Shown here: positions 1 through 38,559 of the stretch, one piece after another
Position numbering within the stretch: the stretch's first letter is position 1
Layout of the letters: each line of letters starts with the position of its first letter
Translations under genes and position numbers: made by a program
Assembly: GCA_017428945.1 (NCBI GenBank)
Contig: JAFRPW010000004.1
Span: 1 to 38,559, forward strand
DNA length: 38,559 bases
Direction: 5' to 3'
From: Bacteroidales bacterium
Lineage (GTDB): Bacteria; Bacteroidota; Bacteroidia; Bacteroidales; UBA932
The notes under the pieces: generated by a model
Databases searched by the model: none
Told to the model about the DNA's origin: nothing
Seen by the model: the letters and a program-made list of their open reading frames with translations, nothing else

Positions 1-40
1 ATTTGGAGCGAACTTTCAATCCAAGAGTTATAGACGCGTT

Positions 41-754
41 ATGCCCCGGTACTGGCCCAACATACTCTTCTCCGACGGCTTCGGATCGGCCGGTGAGACC
101 ACCTGGTATCACCGGAACGGGAAGTGCTATACCAGGAAGAAATGCAAGCCGGTCTTCCCGGGCACAGAAGGCCAGATGGCTCACGCGAGTGTGCATCAGA
201 GGGCGATGCAGGCCTGGAGGTCCATTACGCACCAGACGCAGCTGCTTTGGAATGACCTTGCAGAGAAGGTGGAACCCCATCGTCCGCCGTTCGACCACAA
301 GGCGTACATCTCAGGGAACAATCTCTTCATCTCCGCGTATCACGGTTTTGTCACTTTGGGTAATGAGCACGTGCCGGAGCCGCAAGCCTTCGTCAAGTTC
401 CCTCCTTATGCGCTCAAGTTTGTGGCCGCTGTCGTGGATGGGGATGACTTGAAGTTGACGTTCCGCTGCTTCGTCTGCGGAGTGGACCATCCGGAGAGAT
501 ACCGGGTACTGAACAGGATGCACCTCACGTCTCCTGGAGGCTGCATCAATCCGGGGAAGATGCGAAACTTCCTGGCGCTCCAGAACTGCCCGGCTCCGGG
601 TGGAATCATCGAGTTCCTGATACCGGACTACAAGCAGCGCTCCCAGCTGGACCTGCCCAGGTATCAGATCAACTGCCGTCACCGGCTTCTCGATACGGTG
701 ACCGGTTATCGGAACAATTACATTCAGGAATCCTTCGTCTTCGACCTCCTCTAA
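41..754 (+). CDS. Phage-like protein of unknown function, paralog A
   Basis: 237 residues; function not recognised. The first 100 residues align with the proteins at 909 and 3530. All three have a small-residue SGSA/GSAG segment near residue 13, a basic stretch, a W(R/K)xL...Q...WxxLA helix region near residues 60-75, and an ISGxNL(F/Y) motif near residue 90. The C-terminal half differs from the other two and contains several cysteines. The frame is open upstream to the window edge, but the ATG at 41 aligns with the starts of both paralogs, so I use it. The stop codon lies inside the loop of a terminator hairpin. Layout (SG near the start, Q...W in the middle) recalls Bacteroidota DUF6266-type proteins, but this is only a resemblance. 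Its neighbours suggest a phage late region. Confidence 0.7.
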   Translation: MPRYWPNILFSDGFGSAGETTWYHRNGKCYTRKKCKPVFPGTEGQMAHASVHQRAMQAWRSITHQTQLLWNDLAEKVEPHRPPFDHKAYISGNNLFISAYHGFVTLGNEHVPEPQAFVKFPPYALKFVAAVVDGDDLKLTFRCFVCGVDHPERYRVLNRMHLTSPGGCINPGKMRNFLALQNCPAPGGIIEFLIPDYKQRSQLDLPRYQINCRHRLLDTVTGYRNNYIQESFVFDLL

Positions 755-767
755 ACGGGAGGTTTTC
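744..767 (+). terminator. Rho-independent terminator after paralog A
   Basis: A 6-bp stem ACCTCC (744-749) pairs with GGAGGT (758-763) and is followed by a T-rich tail. The TAA stop codon of the preceding gene (752-754) sits in the loop, so the hairpin overlaps the coding end. Confidence 0.65.
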
Positions 768-831
768 TTTTATAGTCTTGCGTCTTTCTTGCTAAAGTAT
801 TGCTTTAGTGTAATTTGCGTAACTAATTGTA

Positions 832-862
832 TTTGAATAGTTAAATATATTTTGTAAATTTG
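832..862 (+). promoter_or_regulatory. Bacteroidota sigma-70-type promoter
   Basis: TTTG at 832-835, 19 bases of spacer, then TAAATTTG at 855-862. This matches the Bacteroidota consensus TTTG-N19-21-TAnnTTTG exactly. It would start transcription near 870, about 40 bases before the ATG at 909, in the AT-rich gap after the terminator at 744. Confidence 0.75.
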
Positions 863-908
863 TTCTCAGAAGAATGAACCTCGTTACTTAAACCTAAACT
901 TAACCTTC

Positions 909-1967
909 ATGATAGCGCTTCCTTCCATTGCTTTCGGGGGCTTTTCTGGGTCGGCAAAGGGTGTTACGGCTCGCCAGGTAGGCGGCCGTAGCATCCTTTC
1001 CTTGAAATGTTTTCCGACTGGCGTAGCGACGGGTGCCCAGCTCGCCCGACGTGCTTCTCTGAAGAAGATCTCCAAGAGCTGGAAAGAACTCTCCTCCGCA
1101 CAGATGGCAGACTGGGATCGGCTGGCAGAACACGCCGCCGGTGCTTCCTCGCTCGGCCAGAAGGCGGAAATATCCGGCCTCAATCTCTATATCCGGCTGA
1201 ACGTCAGCCGCACGATGGCCGGGGAAAGCATCCTCTCCGACGCTCCCGCGAATATGGTCGCCCTTCCCAACGTTGCCTATGACAAGCTCTGGGTCACGCC
1301 CCGGAATGTCGTTATCAAGGGTATCACCCACGAAACCGGCTATAAGCTAGTGGTGAAGATGTCGGCCGGGCAGAGTGCCGGTGTTTCCAATGCCTGGAGC
1401 AAGACCGTCATCCTGTCGCCCGGAATGGAGGATGACTGGGGCGATGCCGATATGACTTACCTCTACTTCAAGACCATCGGTGTCAAGCCTGCCGTGGGCG
1501 AGAAAGTCTTTATGGAGATGTACTGGCTTGATCCGGAGACCGGATTCGTCGGCCAGAGCACCTTCGACAGTAAGGTCTGCGAGAGCGAGGCCGATGCCGC
1601 TGCAGGAGGCTATATCCGTCGTAACAAGGTTACGATGGCGGATGTCAAAGAGGACAGCCATGTGACGGAGTGTGATGTGGATTTCTCCACGGGTGCTCCG
1701 GTTATCTCCTTCGATGCCGTCTGCCTCGGCCATAGCAATGTAGCCTCTTCCTACGCTTATCTGGAGGATGACATTCCCGAGGACTGCGTGGGTACCAGCA
1801 TGGCCCTCGGTCGCGGTATGGGTGAAGGAAACTGCGCTTTCGCCGCACAATCTTATATCATCTGGCTGCGCAACTCCAGCTGGGATGGTGCAAATATCTG
1901 TTTCGCCCATCGCGGCGGCTACTATGTGAAACCTACCGAGGTCTTTGGGCCTGGAATCCTTTACTAA
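909..1967 (+). CDS. Phage-like protein of unknown function, paralog B (extended C-terminus)
   Basis: 352 residues. The N-terminal 100 residues share PSIAFxxxSGSAKGVTA and ISGLNLY with the protein at 3530, and the middle shares a GQSxGVSxAxSK segment and a KVFxxxYxxxxTG segment with it. After about residue 225 there is an extra domain of about 125 residues not found in the paralogs, ending in an aromatic- and Gly-rich tail. It is the first gene after a consensus promoter (832-862). No signal peptide and no membrane helix. The conserved head with different tails suggests a modular virion or surface component; that is inference. Function unknown. Confidence 0.75.
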   Translation: MIALPSIAFGGFSGSAKGVTARQVGGRSILSLKCFPTGVATGAQLARRASLKKISKSWKELSSAQMADWDRLAEHAAGASSLGQKAEISGLNLYIRLNVSRTMAGESILSDAPANMVALPNVAYDKLWVTPRNVVIKGITHETGYKLVVKMSAGQSAGVSNAWSKTVILSPGMEDDWGDADMTYLYFKTIGVKPAVGEKVFMEMYWLDPETGFVGQSTFDSKVCESEADAAAGGYIRRNKVTMADVKEDSHVTECDVDFSTGAPVISFDAVCLGHSNVASSYAYLEDDIPEDCVGTSMALGRGMGEGNCAFAAQSYIIWLRNSSWDGANICFAHRGGYYVKPTEVFGPGILY

Positions 1968-1974
1968 TACGGCT

Positions 1975-2766
1975 ATGTTTACGAGTATTGACAACAATTT
2001 TGGGGCAGGCCCCATCCAGTTCAAGGACTACCAGGCGGAGAATTATGTGGTTCTCAACGCCAAGTTCAGCTATGACCCGACGAATGCCGCTTATCAGGCC
2101 GCTGACGTGTTGGAAATCTATGTCCCAGACCTCTCGATAAATCGCAGCGCTGTTGCTGGCGTTATCCTGACGTTCCGCGACAGGTATGAGTATTCGTCAT
2201 ATACTTGGAATAATGACGGCGGCACGGCCATCAAATCCTGGATCAAGGACAAGAATACCATCTGTCTCGAAAAGTTCACCAACTTCGACGACAAGGGCGA
2301 GATTACCATCTTCATTCAGGCGCTCTATCCGACGCTCAATCAGGGTGGAAACCCCATTAAGGGCACCCGTACGAATATCACGATGAACCAGGAAACCCGT
2401 TACCTGTACTGGAGTTCCGAGACCTTCTGCGTCATCTTCGAGCACTGGGTGTTCCTGCACATGCAGTTCAGAAGCTGTTCTTATTCGTACAGGAACCAGC
2501 CGTGGGAAGCACAAATGGAAGGCTTCCCGGCAGACGTGAATGCGGACGTGCCTTTCCTTGGAGGCTCGAACCAGTATAACCCGTCCGTCAACGGCTTCTC
2601 TCTGGCTCACGTAGAAAATGGCGTGTTTACCTGCCAGGAGCGCATGAGCGGCTTCGAGAGTACCGGTTATGATCCGTTCATCTTCGCTTTCCTGATTCGC
2701 GACGGCGTTCAGGAAGAGGAGCCGGAGACTGGCGGAACTGGCGGCCAAGAAGGATTTGACGGTTAA
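1975..2766 (+). CDS. Hypothetical protein of phage-like module
   Basis: 263 residues from the ATG at 1975; an earlier in-frame start at 1945 would overlap the preceding gene by 23 bases and is less likely. The protein is rich in aromatic residues and beta-type sequence, has no signal peptide or membrane helix, and ends in a Gly/Glu-rich low-complexity tail (EEEPETGGTGG). It begins 7 bases after paralog B and is clearly co-transcribed with it. I do not recognise the family; its place between paralog B and the holin-like gene suggests a structural or tail-type role. Confidence 0.65.
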   Translation: MFTSIDNNFGAGPIQFKDYQAENYVVLNAKFSYDPTNAAYQAADVLEIYVPDLSINRSAVAGVILTFRDRYEYSSYTWNNDGGTAIKSWIKDKNTICLEKFTNFDDKGEITIFIQALYPTLNQGGNPIKGTRTNITMNQETRYLYWSSETFCVIFEHWVFLHMQFRSCSYSYRNQPWEAQMEGFPADVNADVPFLGGSNQYNPSVNGFSLAHVENGVFTCQERMSGFESTGYDPFIFAFLIRDGVQEEEPETGGTGGQEGFDG

Positions 2767-2778
2767 TACTGATGCACT

Positions 2779-3048
2779 ATGTCCGAGAAGAAACGCATAG
2801 AACTCACCAGGCTGCAGGGCATTATTGCCATTGCCAGCTTCAGCAGTGGAGTCATCATAGCTGCTGTATGCCTGTTCCTGGTTCCCCCTCTGGGAGAGAT
2901 TGCGAATTCGGCCATCTCCATCGTCAGCGAGCTGCTGGTCCTCTGCGGCGCTATTCTCGGAGTCAAGGCTTCCTATGATGTCAAATTCCGAAAGTTTGAA
3001 GCCGAATTGAGAGATGTAATTGAAAACGAAAACAAGCATACTGCCTAA
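2779..3048 (+). CDS. Small two-helix membrane protein, holin-like
   Basis: 89 residues. A charged N-terminus is followed by two hydrophobic helices (about residues 14-36 and 44-65) separated by a short turn, then a charged C-terminal helix. Size and topology fit class II holins, which make the inner-membrane lesion that lets phage endolysin reach the cell wall. The next gene encodes a spanin-like lipoprotein, which strengthens a lysis-module reading. No endolysin gene is visible within the window. The call rests on topology and context, not on a sequence signature. Confidence 0.55.
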   Translation: MSEKKRIELTRLQGIIAIASFSSGVIIAAVCLFLVPPLGEIANSAISIVSELLVLCGAILGVKASYDVKFRKFEAELRDVIENENKHTA

Positions 3049-3052
3049 ACCT

Positions 3053-3523
3053 ATGAAATACTGTCTGCCACTCCTTCTTCTGCTCGCCGCTTCTTCCTGC
3101 GGTACTGTCCGGACGCTTCCAGTCCAGGACAGTACCCGGGTGGAAGTCCGGGTCAAGGAGAAGATCGTCAGGGATACGACTTGGGTGGAGCTACCTGTAA
3201 TAATTGAAAAGAGGACCACTTTGGACACTGCCTCCATCTTGGAGAATAAATACGCCAAATCCGAAGCCGTCGTGTCCGGTGGAGTCCTCGTCCACTCACT
3301 GGCCACAAAGCCCGTCAGGGAGCCCGTAACCGTCCAAACGAAGGAAATCGTGCGTGATTCTATCGTTTACCGGGACCGGGTTCAGACGCAGACCGTCGAG
3401 GTAGAGAAGAAGCTGACCGCCTGGCAGCGCTTCCAGATGCGCCTCGGTTTTGTTACCAGTTTGTTGCTCGCGATAGTAGTAATCTACTCTATATTCCTTA
3501 TTATCAACCACTTCAAATCCTAA
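3053..3523 (+). CDS. Lipoprotein with C-terminal membrane helix, candidate unimolecular spanin
   Basis: 156 residues from the ATG at 3053, 4 bases after the holin-like gene. An earlier in-frame start at 3020 would place the signal peptide internally. A signal sequence with lipobox (LLAASSC) predicts an outer-membrane lipoprotein. The middle is a charged, Val/Glu/Arg-rich segment likely to be extended or helical and periplasmic. Near the end lies a strong hydrophobic helix (FVTSLLLAIVVIYSIFLII). An N-terminal lipid anchor plus a C-terminal inner-membrane helix is the defining topology of phage u-spanins such as T1 gp11, which fuse the two membranes in the last step of lysis. Similar proteins follow holin genes in Bacteroidota phages, as far as I recall. 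Confidence 0.55.
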   Translation: MKYCLPLLLLLAASSCGTVRTLPVQDSTRVEVRVKEKIVRDTTWVELPVIIEKRTTLDTASILENKYAKSEAVVSGGVLVHSLATKPVREPVTVQTKEIVRDSIVYRDRVQTQTVEVEKKLTAWQRFQMRLGFVTSLLLAIVVIYSIFLIINHFKS

Positions 3524-3529
3524 ACCACT

Positions 3530-4222
3530 ATGAAGTACATTCCATCCATCGCCTTCGAGGAGATGAGCGGCAGCGCCAAGGGCGTGACCGCAGCAAAGGT
3601 CAAGAACCGCAAGTACATCCGCAACCGCGGATACGGCGGCAGTGTACGCACCAGCGACCAGGCCAAGGTCAAGGGTGTTTTCAAGAGACTTACCACCATG
3701 TGGCGCGGTCTCACCAACGAGCAGATCCTCGCGTGGAACAAGCTCGCCCTCTCTCAGGAGGCCCGTTCCGTCCTTGGCACCAAGGGCAAGATCAGCGGAG
3801 CGAACCTGTTTACCCGCCTGAACTACTGGATCGTCGCCTGCGGCGGTTCGGCCGTCACCACGCCGCCCACCCTCGTGGGTGTCGAGACTCCCGGTGAATG
3901 CGAGATCGTCTGCACCGGCAGCGCCTTCACCTTCAAGCTGAAGACCGCCCCTGCAGTCGTCACCAACCTCAAGCTCGTCATCGAGGCTACCGAGGGTCAG
4001 TCCAACGGTGTGAGCCGTGCTCACAGCAAGGCCGCCCAGATCAAGATGGTCGACACCGTCAACACCACGGCCGTCGACATCAAGTCCGACTACGAGGCCA
4101 AGAACGGCGTCCTGGGCGCTGGCGCACCCAAGGTCTTCTTCCGCTACTACTTCGTCAACAGCGTCACCGGCGAGAAGTCTGGCATCATGCTGGCCTCCGT
4201 CATCTGGACCGCAGGCGAGTAG
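3530..4222 (+). CDS. Phage-like protein of unknown function, paralog C
   Basis: 230 residues, the shortest clear member of the three-paralog set (see 41 and 909). It contains PSIAFEEMSGSAKGVTA at the start, a Lys/Arg-rich patch near residues 20-35, WRGLTNEQILAWNKLA near residue 60 and ISGANLF near residue 90, followed by a beta-rich half with GQSNGVSRAHSK. Its codons are strongly biased to C-ending forms (GTC, ACC, AAG, CTC) compared with its neighbours, which suggests high expression, as for an abundant structural protein. It starts 6 bases after the spanin-like gene and is followed by two terminators. Function unknown. Confidence 0.7.
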   Translation: MKYIPSIAFEEMSGSAKGVTAAKVKNRKYIRNRGYGGSVRTSDQAKVKGVFKRLTTMWRGLTNEQILAWNKLALSQEARSVLGTKGKISGANLFTRLNYWIVACGGSAVTTPPTLVGVETPGECEIVCTGSAFTFKLKTAPAVVTNLKLVIEATEGQSNGVSRAHSKAAQIKMVDTVNTTAVDIKSDYEAKNGVLGAGAPKVFFRYYFVNSVTGEKSGIMLASVIWTAGE

Positions 4223-4260
4223 TCTCCACACGGACATCCGCCCGGCTTAACCTAAACCAT

Positions 4261-4295
4261 CCCTCCGCAGTCGTGAGATTACGGAGGGTTTTTCT
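4261..4295 (+). terminator. Rho-independent terminator after paralog C
   Basis: A 7-bp stem CCCTCCG (4261-4267) pairs with CGGAGGG (4282-4288), followed by TTTTTCTT. It ends the phage-like operon. Confidence 0.8.
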
Positions 4296-4326
4296 TGGCC
4301 GGGGAGGGCAGGAAGATTTGGAATTT

Positions 4327-4428
4327 CGCACAACAATTCCCATATTTGCACAACGGGATTTCACCCCTCAGACCTCGCACGAACACGCAGATTCAGTGCG
4401 AGGCTTTTTGTTGTGCGTCCGTTGTGCG
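4327..4428. repeat. Nested inverted octamers around a hairpin
   Basis: CGCACAAC occurs at 4327-4334, its last seven bases recur at 4348-4354, and the reverse complement GTTGTGCG occurs at 4410-4417 and 4421-4428. The copies flank the terminator hairpin at 4373-4403, so the whole block can fold or bind protein symmetrically. It lies in the gene-free stretch between the phage-like operon and galM. Confidence 0.6.
4373..4409 (+). terminator. Second terminator-like hairpin before galM
   Basis: An 8-bp stem CCTCGCAC (4373-4380) pairs with GTGCGAGG (4396-4403), followed by C and five T. It is about 80 bases after the first terminator and may be a back-up terminator or part of the nested repeat block. 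Confidence 0.65.
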
Positions 4429-4471
4429 TTTTCGCCGTAACGATTTGAATATGAATTGATTTACAATTAGT

Positions 4472-4479
4472 TATATTTG
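4472..4479 (+). promoter_or_regulatory. Promoter -7 box (TATATTTG) for galM
   Basis: TATATTTG matches the Bacteroidota -7 consensus TAnnTTTG. A TTTG lies at 4444-4447, but the spacing of 24 bases is longer than the usual 19-21. The predicted transcript start is near 4486, exactly where galM-like coding sequence begins after a stop codon (4483-4485). Confidence 0.5.
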
Positions 4480-4506
4480 TCTTAATTCAGTCCCGGTGGC
4501 ATTACT

Positions 4507-5481
4507 ATGACGGTTACCAATTACGGGGCGCGCGTTATGTCATTGCGAACTCCGGACAAGAATGGCGCCATTGAGAACATTGTGGTTGGACACAAGACCG
4601 TGGAAGAGTATATGAATCCTCCGGGAGAGCGTTTCCTGGGAGCGTGTGTGGGACCGGTTGCCAACCGTATCGGTGGGGCTTCCTTTGAAGTGGATGGCAT
4701 CAGGTATCATACGCCGGTGAATGACAACGGCCACAATACACTCCACGGAGGTTTTATAGGAGTGGATAATATGCTCTGGGACGTCGTGTCCGTCTGCGAC
4801 ACCGCAATCGTCCTTCATCTTCTCCATCCGGACGGACAGGAGGGCTATCCCGGCAATCTGGATATGACGATGACGTATTCCTTGTCATCTGCCGGGGAGT
4901 TCCGGGTGGACTATCTTGCCACTACGGACAAGGCTACCCCCGTGAACTTCTCCAACCATCCCTTCTTCTGCCTTCGCGGAGAAGGAAACGGCAGTGTAGA
5001 GGATTATCTGATGCAAATTAGCGCCTCTCATTATATCCCCATTGATGCTGAGAGTATTCCTACCGGCGAAATCGCTACCGTGGAGGGCACGCCTTTCGAT
5101 TTCCGTGAGCCGCACCTGATAGGGGAGCGCATCGGCCTGGAAGACCAGCAGCTTATCAACGCCCGCGGCTACGACCACAACTGGTGCATAGATAAGACCA
5201 CGGACGGCATAGAGCTTGTCTGCCGCGTTTCAGACCCTGTTTCCGGCCGGTTTGTGGAGGTACTTTCAGACCAGCCCGGCCTGCAGTTCTACAGCGGGAA
5301 CTTCTTTGACGGCAAGGAGAACGGCTCCAACGGTAAACCATTGGGATTCCGTTCTTCTCTGGCCCTTGAAACCCAGAAATGGCCCGACGCCATGAATCAC
5401 CCTGACTTCACGCCGGTAATCCTCAGGCCCGGAGAGCAGTACACCCATACCTGCATCTACCGCTTTGGGGTGACAGAATAG
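4507..5481 (+). CDS. galM: Aldose 1-epimerase (mutarotase), apparently 5'-truncated
   Basis: 324 residues. GalM interconverts alpha and beta anomers of aldoses in the cytoplasm. Family landmarks are present: NYGARVMSL, NRIGGASFEVDG, the His motif NTLHGG, a second His in NFSNHPFF, and the C-terminal catalytic Glu in ALETQKWPDAMNHPDF with RPGEQY. The protein begins directly at the second beta-strand; the usual 25-35 N-terminal residues (xLYTLxNxxGM) are missing. Codons just upstream of the ATG (4486-4506) read F-S-P-G-G-I-T, which still looks homologous, then a stop at 4483. So the 5' end seems to have been lost at a junction, although a promoter box lies just upstream. The next gene follows after 7 bases. 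Confidence 0.85.
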   Translation: MTVTNYGARVMSLRTPDKNGAIENIVVGHKTVEEYMNPPGERFLGACVGPVANRIGGASFEVDGIRYHTPVNDNGHNTLHGGFIGVDNMLWDVVSVCDTAIVLHLLHPDGQEGYPGNLDMTMTYSLSSAGEFRVDYLATTDKATPVNFSNHPFFCLRGEGNGSVEDYLMQISASHYIPIDAESIPTGEIATVEGTPFDFREPHLIGERIGLEDQQLINARGYDHNWCIDKTTDGIELVCRVSDPVSGRFVEVLSDQPGLQFYSGNFFDGKENGSNGKPLGFRSSLALETQKWPDAMNHPDFTPVILRPGEQYTHTCIYRFGVTE

Positions 5482-5488
5482 ATAGCTG

Positions 5489-6460
5489 ATGAGTACAAGA
5501 TTACCGGGTATTGCCCTTGCTGCCTTATTGACATTAACAGCCTGTTCCGACCATAAAGAAGAAACCGTGCCGGTTGCAACAACTGGCGCCAAGGTAGACA
5601 TCGCTCTAAGCGTGGTTACGGCAAGTCCCGTTACAAAAACGGCCCTTGTAGAAGAAACCGGGGGTGACGGGGAGCAGCATCTTCATGCCAGGTGGACGGC
5701 CGATGACAGGCTGTGCGTTTTCATAGATAACTGGGATGAAGGCAGTCATCCGGAACTGGAGATGGTGAACGATTCCGGGATTACCGGTCCGGCTTCTTTT
5801 TCCGGGGTAATTAATAATGTCCTGGACGGCAGTCATAAGCTTTACGCATTCTGTTCCCAAAGTTATATCGGCCCGGAGGGTGGGCATAAGCTTGACTTTG
5901 AAGTTCCGGAACAGCAAAACTCCGGAGAAGGGATTTATGACCAGGATGCGGACATCGTGGTTAATGACCCATACTACATTGTTTTCAAGGCGGATGACTC
6001 GGAAGCTACCATATGTGATATGGTTTTCACAAGGCCGCTGGCAACCGTGGCAGTCCAAGTGAAAAACAATACATCCACCGACCTTTCGACTGAAAGAATC
6101 CATAGGGTGTCAATCGAATCAAGCGCGGATATTGCATTGTCCGGCAAGGTTCAATGGGATTACGAATCCGGGAATCTTAGTATACTGGACGGCAAGAAGC
6201 GGGTCTCTGCCAGCCTCACGCCTCCTATGGCTATTGACGGCGTATCAAGTGCTTATATGTTGTTCCCACCCGTGACATTGCCGGAGGGTAGTTCACTTGT
6301 CGTAACGCTTGAAACGGACCATTACAGAATTGTCAAGACTGCCTCCGGCATTCCCGCCGGTTACATCTTCAGCGGCAACAGGTTGTCGACCCTATTGGTC
6401 AATCTGAATGAATCGGACACCTACGTTTACGCATCCTCATACTCGTCATTCGGGCAATAG
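5489..6460 (+). CDS. Fimbrillin-like outer-membrane lipoprotein
   Basis: 323 residues. The N-terminus is a lipoprotein signal peptide with lipobox (LTLTAC, Cys about residue 19). The next part has VTKTAL and, after a gap, a RWTADDRLCVFID segment, the pattern (TK/RT ... W..gD.i.vf) of Bacteroidota fimbrillin-like and Mfa-like surface proteins. The remainder is beta-rich with a TRPLATVAVQVKN segment typical of these folds. It follows galM by 7 bases and probably shares its promoter. The 3' end overlaps the convergent mobC-like gene by 34 bases, which suggests a recombination junction and possibly a trimmed C-terminus. Likely role: surface adhesin or pilus-type subunit; exact family not certain. 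Confidence 0.6.
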   Translation: MSTRLPGIALAALLTLTACSDHKEETVPVATTGAKVDIALSVVTASPVTKTALVEETGGDGEQHLHARWTADDRLCVFIDNWDEGSHPELEMVNDSGITGPASFSGVINNVLDGSHKLYAFCSQSYIGPEGGHKLDFEVPEQQNSGEGIYDQDADIVVNDPYYIVFKADDSEATICDMVFTRPLATVAVQVKNNTSTDLSTERIHRVSIESSADIALSGKVQWDYESGNLSILDGKKRVSASLTPPMAIDGVSSAYMLFPPVTLPEGSSLVVTLETDHYRIVKTASGIPAGYIFSGNRLSTLLVNLNESDTYVYASSYSSFGQ

Positions 6461-6867
6461 TCGCATTCTATTTTCACGGCAATCTCGTGCACGTCTCGTG
6501 AGCGCCAGGTCAGTTTCTCGGCAACGTAGCCTGCCATGGTAATGGCGTGCTGCAGTTTTTCCACGGTTGTGAAGTCCACATCCCAGAGCCGGGAAAACCT
6601 GTTTATGGCCTTGGTTATCTGGTTAAGGTTCTTGCCTTCGGCAGACATTTCCCTGTAAAGCTGAATCAGCTTCTTCCGAATCTTGTACAGCTCGGCATCC
6701 CGGCCTGTCCCTTTGGGTTCATAGTTCTTCCGGGCGTTTTTAAGGACTGTGTCGATGATAAATCGAGTCCTTGAGTGGTATCCCTCGGTCTGCATAAGGT
6801 CCATCATCTTGTCGTATTGGTACTCCGTCATCCGGAGGCTGATCATTTTGGTTTTCTTGATAATCAT
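6427..6867 (-). CDS. mobC: MobC-like relaxosome accessory protein
   Basis: 146 residues. The N-terminal 45 residues read as a ribbon-helix-helix DNA-binding segment (KMISLRMTEYQYDKMMDLM...SRTRFIIDTVL), followed by helical sequence with the NLNQITKAINR motif typical of MobC proteins (pattern G.NLNQI...N), which help a relaxase nick at oriT. The start follows an intergenic region with two inverted repeats. A relaxase gene normally lies just downstream, but here the convergent lipoprotein gene occupies that place, so the mobilization module looks incomplete. No relaxase is seen elsewhere in the window. Confidence 0.65.
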   Translation of the reverse strand: MIIKKTKMISLRMTEYQYDKMMDLMQTEGYHSRTRFIIDTVLKNARKNYEPKGTGRDAELYKIRKKLIQLYREMSAEGKNLNQITKAINRFSRLWDVDFTTVEKLQHAITMAGYVAEKLTWRSRDVHEIAVKIECDYCPNDEYEDA

Positions 6868-6912
6868 AGTTCAAAATTGTAAAGTTCCAAGGTTCTAAAT
6901 AATGGTTTAAAT

Positions 6913-6967
6913 GTCCGCCGCAGGCGTAGAGTGAGCCGGCGGCGGACGCGTTTTGTATCACAAACGC
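6913..6967. other. Candidate oriT: two adjacent inverted repeats upstream of mobC-like gene
   Basis: GTCCGCCGC (6913-6921) pairs with GCGGCGGAC (6939-6947), a perfect 9-bp inverted repeat, directly followed by GCGTTT (6948-6953) pairing with AAACGC (6962-6967). Inverted repeats in the gap just before a MobC gene are typical of transfer origins. No nic site can be assigned from sequence alone. Confidence 0.4.
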
Positions 6968-6997
6968 ACATCTTGCAAAAACTTTTTTTTCAGCGTA

Positions 6998-7393
6998 TTA
7001 CGGGAATTCCAGCTGCTTGCCTTCCGAAATCATCAACTTGAAGCTTTCTTCCAGAAGCCGCCGCTTTTCCTTCTCCGCCTCCTGCTCATCTTCGGGCAAG
7101 TTACCGGTTGACAGAATGGCTTTTGTCTCACAGAGCAGGTCATAGACATGCGCGGTTAATGTGTCTGAGAAGAAGGTGATGCGCCCTTCCTTGGCAACAT
7201 CGTCAAAACACTCTCCGGCAACCTTTTCCAGCATTTCCCGGTACTTCCGTTTTGCCACAGCCGGGTCTTCCGGCCGTGGCTTTTCGGTTTCCCGGCGAAG
7301 GATGCGCAGTGCTTCCAGTCGCATGGGACAGGTGTGGTAGGTGTCCATGATACGGACAAACTCGGCCGGGCAAAGCCGGTACATGGGCCCTAG
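6998..7393 (-). pseudogene. C-terminal part of a gene split by the insertion sequence
   Basis: This encodes about 130 residues in the reading frame ending at 6998, beginning G-P-M-Y-R-L-C-P-A-E-F after the target-site copy. It is the C-terminal portion of a protein whose N-terminal 83 residues lie at 9515-9763, beyond the insertion sequence. Removing the element and one CTAG copy restores one continuous frame of about 213 residues. The remnant is helical and charged, with a Glu/Lys-rich end (EDEQEAEKEKRRLLEE). The family is not recognised. Upstream genes in the same operon encode replication and control proteins, so a replication-associated or element-maintenance role is plausible. An internal ATG at 7384 could still yield a short protein. 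Confidence 0.7.
7390..7393. repeat. Target-site duplication CTAG, left copy
   Basis: CTAG directly abuts the left inverted repeat of the insertion sequence; the matching copy is at 9514-9517. Keeping only one copy restores the frame of the interrupted gene, which supports a true 4-bp duplication rather than an extension of the inverted repeats. Confidence 0.75.
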
Positions 7394-7405
7394 CCCACAT
7401 TGCAG
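7394..7405. repeat. Left terminal inverted repeat of the IS
   Basis: CCCACATTGCAG, a perfect 12-bp reverse complement of the right end at 9502-9513; the match breaks immediately inside. Confidence 0.85.
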
Positions 7406-7416
7406 GCCGTAGGGTG

Positions 7417-9336
7417 TTAACCGCCTGATTTTGAGGGAGGGTATTTTTCGGGAGGCTGTTCCCGGAGCCACACAGATTTTATTGGGCAGACCGGATGCGG
7501 TGTTATTCCGAGGGCATCCTGGATTTCGGCAAGCTTGGTTTCGGGTGTGGTGCTGCGGCGCACTTTGAGGAGATGGCCGTTGTCCTGCTCGGCAACCATC
7601 GTGACCCTCTGCTGGGTGCTCATGATGCGAAGAAGTTCCTCCCAACGGATGTTGATGCCCTTTTTCTTCAGTATGTATTTGGTCGTAGAGACGACCCAGT
7701 ATGCCAGTACGGCCAGGTTGAGGTGCGCCTTCGAAGCCTCGTCCGTCTTGTGATATACCGGACGGATGTCCAGGTCTGATTTCAGGGTCTTGAAGGTCTC
7801 TTCCACGGTCCTGATGACGTTGTAGTAGGTCCAGATGTTCTCCTCGTCCTTTTCGTCCAGCGTGGTCTGGAGCAGGTACTTGCCGTGCATCATGCGCACG
7901 GCCTCGTCCGTCTCGGTGTTCCTGGACCAGGTCATCCCTGTCGCAACGTCTTTGTCGTCGTAGGTGAAGGTAATGTCGTACAGGCGGCGCATCCCGGCGA
8001 ACTTGGCATCCAGCCGGCCCAGGCGGTTCTGGACCTTGTCGCGCTTCTTCGTGCCACGGCCCTCGATGCCGGCTTTTATCTTGTTGAGACCCAGTTCGTA
8101 CCTGCCCACGTACAGGTTGTACATGCTGCGCTCCTTGGCTATGCGGGCGTCGCTATCAACAAGCAGAACGGTATCCGTGACGCCTTCCACCTTGGCCAGC
8201 TGGAGGCGGATCTCCTGCTTCTTGTTGTCGGTTATCGTGCGTACGGGACCTTCCACAGTGTATTTCGTTCCGGATGACCGCATGACTGTGATGTAATCGT
8301 ATCCGTGGTCCTTGAGCCACTGGAGGTTGGCGGCGCTGCAGAACCCTGCATCCATCACCACCAAGTGCTTGCAGGGGGTGAGGTTCTCTTCGAGGCTGCC
8401 GATGACTTCCTCCAGCGTCGTGACATCCTGACGGTTCCCCTCGAAGATTTCCGTCCGCACGAGCAGTCCGTCGGTATTGACCACGGCGGCAAGGACGACG
8501 ATCTTGCAGTCGTCACGCTTCTCCTTGCTGTGGCCGCGCTTGCAGATCCTGGAGTCCTCCATCTTCCCCTCGAAGTAGGTGTTCGTCAGGTCGAACAGGA
8601 GAATGCGGTCCTCGATGTCGAACATCGTACACACCCGCTTGTGAAGGTAGTTCTCCATCTCGCGGTGGACCTTGTACAGGTCGTGGGACCCTTTGTAAAG
8701 GGTGTCCTTGGTTATCTTGTCCGGATTCAGGCCGAACATCTCGCACACGGCAGAGTTCTCGCGGATGTATTTGGCCGTCTTGAACTCGGAGTACGGATAG
8801 ACGGCGCGGGCGATGATTTGCATCAGGGCTACATCTATCTTCTCCTTGCTCCATCCCCGGCTTTCCAGAAAGGATTGTATGCCAAGCCGTTGCAGCGTGG
8901 TATGGCAGACGTGCTCGGCGCCGACGGCACGCGCCATTTCGGGATGCAGGCTCTTCAGTTTGATGCTCACCTTGATTTCCCTGGCCTCCTCCGCCTTGCG
9001 GCGGGCCTCTTTGGCCAGCTTGTCGGCACGTTCCTGGGCCTCCTTCTTCTCTTCCAGCCACTTGCCGTAGAACCCAAGCGCCGCTTCATACAGGCGCGGC
9101 TTGTCGCACAACTTGCCGGTACCTTCGTTAATCAGGGATGTCAGCAGGTCGGCCAGTTCCTTGCGGTCCGCCTCGGTCGGGAAGTCCAGCAGTTCTCCAA
9201 GGCCGAGCACCGTGCGCTGCTTGACCTTGCCGTCAGCCTCGCGATACGACTCGCACAGGCGGTAGTAGGTGTAGGGAACCATGATTGTCTGGTCTCCTTC
9301 CGGGTTCCTCCACTTCTTTGACGGCTTGATGAACAT
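7417..9336 (-). CDS. IS1634-family (IS4 superfamily) DDE transposase
   Basis: 639 residues from the ATG at 9336 (an in-frame ATG at 9345 is equally possible). After a helical, Lys/Glu/Ala-rich segment (about residues 85-125), the DDE catalytic domain is readable: first Asp in LLFDLTNTYFEG, second Asp in LVVMDAGFCSAANL, and the Glu in the EETFKTLKSDLDIRPVYH region. The GHSKEKRDD segment and overall length match the large IS1634-type transposases (COG5421). It catalyses cut-and-paste transposition of the surrounding element. It occupies nearly the entire element, with its stop 23 bases from the left end. No frameshift or premature stop is seen, so it is probably active. Confidence 0.92.
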   Translation of the reverse strand: MFIKPSKKWRNPEGDQTIMVPYTYYRLCESYREADGKVKQRTVLGLGELLDFPTEADRKELADLLTSLINEGTGKLCDKPRLYEAALGFYGKWLEEKKEAQERADKLAKEARRKAEEAREIKVSIKLKSLHPEMARAVGAEHVCHTTLQRLGIQSFLESRGWSKEKIDVALMQIIARAVYPYSEFKTAKYIRENSAVCEMFGLNPDKITKDTLYKGSHDLYKVHREMENYLHKRVCTMFDIEDRILLFDLTNTYFEGKMEDSRICKRGHSKEKRDDCKIVVLAAVVNTDGLLVRTEIFEGNRQDVTTLEEVIGSLEENLTPCKHLVVMDAGFCSAANLQWLKDHGYDYITVMRSSGTKYTVEGPVRTITDNKKQEIRLQLAKVEGVTDTVLLVDSDARIAKERSMYNLYVGRYELGLNKIKAGIEGRGTKKRDKVQNRLGRLDAKFAGMRRLYDITFTYDDKDVATGMTWSRNTETDEAVRMMHGKYLLQTTLDEKDEENIWTYYNVIRTVEETFKTLKSDLDIRPVYHKTDEASKAHLNLAVLAYWVVSTTKYILKKKGINIRWEELLRIMSTQQRVTMVAEQDNGHLLKVRRSTTPETKLAEIQDALGITPHPVCPIKSVWLREQPPEKYPPSKSGG

Positions 9337-9454
9337 ACCCTGCAAAGGTCGTCATTTTCAAGCACTTGCGCAAATCAAAATGAGAGCCACACAAAAGGGC
9401 TTTTTGGCTCAAAAACGAGGCGTTTGGGTGGGACTACCTGCCCCTGAGGGCCTT

Positions 9455-9763
9455 CTATGGCCGGTTCGGGGTGACGAAAAATTTTTCAGCAGGGGTCCTG
9501 GCTGCAATGTGGGCTAGCTGTGAACAGGCACCAGCCCGAATGGCGATACGAAGTTCATCGGCACGCCAGGATGAGTAGGTGGTGTAGAGTTCTGTCGTTA
9601 TCAGGTTAACGATGGCTTCCAGAAGTTTCTGGTCTGCGGCCTCGCAGCGGAGGGAGAAAGCCTCATCGACGACGGCGTCGGCGATGAGCCATTTCATCTC
9701 CTGAAATGGGATTTGGCTGACGGGGCGGCTGCTCCGGGCCTGGATGATAGCACCGACGGTCAT
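9455..9763 (-). pseudogene. N-terminal part of the IS-split gene
   Basis: The native part runs from the ATG at 9763 to the CTAG at 9514-9517 (83 codons); the frame then reads into the end of the insertion sequence and stops at 9455. The start overlaps the stop of the upstream gene by four bases (ATGA-type overlap), showing translational coupling in the operon that begins at 10817. The sequence is helical with no membrane segment. Joined with 6998-7390 it would make a protein of about 213 residues. Family not recognised. The truncated product of 102 residues may still be translated. Confidence 0.7.
9502..9517. repeat. Right terminal inverted repeat of the IS plus CTAG duplication
   Basis: CTGCAATGTGGG (9502-9513) is the reverse complement of the left end, followed by CTAG (9514-9517), the second copy of the target site. 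Confidence 0.85.
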
Positions 9764-10479
9764 CGCCCCGCACCTCCTTTTTCTCTCTCATCTTCTTCTT
9801 TTTCATCCCTTCTCTTTTTCAGCGCCTGCTTGACGGCCTCGTTCTGGGTGATGACGCTCTCGTTTGAGCCGTTGAGCCTGTTCCAGCTTTCAAGGATTCT
9901 CCGGCCTGTGCCGGGATAATGGGCGCGGGCCCATCCGCGGTCTGCGGCCCTGCGGATAATGAGGACGGCCACTTCTTCGGGGTACTTCTCCAGGGAAGCA
10001 AGGTCGTCGGCTCTCATGGCAGTAGTATATCTCTCGCCTCTTTGGTGCACGAATTTTTCCCACTCCTCGTAAAAATCCGGATTCCTAAACAATATGCTTG
10101 ATTTGTTCATTTCTTCTTTTGTTTGATTGTTACTTTGTTCTATTAATGTTTGTTGTGCCGGGTTATCCAAAGACGGGTTTTCCGTCTGTGGCATTTCCCG
10201 GAAGATGTACTCCCGCCGGAGAATCTGGCCGATGTCGTTGCGGACGAGCTCTTCGGCCAGATATCCCTTGGCTTTGAGGCCCCGGAGGGTGGACTGGATG
10301 GCGCCTTTGCTCTCCATCAGGATGCCGGAGAGTCCCGCAACGGTAAGGGCCCAGTCCTCCGGAAGGCTGAATACGACTGCCAGCATTCCTTTCTCTTTCA
10401 GGCTTAACTCCGGGTTTTGGAGCGTTTCCCGCGCCAGTGTCCCGTATGGCGCGGTGGCTGGACGGTGTATGAGCCTCAT
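9760..10479 (-). CDS. Winged-helix replication-type protein
   Basis: 239 residues. The N-terminal 100 residues look like a winged-helix domain: LSLKEKGMLAVVFSLPEDWALTVAGLSGIL, then SKGAIQSTLRGLKAKGYLAEE, a recognition-helix-and-wing pattern seen in Bacteroidota phage and plasmid replication proteins. The middle is a Gln/Asn-rich linker (residues about 105-125), the next part is helical, and the C-terminus is highly charged (KKRRDEKEEDEREK). It overlaps the genes on both sides by four bases, so all three are co-translated. A role in initiating element replication, possibly with a primosome or DnaD-like function, is inference from fold and context. Confidence 0.55.
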   Translation of the reverse strand: MRLIHRPATAPYGTLARETLQNPELSLKEKGMLAVVFSLPEDWALTVAGLSGILMESKGAIQSTLRGLKAKGYLAEELVRNDIGQILRREYIFREMPQTENPSLDNPAQQTLIEQSNNQTKEEMNKSSILFRNPDFYEEWEKFVHQRGERYTTAMRADDLASLEKYPEEVAVLIIRRAADRGWARAHYPGTGRRILESWNRLNGSNESVITQNEAVKQALKKRRDEKEEDEREKGGAGR

Positions 10480-10817
10480 AACCGTCCCTCCTCCAGACGG
10501 GCATCGCGCTGTTGCCGCTGGTACTCATCGGCCAGCTGCCTTGCGAGCGGGGCGTTGAAGACAATCTTCTTGCCCACTTTTGAAATGATGGCCGGCTTAA
10601 GTACGCCCTGCCTTTTCAGATCATAGATGGTACTGGCACAACAGCCGATGTACGCCGCCAGGTCCTGGACCCCATAGACGTACTTCACAGTTTCCGCCGA
10701 AGTGCCTGTCACATCTTTCCCTTCTGTCGCCGCCATCCTGAAGATGGCCACGAGCTCCTCTCCCGTCATCTGGACGAGCATCTTGCCGAGGAGACTTTCA
10801 TTGTCATGTCTTTCCAT
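10476..10817 (-). CDS. DUF3853-like helix-turn-helix protein
   Basis: 113 residues. The C-terminal part carries a MerR/excisionase-like helix-turn-helix (VYGVQDLAAYIGCCASTIYDLKRQGVLKPAI, then a wing-like SKVGKKIVFN). The N-terminal 40 residues are helical (LLGKMLVQMTGEELVAIF). This fits the DUF3853 proteins common in Bacteroidota mobile elements, where they usually sit at the head of a control or replication operon. Possible roles are directionality factor for the integrase or operon regulator. It has a consensus promoter (10894-10924) and a strong 5' hairpin (10856-10890) upstream, and its end overlaps the next gene by four bases. Confidence 0.65.
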   Translation of the reverse strand: MERHDNESLLGKMLVQMTGEELVAIFRMAATEGKDVTGTSAETVKYVYGVQDLAAYIGCCASTIYDLKRQGVLKPAIISKVGKKIVFNAPLARQLADEYQRQQRDARLEEGRL

Positions 10818-10855
10818 GATCCTAAAAGTTTAATTGTTAATGTATATAAGTTCAA

Positions 10856-10890
10856 CCGGACAGAGACTGCGGGGCAGTGGCTCTATCCGG
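10856..10890 (-). ncRNA. Strong stem-loop at predicted mRNA 5' end
   Basis: On the minus strand CCGGATAGAG pairs with CTCTGTCCGG (one G-U pair), then a two-base bulge, then ACTGC pairs with GCAGT around a CCC loop: 15 bp in 35 bases. The promoter box at 10894-10901 predicts a transcript start within a few bases of the stem's 5' end, so the operon mRNA would begin with this hairpin, about 40 bases before the ATG. It could stabilise the transcript, control translation, or serve as a single-strand origin. No U-run follows, so it is not a simple terminator. Confidence 0.55.
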
Positions 10891-10893
10891 CTG

Positions 10894-10924
10894 CAAATAT
10901 ATACAATTATTTTGCCAAAACAAA
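10894..10924 (-). promoter_or_regulatory. Promoter of the DUF3853-like operon
   Basis: On the minus strand, TTTG (10924-10921), 19 bases, then TATATTTG (10901-10894). This is an exact match to the Bacteroidota consensus and drives the three-gene operon 10817 to 6998. Confidence 0.75.
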
Positions 10925-10955
10925 CCTAACTATTTGATTTGCAGAAAGTTAGGTT
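10921..10955 (-). terminator. Hairpin, probable terminator of the AlbA_2/membrane-protein operon
   Basis: AACCTAACT (10923-10931) and AGTTAGGTT (10947-10955) form a perfect 9-bp stem; on the minus strand the stem is followed by TGTTTTG. It lies about 55 bases past the stop at 11011. It also overlaps the -33 box of the next promoter, so it may act as an operator instead. Confidence 0.5.
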
Positions 10956-11010
10956 CTATTCGAGTTCAATAAAACAGGTAGGTCATTTTATTTGAACTTG
11001 TTTGGAACTC

Positions 11011-11622
11011 TTACTTGAAGAACCATTTGATGCGCTCCAGGTCGCTCTCTGTAGCCATCGCCTTGCTGATGGCCCGTTCCGTAGAGAAGGAGAGCACTCC
11101 CGACTTGCCATATTCCTTGATCAGGAGCTTGGAAAGGCGGTTCAGGCTCACGCCGGAAATCAGATACTCCGGCTTCTTAAGGATATAATCCAGAAGAGCA
11201 CGGCACTCTACCGAGCTCATCGGCTTGGTTTCATCGTGATTCGCCGTAATGAAACGGTCCACCGTCAGATAAAACTCCTGGTTGGAGAAGCATTCTTTAA
11301 AGGATGCCACGGGGGCAAGTTCTTTCCTGCCGGCCCGCTTCTTGACACGGACGCTGTGGGCGATGGCGTTGAAAGCAAGGAAAAACACCAGCATCAGCAG
11401 CGGTCCCATAATCATCTTCACAATGTCCGGGTATGCCATGAAGAGTGCAGCTATGGCCAATGCTCCATAGACACACCAGAAAAACAGATTATACCGTCGG
11501 GCGAACTTCACCTGCTCCGGCGTCTGCGCTTCAATATCCACCGGACACGGGGAAAACAACGACTTCCAGTCAATGTGAAAGTCCTGGGGCGGGGTGGTGT
11601 TCTTGGAGGTAGGTTTTGGCAT
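11011..11622 (-). CDS. Two-helix membrane protein of unknown function
   Basis: 203 residues. An N-terminal polar segment of about 45 residues is followed by two membrane helices (LFFWCVYGALAIAALFMAY and IMGPLLMLVFFLAFNAIA) with a very short loop, then a basic turn (VRVKKRAGRK) and a helical cytosolic domain of about 110 residues. There is no signal peptide. It follows the AlbA_2 gene by 7 bases and must be co-transcribed with it. The family is not recognised. A cytosolic regulator paired with a small membrane protein beside an integrase is a layout often seen for accessory or defence genes, but nothing in the sequence proves this. Confidence 0.6.
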   Translation of the reverse strand: MPKPTSKNTTPPQDFHIDWKSLFSPCPVDIEAQTPEQVKFARRYNLFFWCVYGALAIAALFMAYPDIVKMIMGPLLMLVFFLAFNAIAHSVRVKKRAGRKELAPVASFKECFSNQEFYLTVDRFITANHDETKPMSSVECRALLDYILKKPEYLISGVSLNRLSKLLIKEYGKSGVLSFSTERAISKAMATESDLERIKWFFK

Positions 11623-11629
11623 GGCGTGA

Positions 11630-13126
11630 TTATTTTAAGACCTCCCATTCACCACCGAAGCGGCCACCCTTTCTGCGGATATCGCCGTCTTTGCGAAGGG
11701 TGCGGATGATTTTTTCCACACCACTATCAGAAATTTTCAACGCCTCGGCCATTTCTTTTATTGTTATTCGTTTGTTACTCCGCATCAAATCCTTCACCTT
11801 TTCAGCATTGCTTTCCTTACTTGTTTCCTTACCTGTTTCCTTACTTTTTTCATTTTGTCCGGAAACAGCAACTAAACGTAAGGTCAATTCCACCCTGTCG
11901 GAGTATGCGCCAAAGTGTTCTTTCAATTCCGGATCCGGCCAGCCATTTTCTTTCCAGCCGGTCTTGATAACATCGGCACCACTGCCGGCCTTATCTCCTG
12001 TTCCTATCAATCTGAACATCGTCTGAAGGGCCGGATTGCGGCAAATGCTGTGGCCGCCCTCGTAGAACTCGTCAATGGATATAAGCATAACGCCGGGGTC
12101 AGAGAAGTAAAGGCGGTCTGGATAACGTTCAATGACGATTCCCTCCATCATTCCCCAGCGGCAATGACAAAGAGTATTGACAATGCTTTCGCGCAGGCTC
12201 TTGTGCGCCGGGGTATCATCTATACGATTGAAGCCTGTTTCATCCAGTTTGAACGGGACAGGAAGCGCTTGACTCAGTTTAGGATAGATACGGCTATAGA
12301 ACTGAAAAAGATTGGGGTGCCAGCGGCCATCAGGGCAAACGCGGTCCGTCCAGCGGATATTGGGATTGGAGCTCAATTTCTCCCTATAATCCACAAAATA
12401 ATAGGGCAAAGCGGTTGTCAAAGCCGTATCTTGGCCGAACATAAGGACTCCCGCCAGAGTGACCGCCTCTTCTCCTGTTTCAGAATCTATTGAATAACCG
12501 CCTATCTTCTTCAGAAACGCCTTGTCTGAAAGGATGTTCCATGCATGACCTACATTCCGGTCAGAAAACACCTGGCGGTACTGACGGATGGAGGTTTCAT
12601 CCAAATCCTCAAATTTAATCCCCTTAAAAGTCCTGCTATCCTGCGGATTCTGGAGGATAATGGAATCGGCCATCATTAAACGGACCTCATTATCCGAGCA
12701 ATGGTAATCTCCTTCGTGATTTCTCCTGAATGTGTTTCCATGGAAAGGATCTCCATTGAGATACACCGGCTTAATGTCAAAAGTAGCACGAGGAATCTTG
12801 AAGATAAGATACCACGCTCCGTTATCTTCCTCTACCAGAACGTCGTCTTCTTGGCAGAGGCAGTAGCTGACCTTTCTGGCATCGTGAGAGTTGTCCCAGA
12901 AAATCTTCTTGTACTTGTATATCTGGTCTTCGGTGAGGCCATCCATCTTAAAGACATTGTCTTTTTCTGTGATGCCCAGCACAATAATGCCACCTGCGGT
13001 ATTAGCAAAAGAAGAGTATGTGTCCCAGAATGAGCCGGGGAATCCACCCTTGGCTCCCTTGAACTCAACTACGTATCCTTCTTTCTTGCCGCAGAGGCCA
13101 AGAATGTATGCTCTAAAATCCTTCAT
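11630..13126 (-). CDS. AlbA_2 (Schlafen-like) / HATPase_c_4 regulator
   Basis: 498 residues. The N-terminal AlbA_2 domain is clear from EFKGAKGG...SFWDTYSSFANTAGGIIVLGITE (residues about 20-55). The middle has the HATPase_c_4 (COG2865) pattern: SLRESIVNTLCHCRW..., YPDRLYFSDPGVM, RNPALQTMFRLIGTGDKAGSGAD. A Lys/Glu/Thr linker built from three 12-bp repeats leads to a C-terminal winged helix (ITIKEMAEALKISDSGVEKIIRTLRKDG). Such proteins are predicted ATP-binding transcription regulators or nucleic-acid-binding proteins. It is the first gene of a two-gene operon with the membrane protein at 11011 and is transcribed away from the neighbouring integrase start in the same direction. Confidence 0.85.
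   Translation of the reverse strand: MKDFRAYILGLCGKKEGYVVEFKGAKGGFPGSFWDTYSSFANTAGGIIVLGITEKDNVFKMDGLTEDQIYKYKKIFWDNSHDARKVSYCLCQEDDVLVEEDNGAWYLIFKIPRATFDIKPVYLNGDPFHGNTFRRNHEGDYHCSDNEVRLMMADSIILQNPQDSRTFKGIKFEDLDETSIRQYRQVFSDRNVGHAWNILSDKAFLKKIGGYSIDSETGEEAVTLAGVLMFGQDTALTTALPYYFVDYREKLSSNPNIRWTDRVCPDGRWHPNLFQFYSRIYPKLSQALPVPFKLDETGFNRIDDTPAHKSLRESIVNTLCHCRWGMMEGIVIERYPDRLYFSDPGVMLISIDEFYEGGHSICRNPALQTMFRLIGTGDKAGSGADVIKTGWKENGWPDPELKEHFGAYSDRVELTLRLVAVSGQNEKSKETGKETSKESNAEKVKDLMRSNKRITIKEMAEALKISDSGVEKIIRTLRKDGDIRRKGGRFGGEWEVLK
11811..11846 (-). repeat. Three 12-bp tandem repeats in the linker of the AlbA_2 protein
   Basis: Three near-identical 12-bp units (core GTAAGGAAA on the coding strand) encode SKET-GKET-SKES. 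The unit length is a multiple of three, so gain or loss of copies would change only linker length. Confidence 0.75.
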
Positions 13127-13156
13127 AGGGCGAAGTTACCAAATAATTCTTAAATC

Positions 13157-14524
13157 TTACAACAAATTGTTGAATTTGGTCATGGATTCTGCCTTGATGG
13201 AGTCCACAATGTCGATATAGGGCCGCATGGCTTTGTAGTCGCTGTGACCGGTCCATTTCATCACCACGTCAGGGGCGATGCCCAGGGAGAGGGCGTTGAC
13301 AATGAAGGTGCGGCGGCCGGTATGGGTGCCCACCTTGGCCCATTTGGGAAATACCTCGTCCGTGCGGGTGCTGCCTTTGTATGTAGTGATGCGGATTTCT
13401 TCATCGATGCCGGAGAGCTTGCAGAGCTCCTTCACGTCCCTGTTCATGGCCTGGTTGGTAAGGTTGGGCAGGGCCTTGTTGTCTTTGAATGGAACGTCCT
13501 TGTACTTCTCTAGGATGGCTTTGGTGATGTCGTTCAGTTCGATGGAGATGCTGTCGGCCGTCTTGACGGTGGTGACTTCAATGTGGTCCCCCTTGATGTC
13601 GCTGCGACGTAGATTGTTGGCGTCGGAGTGCCTGAGGCCGGAGAAGCAGCAGAAGAGAAAGACATCACGTACCGGATCCAAATAAGCATTATCGCCGGAG
13701 AGTTCAACCGCCCGCACTTTGCCCAATTCTTCCTTGGTAAGGTAAATGACTTTCTTCTGCGTTCTCTTAAGCGTGGGCCGGAATTCCTTGTAGGCCTTGT
13801 TGGTATTATATCCTTTTTCCGTAGCCCAGTTGAGGAACCAACGCAGGTATCCCAGTTTCTTCTCAATAGTGGAGTTCCTGAGGCCGGTGATATCCTCATG
13901 GTTATAGTTTTTCCTATCGCCCTTTTTCTTGCGCGGTGTGCGCAGTTTCTTGGTATCACGAAGATACACGACAAACTCCGTAAGCGCCGACTCGGTGAGA
14001 GATGAAAAGGAAATGTCTTTCCTGAATGCTTTAAGATCCACTTTGAGCGCATCCATCTTTTCAAGCGTAGCCGGAGTCCAGGCGTTTTTCTCACCAGCTT
14101 CCGTGCAAAACTGAGCGAAACAGTCCCAGAAGGAAAACACCTTTGGCTTCATTTCGCGTTTCTTCGGCTCAGGCTCCGGCCTCTTGGGCAGGATGCCGGA
14201 CATACGCTCCTTGTACATCTTTGTCACTTCAGAAGGTGTGGGAATCTTCTCGTTTATCTCGAAGTACTTGAACACCATATCCATCTGGTCCTTCGCCTTC
14301 CGGAGTTCATCGTTGATGGTAAGGTCCGTCTCTCCCCTGGGTCCGGTATAACCAGGCTTCACCAACTCTTTTTCTTCATCCCAGCACAGAGGAGAAGACA
14401 GCTGACATCCGGTGGAGAGGTCTATCCGCTGGCCGTTGAAGCTTACTCTGAAGCGAATCTGGTACTTGTTTTTGTCTTTGCCATAGGCAAAGAGGCTGAA
14501 TGCCGCACTGCGTTTGATTTTCAT
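13157..14524 (-). CDS. Tyrosine site-specific recombinase (integrase)
   Basis: 455 residues from the ATG at 14524 (MKIKRSAAFSLFAYGK); the frame extends upstream to 14602, but that start would lie almost on the promoter box. An N-terminal arm-type domain (KYQIRFRVSFNGQRIDLSTG) and a SAM-like core-binding domain (about residues 140-260) precede the catalytic domain. Catalytic residues are readable: Arg in CFSGLRHSD, His and Arg in HTGRRTF, His in WTGHSD, and the Tyr in MRPYIDI. It integrates and excises the element; the adjacent tRNA-Ser 3' fragment at 14659 marks its target. It is transcribed leftward, away from the attachment site. Confidence 0.95.
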   Translation of the reverse strand: MKIKRSAAFSLFAYGKDKNKYQIRFRVSFNGQRIDLSTGCQLSSPLCWDEEKELVKPGYTGPRGETDLTINDELRKAKDQMDMVFKYFEINEKIPTPSEVTKMYKERMSGILPKRPEPEPKKREMKPKVFSFWDCFAQFCTEAGEKNAWTPATLEKMDALKVDLKAFRKDISFSSLTESALTEFVVYLRDTKKLRTPRKKKGDRKNYNHEDITGLRNSTIEKKLGYLRWFLNWATEKGYNTNKAYKEFRPTLKRTQKKVIYLTKEELGKVRAVELSGDNAYLDPVRDVFLFCCFSGLRHSDANNLRRSDIKGDHIEVTTVKTADSISIELNDITKAILEKYKDVPFKDNKALPNLTNQAMNRDVKELCKLSGIDEEIRITTYKGSTRTDEVFPKWAKVGTHTGRRTFIVNALSLGIAPDVVMKWTGHSDYKAMRPYIDIVDSIKAESMTKFNNLL

Positions 14525-14599
14525 ATTGCGTCTTCTCCGCGTAGTTATAAATATCCCAAAAATATCCCGATTTCGGTTGGAGTCGCCTAACTCCGACTG

Positions 14600-14607
14600 C
14601 AAAAATA
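14600..14607 (-). promoter_or_regulatory. Promoter -7 box for the integrase
   Basis: TATTTTTG on the minus strand matches TAnnTTTG; a CTTG lies 20 bases upstream (14628-14631). The transcript would start about 70 bases before the integrase ATG at 14524. The leader holds two AAATATCCC-like direct repeats (about 14546-14566) that could be integrase arm sites. Confidence 0.5.
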
Positions 14608-14658
14608 CGCAATAGAAAACATTAAAACAAGGGGTTCTGGAGGGGATTGGCCTTCATT

Positions 14659-14681
14659 TTCGAATCTCGTCCTCTCCGCCA
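14659..14681 (+). other. attR-like site: tRNA-Ser 3'-end fragment
   Basis: TTCGAATCTCGT followed by CCTCTCC, G and CCA reads as T-loop, 3' side of the T-stem, 3' acceptor strand, discriminator and CCA of a tRNA-Ser-type gene. The bases just upstream do not pair with the T-stem, so this is not a complete tRNA but the duplicated core left by integration. It is immediately beyond the integrase gene. The intact tRNA should be at the far (left) end of the element, outside the window. Confidence 0.7.
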
Positions 14682-14692
14682 AAGGTGGCAAA

Positions 14693-14726
14693 AAGTGCGT
14701 TCAGGCTTGCTTGAACGCACTTTTTT
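14693..14726. terminator. Bidirectional terminator at the element/chromosome junction
   Basis: A perfect 11-bp stem AAGTGCGTTCA (14693-14703) pairs with TGAACGCACTT (14712-14722), with T-runs on both strands. It was probably the tRNA-Ser terminator before integration and now also ends the antiporter gene on the minus strand (stop at 14730). Confidence 0.85.
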
Positions 14727-14729
14727 GTA

Positions 14730-16202
14730 TCAGTCGTCGGATTCTCCCATTATGATCAGGAGGTGGTCTCCCGCAAACAGTTGCATGCTGCCGTGCGGGA
14801 CAAGGAAGCGGCCGTCGCGCCGCACCATCATCACGCGGATGCCGTGAGGCAGCTGAAGCTCGCGAAGGGTCTTGCCGTTTGCGATATCGTCTTCGGTGAC
14901 AATGTGGTCACGCATGTCGCCCATCTCCTCGGGAACCTCCATTCCGAAGGTTTCCACTTCGGGATCCTGTTCGTAGGTCATATGCAGTTTCTTGGCCATC
15001 CAGCCAAGCGAGCCGCCTTGCAGAAGAAGGGAGAACAGGGCGAAAAGGAAGACAAAGCTGAAGTTCTCCTCAGCATAGTCCACGCTGTGAACTATAGCGT
15101 ACAGGGCGAAAAGAATGGGACCTGCGCCTTTTAATCCCACCCAGGAGACAAAGGCCTTGGCCCTGAAACTGAGGCCGTTCTTGAACGGCAGCATGCACAG
15201 GAAGACGCTCAGCGGGCGGGTAACCAGCATCATGAAAATGCATGAGACCAGTGCGGGAATTATCAGCTGAGGCATCTGTTTGGGATGGGCAAGGAGCCCA
15301 AGCACCATGAACATTACCAGCTGCATCATCCAGGTAATGCCGTCGTAGAACTTGAATATGTCTTTCCGGTTGATGAGCGTCACCTTGTTTCCTATTATGA
15401 TTCCTGCGACGTATGTGGCAAGCAGGCCGTTGCCGTCCAGCAGCTGGGCCATGCCGTTGGCAAAGAAGGCAACGCTCATTATCATGATTGCAGTGAGGGC
15501 AAAATTGCTGGACTGAAGCTTTTCTAGCAGCCATTTGGAACCATATCCCACAAGAGAGCCTACGCCTACGCCCACGCCGATCTGCAGGATAAGCATGAGA
15601 ATTCCGGCCCCGGCAATTTCCCAGGGGCCTTTCTGCATAAGCGTTTCGTCCGTTATGAACTTCACCAGGATAACCACCAGTGTCATGGCCATGGGGTCGT
15701 TGCTTCCCGACTCAAGTTCAAGCATGGGTGCCAGATTCTCTTTCAGGTGAACCTTCTTTTCCCTGAGGACGGAGAAGACGGAGGCGGAATCGGTAGAAGA
15801 CAGAATGGCGGCGACCAGGAAGCAGACCACCAGCGGAACGCCCGTCAAGTACAGGAACGAGCCCGTAATTGCCACGGTCAGGATAACCCCCACGCTGGCC
15901 AGGACGACCCCCTTCCAGAAAACGGGCTTTGTCTCATCGAATGACGTTTCCATACCGGCGGTGAACAGAATCACCGACATGGCGAAATGGCCCACGGACT
16001 CGGCAAGATGAAGGTCGTCGAAATGAAGGCCAAGGATATCCGGACCGGCCAGCATGCCCAGAATCAGGAACAGAAGCAGGGAGGGCGTTCCCAGCTTGCT
16101 GCCCACTTTCGCGACAAGGACGCCCGCGAAAACCAGTACGGATACAAGCAGGAGAAGATTCTCCGAAAGGATACTCACAGAAAATATGGAAAGCGGTATC
16201 AT
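14730..16202 (-). CDS. K+/H+ antiporter of the CPA1 NhaP2/CvrA type
   Basis: 490 residues. About twelve hydrophobic helices cover residues 10-395, with CPA family landmarks: LGTPSLLLFLILGMLAGPDILG, the AILSSTDSASVFSVL segment and the ELESGSNDPMAMTLV motif with the ion-binding Asp. The C-terminal 90 residues form a cytosolic TrkA_C/RCK_C-like domain (TLRELQLPHGIRVMMVRRDGRFLVPHGSMQLFAGDHLLI), which in this family binds a regulatory ligand. It exchanges protons for potassium or sodium across the inner membrane and serves in ion and pH balance. It follows the symporter gene by 12 bases and is the last gene of the leftward operon. Confidence 0.9.
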   Translation of the reverse strand: MIPLSIFSVSILSENLLLLVSVLVFAGVLVAKVGSKLGTPSLLLFLILGMLAGPDILGLHFDDLHLAESVGHFAMSVILFTAGMETSFDETKPVFWKGVVLASVGVILTVAITGSFLYLTGVPLVVCFLVAAILSSTDSASVFSVLREKKVHLKENLAPMLELESGSNDPMAMTLVVILVKFITDETLMQKGPWEIAGAGILMLILQIGVGVGVGSLVGYGSKWLLEKLQSSNFALTAIMIMSVAFFANGMAQLLDGNGLLATYVAGIIIGNKVTLINRKDIFKFYDGITWMMQLVMFMVLGLLAHPKQMPQLIIPALVSCIFMMLVTRPLSVFLCMLPFKNGLSFRAKAFVSWVGLKGAGPILFALYAIVHSVDYAEENFSFVFLFALFSLLLQGGSLGWMAKKLHMTYEQDPEVETFGMEVPEEMGDMRDHIVTEDDIANGKTLRELQLPHGIRVMMVRRDGRFLVPHGSMQLFAGDHLLIIMGESDD

Positions 16203-16214
16203 TGTGCTCTGATA

Positions 16215-17501
16215 TTATTTCCGTATCAGCCACAGTCCGGCCATGGTGAGAAGGCCATTCAGGGGCAGGATTTCATAGCTGAAATGGTAGCCGCCGAACC
16301 ATGCAACGGAATTCAGGTCCAGAACAAGGCACACGACCGGGGCCACGATGGCCACCAGGGGCACCCACTTGTCCCTGACGGGAGCCTTGCAGCACAGACC
16401 GAAGGCAAACAGCCCCAGGATGGGCCCGTAGGTGTAGCTGGCAAGGCGGTAGACGGCGTCTATCACGCTTGTGGAATTGAGTGCATTGAAGACCAGGATG
16501 CATACTGCCATCAGCACGGCCATGCCGGTGTGGACCCACACGCGGGAGCGTTCGCGGCCGCCCAGGATATCTACGGTGAAAGATGTGGTAAGAGCCGTGA
16601 GGGCGCTCCCTCCGGCGGGGAAACCGGCCATCACAAGGCCTATTACAAACAGCACGCCGACAACCTTGGGCAGCGCTCCGGACCACGTCACTGCAGGGAA
16701 AAGGGCATCTCCCTTAGCGTCAATTCCGTGCAGCGCGGCAAACTGGTAAAGGTACACTCCCAGCAGCAGGAACAGCGATATCACCACTATCTGAAGGATA
16801 ACGGAGACGACCAGATTCTTCTGGGAATCCTTCACATTCTTGCACGCCAGGGTGCGCTGCATGAGGTCCTGGTCAAGGCCAGTGCAGGCCACCACGGTGA
16901 ACAGGCCGCCCAGCAGCTGCTTCCAGAAGAACTGGGGATGGTTCACATCGTCAAAATAGAAGACCCGCATCATGGAGGTGTCCGGATGGCCAACCTCCCG
17001 CCCTACCAGCACCAGGGTAAGCCCCACGGCCACCAGCATGCATATGGTCTTTATTATATCCAGGCCGATTACCGCCTTGACGCCGCCGCGTACGGTGTAG
17101 GCCCATTCCAGCGCCACCACCACGATGACCGTAATCCAGATGGGAATCCTCAGAAGCAGGCACAGCGTGGCGCACATGAGAAACAGCCTCACGGCCGCCC
17201 CAAGCATCTTTGACACGAAGAAAAACCACGCCCCGGTCTTGTAGGACGATATTCCGAAACGGTTTTCCAGGTACTGGTACACAGACACCACGTTGAGCTT
17301 GAAGTACAGCGGGGTGAGCACGAAGGCTATGACCAGATACCCCAGGAAGAAGCCCAGACACATCTGCAGGTAACCCCATCCGGCCACTCCCACCATTCCG
17401 GGTACGGACACAAAAGTGACTCCCGACATGCAGGAGCCAATCATTGCAAAGGCAACCTTCCACCATGCCGTGGACCTGGTTGCATAAAAGTCTTTAGCCA
17501 T
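16215..17501 (-). CDS. Sodium:solute symporter (SSS family), lacking the first accessory helix
   Basis: 428 residues. The SSS pattern is clear: WWKVAFAMIGSCMSGVTFVSVPG (core helix 1), GYLVIAFVLTPLYFKLNVVSVYQYLENRFG, TGLDQDLMQRTLACKN, GFPAGGSALTALTTSFTVDI. Most relatives have about 35 more N-terminal residues with one extra helix before the core; here a stop codon lies two codons before the ATG, so that helix is truly absent. The LeuT-type core looks intact. The start overlaps the end of the LytTR gene by 8 bases, indicating translational coupling. Substrate cannot be told from the sequence (sugars, organic acids or amino acids in relatives). Confidence 0.9.
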   Translation of the reverse strand: MAKDFYATRSTAWWKVAFAMIGSCMSGVTFVSVPGMVGVAGWGYLQMCLGFFLGYLVIAFVLTPLYFKLNVVSVYQYLENRFGISSYKTGAWFFFVSKMLGAAVRLFLMCATLCLLLRIPIWITVIVVVALEWAYTVRGGVKAVIGLDIIKTICMLVAVGLTLVLVGREVGHPDTSMMRVFYFDDVNHPQFFWKQLLGGLFTVVACTGLDQDLMQRTLACKNVKDSQKNLVVSVILQIVVISLFLLLGVYLYQFAALHGIDAKGDALFPAVTWSGALPKVVGVLFVIGLVMAGFPAGGSALTALTTSFTVDILGGRERSRVWVHTGMAVLMAVCILVFNALNSTSVIDAVYRLASYTYGPILGLFAFGLCCKAPVRDKWVPLVAIVAPVVCLVLDLNSVAWFGGYHFSYEILPLNGLLTMAGLWLIRK

Positions 17502-18264
17502 TTTTCAGAATATCCTTGTATGCCCTTCCAACGGGAAGAGGGTCTTCCAGGCCCATGATCTTGACGGAGGTCATGGTGCGTTTCTCTATTCTCCACACTG
17601 GGACGATGTAGGAGCGGTGGATCCTCAGGAACTTGCCCTTGGGAAGGAGCTCCAGCGCATCCTTGAGGGGAATCTGCGAAACCACATCGTCCTGATTGTC
17701 CAGATGGAAGCAGGAGTAGTTGTTCCTGGACTCTATATATTGAACCGCGACCAGAGGCACGTGAACGGTCTTGTAGCCTGATTTGAGGAGCACCTCATCT
17801 CCCGAGAGGGCTTCCGCCGCCCTCTGGTAGATGGCGTCTTTCTGGTCCCGGATCTCCGTCTCGCGGGCTATGTGCGTGCCCAGTATCTTCAGCTGCGCTT
17901 CCATTGAGCCAAGGGGGAGACCCATTCCCAGGGCGGCGAAGAGCATTATCCACATTGCGCGTGCATATGGCTGTACGACGGCTCCTTCTTCACGGGGAAT
18001 GTCGACGGGGGCAATTGTCATGAGGAAAGTTGCCGCAACAATGAGGATAACGGCTCCCAGCACCGTGAAAAGCCCTTTCCTGCCCTTTATGACAAGCGGC
18101 CCCAGCACCTTTCTTCCAAGGAAATATATCCCGTAAACCCATAGGACGTAAATCAGGACCGCCATGTGGTCCCACTGCGCCCATTCGCTCACGGGAAAAA
18201 ACAGTATCATCCCCGGTATCACAAGGACACAGAGGATGATATCGGTTATGCGCAGGCTGTTCAC
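17494..18264 (-). CDS. Membrane-bound LytTR transcription regulator
   Basis: 256 residues. Four hydrophobic helices occupy residues 8-125, followed by a short helical linker (residues about 128-155) and a C-terminal LytTR DNA-binding domain (residues about 160-250) with VAVQYIESRNNYSCFHL, IPLKDALELLPKGKFLRIHRSYIVPVWRI and LPVGRAYKD. No receiver domain is present, so the membrane part is the likely sensor. The gene overlaps the symporter start and follows the TPR lipoprotein by 3 bases. This coupling suggests it senses the state of the membrane or of the symporter and controls the operon; the signal is unknown. Confidence 0.85.
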   Translation of the reverse strand: MNSLRITDIILCVLVIPGMILFFPVSEWAQWDHMAVLIYVLWVYGIYFLGRKVLGPLVIKGRKGLFTVLGAVILIVAATFLMTIAPVDIPREEGAVVQPYARAMWIMLFAALGMGLPLGSMEAQLKILGTHIARETEIRDQKDAIYQRAAEALSGDEVLLKSGYKTVHVPLVAVQYIESRNNYSCFHLDNQDDVVSQIPLKDALELLPKGKFLRIHRSYIVPVWRIEKRTMTSVKIMGLEDPLPVGRAYKDILKNG

Positions 18265-18267
18265 GGC

Positions 18268-19905
18268 CTAGAACTCGTAACCTGCGAATTCTACGTCACG
18301 GGCGGCCCTTTCCTTGAGGCTGGGGTTCTTGAAGGCCCTTTCCAGGTACTTCTTCACGTTGTCCCCGTTGCCCTGGCGTGCGGCGATGATGGCCTTGAGG
18401 TACCAGACCTTGGGATCTCCGCAGCGGGCGGTGGACATGGCTTTCTCCAGCTGGTCCGTGAGGATGAGGGAGAGAACGCTGTTGTGGCAGCATCCGGGGG
18501 CGCCTTCCAGCACGCGGGAGGCTTCCTCGTACTGGCCGGTGAGAATCAGGAGAACACCCAGGTTAAGCTTGGAGCTCTCTGTCTTGGAGCGGCGGAAAAG
18601 ATCCTCTGCTGCCTTGTAGTCCTCTTTGTGGAGTGCGATGAGGCCCCTCAGGTTGAGGGCGTCGCTGTCCGGGACTCCGTACTTTGCAAGTTCGGCCTCC
18701 GCTTCCTTGTCCTTTCCCTTTGCGGCATACATTGCGGCAAGGTTGTAGTGGGCGCGGCCGCTGTCGAACTTGGAAACCGCCTTGCGCCAGATGCTTTCCT
18801 TCTGGGCTGCGTCCTTTGCAACGGTGGCGGCGCGAAGGAGGGCTTCCTCGTCAAGGATGTCTTCGTTCTCCTTGAGGACATCCAGGAGCTCTTCGGAGGT
18901 ATAGTTCTTATATTCGATATTGGCAATGAGACGGGCGCGGCGGAGCTCCGGGAGAACTTCTCCCTTGAGGGCGGTGTACACCTGAGACATGTTCTTGATC
19001 TCGCTCTCTCGGACGGCGGGATCGGAATACATGGAGAGGACCCTGAGGATGAGGTCTTTATCCTCGAGGTCGCTCTCTGCAACCAGCTTCTGGAAGCCTT
19101 CCCAGTCCTCGCCCACGCTGCGGATTTCCGGGGCGGCGGTGTCTATGCCCTTGGTGACGGTGTTCCAGGCCTTGCCGGCGCTGCCGGAGCGGTCGGAGGA
19201 AAGTTTGTCGTTGAGGTCGGCGGAGCCGTCCGGGGAGGCGTAGGCCACGATTTCGGAGTTCTTCACAACGGCGCGTTCATCGGCCAGGGCGGCCTTCAGC
19301 GCCTGCTGGAATTCCTTCACGGAGGCGCTCTTCAGCTCCGAATTGCGTACCTCTGCGGAGTTGAGGTCGTACTTGATCTGGCCCTCTACGGTGACGGGGA
19401 CCATCTCAAGGTATTCACCATCCTTGAAGGCCACGTTTGCGGCGGGCTTAACAAGCATGTAGGTGGTGTTTGCGCCATCGGCCACCTTCTTGTTGGGAAG
19501 GGGAATGGACTTGCCCTTGGCAAGGACCCTGCCGCGGAGCTCCAGGTAGCATTTTTCCATGCCTTCCACATAGTCGAAGTGGACGTTTTCCGTTACCGTC
19601 TGGCCTTTGGAGGATACCACCTTGTAGTTGGCCCTGACGTTCTCTCCCTGGTATTTGAAAGGCTTCATGGAGGCTTCTCCGCCCTCGTAGACTATCACGG
19701 GGGTGACTTCCGTCACCACTCCCGGATTGAAGTAGCCCTCGGGATATGTGACGGAGACGGTGGCGTCTATGGTTCCGCCAACGACTTCCAGCACGGGGGG
19801 AACGCATTCTATCTTGATGTTCTCCGCCTGTTTGGTCATCTTGTCCGGAGAGGAGCAGGCTGCCAGAAGTGCCAGACCTGCAACGATAATCAGAGTCTTT
19901 TTCAT
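18268..19905 (-). CDS. OmpA/TPR-like lipoprotein
   Basis: 545 residues from the ATG at 19905 (an earlier in-frame start adds 12 residues that would disrupt the signal peptide). Signal peptide with lipobox LALLAAC. A beta-rich N-terminal part (residues about 20-190) is followed by an OmpA-C-like segment (IVAYASPDGSADLNDKLSSDRS) and then by TPR-type helical repeats (AHYNLAAMYAAKGKDKEAEAEL, DALNLRGLIALHKEDYKAAEDLF, LNLGVLLILTGQYEEASRVL). It is probably outer-membrane-anchored, facing the periplasm, with peptidoglycan- or protein-binding roles. First gene of the leftward operon, divergent from the sigma-54-type activator. Exact function unknown. Confidence 0.8.
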   Translation of the reverse strand: MKKTLIIVAGLALLAACSSPDKMTKQAENIKIECVPPVLEVVGGTIDATVSVTYPEGYFNPGVVTEVTPVIVYEGGEASMKPFKYQGENVRANYKVVSSKGQTVTENVHFDYVEGMEKCYLELRGRVLAKGKSIPLPNKKVADGANTTYMLVKPAANVAFKDGEYLEMVPVTVEGQIKYDLNSAEVRNSELKSASVKEFQQALKAALADERAVVKNSEIVAYASPDGSADLNDKLSSDRSGSAGKAWNTVTKGIDTAAPEIRSVGEDWEGFQKLVAESDLEDKDLILRVLSMYSDPAVRESEIKNMSQVYTALKGEVLPELRRARLIANIEYKNYTSEELLDVLKENEDILDEEALLRAATVAKDAAQKESIWRKAVSKFDSGRAHYNLAAMYAAKGKDKEAEAELAKYGVPDSDALNLRGLIALHKEDYKAAEDLFRRSKTESSKLNLGVLLILTGQYEEASRVLEGAPGCCHNSVLSLILTDQLEKAMSTARCGDPKVWYLKAIIAARQGNGDNVKKYLERAFKNPSLKERAARDVEFAGYEF

Positions 19906-19938
19906 ATGGTGCATAAGTATTTGTACATGTCTGAAATG

Positions 19939-19967
19939 CAAATATAAGAATATTTTTAGTAAATTTG
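19939..19967. promoter_or_regulatory. Back-to-back divergent promoters
   Basis: Minus strand: TATATTTG (19946-19939), for the lipoprotein operon. Plus strand: TAAATTTG (19960-19967), for the activator operon. Both match TAnnTTTG and are only 13 bases apart, so one bound protein could control both. The plus-strand box predicts a transcript start almost on the ATG at 19974, so that mRNA may be leaderless. Confidence 0.55.
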
Positions 19968-19973
19968 CATGTT

Positions 19974-21152
19974 ATGGATTTGCAAGCGCTAAAAAACAAA
20001 TACGACATAATAGGCAACGATCCTGCCCTAAACGAGGCCCTGGAAACAGCCGTAAAATTTGCCCCTACCGGGTTAAGCGTTCTCATTCAGGGAGAAAGCG
20101 GTACGGGTAAGGAGAACGTCGCGCGAATCATCCACCAGTACAGCTCCCGCCGCCAGGCCCCGTTCTTCGTGGTCAACTGCGGCGCCCTGCCCAAAGAGAT
20201 TGTGAACTCGGAGCTCTTCGGCCACGTAAAAGGCTCTTTCACCGGCGCGGTAGACAACCGCAAGGGTTATTTCGAAGATGCCGACGGCGGCACCCTTTTC
20301 CTGGACGAGATCGCCGAACTTCCGGCCGATTCCCAGGCCCTCCTCCTCCGCGTACTCCAGAGCGGCGAATTCCGAAAGGTGGGCTCCAACAAGGTGGAGC
20401 ACACGGATGTCCGCGTCGTGGCCGCCACCAACGTGCATCTTTACGAGGCGGTAAAGCGCGGCAAGTTCCGCGAAGACCTTTACTTCCGCCTCTCCGCCGC
20501 CCAGATACGCATCCCTCCGCTGCGGGACCGCAGAAGCGATATATACCTGCTGTTCAGGAAGTTCACATCGGACTTCTCCGAGGTCAACGGCATGTGCAAG
20601 ATTTCCCTGAAGCCGGATGCCATCCACCTTCTGGAGCAGTACCGCTGGCCGGGCAACGTCCGTCAGCTGCAGGGCTTTACGCAGAGTCTCACCGCAGTGG
20701 TTTCCCGGAAGGTTACGCCCACGCTCCAGAGGATAGAGCTGTCGGCCCGGGAACTTCAGCCGTACATGCCCCTTGAAGAAGGAGAGCCCATCCCCGTGGT
20801 GTACGATCCCTCCTCCACCGCCACCTCCGGCTCCTTCAGTGCCGACGAGCGCGTCCGTATCGTCAAGGCCATAATGGACCTCAAGCAGGAGGTGGACGAT
20901 ATAAAGGCCCGCCTGGACCGTCGCGAACTTCCCGCCCCGCCCCAGCTGGAGCCCAGGCAGGAAGACGCCGAATGGCAGGCCCAGGAAGAGGTGTCGGAAG
21001 AGCACACGCTGTCTGTGCGCCGCACGGAGGAAGAGCTTATCCGCCAGGCGCTTGAGAAGTACGAGGGCAACCGCAAGAAAGCCGCTGAAGAGCTTGGCAT
21101 GAGCGAGCGCACCCTCTATCGTAAACTCCCCCAGGAATACCGTAAGAAATGA
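19974..21152 (+). CDS. Sigma-54-type AAA+ transcription activator without sensor domain
   Basis: 392 residues from the ATG at 19974; another at 19965 adds three residues. The AAA+ domain begins at once: Walker A GESGTGKE (residues 40-47), the sigma-54 contact loop as GSFTGA rather than GAFTGA, Walker B GGTLFLDEIAELP, then RFREDLYFRLS-type and WPGNVRQL motifs. A charged linker follows, and the C-terminus is a Fis-type helix-turn-helix (IRQALEKYEGNRKKAAEELGMSERTLYRKL). There is no receiver, GAF or PAS domain. It overlaps lptE by four bases. In this setting it may govern envelope genes; target promoters are unknown. Confidence 0.92.
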   Translation: MDLQALKNKYDIIGNDPALNEALETAVKFAPTGLSVLIQGESGTGKENVARIIHQYSSRRQAPFFVVNCGALPKEIVNSELFGHVKGSFTGAVDNRKGYFEDADGGTLFLDEIAELPADSQALLLRVLQSGEFRKVGSNKVEHTDVRVVAATNVHLYEAVKRGKFREDLYFRLSAAQIRIPPLRDRRSDIYLLFRKFTSDFSEVNGMCKISLKPDAIHLLEQYRWPGNVRQLQGFTQSLTAVVSRKVTPTLQRIELSARELQPYMPLEEGEPIPVVYDPSSTATSGSFSADERVRIVKAIMDLKQEVDDIKARLDRRELPAPPQLEPRQEDAEWQAQEEVSEEHTLSVRRTEEELIRQALEKYEGNRKKAAEELGMSERTLYRKLPQEYRKK

Positions 21153-21652
21153 AAAAGACTGTCCTCATAGCCCTCCTGGCCATGCTGGCGGTGTCTTGCG
21201 GCATCGTCAAGTATTCCTTCACAGGTACTTCCATACAGCAGGACGTCAAGACCATAACCATCCCGTACGTGGAGTACAAGGCCCTCAGGGTGAACCCTTC
21301 GCTGTCCAACGACCTCACGGAAGCCCTGAAGGAAAAGTTCCGCAAGCTCACCTCCCTGGAAGAGGTGGACGTGGACGGAGACCTGGAGCTCGTCTGCGAA
21401 ATCACGGGGTACGATGTCAAAGCCACCTCCGTCACCGCCGATGAACAGGCCGCCCAGAACCGCCTCACCGTCACCGTGAAGGCATCGTTCACCAATCGCA
21501 AATATCCGGAGGACGATGTTGACAAGTCCTTCTCCGCCTACGAAGACTTCGACGCCACCATGTCCCTGGACGCCGTGGAGGCCGGCCTCTGCGAAACCAT
21601 CATCGAAAAAATAGTTGAAGACATCTTCAACGCAACAGTTGCGCAATGGTAG
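21149..21652 (+). CDS. lptE: LPS-assembly lipoprotein LptE
   Basis: 167 residues. Signal peptide with lipobox (LLAMLAVSC), then KYSFTGTSIQQDVKTITIPYVEYKAL, matching the Bacteroidota LptE family (pattern ...YSFtGaSi...). LptE plugs the LptD barrel and helps insert lipopolysaccharide into the outer membrane. It overlaps both the activator upstream (ATGA) and the next gene, so the operon is tightly coupled; the order activator-lptE-small helical protein-secG is commonly kept in Bacteroidales as far as I recall. Confidence 0.85.
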   Translation: MKKTVLIALLAMLAVSCGIVKYSFTGTSIQQDVKTITIPYVEYKALRVNPSLSNDLTEALKEKFRKLTSLEEVDVDGDLELVCEITGYDVKATSVTADEQAAQNRLTVTVKASFTNRKYPEDDVDKSFSAYEDFDATMSLDAVEAGLCETIIEKIVEDIFNATVAQW

Positions 21653-22224
21653 GATTCATAGACATACACCGCCTCACCCTGGACGAGCTCGCCGGCGTGG
21701 TTAACCTGTACCCCTGGTACGGCGCCGCCCGCGTGGAGATGTGCCGCAGAATGCTGTCTGACGGCTGGGGAGAAGGCGAGATTGCCGCCCAGGCGCTCTT
21801 CGTGGCAGACCGCCGCAAGCTCTCCGCCATTGCCCGCAGCACTGTCCCGGTGGACTGCACGGACAAGGACGTAAAGGCCATCCTGGCATCGTTCATGGCG
21901 CCTAAGCCCGTGGATGAAATCCCTTCGGAAGAGCACTCGGTACGCGTGGTTGGCGGCGACTATTTCTCCCAGGCCCAGTACGACAACGTCAAGGAGCAGA
22001 AAGACAATATCTTCACCCGTTTTGCGTTCAAGGCCTCCCGTCAGGAGGAAGAACCCGATGAGGGTACGTCGGACATGGCGGACCGCTTTGCAACAGAAAC
22101 GCTTGCCAGAATTTTCGCGGAACAGGGCCGGACGGAGGAGGCTCGTCGCATTTATTCACGTCTGGTTTTGGAAATCCCGGAAAAAAGTGCTTACTTTGCA
22201 TCCCTTATCGACAATTTGGAATAA
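21646..22224 (+). CDS. Small helical protein with a TPR-like end
   Basis: 192 residues, cytosolic, no signal peptide. N-terminal helical part (LDELAGVVNLYPWYGAARVEMCRRML) and a C-terminal segment that reads as one TPR-like pair (FATETLARIFAEQGRTEEARRIYSRLVLEIPEKSAYFASLIDNLE). It overlaps lptE by 7 bases and precedes secG by 15. Function unknown; its position suggests a link with envelope biogenesis or protein export. Confidence 0.75.
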   Translation: MVGFIDIHRLTLDELAGVVNLYPWYGAARVEMCRRMLSDGWGEGEIAAQALFVADRRKLSAIARSTVPVDCTDKDVKAILASFMAPKPVDEIPSEEHSVRVVGGDYFSQAQYDNVKEQKDNIFTRFAFKASRQEEEPDEGTSDMADRFATETLARIFAEQGRTEEARRIYSRLVLEIPEKSAYFASLIDNLE

Positions 22225-22239
22225 AAACAGTAAAAAGAT

Positions 22240-22584
22240 ATGAATATAGCATTTACAATCCTCGTGGTTCTCATCGTCATCGCCGCTATCCTCCTCATTG
22301 CGGTCGTTCTTCTTCAGAACGGTAAAGACGGCGGTCTTGCAACCAACTTCACATCTGCAAACCAGACTCTTGGCGTACGCCAGACTGCAACCATCCTCGA
22401 GAAAGCCACCTGGTACCTCGTGGCCTTCATCCTGGTTCTTTCAATAGCTACCGTTTTCGTCGCCCGTTCCTCCACCAGCCGTGGCGCCAACGAGGCCATC
22501 TCCACGGAAATCCTCAACCAGGCAGAACCCGCCGCAGAGGATGCAGTTCCCTTCCCCGTCGCCCAGGAGAATCCCGAGGAGTAA
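22240..22584 (+). CDS. secG: Preprotein translocase subunit SecG
   Basis: 114 residues with two membrane helices (residues about 4-24 and 52-74) joined by the family loop VVLLQNGKDGGLATNFTSANQTLGVRQTATILEKATW. SecG stabilises the SecYE channel during protein export. The tail of about 40 residues after the second helix is acidic and longer than in E. coli, which is usual for Bacteroidota. Last gene of the operon. Confidence 0.93.
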   Translation: MNIAFTILVVLIVIAAILLIAVVLLQNGKDGGLATNFTSANQTLGVRQTATILEKATWYLVAFILVLSIATVFVARSSTSRGANEAISTEILNQAEPAAEDAVPFPVAQENPEE

Positions 22585-22604
22585 TCCCGTCATTCTTCGG
22601 CTAG

Positions 22605-22636
22605 CCCGTCATTCTTGGGCTTGACCCGAGAATCTC
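22605..22636. repeat. REP-like hairpin, copy 1
   Basis: CCCGTCATTC-type unit: ATTCTTGGG (22611-22619) pairs with CCCGAGAAT (22625-22633) around a five-base loop. A partial copy (CCCGTCATTCTTCGG) lies just before at 22586-22600. Related units are at 22691 and 25074. Confidence 0.65.
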
Positions 22637-22646
22637 CCGCCAATTA

Positions 22647-22687
22647 AAGGACGACCACCCTTCTACCGGGTGGCCGTCCTTGTTTTT
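22647..22687 (+). terminator. Rho-independent terminator after secG
   Basis: A 14-position stem (22647-22660 with 22668-22681, one A-C mismatch), loop TTCTACC, followed by GTTTTTT. Its ends are A- and T-rich on both strands, so it may also act for clpB on the minus strand. Confidence 0.8.
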
Positions 22688-22690
22688 TGC

Positions 22691-22718
22691 CGTCATCCCC
22701 GACCTGATCGGGGATCTC
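22691..22718. repeat. REP-like hairpin, copy 2
   Basis: CGTCATCCCCGA with ATCCCCGA (22695-22702) pairing with TCGGGGAT (22708-22715), loop CCTGA, then CTC. It has the same head (CGTCAT) and tail (ATCTC) as the other copies. Confidence 0.65.
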
Positions 22719-22735
22719 ATCCACCGATTTGGCGT

Positions 22736-22817
22736 TTTTGGTGGACAAGTTGCCGTTTTACCCGGTTTGTCCACGGAAATGCCGGGTTTTGGTGGATAAG
22801 TTGGCCGTTTTACCGGG
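22736..22817. repeat. 51-bp-period direct repeat downstream of clpB
   Basis: TTTTGGTGGACAAGTTGCCG at 22736 recurs, with one change and one inserted base, at 22787, exactly 51 bp later. Within each period there are TTG(G)CCGTTTT-like elements at 22- and 29-bp spacing. The repeat on the other side of clpB (25119) also has a 51-bp period and shares a GGCCGTTTT core in reverse orientation. Confidence 0.65.
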
Positions 22818-22820
22818 CGG

Positions 22821-24986
22821 TTAGGCCTGGCGGACTACAACTTCTCCGCCCACGGCGTCTACCGTGACGGCGGAGTTCTTGTGGACGGTGCCGTCAAGGA
22901 TGTGGCGGGCAAGGAGGTTCACAAGTTCACGCTGCATGACTCGTTTGATAGGACGGGCGCCATACGCCGGGTCGTAGCCGTGGTCCACCATGTGGTCTTC
23001 GAAGGCCGGGGTGAATTCCAGGGTGATGTCGCTCTCTGACAGCTTCTTCCGAAGATCTTCCTCCTGCATGTGGAGTATGTCGCGGATATCGGCCTTGGTG
23101 AGAGGGTCGAACATGATAATCTCGTCGATACGGTTCAGGAACTCGGGACGGACGGTCATCTTGAGGACGTCCAGGACTTTGTCCCTGCACTCGTCAAGGA
23201 GGCCGCGGCGGGTGGCGATGGCCTGCATGTCAAGGCCGCTCACCTCCGGAAGGCGTTCCATGTAGCTCTGGATGATATCGGCTCCGGCGTTGGAGGTCAT
23301 GATGAGAATGGTGTTCTTGAAGTCTACCGTGCGGCCCTTGTTGTCCGTGAGGCGGCCGTCGTCAAGTACCTGCAGGAGCACGTTGAACACGTCCGGATGG
23401 GCTTTTTCAATCTCGTCCAGAAGCACCACGGAGTAGGGTTTACGGCGTACGGCCTCTGTGAGCTGGCCGCCTTCATCGTATCCAACATATCCCGGGGGCG
23501 CGCCCACAAGACGGGAGACGGTGTGACGCTCCTGGTACTCGGACATATCGATACGCGTCATCATGTTCTCGTCGTTGAAGAGGAACTCGGCAAGGGCTTT
23601 GGCAAGCTCCGTCTTACCCACGCCGGTGGTGCCCATGAAGAGGAAGCTGCCGATGGGCCGCTTCTCGTTGGAAAGGCCTGCACGGCTGCGGCGCACAGCA
23701 TCGGCCACTGCCTTGATGGCGGCATCCTGGCCTACAACCCTCTTGTGCAGCTCTTGTTCCATCCTGAGGAGCTTGTCCTTCTCGCTTTCCAGCATACGCT
23801 TGACGGGGATGCCGGTCCACTTCGCAACCACTTCCGCAATGTCCTCAGGGGTAACGGCTTCCGTCACCAGCGGGTCTTTTATGGCCGATGCCTTGGCGGT
23901 GAGCTCGTCTATGCGCTTCTGCGTGGCGGCCATCTTTCCATAACGGATTTCCGCAACCTTGGCGTAGTCGCCGCTGCGCTCCGCGGTCTTGGCCTGGAGG
24001 CTGAGGTCCTCAAGCTCCTGACGGGCTGTCTGAAGGCCGCCCAGGATATCCTTTTCCTCGTTCCAGCGCTTCATGAGGACATCCCTCTGGGCGCGGAGGT
24101 CCTTGAGGTCCGCCTCCATCTTTTCCATTTTGGCGCTTACGCCCTCTCGCTTAATCGCTTCTTTTTCAATTTCTTTCTGACGGATGGCGCTGTCAAGGTC
24201 GTCGATAGGCTCAGGCACGGAGTTCATCTCCAGACGGAGTTTCGATGCGGCCTCGTCCACAAGGTCTATGGCCTTGTCCGGGAGGAACCGGGAAGTGATG
24301 TAACGATGGGAAAGGTTCACGGCGGCGATGAGAGCATCGTCCTCGATACGCACCTTGTGGTGGTTCTCGTAGCGCTCCTTGAGGCCACGTAGGATTGCGA
24401 TGGACTCTGCCGGCGAAGGCTCGTCCACCATCACCATCTGGAAACGCCTCTCCAGGGCCTTGTCTGTCTCGAAGTACTTCTGGTACTCGTCCAGGGTGGT
24501 TGAGCCGATGGTCCGGAGCTCGCCGCGGGCAAGAGCCGGCTTCAGGATGTTGGAAGCATCCATGGCACCGCTGGAACGGCCGGCACCAACCAGGGTGTGA
24601 ATCTCGTCGATGAAGAGGATTATCTCTCCGGCGCTGTCAACAACTTCCTTGACGACGCCCTTGAGGCGCTCCTCGAACTCTCCCTGATACTTGGCTCCCG
24701 CAATGAGGGCACCCATGTCCAGGGAATAGACTTTCTTGGATTTCAGGTTCTCCGGCACCTGGCCGTTAACTATGTTCTGGGCAATGCCCTCGCTGATTGC
24801 GGTCTTGCCGACGCCAGGCTCACCCACCAGTATCGGGTTGTTCTTCGTACGCCGGGAAAGTATCTGCAGCACACGGCGTATCTCGTCGTCACGTCCGATC
24901 ACGGGGTCAAGCTGCCCCTTGGACGCCCTCTCGTTGAGGTTGATGGCGAATCTCTGTAAGAAACTATTGTTGTTATTGTCAGTCAT
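22821..24986 (-). CDS. clpB: ClpB-type disaggregase lacking the N-terminal domain
   Basis: 721 residues from the ATG at 24986, which is preceded by AAGGAG; another ATG at 25022 has no such site. ClpB with DnaK rescues aggregated proteins by threading them through its hexamer. Seen here: first AAA+ ring with GEPGVGKT and the [13 protein letters not shown] loop, the coiled-coil M-domain (residues about 285-400), second ring with GTTGVGKT, the GYVGYDEGG pore loop and the ClpB-type C-terminus. The ClpP-binding IGL/F loop is absent, as expected for ClpB. The usual 140-150-residue N-domain is missing, and the 305-bp gap upstream is too short to encode it. The protein resembles the short ClpB isoform of E. 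coli. Confidence 0.93.
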
Positions 24987-25073
24987 AATCTGGTTCTCCT
25001 TTTTGCCTTTCTTTGCAGGCAACCATACTTCATCAATCTCCGTTCCCTTGGCTCAAAACTGACAAATTGGCAG

Positions 25074-25102
25074 AGATTCCCGGTGGGGGCCGGGAATGAC
25101 GG
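25074..25102. repeat. REP-like hairpin, copy 3 (inverted)
   Basis: ATTCCCGG (25076-25083) pairs with CCGGGAAT (25090-25097). Read on the minus strand it is CGTCATTCCCGG...CCGGGAATCTC, the same family as the copies at 22605 and 22691 on the other side of clpB. Confidence 0.65.
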
Positions 25103-25118
25103 GCGGCCGTCCGGGGGG

Positions 25119-25257
25119 AACGGGTCTCCGTCCGCAAAAACGGCCATTTTCAGGGACAGCGGGGCTGCGAACGGGTCTTCGTCCGCAAAAACGGCCATTT
25201 TCAGGGACAGCGGGGCTGTAAACAAGTCACCGTCCGGGAAATTGGCGTTTTTTCCGG
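25119..25257. repeat. 51-bp tandem repeat between clpB and pheS
   Basis: Unit 1 (25119-25169) and unit 2 (25170-25220) are nearly identical (start AACGGGTC, core GCAAAAACGGCCATTTTCAG, end GGGGCTG); a degenerate third unit runs from 25221 to about 25257. The gap of 305 bp (24987-25291) holds this repeat and the hairpin at 25074, and no gene that I can support. Because 51 is a multiple of three, open frames cross the array on both strands, but they look like repeat artefacts. Confidence 0.85.
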
Positions 25258-25291
25258 ACGGTGATGTGTGTGCGCCTGAGACGCGCCGCGG

Positions 25292-26329
25292 CTAGACCTC
25301 GGTGGCGGTGGAGAACTCGGAGAGGAAACGCATGTCGTTCTCGAAGTAGTGGCGGAGGTCGTTGACCTGCCACTTGAGCATGGCTATGCGCTCTACACCC
25401 ATGCCGAAAGCGAAGCCGCTGTAGACTTCAGGGTCTATGCCGCTGGCTTTGAGAACGTTGGGGTCTACCATGCCGCAGCCCATGATTTCCAGCCAGCCGG
25501 TGCCTTTACAGATGTTGCAGCCCTTTCCCTTGCATATGTTGCAGCTTACGTCCACCTCTGCGGAAGGCTCCGTGAAGGGGAAGTAGGACGGCCTCATGCG
25601 GATCTGGGTGTCCGGGCCGAACATCTCGCGTGCAAACAGGAGGATTGCCTGCTTGAGGTCTGCGAAAGTTACGTTCTTATCAATGTACAGACCCTCTACC
25701 TGGTGGAAGATGCAGTGGGCGCGGGCGCTGATAGCCTCGTTGCGGAAAACGCGGCCGGGGCACACCACGCGGATGGGCAGCGGCTGGGTTTCCATTGTGC
25801 GCACCTGCACCGATGAGGTGTGGGTCCTCAGAAGAAGCGGGTTCAGATGGCCGGTACTCACGAAGAAGGTGTCCTGCATCTCGCGTGCGGGGTGGTTGGG
25901 AGGGAAGTTGAGAGCCTCGAAGACGTGGTAATCGTCCTCGATTTCCGGGCCTTCGGCAACATCGTAGCCAAACTTGCGGAAGATGTCCACAATCTGCTGG
26001 CGCACAATTGAGACGGGGTGACGGGAGCCAAGGGGCATGGAGTCTCCGGGCATGGAGAGGTCTTCTCCCGATGCCGATGCCGGGCCGGAAGCGGCCTCTG
26101 CAGCATCCTTGAGCTCTTCTATCTTTGCAAGAGTGAATTTTTTGAGATCGTTGAGCTTCTGGCCGTATTCCCTTTTGAGTTCCGGTGCCACGGTGCGGAA
26201 CTGCTCCATCAGGGCAGTTACTTCACCTTTCTTTCCAAGGAACCTTACGCGGGCCTCTTCCGCCTCCTTGAGCGTTGCGGTCTTGAGATCCTGGAGTTCC
26301 TTGTAGATTTGTTCTATAGCTTCTTTCAT
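25292..26329 (-). CDS. pheS: Phenylalanine-tRNA ligase alpha subunit
   Basis: 345 residues, full length. PheS joins phenylalanine to tRNA-Phe as part of the PheST heterotetramer. N-terminal coiled coil (residues 1-75), then class II motifs: motif 1 region FEALNFPPNHPAREMQDTF, motif 2 with VVCPGRVFRNEAISARAHCIFHQVEG, motif 3 with FAFGMGVERIAMLKW. The insert CNICKGKGCNICKGTGW is a four-Cys zinc-knuckle type typical of Bacteroidota PheS. pheT is not adjacent. The gene lies 17 bases downstream of the small secreted-protein gene and may share its transcript. Confidence 0.96.
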   Translation of the reverse strand: MKEAIEQIYKELQDLKTATLKEAEEARVRFLGKKGEVTALMEQFRTVAPELKREYGQKLNDLKKFTLAKIEELKDAAEAASGPASASGEDLSMPGDSMPLGSRHPVSIVRQQIVDIFRKFGYDVAEGPEIEDDYHVFEALNFPPNHPAREMQDTFFVSTGHLNPLLLRTHTSSVQVRTMETQPLPIRVVCPGRVFRNEAISARAHCIFHQVEGLYIDKNVTFADLKQAILLFAREMFGPDTQIRMRPSYFPFTEPSAEVDVSCNICKGKGCNICKGTGWLEIMGCGMVDPNVLKASGIDPEVYSGFAFGMGVERIAMLKWQVNDLRHYFENDMRFLSEFSTATEV

Positions 26330-26346
26330 AGTGGATGCAAAGTTAA

Positions 26347-26751
26347 CTATTTTTTCCGTTTGTCACGCGCCTTCTTGGCCCTTTCAGCGCCGGTTTTCCA
26401 GTATTTTTTCCACTGGGCTTCGTTGAAGATGCGTTTGTAGGTGGCATCTATCTGCTCCATCCATTTGTCCTGCACGTTTATGTACAGGTCCGAGTTCTCC
26501 ACCTTTGCCACCTGTAGTTTCATCATCTCTTCCGTCATGGCATGGTAGTCGTGCGTGAGGGTGGAGTCTACGTAGAATTCCTGCCAGTACTCAAGGTCCA
26601 GGAGTTCCGTCAGGCGTTTCACCTCTTTGTCTATGAATTCCATCATCTGCTTTTCCTGCTGCTCCGGAGTCTGAGGTTGGTTCTGTGCCTTCAGCGGAGC
26701 GTCAAGGGCAAATATGACGGCCAAAAGGCAGGTCAAACGAAAAAATTTCAT
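26347..26751 (-). CDS. Small secreted helical protein
   Basis: 134 residues. Cleavable signal peptide (MKFFRLTCLLAVIFALDAPLKAQ). The mature part is almost wholly helical and charged, with repeated E-K-W/Y patterns and a very basic tail (KKARDKRKK). It recalls small Spy/CpxP-like periplasmic proteins in size and composition, but the LTxxQ motifs of that family are not clear, so no function is assigned. Located directly before pheS and divergent from the dipeptidase gene. Confidence 0.7.
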   Translation of the reverse strand: MKFFRLTCLLAVIFALDAPLKAQNQPQTPEQQEKQMMEFIDKEVKRLTELLDLEYWQEFYVDSTLTHDYHAMTEEMMKLQVAKVENSDLYINVQDKWMEQIDATYKRIFNEAQWKKYWKTGAERAKKARDKRKK

Positions 26752-26758
26752 ATATTTG
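26751..26758 (+). promoter_or_regulatory. Promoter -7 box for the dipeptidase gene
   Basis: TATATTTG, an exact TAnnTTTG match, 54 bases before the ATG at 26813. No clear TTTG at -33. The box overlaps the start codon of the divergent gene. Confidence 0.5.
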
Positions 26759-26812
26759 CAGTCTGTTGTCAGACGACAAAATTACGCATTTAATTGAAAA
26801 AGCGCAAAAACG

Positions 26813-28597
26813 ATGAAAAATTCGCTGCTTAAGGCCCTTGCCGTTGCCGCTGCGGTACTTCTTTCCGCCACGGAGGGCAATACTTGCACCAATGTCATAG
26901 TTACCGCCGGCGCCAGCGTGGACGGCTCGGTCCTGGTGTCCTACGCCGCAGACTCCCACTACCTCTTCGGGGAGCTCTACTACCATCCCGCGGCAGACTG
27001 GCCCGCCGGTTCCATGCTCAAGATATACGACTGGGACTCGAACCGTTACCTTGGAGAGATAGAGCAGGTGATGCACACCTACCAGACCGTAGGCAACATG
27101 AACGAGCACCAGGTAATCATTACGGAAACCACCTGGGGCGGCCGTCCGGAGCTTGAAGACAAGAAGGGTGGAATAGACTACGGTTCCCTTATTTATATAG
27201 CGCTCCAGAGGGCAAAGACAGCCCGTGAGGCTATCCAGGTAATTGTAGACCTTGCCAACCGTTACGGTTATGCATCGGAAGGGGAGACCTTCTCCATCGC
27301 AGACAAGAACGAGGCCTGGATAATGGAGCTCATAGGCAAGGGAATGAACATCAAGAACGGCGTAAACCTGCAGAAAGGCATAGTCTGGGTAGCCATGCGC
27401 ATCCCCGACGGCGCCATCTCCGCCCATGCAAACCAGGCCCGCATCGGCAAGTTCCCCATGGACGATCCGGACAACTGTCTCTACGCCCCGGACGTTATCT
27501 CGTTCGCCCGCAAGAAGGGCTATTTTGACGGCCTGGACAGCGAGTTCAGCTTCAAGAAGGCCTATGCCCCCGTAGACTTCGGCACCGTCCGTGGCTGCGA
27601 CGCCCGCGTCTGGAGCGCCTTCAACATCCTCACCGGCGGCTGGTTCTCCTTCTTCAACGAGGAAGGCCGTCCCGTCACCCGCGACGCATACGCGTACCTT
27701 GACTATGTAATGGGCCAGAACCTTGACGGAGAACTTCCTCTCTGGGTATATCCCCGCAAGACCGTCGGCGTAAAGCATGTGGCCGATGTCATGCGCGACC
27801 ACTACGAAGGCACCCCCATGGACATGACCCAGGATATCGGCGCCGGCGGAAACGCCCTCCCATACCGCTGGAGGCCCATGGAGTTCAGCTTCGACGGCAA
27901 GACCTATGTGAACGAAAGGGCTATCGCCACCCAGCAGACCGGTTTCTGGATGGTGGGCCAGGCCCGCAAGTACGTCCCCGACGTGGTGGGCGGCATCCTC
28001 TGGTTCGGCACGGACGACGCAGCCACATCGTACCTTACCCCCATCTACACCAGCACCACAAAGGTTCCGGACTGCTTCCGCGAAGGCAATGGTGACCTCC
28101 TTCACTATTCTCCCACCGCATCGTTCTGGATCAACAACCGCGTCTCCAACGCATGCTACAAGATGTACAACGTCATGGCCTCATACGTGCGTGAGAAGAT
28201 CGATGCCTTTGAGATTGCCCAGATGGAGCACCGCACCCATTCGGTGGACAGCATGGCAGTTGTAATGTACAACGAGGTCGCCGTCAAGATGCAGGCACGT
28301 GCCGCCAAGGGGAAGAGCCAGTCTTCAAAACCCTTCGCCAAGGTAACCAAATACCTGACGGACTACACCGTCAAGACGGCCCAGGACCAGTTCCAGGCCT
28401 GGACCGCCCTTGAGACGGAACTCCTTGTCAAGTTCATGGACGGCAACGTAAAGCCGCAGAATGCAGACGGCACGTTCAAGCACTCCGAGCACTCCACAGG
28501 CATCCCGGATCACGTGGAATGGCCCGGCTACACGGAGCTCTGGAAAGAGACGGTGGCACAGGAACACGGAGAGGTAATCCAGGTTCCGGAGCCGTAA
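26813..28597 (+). CDS. C69-family dipeptidase
   Basis: 594 residues. Signal peptide of about 24 residues, with the family's N-terminal nucleophile Cys25 exposed after processing (TEGN-TCTNVIVTAGASVDGS). These Ntn hydrolases (PepD, MEROPS C69) cleave dipeptides. Family segments seen: SYAADSHYLFGELYYHPAADWPAGS, TTWGGRPEL, GSLIYIALQRAKTAREAI, EGETFSIADKNEAWIMELIGKG, HANQARIGKFP, DPDNCLYAPDVISFARKKGYF. Length is usual for the Bacteroidota secreted forms. The protein is likely periplasmic and helps use peptides as nutrients. It is a single-gene unit ended by the terminator at 28631. Confidence 0.93.
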   Translation: MKNSLLKALAVAAAVLLSATEGNTCTNVIVTAGASVDGSVLVSYAADSHYLFGELYYHPAADWPAGSMLKIYDWDSNRYLGEIEQVMHTYQTVGNMNEHQVIITETTWGGRPELEDKKGGIDYGSLIYIALQRAKTAREAIQVIVDLANRYGYASEGETFSIADKNEAWIMELIGKGMNIKNGVNLQKGIVWVAMRIPDGAISAHANQARIGKFPMDDPDNCLYAPDVISFARKKGYFDGLDSEFSFKKAYAPVDFGTVRGCDARVWSAFNILTGGWFSFFNEEGRPVTRDAYAYLDYVMGQNLDGELPLWVYPRKTVGVKHVADVMRDHYEGTPMDMTQDIGAGGNALPYRWRPMEFSFDGKTYVNERAIATQQTGFWMVGQARKYVPDVVGGILWFGTDDAATSYLTPIYTSTTKVPDCFREGNGDLLHYSPTASFWINNRVSNACYKMYNVMASYVREKIDAFEIAQMEHRTHSVDSMAVVMYNEVAVKMQARAAKGKSQSSKPFAKVTKYLTDYTVKTAQDQFQAWTALETELLVKFMDGNVKPQNADGTFKHSEHSTGIPDHVEWPGYTELWKETVAQEHGEVIQVPEP

Positions 28598-28630
28598 AAA
28601 CTCCTAAAAAACTCTACAAAAGCACTGCTT

Positions 28631-28665
28631 TCCCGCCAAACCTTGTTTTTTGGCGGGAACTTTTA
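28631..28665 (+). terminator. Rho-independent terminator after the dipeptidase gene
   Basis: A perfect 10-bp stem TCCCGCCAAA (28631-28640) pairs with TTTGGCGGGA (28649-28658), followed by ACTTTTATT. Confidence 0.85.
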
Positions 28666-28666
28666 T

Positions 28667-28674
28667 TATATTTG
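28667..28674 (+). promoter_or_regulatory. Promoter -7 box of the phosphate-type operon
   Basis: TATATTTG, an exact TAnnTTTG match, 26 bases before the ATG at 28701; a CTTG lies 21 bases upstream. It is immediately after the terminator, and no other promoter or terminator is evident in the nine genes that follow. Confidence 0.6.
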
Positions 28675-28700
28675 CTTTGAAAAACCACAAACAGCACGCG

Positions 28701-29363
28701 ATGAAACTGTTCCAAATATTCTCTACAAGCCGCGCAAAATTGTTTGCAGAATCCGTGGACAAACTCCTCAACACGGTAGATACTGCATTGATACTCTTTA
28801 AGGAAGGGGTACGCAGCTACCTCTACAACGACAGCGAGAGTTTTTCTCAGACACTCTCAGCCATGGCCACCGCTGAGACAGAGGCCGGAGTCCTCAGGAG
28901 GGATATTGAGAACATGCTCTATTCCCGCGGTTCCCTCATCCGCTACAGGGGAGATATCATGCGCCTTCTGGAAAGATTCGACCACATTATCTCCATCGTC
29001 AGCAACGACCTCATCCAGTTCGAGATAGAGGACCCCAATGTTCCCGCTTCCCTCAGGAAAGAGTTCGTCAAGCTTGCAGAGCTTGCCACCCTTGCGGCAG
29101 AAACCACAATCCCCGGCACAAAGGCATACTTCAGCCAGCCGGACCAGGTGAGTGAAACCATCCATCGCGTATACCTCTACGACAAGCAGGCCGTAAAGCT
29201 GGCCCAGTCCATCAAGCGTACCGTCTTTCACGACATGGACCATCTGAAGCTCTCGGAAAAATTCCACCTCCGCTATTTCGCGCTCCATATCGAAGACCTG
29301 TCCCACTCTGCGGTAAAGACCGCGGAGCAGCTTTCCGTCATGACAATCAAGCGCAGTCTGTAG
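28701..29363 (+). CDS. DUF47 / PhoU-like protein (PiT accessory protein)
   Basis: 220 residues from the ATG at 28701; the open frame extends into the terminator upstream, where no credible start exists. It is wholly helical, with the DUF47 pattern: MKLFQIFSTSRAKLFAESVDKL..., DRDIE-like RRDIENMLYSRGSLIRYRGDIMRLLERFDHIIS near residues 70-100, and a matching second half. DUF47 proteins are PhoU-like and normally pair with PiT phosphate permeases, affecting their activity. Here the next gene, 6 bases on, encodes a PiT-like domain fused to a DNA-binding domain, so this protein may relay phosphate status to it. Confidence 0.85.
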   Translation: MKLFQIFSTSRAKLFAESVDKLLNTVDTALILFKEGVRSYLYNDSESFSQTLSAMATAETEAGVLRRDIENMLYSRGSLIRYRGDIMRLLERFDHIISIVSNDLIQFEIEDPNVPASLRKEFVKLAELATLAAETTIPGTKAYFSQPDQVSETIHRVYLYDKQAVKLAQSIKRTVFHDMDHLKLSEKFHLRYFALHIEDLSHSAVKTAEQLSVMTIKRSL

Positions 29364-29369
29364 CCCAAG

Positions 29370-31010
29370 ATGCTGGATGGAATAATCATACTGCTCATCG
29401 CCCTTACCCTTGTGGGCATGCCGATGCTCCGCCTGGAAACTCCGTGGATTATCAGTCCCATGCGCGCCACCGGTGCCGGGGAACTCATTTTCATGAAGAT
29501 CCTGGTTCCGGTACTGGCGGTATGCACCATGCTGGCGCCGTTTTTCGTAAAGTCGGAACCGTGCGATTCCCTGCGTGAAGCCGTTCCCGCTGCCGGAATT
29601 CCTTCAATTATAGCCATCTCCATGGCCGCTCTTGCGGCAATGCTTCTGTCCACCGTAATACATCGCGCCTGCGGTGCGCCGTATGCGGTTATGGGGGCAA
29701 TTTTCGGCTGCCAGCTAAAGGTAAACGGCAGCATAGACATAGCGTATGCGGGGGGGATGGTGGGCAGCTGGTTGCTGGCGCTTGTGTTAAGCGGCTTCCT
29801 GGCGGGCATCTTCTCTTTCATTTTCCACAAGTATTCGTCAAAAAGCGGGCGTCATTTTATAGTTGTAGACCAGCACTTCCTTGCCATAAGCATATTTGCC
29901 ACCCTGTTCCTGGTGGTAACTTCTTCCTGGAACCTTGGCCAGCTGGTGGCGGTGTGTCCGGTTTTTGTGCTGGGAGAGAACCAGACATCGGCCTTTATAG
30001 CAGTGGGCATACTCCTGGTGCTGTTCATACTGTCAATTAACAGCATCAATATCTGGAGTTCCAGGATTGCGGACTCTGACCTGGATGCCGGCACGGGCCA
30101 TATTCTTTCCGCCATGCTGGCAACCGGAGTTACTTTTCTGGTGTTCTCCCTGCCCGTCATAAAGAAAATCGGCCTTACTCCGGCTCCGCTATCCGCCGGG
30201 GCGCTCATGATGTCTGCGCTCATAGGGATAGCCATAGTCCGAAGGGATTCCACGGTGAGCGGAGACAGCATCCTTAAAAGTATAGCAGCGGCCGTTTTCG
30301 CTCCTTTTCTCGGGCTCCTTATGGGTTATTGCTTCAGCATGATTCTGAACGTAGGCGAAGGCAACACCCCCAGGGACAGCGTAATTCCTATCCTTGCCCT
30401 GCTGGGAATAGCCATAGTATGTGTAAGCCTGTATCTATATGTCCGGAATTCCAGGATAGAGGCCTCCAGAAAAGAAATCCTCCGTGTCCGCGAAGAGCAG
30501 ATAAATTCTACCCAGAAGTCCCTGAGCGCCCTTGAAGTAAGGGCTGAAACCACGGAGAAAGACCTTAACAACAAGCTGGAAATCAAGCGTAAGGAGCTTG
30601 TGGACTTTGCCGTGGGACTAAGCGACCAGAAGGCCTTCATAGACGATGTATACCGTCGGCTCACCGATGCCCGCAGCCTTCCGGACGGTCCCCAGAGGGA
30701 CGAGGCCCTGGACGAAATCCTTTCGAAGATACGCGAGCGCATGTACTTCACCCACGAGATGAACGACTTCTATGCCCGCACGGAGGTCCTGCACCGTGAC
30801 TTCAACATGCACCTTAAGGAAGCCTACCCCAACCTTACGGAAAGCGAGCGCAAGCTTGCCAATCTCCTCCGCCAGGGGTTCTCCTCCAAGTACATCGCAT
30901 CCCTTATGAATATTACCCCGAAGAGCGTGGAGATAAGCCGCTACCGCCTCAGGACCAAGCTTGGCCTTTCCCGCTCGGATAATCTTGTACAATTCATAAA
31001 ATCACTTTAA
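29370..31010 (+). CDS. PiT-like membrane domain fused to coiled coil and LuxR-type HTH
   Basis: 546 residues. About ten hydrophobic helices cover residues 1-360; the segment GAPYAVMGAIFGCQLKVNG...GSWLLALVLSGFLAGIFSFIF resembles the conserved GxPxSxxHAxxGAxxG...SWxxSPxxxG region of PiT (PHO4) phosphate permeases. The PiT signature GxNDxxN is not found in either half. A coiled coil (about 362-440) and a helical linker lead to a C-terminal LuxR-type DNA-binding domain (about 486-546: YPNLTESERKLANLLRQGFSSKYIASLMNITPKSVEISRYRLRTKLGL), the form seen in Bacteroidota one-component regulators. I infer a membrane-tethered, transporter-derived sensor-regulator. It follows a DUF47 gene and precedes an OprO/P porin. 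The HTH call is strong; the PiT relation is moderate. Confidence 0.75.
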   Translation: MLDGIIILLIALTLVGMPMLRLETPWIISPMRATGAGELIFMKILVPVLAVCTMLAPFFVKSEPCDSLREAVPAAGIPSIIAISMAALAAMLLSTVIHRACGAPYAVMGAIFGCQLKVNGSIDIAYAGGMVGSWLLALVLSGFLAGIFSFIFHKYSSKSGRHFIVVDQHFLAISIFATLFLVVTSSWNLGQLVAVCPVFVLGENQTSAFIAVGILLVLFILSINSINIWSSRIADSDLDAGTGHILSAMLATGVTFLVFSLPVIKKIGLTPAPLSAGALMMSALIGIAIVRRDSTVSGDSILKSIAAAVFAPFLGLLMGYCFSMILNVGEGNTPRDSVIPILALLGIAIVCVSLYLYVRNSRIEASRKEILRVREEQINSTQKSLSALEVRAETTEKDLNNKLEIKRKELVDFAVGLSDQKAFIDDVYRRLTDARSLPDGPQRDEALDEILSKIRERMYFTHEMNDFYARTEVLHRDFNMHLKEAYPNLTESERKLANLLRQGFSSKYIASLMNITPKSVEISRYRLRTKLGLSRSDNLVQFIKSL

Positions 31011-31020
31011 CACTAAAACC

Positions 31021-32412
31021 ATGAAGAAACTTACTAGCATTCTGACACTGGTCCTCCTTTCCGCAGGCATTGCCTCCGCACAGGAGAACGAACAGTACAA
31101 TCAGTATGGCGTGAAGGTTGTCACCGAAACCCTCACCGCAGAGGCCCAGGACGGCATCCTGGTGCTCCGTTCCAAAGGTGATTCCGGCTACAAGATCTGG
31201 CTGGACAACCGCGTCCAGGTAGACGGCGCCGCCTTCTTCGGTGAGCCAAAGTGGGCCGATGGAATCTCCAATGACTTCTCCATCCGCCGCGCCCGCTTTG
31301 CCGTCAAGGCACAAATCGACAAGGATTGGTACGGCGAGGTAGATATGGACATGGCCAACGGAGTGTTCGAGCTCAAAGACGCTATTATCCGCTACACCGG
31401 ACTTGAAAACTGGCAGTTCCAGGCGGGTAGCTTCAAGGAAATCTTCTCCCTTCAGAGAAACAACTCTTCCCGTTATCTCCAGTTCATCGAGCGTCCTATG
31501 GTCTGCTCGGCCCTGGCGCCTTCCCGTCATCTGGGTTTCAACGCCAATTACTACAACAAGGGCTTGTTCCTGAACCTGGGCATTATGGGTCAGGAAATTG
31601 AAGGTGAAGAAACGCGCAGTTTTGTGGAGGAGTCCAGCAAGGGAAAGGGCCCGGACAACGGCCTCACCTATACTTTCAAGGCCGTTTACCAGCCTGGCTG
31701 GAACAAGACCGACTGGGGTATGCACATTGGTGCGGCCGCTTCTTACCGCAACCCCAAGACCTCGGATGAGTTCTTTGGCAAAATGCGTTACAGCGCCCGC
31801 AACTCTACGAACATCAACCGTAAGAAATACGTGGACACCGGCGACTTTGACTTCGACCACTACGTACGCTACACGGCAGAACTTGCCGGTTATTGGAAAG
31901 GATTCCGCGGTGAGGCCGTTTACATGGGCAACACCACGGCATATATCCCCGACATTAAAAATGCGCCCACCGTTACATCTCCCAGGACTTTCTATGGATG
32001 GTATGTCCAGGGCGGTTACCTCCTCTTCGGCGGCCAGCAGCGTTATGATGGCGCAGGCGCCAAGTTCACCCGCGTAAAGAGGGGCCAGAAGTGGGGCGAT
32101 GTTGAGCTCTGCGGCCGCGTGGAGTACCTTAATCTAAATGCCGATGCCAAGCTGGCTGCCGACGACCAGGTAATCATGGGTGGTAAGTCCATGGCCTATG
32201 CCCTTGGTCTGAACTACTACATCAACGACCATGTGAAGGTCCAGCTCAACTGGCAGTACAACGACAACGACCGCTTTGCTTCCGGTAAGGGCAACAAGTT
32301 CTATGTTGGACTGGACAAGGACGGCAACCCCACCAAGACTCCTTACAAGACTACTGGAAAAGCAGGCGTAGACTACCACATGGTTGCCATGCGCTTCGAG
32401 ATAGACTTCTAA
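31021..32412 (+). CDS. OprO/P-type porin (phosphate-selective porin family)
   Basis: 463 residues. Signal peptide ending at GIASA-Q (about residue 20). The mature part is a beta-barrel with the Porin_O_P pattern: GYKIWLDNRVQVDGAAFF, SIRRARFAVKAQIDKDWYGEVDMDMANGVFELKDAIIRYTG, QAGSFKEIFSLQRNNSSRYLQFIERPM, alternating strands thereafter and a C-terminal Phe (RFEIDF) for barrel insertion. Family members in Pseudomonas take up phosphate or polyphosphate; in Bacteroidota the specificity is often unproven. It begins 10 bases after the PiT-HTH gene, so its expression is coupled to the regulator. Confidence 0.9.
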   Translation: MKKLTSILTLVLLSAGIASAQENEQYNQYGVKVVTETLTAEAQDGILVLRSKGDSGYKIWLDNRVQVDGAAFFGEPKWADGISNDFSIRRARFAVKAQIDKDWYGEVDMDMANGVFELKDAIIRYTGLENWQFQAGSFKEIFSLQRNNSSRYLQFIERPMVCSALAPSRHLGFNANYYNKGLFLNLGIMGQEIEGEETRSFVEESSKGKGPDNGLTYTFKAVYQPGWNKTDWGMHIGAAASYRNPKTSDEFFGKMRYSARNSTNINRKKYVDTGDFDFDHYVRYTAELAGYWKGFRGEAVYMGNTTAYIPDIKNAPTVTSPRTFYGWYVQGGYLLFGGQQRYDGAGAKFTRVKRGQKWGDVELCGRVEYLNLNADAKLAADDQVIMGGKSMAYALGLNYYINDHVKVQLNWQYNDNDRFASGKGNKFYVGLDKDGNPTKTPYKTTGKAGVDYHMVAMRFEIDF

Positions 32413-32435
32413 TTAACCCTTAAAATCATTAAACA

Positions 32436-33068
32436 ATGAAAAAGTATTTCTTTTTTGCTCTGGCCGCTGCATTCGCTTTTGTAGCATGCCAGCAGGATCC
32501 CGAGGTAACAAAGGATGACGAGACCAATCAGAATCAGAACCAGAACCAGAATCAGGGTAACGAGCAGACCGGTGATGACCTTATCGCCACCCTGTGCATC
32601 AATGAGGTATGCGGTGTGGTAGGTTCCAAGGGAATTGAGCTTTACAACCCCACAGCCGCAGAAATATCCCTTGAGGGCGTTACCATCTACAAGAACGAGG
32701 CTGCCGACCCCACCTGGACCGGTGATGCCGACGCCAAGATTGCTTCCAAGGGCTACTATGTAATCACTTCCAAGAAGGAGTTTGACAACATCGCCGATGT
32801 TGCAAATGCCAAGGCTGCCGACAGCTTCTCCCCCTCCAAGTCCCTCATCCTGGTCCTCAAGGACAAGAGCGGCAACACCCTTGATACCTTTGACCGCGGC
32901 TGGACAAAGAACGCCAACACGGAAGTTGCCCTTCCTACTGCTGAAGGTTCTTTCGCCCGCACAGCAGACGCCAAGAAGGAATGGAAGGTCCTGGAAATTA
33001 CCATGGGCAAGACTAACAATGGCGCAGCACTTGTGGGTGACGGCACAATCATAGAAGACCCCGAATAA
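32436..33068 (+). CDS. Lamin-tail-domain lipoprotein
   Basis: 210 residues. Lipoprotein signal peptide (AFAFVAC), then an NQ-repeat spacer (NQNQNQNQNQ) and a lamin-tail (LTD) domain: LCINEVCGVVGSKGIELYNPTAAEISLEGVTIYKN...IASKGYYVI...LILVLKDKSGNTLDTFDRG. LTD domains in bacteria are surface or secreted immunoglobulin-like modules, often attached to nucleases or phosphatases; here it stands alone on the lipid anchor. It lies 23 bases after the porin. A role as a surface partner of the porin is possible but unproven. Confidence 0.75.
   Translation: MKKYFFFALAAAFAFVACQQDPEVTKDDETNQNQNQNQNQGNEQTGDDLIATLCINEVCGVVGSKGIELYNPTAAEISLEGVTIYKNEAADPTWTGDADAKIASKGYYVITSKKEFDNIADVANAKAADSFSPSKSLILVLKDKSGNTLDTFDRGWTKNANTEVALPTAEGSFARTADAKKEWKVLEITMGKTNNGAALVGDGTIIEDPE
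32526..32555 (+). repeat. Hexanucleotide repeat in the lipoprotein spacer
   Basis: Five AA(T/C)CAG units encode (NQ)5 just after the lipobox; copy-number change would alter spacer length in frame. Confidence 0.85.
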
Positions 33069-33074
33069 TAAGCC

Positions 33075-33713
33075 ATGGCAGAACTCAAGATTGGCGAACA
33101 GTCCAAGCCGCGCTTTGAATTCCGCAGCTTCGGCCAGTGCTTCTGCGAGGCACACAAGCGTATGGCACGTCTCTCCGTTCCCGTACCCGAAAAGGTATGG
33201 GAACGCCAGAGCGACGAGATTTACATCATCTCCGCCAAGAACGACATCAACAACACCAAGATCCGCGACGGCAAGATGGACATCAAGACCTATGTCCAGA
33301 CCGTAGACGGCTTCGAGCAGTGGAACCCCCTCATGAAGGGAGAATTCCCCATCTCAAAGGAAGTCCTTGAGAATGAGGTATTCCCCGCCTTCATGGTGGA
33401 AATGCCAAAGCTCACCAAGGACACCTACACCTTTGACGAGTTCATCGCCATGGTGAAGGCCAATCCGGACCTTGCCGCCGTCCGCGTTCACAAGCAGCGC
33501 TTCGGTTACATGGTAAACAACACCATCTGCGAGGTTGGCAACGTTCTCATCAACGGCGCCAAGGTAGTTACCATCAACTCTGAATCAACTGAGATTGAGG
33601 ATATTAAGAAAACTGTGGCGGACTGCCACCTCGAGGGAGTGGAGAACATCAACTACCTCCAGGCCATCAAGCGCGTCATCGGCATGTCTGACAAACCCCT
33701 TGCAAACGAATAG
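33075..33713 (+). CDS. Divergent CYTH-like protein
   Basis: 212 residues, cytosolic. It begins like a CYTH strand but with RFEFR in place of the ExExK/R motif, then SDEIYIISAKNDINNTKIRDGKMDIKTYVQTVDGFEQWNPLMKGEFPI, VRVHKQRFGYMVNNTICEVGNVLINGAKVVTINSESTEIEDIKK and a final NINYLQAIKRVIGM. The pattern KIRDG...K, KxRxxY, CEV, ESxE and NxxYxxxlK follows the triphosphate tunnel fold of CYTH/VTC proteins. It is followed after 3 bases by a canonical CYTH gene. Likely binds tripolyphosphate, polyphosphate or a nucleotide; catalysis is uncertain given the altered first motif. Confidence 0.6.
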   Translation: MAELKIGEQSKPRFEFRSFGQCFCEAHKRMARLSVPVPEKVWERQSDEIYIISAKNDINNTKIRDGKMDIKTYVQTVDGFEQWNPLMKGEFPISKEVLENEVFPAFMVEMPKLTKDTYTFDEFIAMVKANPDLAAVRVHKQRFGYMVNNTICEVGNVLINGAKVVTINSESTEIEDIKKTVADCHLEGVENINYLQAIKRVIGMSDKPLANE

Positions 33714-33716
33714 GTT

Positions 33717-34193
33717 ATGGCACAGGAAATAGAGAAAAAATTCCTTGTGAAAGGTGACTTCAAGGCCGATGCCTTCAAGGCCACCCGCATCACTCAGGGC
33801 TACCTTTCCAGCGTCCCCGAGAGGACGGTCCGCGTCCGCGTGAAGGGAGACAAGGGTTTCATCACCATCAAGGGCATAGGCAACGCTTCCGGCGCCGCCC
33901 GCTTCGAGTGGGAAAAAGAAATCCCGGTAGACGAGGTAAAACAGCTCCTCGAGCTTGCAGAGCCCGGCGTTATCGACAAGACCCGCTACCTTGTCAAGAA
34001 CACCGACGGCAAGCACACCTGGGAAGTTGACGAGTTCTACGGCGACAACGACGGCCTTACTGTGGCCGAGGTTGAACTCACCGACGAGAACGAGCCCTTT
34101 GACAAGCCCGCCTGGCTGGGAGAAGAAGTAACGGGAGACCCCAAATACTTCAACTCCATGCTCATGAAGAACCCTTATAAGAATTGGAAATAA
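33717..34193 (+). CDS. CYTH-domain protein, probable inorganic triphosphatase
   Basis: 158 residues, the usual length of bacterial single-domain CYTH enzymes. The defining ExExK motif is at the start (QEIEKKFLV), followed by ITQGYLSSVPERTVRVRVKGDKGFITIKG, FEWEKEIP, KTRYLVKNTDGKHTWEVDEFYGDNDGLTVAEVELTDEN, giving the eight-strand tunnel with its Arg/Lys and Glu lining. Close relatives hydrolyse tripolyphosphate to pyrophosphate and phosphate; some are annotated as adenylate cyclases. Position between the divergent CYTH and an anion transporter, in a cluster that ends with a pyrophosphatase, favours tripolyphosphatase. Confidence 0.9.
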   Translation: MAQEIEKKFLVKGDFKADAFKATRITQGYLSSVPERTVRVRVKGDKGFITIKGIGNASGAARFEWEKEIPVDEVKQLLELAEPGVIDKTRYLVKNTDGKHTWEVDEFYGDNDGLTVAEVELTDENEPFDKPAWLGEEVTGDPKYFNSMLMKNPYKNWK

Positions 34194-34202
34194 GCTTGTG
34201 AT

Positions 34203-35780
34203 ATGACAGACCCGCTGGACATGAATAACTACAGGATCGAGAAACTGCCCAAGATGCAAAAGAGCAGGTTCGAGATCTGGATGGCACGCCTGGGTGCCCC
34301 CCTGGCTATCATTGCCTTTATCTGGATATGTTGGTTCTGTCACATCGGTTTTATTGACAATCTGGACACCGGACTGCTGGCCGCTTCCGCGCAGAAGCGG
34401 CTGGCAGCCTTGGGTCTGGATGGCTTCATCCGGGCTAATTATGCCATGCTGGGCATATTCGTGGCCAGCCTTATCCTCTGGATGACCGAGGCAATTCCCA
34501 ATTACCTCACCTCGCTCATCCTCATACTTGGTGTTGTGCTTTTCAACGTTACCACCCAGAAGGAGGCCCTGGCACAGCTGGGCCACCCCGTGATGTGGCT
34601 CAATATCCTGAGCTTCGTGCTGGCTTCCATGCTGGTAAAGACGCGTTTTGCAAAGCGCCTGGCGCTGGCCTTCGTCATTAAGTTTGGGCGCAGCGCAAAG
34701 GGCGTACTCTGGAGTTTCCTGGTGATTAACCTGGTGCTGAGCGCATTCATATCGGCAACCACGGTGAAGGCCACCATCATGCTCCCTATCTTCATGGTGA
34801 TCTGCGCCATTTACGGGGCGTCAAACGGCAACCGCAATAACTTTGGCCGTAACCTCGTGATTCAGAACCTGTTCCAGGTGAATATCGGCGCAAATGCGTT
34901 CTACACGGGATCGGGCGCACACCTTCTGGCCATTTCCCTCATCGCCGGTTTCGTGGGAAGCTGCGACTTCGGCTATAAGGAATGGCTCATTGCCGTGGGG
35001 CCCATGAGCGTCATTATCCTTGTGGTGGGACTCCTGCTTGGCATGTACGTCTTCTTCCCTATGAAAAAGGAAGAGCAGGTGCCCCAGATCCAGGGCGGCA
35101 TAGACCGCTTGAAGGAAGAACTTGCCACCATGGGAAAGATGACCAAGGAGGAATGGAAGGCCGTCGTGATATTCCTCATCGTCCTTTTCCTGTGGGTCAC
35201 CAAGGGCACTTTCCACAATATTGACGAGACCATCGTCGCCCTCATCGGCGCAGTGCTGGCCCTGATTCCCGGCATCGGCGTAGTGAAGTGGAACGATGTT
35301 GACATCCCCTGGCACCTCATGCTCTTCAGCGCCGGTGCATATGTCCTTGGGAGCGGCCTCAATGCCACGGACCTTCCCAACACCATGGTCAACGCCGCCT
35401 TCGATTCCATGGGAATTACGGCCGATACCCCCTTCTGGGTACTATACGTGATACTTACCTTCCTGATGATGTACTCCGGCCTGGTGTTCCAGTCCAAGAC
35501 CATCAGGACCATGGTCTTTGTACCAATCGCACTGGGCGTTGAGAAGCGCTTCGGCTTCCCGCCCATGAGCCTGGCCCTCCCGGTGTCCATGCTCATAGAA
35601 CACTGCTATGTGCTGCCTTTCAACAGCAAGCCGGCGGCCCTTCTGTACACCACAAACCAGTACAGCATGACGGACGCCTTCAAGTACGGCATCACCATGA
35701 TGACCTTCTCCTGGCTCCTTATCCTGCTGTTTGGCCAGACCCTTCTGAAATGGCTGCACATCACACCGGGACTGTTTTAA
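34203..35780 (+). CDS. SLC13/DASS-type anion transporter
   Basis: 525 residues with about eleven to twelve membrane helices. DASS landmarks are readable though diverged: LILWMTEAIPNYLTSLILILGVVLF near residue 85, SAFISATTVKATIMLPIFMVICA in place of the first SNT loop, and EHCYVLPFNSKPAALLYTTNQYSMTDAFKYG for the second. Family members carry dicarboxylates, sulfate or, in yeast Pho87/Pho90 types, phosphate, usually with sodium. The altered SNT motifs suggest an unusual substrate; the operon context makes phosphate or another small anion a reasonable guess. Starts 9 bases after the CYTH gene. Confidence 0.85.
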   Translation: MTDPLDMNNYRIEKLPKMQKSRFEIWMARLGAPLAIIAFIWICWFCHIGFIDNLDTGLLAASAQKRLAALGLDGFIRANYAMLGIFVASLILWMTEAIPNYLTSLILILGVVLFNVTTQKEALAQLGHPVMWLNILSFVLASMLVKTRFAKRLALAFVIKFGRSAKGVLWSFLVINLVLSAFISATTVKATIMLPIFMVICAIYGASNGNRNNFGRNLVIQNLFQVNIGANAFYTGSGAHLLAISLIAGFVGSCDFGYKEWLIAVGPMSVIILVVGLLLGMYVFFPMKKEEQVPQIQGGIDRLKEELATMGKMTKEEWKAVVIFLIVLFLWVTKGTFHNIDETIVALIGAVLALIPGIGVVKWNDVDIPWHLMLFSAGAYVLGSGLNATDLPNTMVNAAFDSMGITADTPFWVLYVILTFLMMYSGLVFQSKTIRTMVFVPIALGVEKRFGFPPMSLALPVSMLIEHCYVLPFNSKPAALLYTTNQYSMTDAFKYGITMMTFSWLLILLFGQTLLKWLHITPGLF

Positions 35781-35792
35781 CCTGAATTGATT

Positions 35793-36419
35793 ATGACTAT
35801 AGACTGGGTACTTATTTTCCGGCTCGTGGCAGCCGGACTCATGGGCGGCTTCATAGGCCTGGAGAGGGAACTGAGATCGAAGGAAGCCGGCGTGCGGACT
35901 CATTTCATAGTGGCGCTGGGAAGTGCCCTTTTCATGATTATTTCCCAGTTTGCTTTTGAAGGCAGGCAGCACGATGCCGCCCGCGTGGCCGCCCAGGTGG
36001 TCTCCGGAATCGGTTTCATCGGCGCCGGCGTCATTATTTTCCAGAAAAATGCGGTCCGCGGAGTTACAACCGCTGCGGGCCTTTGGGTAGCCGCGGCAAT
36101 AGGCCTTGCATGCGGAGGCGGAATGTACTCCGTTGCAATTGCGGCAACCCTCCTCACGGTGCTTGTCCTTGAGATGATGCACTTTGTGAACCTCCATCTG
36201 ACAGAAAAGCATGTAGACCTCACGCTTACTCCGGACAAGCCCTACGACATCCCGGAGCTTCCGGACAGGCTTAAGAAGGAAAAGATAAAGGTAGACACGT
36301 ATTCCATCGAGGGCGGGAAGGTGCGCCTTTCCATCCGCATGAAGCAGAAAGACTATCTTATCACCATAAGGCGTCTTCTGGACATTCTGGACGGGTTTAC
36401 CATAGAAGAAATGAACTAA
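35793..36419 (+). CDS. MgtC/SapB family protein
   Basis: 208 residues from the ATG at 35793, 12 bases after the transporter. The N-terminal MgtC domain has four or five helices with family motifs GGFIGLEREL, GVRTHFIVALGSALF, GIGFIGAGVIIFQKN and VRGVTTAAGLWVAAAIGLACGGG; a small cytosolic ACT-like domain follows (residues about 140-208). In Salmonella, MgtC affects magnesium, ATP and phosphate homeostasis by acting on PhoR. A link to phosphate balance therefore fits the cluster, but direct evidence is lacking. Confidence 0.93.
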   Translation: MTIDWVLIFRLVAAGLMGGFIGLERELRSKEAGVRTHFIVALGSALFMIISQFAFEGRQHDAARVAAQVVSGIGFIGAGVIIFQKNAVRGVTTAAGLWVAAAIGLACGGGMYSVAIAATLLTVLVLEMMHFVNLHLTEKHVDLTLTPDKPYDIPELPDRLKKEKIKVDTYSIEGGKVRLSIRMKQKDYLITIRRLLDILDGFTIEEMN

Positions 36420-36441
36420 CCATACCACTGACACTATAACT

Positions 36442-38559
36442 ATGACCTATCTGTTTTATCTTGTGCCGGCAGCGGCAGTGATTGCCCTGCTGTTCGCCTG
36501 GATTTTCTTCCGTCAGATGAAGAAGGAGAGCGAAGGCACACCTACCATGAAAGAGATTGCACAGTACGTGCGTGAGGGCGCCATGGCGTACCTCCGGCAG
36601 CAATACAAGGTTGTCATTATTGTTTTCGCAGTCCTGGCCGTGCTATTTGCGGTCCTGGCCTACGTGTTCCACGTGCAGAACCCCTGGGTGCCGTTTGCAT
36701 TCCTTACAGGCGGCTTCTTCAGCGGCCTGGCCGGCTTCGTGGGCATGAAGACAGCCACCTTTGCCAGCGCCCGTACCGCCAACGCCACCATGCGTTCCCT
36801 CAATTCCGGCCTTAAGATTGCCTTCCGCAGCGGCGCCGTCATGGGCCTCACCGTGGTTGGCCTGGGCCTTCTTGACATCGCCATCTGGTGGAGCGTGCTC
36901 AAGATTTTCTACGACCCCTCCGACGCCCAGAACCTGGTTATCATCACCACCACCATGCTCACCTTCGGCATGGGTGCCTCCACCCAGGCCCTTTTTGCCC
37001 GCGTTGGCGGCGGCATCTACACCAAGGCTGCCGACGTGGGGGCCGATATCGTTGGTAAGGTAGAGCAGGACATCCCCGAGGACGATCCCCGCAACCCCGC
37101 CACCATTGCCGATAACGTTGGCGACAACGTTGGCGACGTGGCCGGCATGGGCGCAGACCTCTATGAGAGCTACTGCGGCTCCATCCTTGCCACCATGGCC
37201 CTTGGCGCAAGCGCCTTCTTCCAGGACGGCACGGCCGTTCAGATGAGGGCCATCCTGGCGCCCATGATGATTGCTGCAATCGGCGTAGTCCTTTCTATCT
37301 TAGGAATTTATGTTGTGCGCACCAAAGAGGGCGCAACGCTCAAGGACCTGCTTGGCTCCCTGAGCCGCGGCACCAACCTGGCGGCCATACTCATAGCCGT
37401 GCTCTCCTTCGGAGTGTTCTGGCTCCTGGGCTTCCCCAACTGGTGGCAGCTGGCCCTGAGTGTGCTCAGCGGCCTCCTTGCCGGCGTTGTTATCGGCAAA
37501 GTTACGGAGTACTATACTTCCCATTCCTACAAGCCCACCCAGAAGCTGGCGGAAAGCTCCCAGACGGGCCCTGCAACCGTCATTATCAACGGCGTTGGCC
37601 TGGGCATGATTTCCACCGCGGTTCCGGTAATTACCATTGCCATAGCCATCCTTCTTGCCTATGGCTTTGCAACCGGCTTCCACTTCAGCGCGGATACCCT
37701 GAGCCTTGGCCTATACGGCATCTCAATTGCCGCGGTGGGTATGCTCTCCACCCTTGGAATCACCCTTGCCACAGACGCTTACGGTCCCATTGCGGACAAC
37801 GCCGGCGGCAACGCCCAGATGAGCGAGCTTGACCCTTCGGTGCGTGAGAAGACAGACATCCTGGATTCCCTTGGAAACACCACCGCAGCCACCGGAAAGG
37901 GCTTTGCCATAGGCTCCGCCGCCCTTACCGCACTGGCTCTTCTGGCCTCCTACATAGAGGAAATAAAGATAGGTTTCGGTCACCTTGCCGCAAAGGGCGG
38001 GGAACTTGCCGACCAGTTTGCACAGCTTGCAAAGGGTACCATCGTGGACATCGTCAATTATTACGACATTACCCTCATGAACCCCATGGTGCTGGTGGGC
38101 ATTTTCATCGGCGCCATGATGGCGTTCCTCTTCTGCGGCCTCACCATGAACGCCGTGGGCCGTGCAGCGGAGAAGATGGTCATTGAGGTTCGCCGCCAGT
38201 TCCGCGAGATTGCCGGCATCCTGGAGGGAAAGCAGCGTCCGGACTACACCAGCTGCGTGCGCATCTCCACCAAGGCGGCCCAGCACGAGATGATTTTCCC
38301 CTCGCTCCTTGCCATCATCGTCCCCATGCTTGTGGGCGTTATCCTTGGCCCTGCGGGCGTGATTGGCCTTCTTGCCGGAGGCCTTGGCGCAGGCTTTACC
38401 CTGGCCATCTTCCTGGCCAATTCCGGCGGAGCCTGGGACAATGCCAAGAAGTACGTTGAGGAAGGCCACTTCGGCGGCAAGAATTCTTCCAGCCACCATG
38501 CAACGGTTGTGGGCGACACCGTCGGCGACCCCTTCAAGGACACCTCCGGCCCGTCCCTC
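36442..38559 (+). CDS. hppA: Membrane-bound ion-pumping pyrophosphatase, cut by window end
   Basis: 706 residues are visible; the usual length is about 730-760, so only the last few dozen are missing. Hydrolyses pyrophosphate and pumps H+ or Na+ outward. Catalytic loops: DVGADIVGKVE (about residue 196), EDDPRNPATIADNVGDNVGDVAGMGADLYESY, DAYGPIADNAGGNAQMS near residue 450, GNTTAATGKGFAIGSAAL near residue 477 and the last GDTVGDPFKDTSGPS. The Ala in GNTTAA is typical of the K+-dependent class (K+-independent enzymes have Lys there), which in Bacteroidota often pump Na+. Last visible gene of the operon, 22 bases after mgtC. Confidence 0.96.
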   Translation, partial: MTYLFYLVPAAAVIALLFAWIFFRQMKKESEGTPTMKEIAQYVREGAMAYLRQQYKVVIIVFAVLAVLFAVLAYVFHVQNPWVPFAFLTGGFFSGLAGFVGMKTATFASARTANATMRSLNSGLKIAFRSGAVMGLTVVGLGLLDIAIWWSVLKIFYDPSDAQNLVIITTTMLTFGMGASTQALFARVGGGIYTKAADVGADIVGKVEQDIPEDDPRNPATIADNVGDNVGDVAGMGADLYESYCGSILATMALGASAFFQDGTAVQMRAILAPMMIAAIGVVLSILGIYVVRTKEGATLKDLLGSLSRGTNLAAILIAVLSFGVFWLLGFPNWWQLALSVLSGLLAGVVIGKVTEYYTSHSYKPTQKLAESSQTGPATVIINGVGLGMISTAVPVITIAIAILLAYGFATGFHFSADTLSLGLYGISIAAVGMLSTLGITLATDAYGPIADNAGGNAQMSELDPSVREKTDILDSLGNTTAATGKGFAIGSAALTALALLASYIEEIKIGFGHLAAKGGELADQFAQLAKGTIVDIVNYYDITLMNPMVLVGIFIGAMMAFLFCGLTMNAVGRAAEKMVIEVRRQFREIAGILEGKQRPDYTSCVRISTKAAQHEMIFPSLLAIIVPMLVGVILGPAGVIGLLAGGLGAGFTLAIFLANSGGAWDNAKKYVEEGHFGGKNSSSHHATVVGDTVGDPFKDTSGPSL

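Follow-up and report, generated by a model that had tools for sequence, protein, structure and literature searches.

Has a phosphate transporter been turned into a membrane-tethered sensor-regulator? The question is raised by one gene in the 38,559-nucleotide stretch of Bacteroidales DNA analysed here (the window), for which a sequence-only reading had proposed a single chain made up of a PiT-like membrane part and a LuxR-type DNA-binding domain, encoded beside a DUF47 protein.

The regulator gene and its operon

An ORF scan confirmed that positions 29370-31010 of the forward strand form a single ATG-started frame of 546 residues with no internal stop, in keeping with the proposal of one chain. 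A Kyte-Doolittle scan placed 10 hydrophobic segments in residues 2-356, a count based on hydropathy alone that matches the ten or so helices proposed, and no GxNDxxN signature was found in the membrane part, as had been claimed. The gene and its neighbours are arranged as follows:

28701-29363, + strand: DUF47/PhoU_div protein, 220 aa (PF01865 E 3.5e-7, 30.2 bits against a cut-off of 24.4; alignment A2)
29370-31010, + strand: regulator with PiT-derived membrane domain, linker and LuxR HTH, 546 aa
29370-30434, + strand: degenerate PiT domain, residues 1-355, about 10 helices
29931-29933, + strand: codon of the invariant Asn188, aligned with the first Asn of the second PiT signature
30831-30989, + strand: GerE/LuxR-type DNA-binding domain, residues 488-540 (PF00196 E 1.6e-7)
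31021-32412, + strand: Porin_O_P outer-membrane porin, 463 aa (PF07396 E 1.8e-34)
32436-33068, + strand: probable lipoprotein (by eye) with a lamin-tail domain, 210 aa (PF00932 E 1e-9)
33075-33713, + strand: p212, a hyperconserved protein without known family, 212 aa
33717-34193, + strand: CYTH-domain protein, 158 aa (PF01928 E 7.5e-15)
34203-35780, + strand: DASS/SLC13 sodium-coupled anion symporter, 525 aa (PF00939 E 1.6e-53; TIGR00785 over cut-off)
35787-36419, + strand: MgtC-family membrane protein (PF02308 E 2.8e-39)
36442-38559, + strand: membrane proton (or sodium) pyrophosphatase, running off the window (PF03030, 869 bits)

The DUF47 gene was thus found where it had been reported, 6 bp ahead of the regulator gene, which is itself followed by a gap of 10 bp before the porin gene; the genes from porin to pyrophosphatase are separated by gaps of 3-23 bp. 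The LuxR-type domain also stood as described, its score (31.3 bits) exceeding the cut-off of 23.5, and the same domain was detected at E 0.001 or better in 60/60 members of the family set from which profile A4 was built. Between membrane part and HTH, where a coiled coil had been proposed, residues ~360-440 were judged by eye to be charged and heptad-like, and the NF053779 model for BT3442-type proteins matched residues 340-537 (E 1.1e-4). With helices and DNA-binding domain in one chain, and without a receiver or kinase domain, the protein fits a membrane one-component regulator; response-regulator models matched its HTH part only.

A frameshift or assembly error joining two genes was not seen, and a join in the linker could be ruled out because a complete membrane plus LuxR ORF was present in 77/80 loci (the best 80 of 103 relatives, counting only frames with no contig-edge flag, no X and no DUF47 in the same ORF) and because an equivalent ORF of 546 aa is found in the nearest relative (77% identity), the relatives coming from separate assemblies. 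An apparent triple fusion of DUF47, membrane helices and LuxR in L166 (= L252), 711 aa in length, was by contrast rejected as an artefact in which a run of N (L166 6979-6997; L252 7480-7498) joins two genes, a trap for automatic annotation.

The 80 loci derive from Bacteroidales, Bacteroidia, Rikenellaceae and Tidjanibacter MAGs, many of them from ruminants. DUF47 was present in 77/80 and porin in 78/80, all five misses falling at contig ends; corresponding figures, each limited by contig ends and by the length of the stretch examined, were p212 72/80, CYTH 64/80, DASS permease 63/80, MgtC 49/80 and pyrophosphatase 14/80. Among L001-L020, DUF47 was found in 19/20 (L008 starts at a contig end) and porin in 20/20. 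The proposed pairing of fusion and DUF47 is a recurrent one, and is encountered again in other families (vide infra). A DUF47 profile search detected this cluster's DUF47 in 69/398 genomes of the window's family, representing 7/25 genera. The p212 protein shared 78-97% identity with 13 other sequences aligned, and matched nothing in Pfam over cut-off, nothing in NCBIfam and no PDB entry significantly.

The window's own genome, in an assembly 96.8% complete, gave no PHO4 match at E 0.001 and none over cut-off with a looser limit, and no PstB over cut-off (best 233.1 against 343.2 bits); one NptA-type cotransporter was present. Elsewhere in the window, ORFs at 7417-9345 and 13157-14602 resembled by eye a transposase and a tyrosine recombinase.

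Descent of the membrane part

When the profile of 60 family members (A4) was compared with all PDB chains, the best match was the Thermotoga PiT structure 6L85 (E 1.5e-7), aligned in two stretches that covered both repeats. No other PDB match for the membrane part fell below E 0.3, a result that bears out the PiT-like segments originally noted and speaks against a different, unrelated membrane family. The proposed search with the PHO4 model (PF01384) gave a divided answer: it matched 24/60 members at E 0.001 or better (best 2.8e-14), as well as two regulators of the window's own family, L292 and L295 (E 2.9e-54 and 3.8e-55), but the window protein alone gave no match by hmmscan at E up to 10, and in a looser search over relatives attained 18.8 bits (E 6.6e-4), below the cut-off of 33.7. 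An intact fusion, L344, matched 6L85 at E 2.8e-22. Comparison by hhalign of the fusion profile with 19 separate PiTs of the order returned P 3.7e-5 and a probability of 71%, and brought Asn188 opposite the second signature's Asn; an earlier comparison with only six PiTs had returned P 0.0014 and 17%.

By sequence, the membrane part of the window protein is accordingly PiT-derived, a conclusion that is firm when drawn with the family and thin when drawn from the window protein alone. Like the PiT/PHO4 transporters exemplified by 6L85, it belongs by sequence to the same family with both repeats aligned; unlike them, it has lost the signatures and gained a LuxR extension, so that the combination of GxNDxxN with Ser/Thr/Gln loops characteristic of a PiT transporter is not found in it.

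Intact, degenerate and membrane-less relatives

A p212 profile was used to search 393 genomes of the order, with matches in 51 (37/206 genera), and 395 genomes of the phylum, with matches in 13, own genome included. For 40 of the 49 p212-matching genomes outside the window's family, one place each was annotated. A single-ORF PiT-LuxR fusion lay directly after DUF47 in 17/40; one further fusion was split by a stop (L366), one place had a PiT without LuxR (L361), four encoded LuxR but no PiT (L357, L362, L367 and the contig-truncated L351), and in the remaining 17 no regulator was seen, 10 of these showing >2 kb upstream of porin/p212 and seven <2 kb (L337, L350, L352, L353, L354, L358 and L364), too short a stretch to judge from. 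Within the called ORF, the first repeat contained GxNDxxN in 14 of the 17 intact fusions; L339, in which GSNDAAN lay upstream of the called ATG, brings the number to 15, and all 17 carried GANNIxN in the second repeat.

Several further arrangements were recorded among these and other loci. The LuxR protein at the equivalent place was 513 aa in L357, with a membrane part that has no PiT score, 212 aa in L362, with a hydrophobic N-terminus, and 155 aa in L367, without membrane part. A second, diverged p212 copy lay just upstream in 7/40 other-family loci (L352, L357, L358, L362, L363, L365 and L367). In L329-L332 (family f101), p212, CYTH and DASS permease were kept, with porin in 3/4, and DUF47 or regulator was not found within the stretch examined. 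The regulators of L271 and L366 were split by internal stops in one genome each, possibly through assembly errors or recent breaks. Six loci of the same genus (L061, L062, L063, L064, L074 and L075) had a separate long PiT of 746-769 aa; judged by eye from the ORFs, its neighbours include a gene for a response regulator, a sensor kinase or both.

A regulator tree was prepared with FastTree from 372 columns of DUF47 plus linker-HTH (98 regulators dereplicated from 179) and rooted at its midpoint. The regulators whose canonical-PiT score was <20 formed one clade (support 0.98) beside the intact L349, L291 and L295, with the sole exception of L357, which grouped with L346. The losses were then located by aligning 74 degenerate members with 19 intact ones, L111, L166, L271, L357 and L366 being left out. 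Loop Thr98 was replaced in 74/74 degenerate members (by Ser in 3), Gln100 in 73/74 and Gln289 in 73/74, and GxNDxxN was present in 0/74. Of signature 1 the acidic residue alone was kept (D 35, E 33, gap 5), and of signature 2 the first Asn was kept in 74/74; in the window protein the corresponding residues are Glu and Asn.

In the window's clade, membrane-part dN/dS ranged from 0.045 to 0.259 with a median of 0.11, the linker-HTH median being 0.035, across 29 listed pairs that amount to 19 distinct ones, some genomes being present under two names and the L292/L294 pair belonging to the intact grade. Between the window protein and its nearest relative the values were 0.13 and 0.17, at a membrane-part dS of 1.6 that is near saturation. 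The membrane domain of this clade is thus, as judged by these ratios, under purifying selection. Across the 60 members of A4, the other 59 of which are 24-77% identical to the window protein, Asn188 was invariant and Pro273, Gly286 and Pro312 nearly so.

Elsewhere the membrane part is reduced or lost. The chain is shortened to 414-439 aa in L018, L020, L281 and L283, and L297, at a contig edge, has a single frame in which the final part of DUF47 is followed by two helices, the linker and the HTH. L111 is a protein of 321 aa in which DUF47 (PF01865) is joined to GerE without a membrane part, and L296 likewise joins DUF47 to LuxR without a membrane part, its run of N lying inside DUF47 and not at the junction. 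That these two losses were independent of each other is only suggested, since a tree of the HTH alone with outgroups was poorly resolved and the outgroups scattered. Far from standing alone, the window protein belongs to a family whose members across the order range from intact through degenerate to membrane-less.

Two explanations of the membrane part may be weighed against these observations. In the first, the protein is a direct transceptor, its PiT-derived domain binding external phosphate and signalling to LuxR while DUF47 modulates. The purifying selection, the signature-1 acidic residue (68/74) and signature-2 Asn of the degenerate members, and the GxNDxxN kept by intact relatives would all accord with this; the near-universal replacement of Thr98, Gln100 and Gln289, the shortened chains and the absence of the membrane part from L111 and L296 argue against it, and we regard it as unlikely. 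In the second, to which we attach a similarly low probability, the membrane part is an inert anchor left over from a transporter and on its way out. Its fast divergence and shortening, and the fact that L111 and L296 lack it altogether, point in this direction, but the dN/dS values and the invariant or nearly invariant residues are those of a domain still constrained.

A tree of the PiT domain, again rooted at its midpoint, grouped the fusions together (0.82) with the LuxR-less L361 nested inside (1.00), and because it is nested in this way L361 probably lost its LuxR part after fusion. The sister group consisted of separate PiTs, L055-L060, whose second repeat reads GANNVAN in five and GSNNMAN in one; the D to N change in the second repeat is therefore probably older than the fusion. 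At the first signature, where PiT has GxND, these six carry G[GA]SG[TI], as CysP sulfate permeases do. Together with a score for L344 of 84.9 bits with the CysP sulfate-permease model as against 24.3 with PitA, and with the DASS assignment of the operon permease, this raises the prospect that what is sensed or carried is not phosphate but sulfate or some other anion. The CysP score is, however, far below the cut-off of 400, the best PDB match 6L85 was deposited as a phosphate transporter, and DUF47, Porin_O_P, CYTH and pyrophosphatase in the operon would point to phosphate, so that we consider sulfate or another such anion improbable, somewhat more so than either explanation of the membrane part given above.

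Upstream region and candidate operator

The following features precede the DUF47 gene:

28601-28621, + strand: candidate operator CTCCTAA-N4-CTCTACA, an 11-bp direct repeat with degenerate first copy
28608-28621, + strand: AAAACTCTACAAAA, within the candidate operator
28630-28659, + strand: terminator-like hairpin after the upstream peptidase C69 gene (pattern match alone)
28667-28674, + strand: TATATTTG, candidate Bacteroidota-type -7 element (TAnnTTTG)

The promoter assignment follows TAnnTTTG, which we take to be the Bacteroidota-type -7 consensus and which occurred, with duplicates counted, in 100/170 upstream regions, compared with 16.5 on average after shuffling and 30 on the reverse strand; the last copy started 26-40 bp before the start codon in 76 of those 100. 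The box is conserved as well. CTCTACAA was present in 87/120 distinct regions upstream of DUF47 (shuffled mean 0.75), and ACTCTACAA at no more than one mismatch in 69/76 operons with a regulator scoring no higher than 30 for PiT, a group into which L111, L166, L271, L357 and L366 may also fall, and in 10/17 intact operons, as against ~6% in shuffles; the other 7/17 showed the box only with 2-3 mismatches. A second copy followed 11 bp on in 35/92 cases and 22 bp on in 13/92. The box was not found upstream of L111, L357, L361, L362 or L367, all of which except L361 keep a LuxR domain. It was present in 0/11 operons without visible regulator, an absence that is suggestive only, because just 8 of the 11 show >3.7 kb upstream of porin and several have other genes closely upstream.

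Two 7-bp direct repeats with an 11-bp period are also the format of the enterobacterial pho box. The CTCTACA repeats resemble it, and could on that account be a pho box for a PhoB-type response regulator, the LuxR protein acting elsewhere. The window's own repeat pair scored 11 of 14, a value reached by 3/120 shuffled upstream regions. At 20 other loci with PiT, NptA or DUF47 genes the repeat score remained in the shuffled range with one at its upper edge, a comparison made on a 7-kb scale, where even the window's 11 would be unremarkable. The exact 14-mer AAAACTCTACAAAA occurred once in the own genome, at the window operon; with up to 2 mismatches there were 23 matches as against 31 for the reversed control, and two one-mismatch sites adjoined genes that by eye are unrelated. 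Sharing of the box with other phosphate genes in the manner of a Pho regulon was accordingly not above chance at these 20 loci and in the own genome. These results, and the small control set of operons without regulator, make a pho box the least probable of the alternatives considered, marginally behind sulfate. The idea that the box governs further genes elsewhere in the own genome was rejected for want of enrichment, and an inverted operator was a weak candidate, direct repeats being commoner. With a single exact match, no genome enrichment and other loci in the shuffled range, the CTCTACA box looks like a candidate operator that is local, not global.

Discussion

The reading that we favour, and consider reasonably probable, is that of a membrane-anchored one-component regulator, derived from a PiT-LuxR fusion and gated by DUF47, that would control its own anion or phosphate operon. 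The PhoU-like DUF47 protein is the probable receiver of the signal, because in L111 and L296 it is joined to LuxR without any membrane part. DUF47 proteins are thought to dock on PiT transporters; here DUF47 would dock on the PiT-derived membrane domain or the linker, and may thereby decide if the LuxR domains occupy the CTCTACA repeats that precede the operon promoter. Through these repeats the regulator would control its own operon, in either a positive or a negative sense. The signal would be phosphate or a related anion, and the operon products (porin, DASS anion symporter, CYTH, MgtC and pyrophosphatase) would most likely serve phosphate or pyrophosphate supply; signal and DNA binding are both assigned by association. 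Binding or transport of the anion may persist in the PiT domain of intact relatives, while in the window's clade, where the anion-loop residues have gone, it may be an anchor, a scaffold or an altered sensor.

The idea of a phosphate transporter turned sensor-regulator thus holds in so far as the protein is PiT-derived, LuxR-fused and part of a conserved DUF47 operon. Its phosphate-sensing part fares less well: the anion-loop Thr and Gln and most of both signatures are gone, and L111 and L296 point to DUF47 as the input.

Membrane LuxR regulators and transporter-coupled signalling are both already known. DadR, HcdR and CadR of Eggerthella lenta (Coriobacteriia) are LuxR regulators with 10-12 helices (PMC9734109), and share with the window family an N-terminal multi-helix membrane domain and a C-terminal LuxR HTH (PF00196); as is proposed here, they control neighbouring genes, potential autoregulation having been suggested for DadR (PMC9734109). 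Those characterised respond to catechols; in the passages of that paper that concern them no transporter family is named and no DUF47 partner is mentioned, and the terms MFS and major facilitator are absent from its main text (PMC9734109), whereas the membrane domain here is PiT-derived with intact relatives and has a DUF47 partner. The passages of PMC8871633 on CbrA and CrbS describe SLC5-STAC-histidine kinases, for which chimeras suggest that transport is dispensable for signalling. They resemble the window family in the fusion of a transporter domain to a signalling output, but differ in having an SLC5 transporter and a two-component kinase output in place of PiT and a DNA-binding domain in the same chain (PMC8871633). 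CadC with LysP likewise represents a membrane one-component regulator that receives its signal through a transporter, CadC being described in the relevant part of PMC5936718 as having one helix and a periplasmic domain, and LysP as a separate protein.

Among Bacteroidota LuxR proteins, those of BT3442 type (NF053779) have the same linker plus HTH output module with a different N-terminal part, C-terminal-only matches often lying in frames of ~950-1000 aa. No PiT-LuxR fusion was found in the open-licence PMC literature among the matches listed, and the fusion is therefore a variant not met in the literature covered; the original remark that no described phosphate regulator of such a layout was known stands to that extent.

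More broadly, the family may exemplify a Bacteroidales phosphate or anion circuit that operates without a two-component system, in which a PhoU-like DUF47 gates a DNA-binding domain directly. It would have begun with a PiT-LuxR fusion that united transport with transcription in a single chain; one clade would then have lost the anion site, its transporter turning into a sensor scaffold, and a few lineages the whole membrane part, with DUF47 left attached to LuxR, a scheme that we hold tentatively as quite possible, if short of probable. To our knowledge, how PhoU-like proteins pass on the phosphate signal is unsettled, and the DUF47-LuxR fusions together with the PiT-LuxR series make such signalling testable in a short chain of DUF47, regulator and box that includes neither kinase nor Pst transporter. 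They also offer a clue to the function of an operon conserved in gut Bacteroidales, one of whose products, p212, has no known family. The family would display, in its living relatives, a path from transporter to sensor and, if the proposed reading is true, would preserve in them the series of steps from a transporter to a switch.
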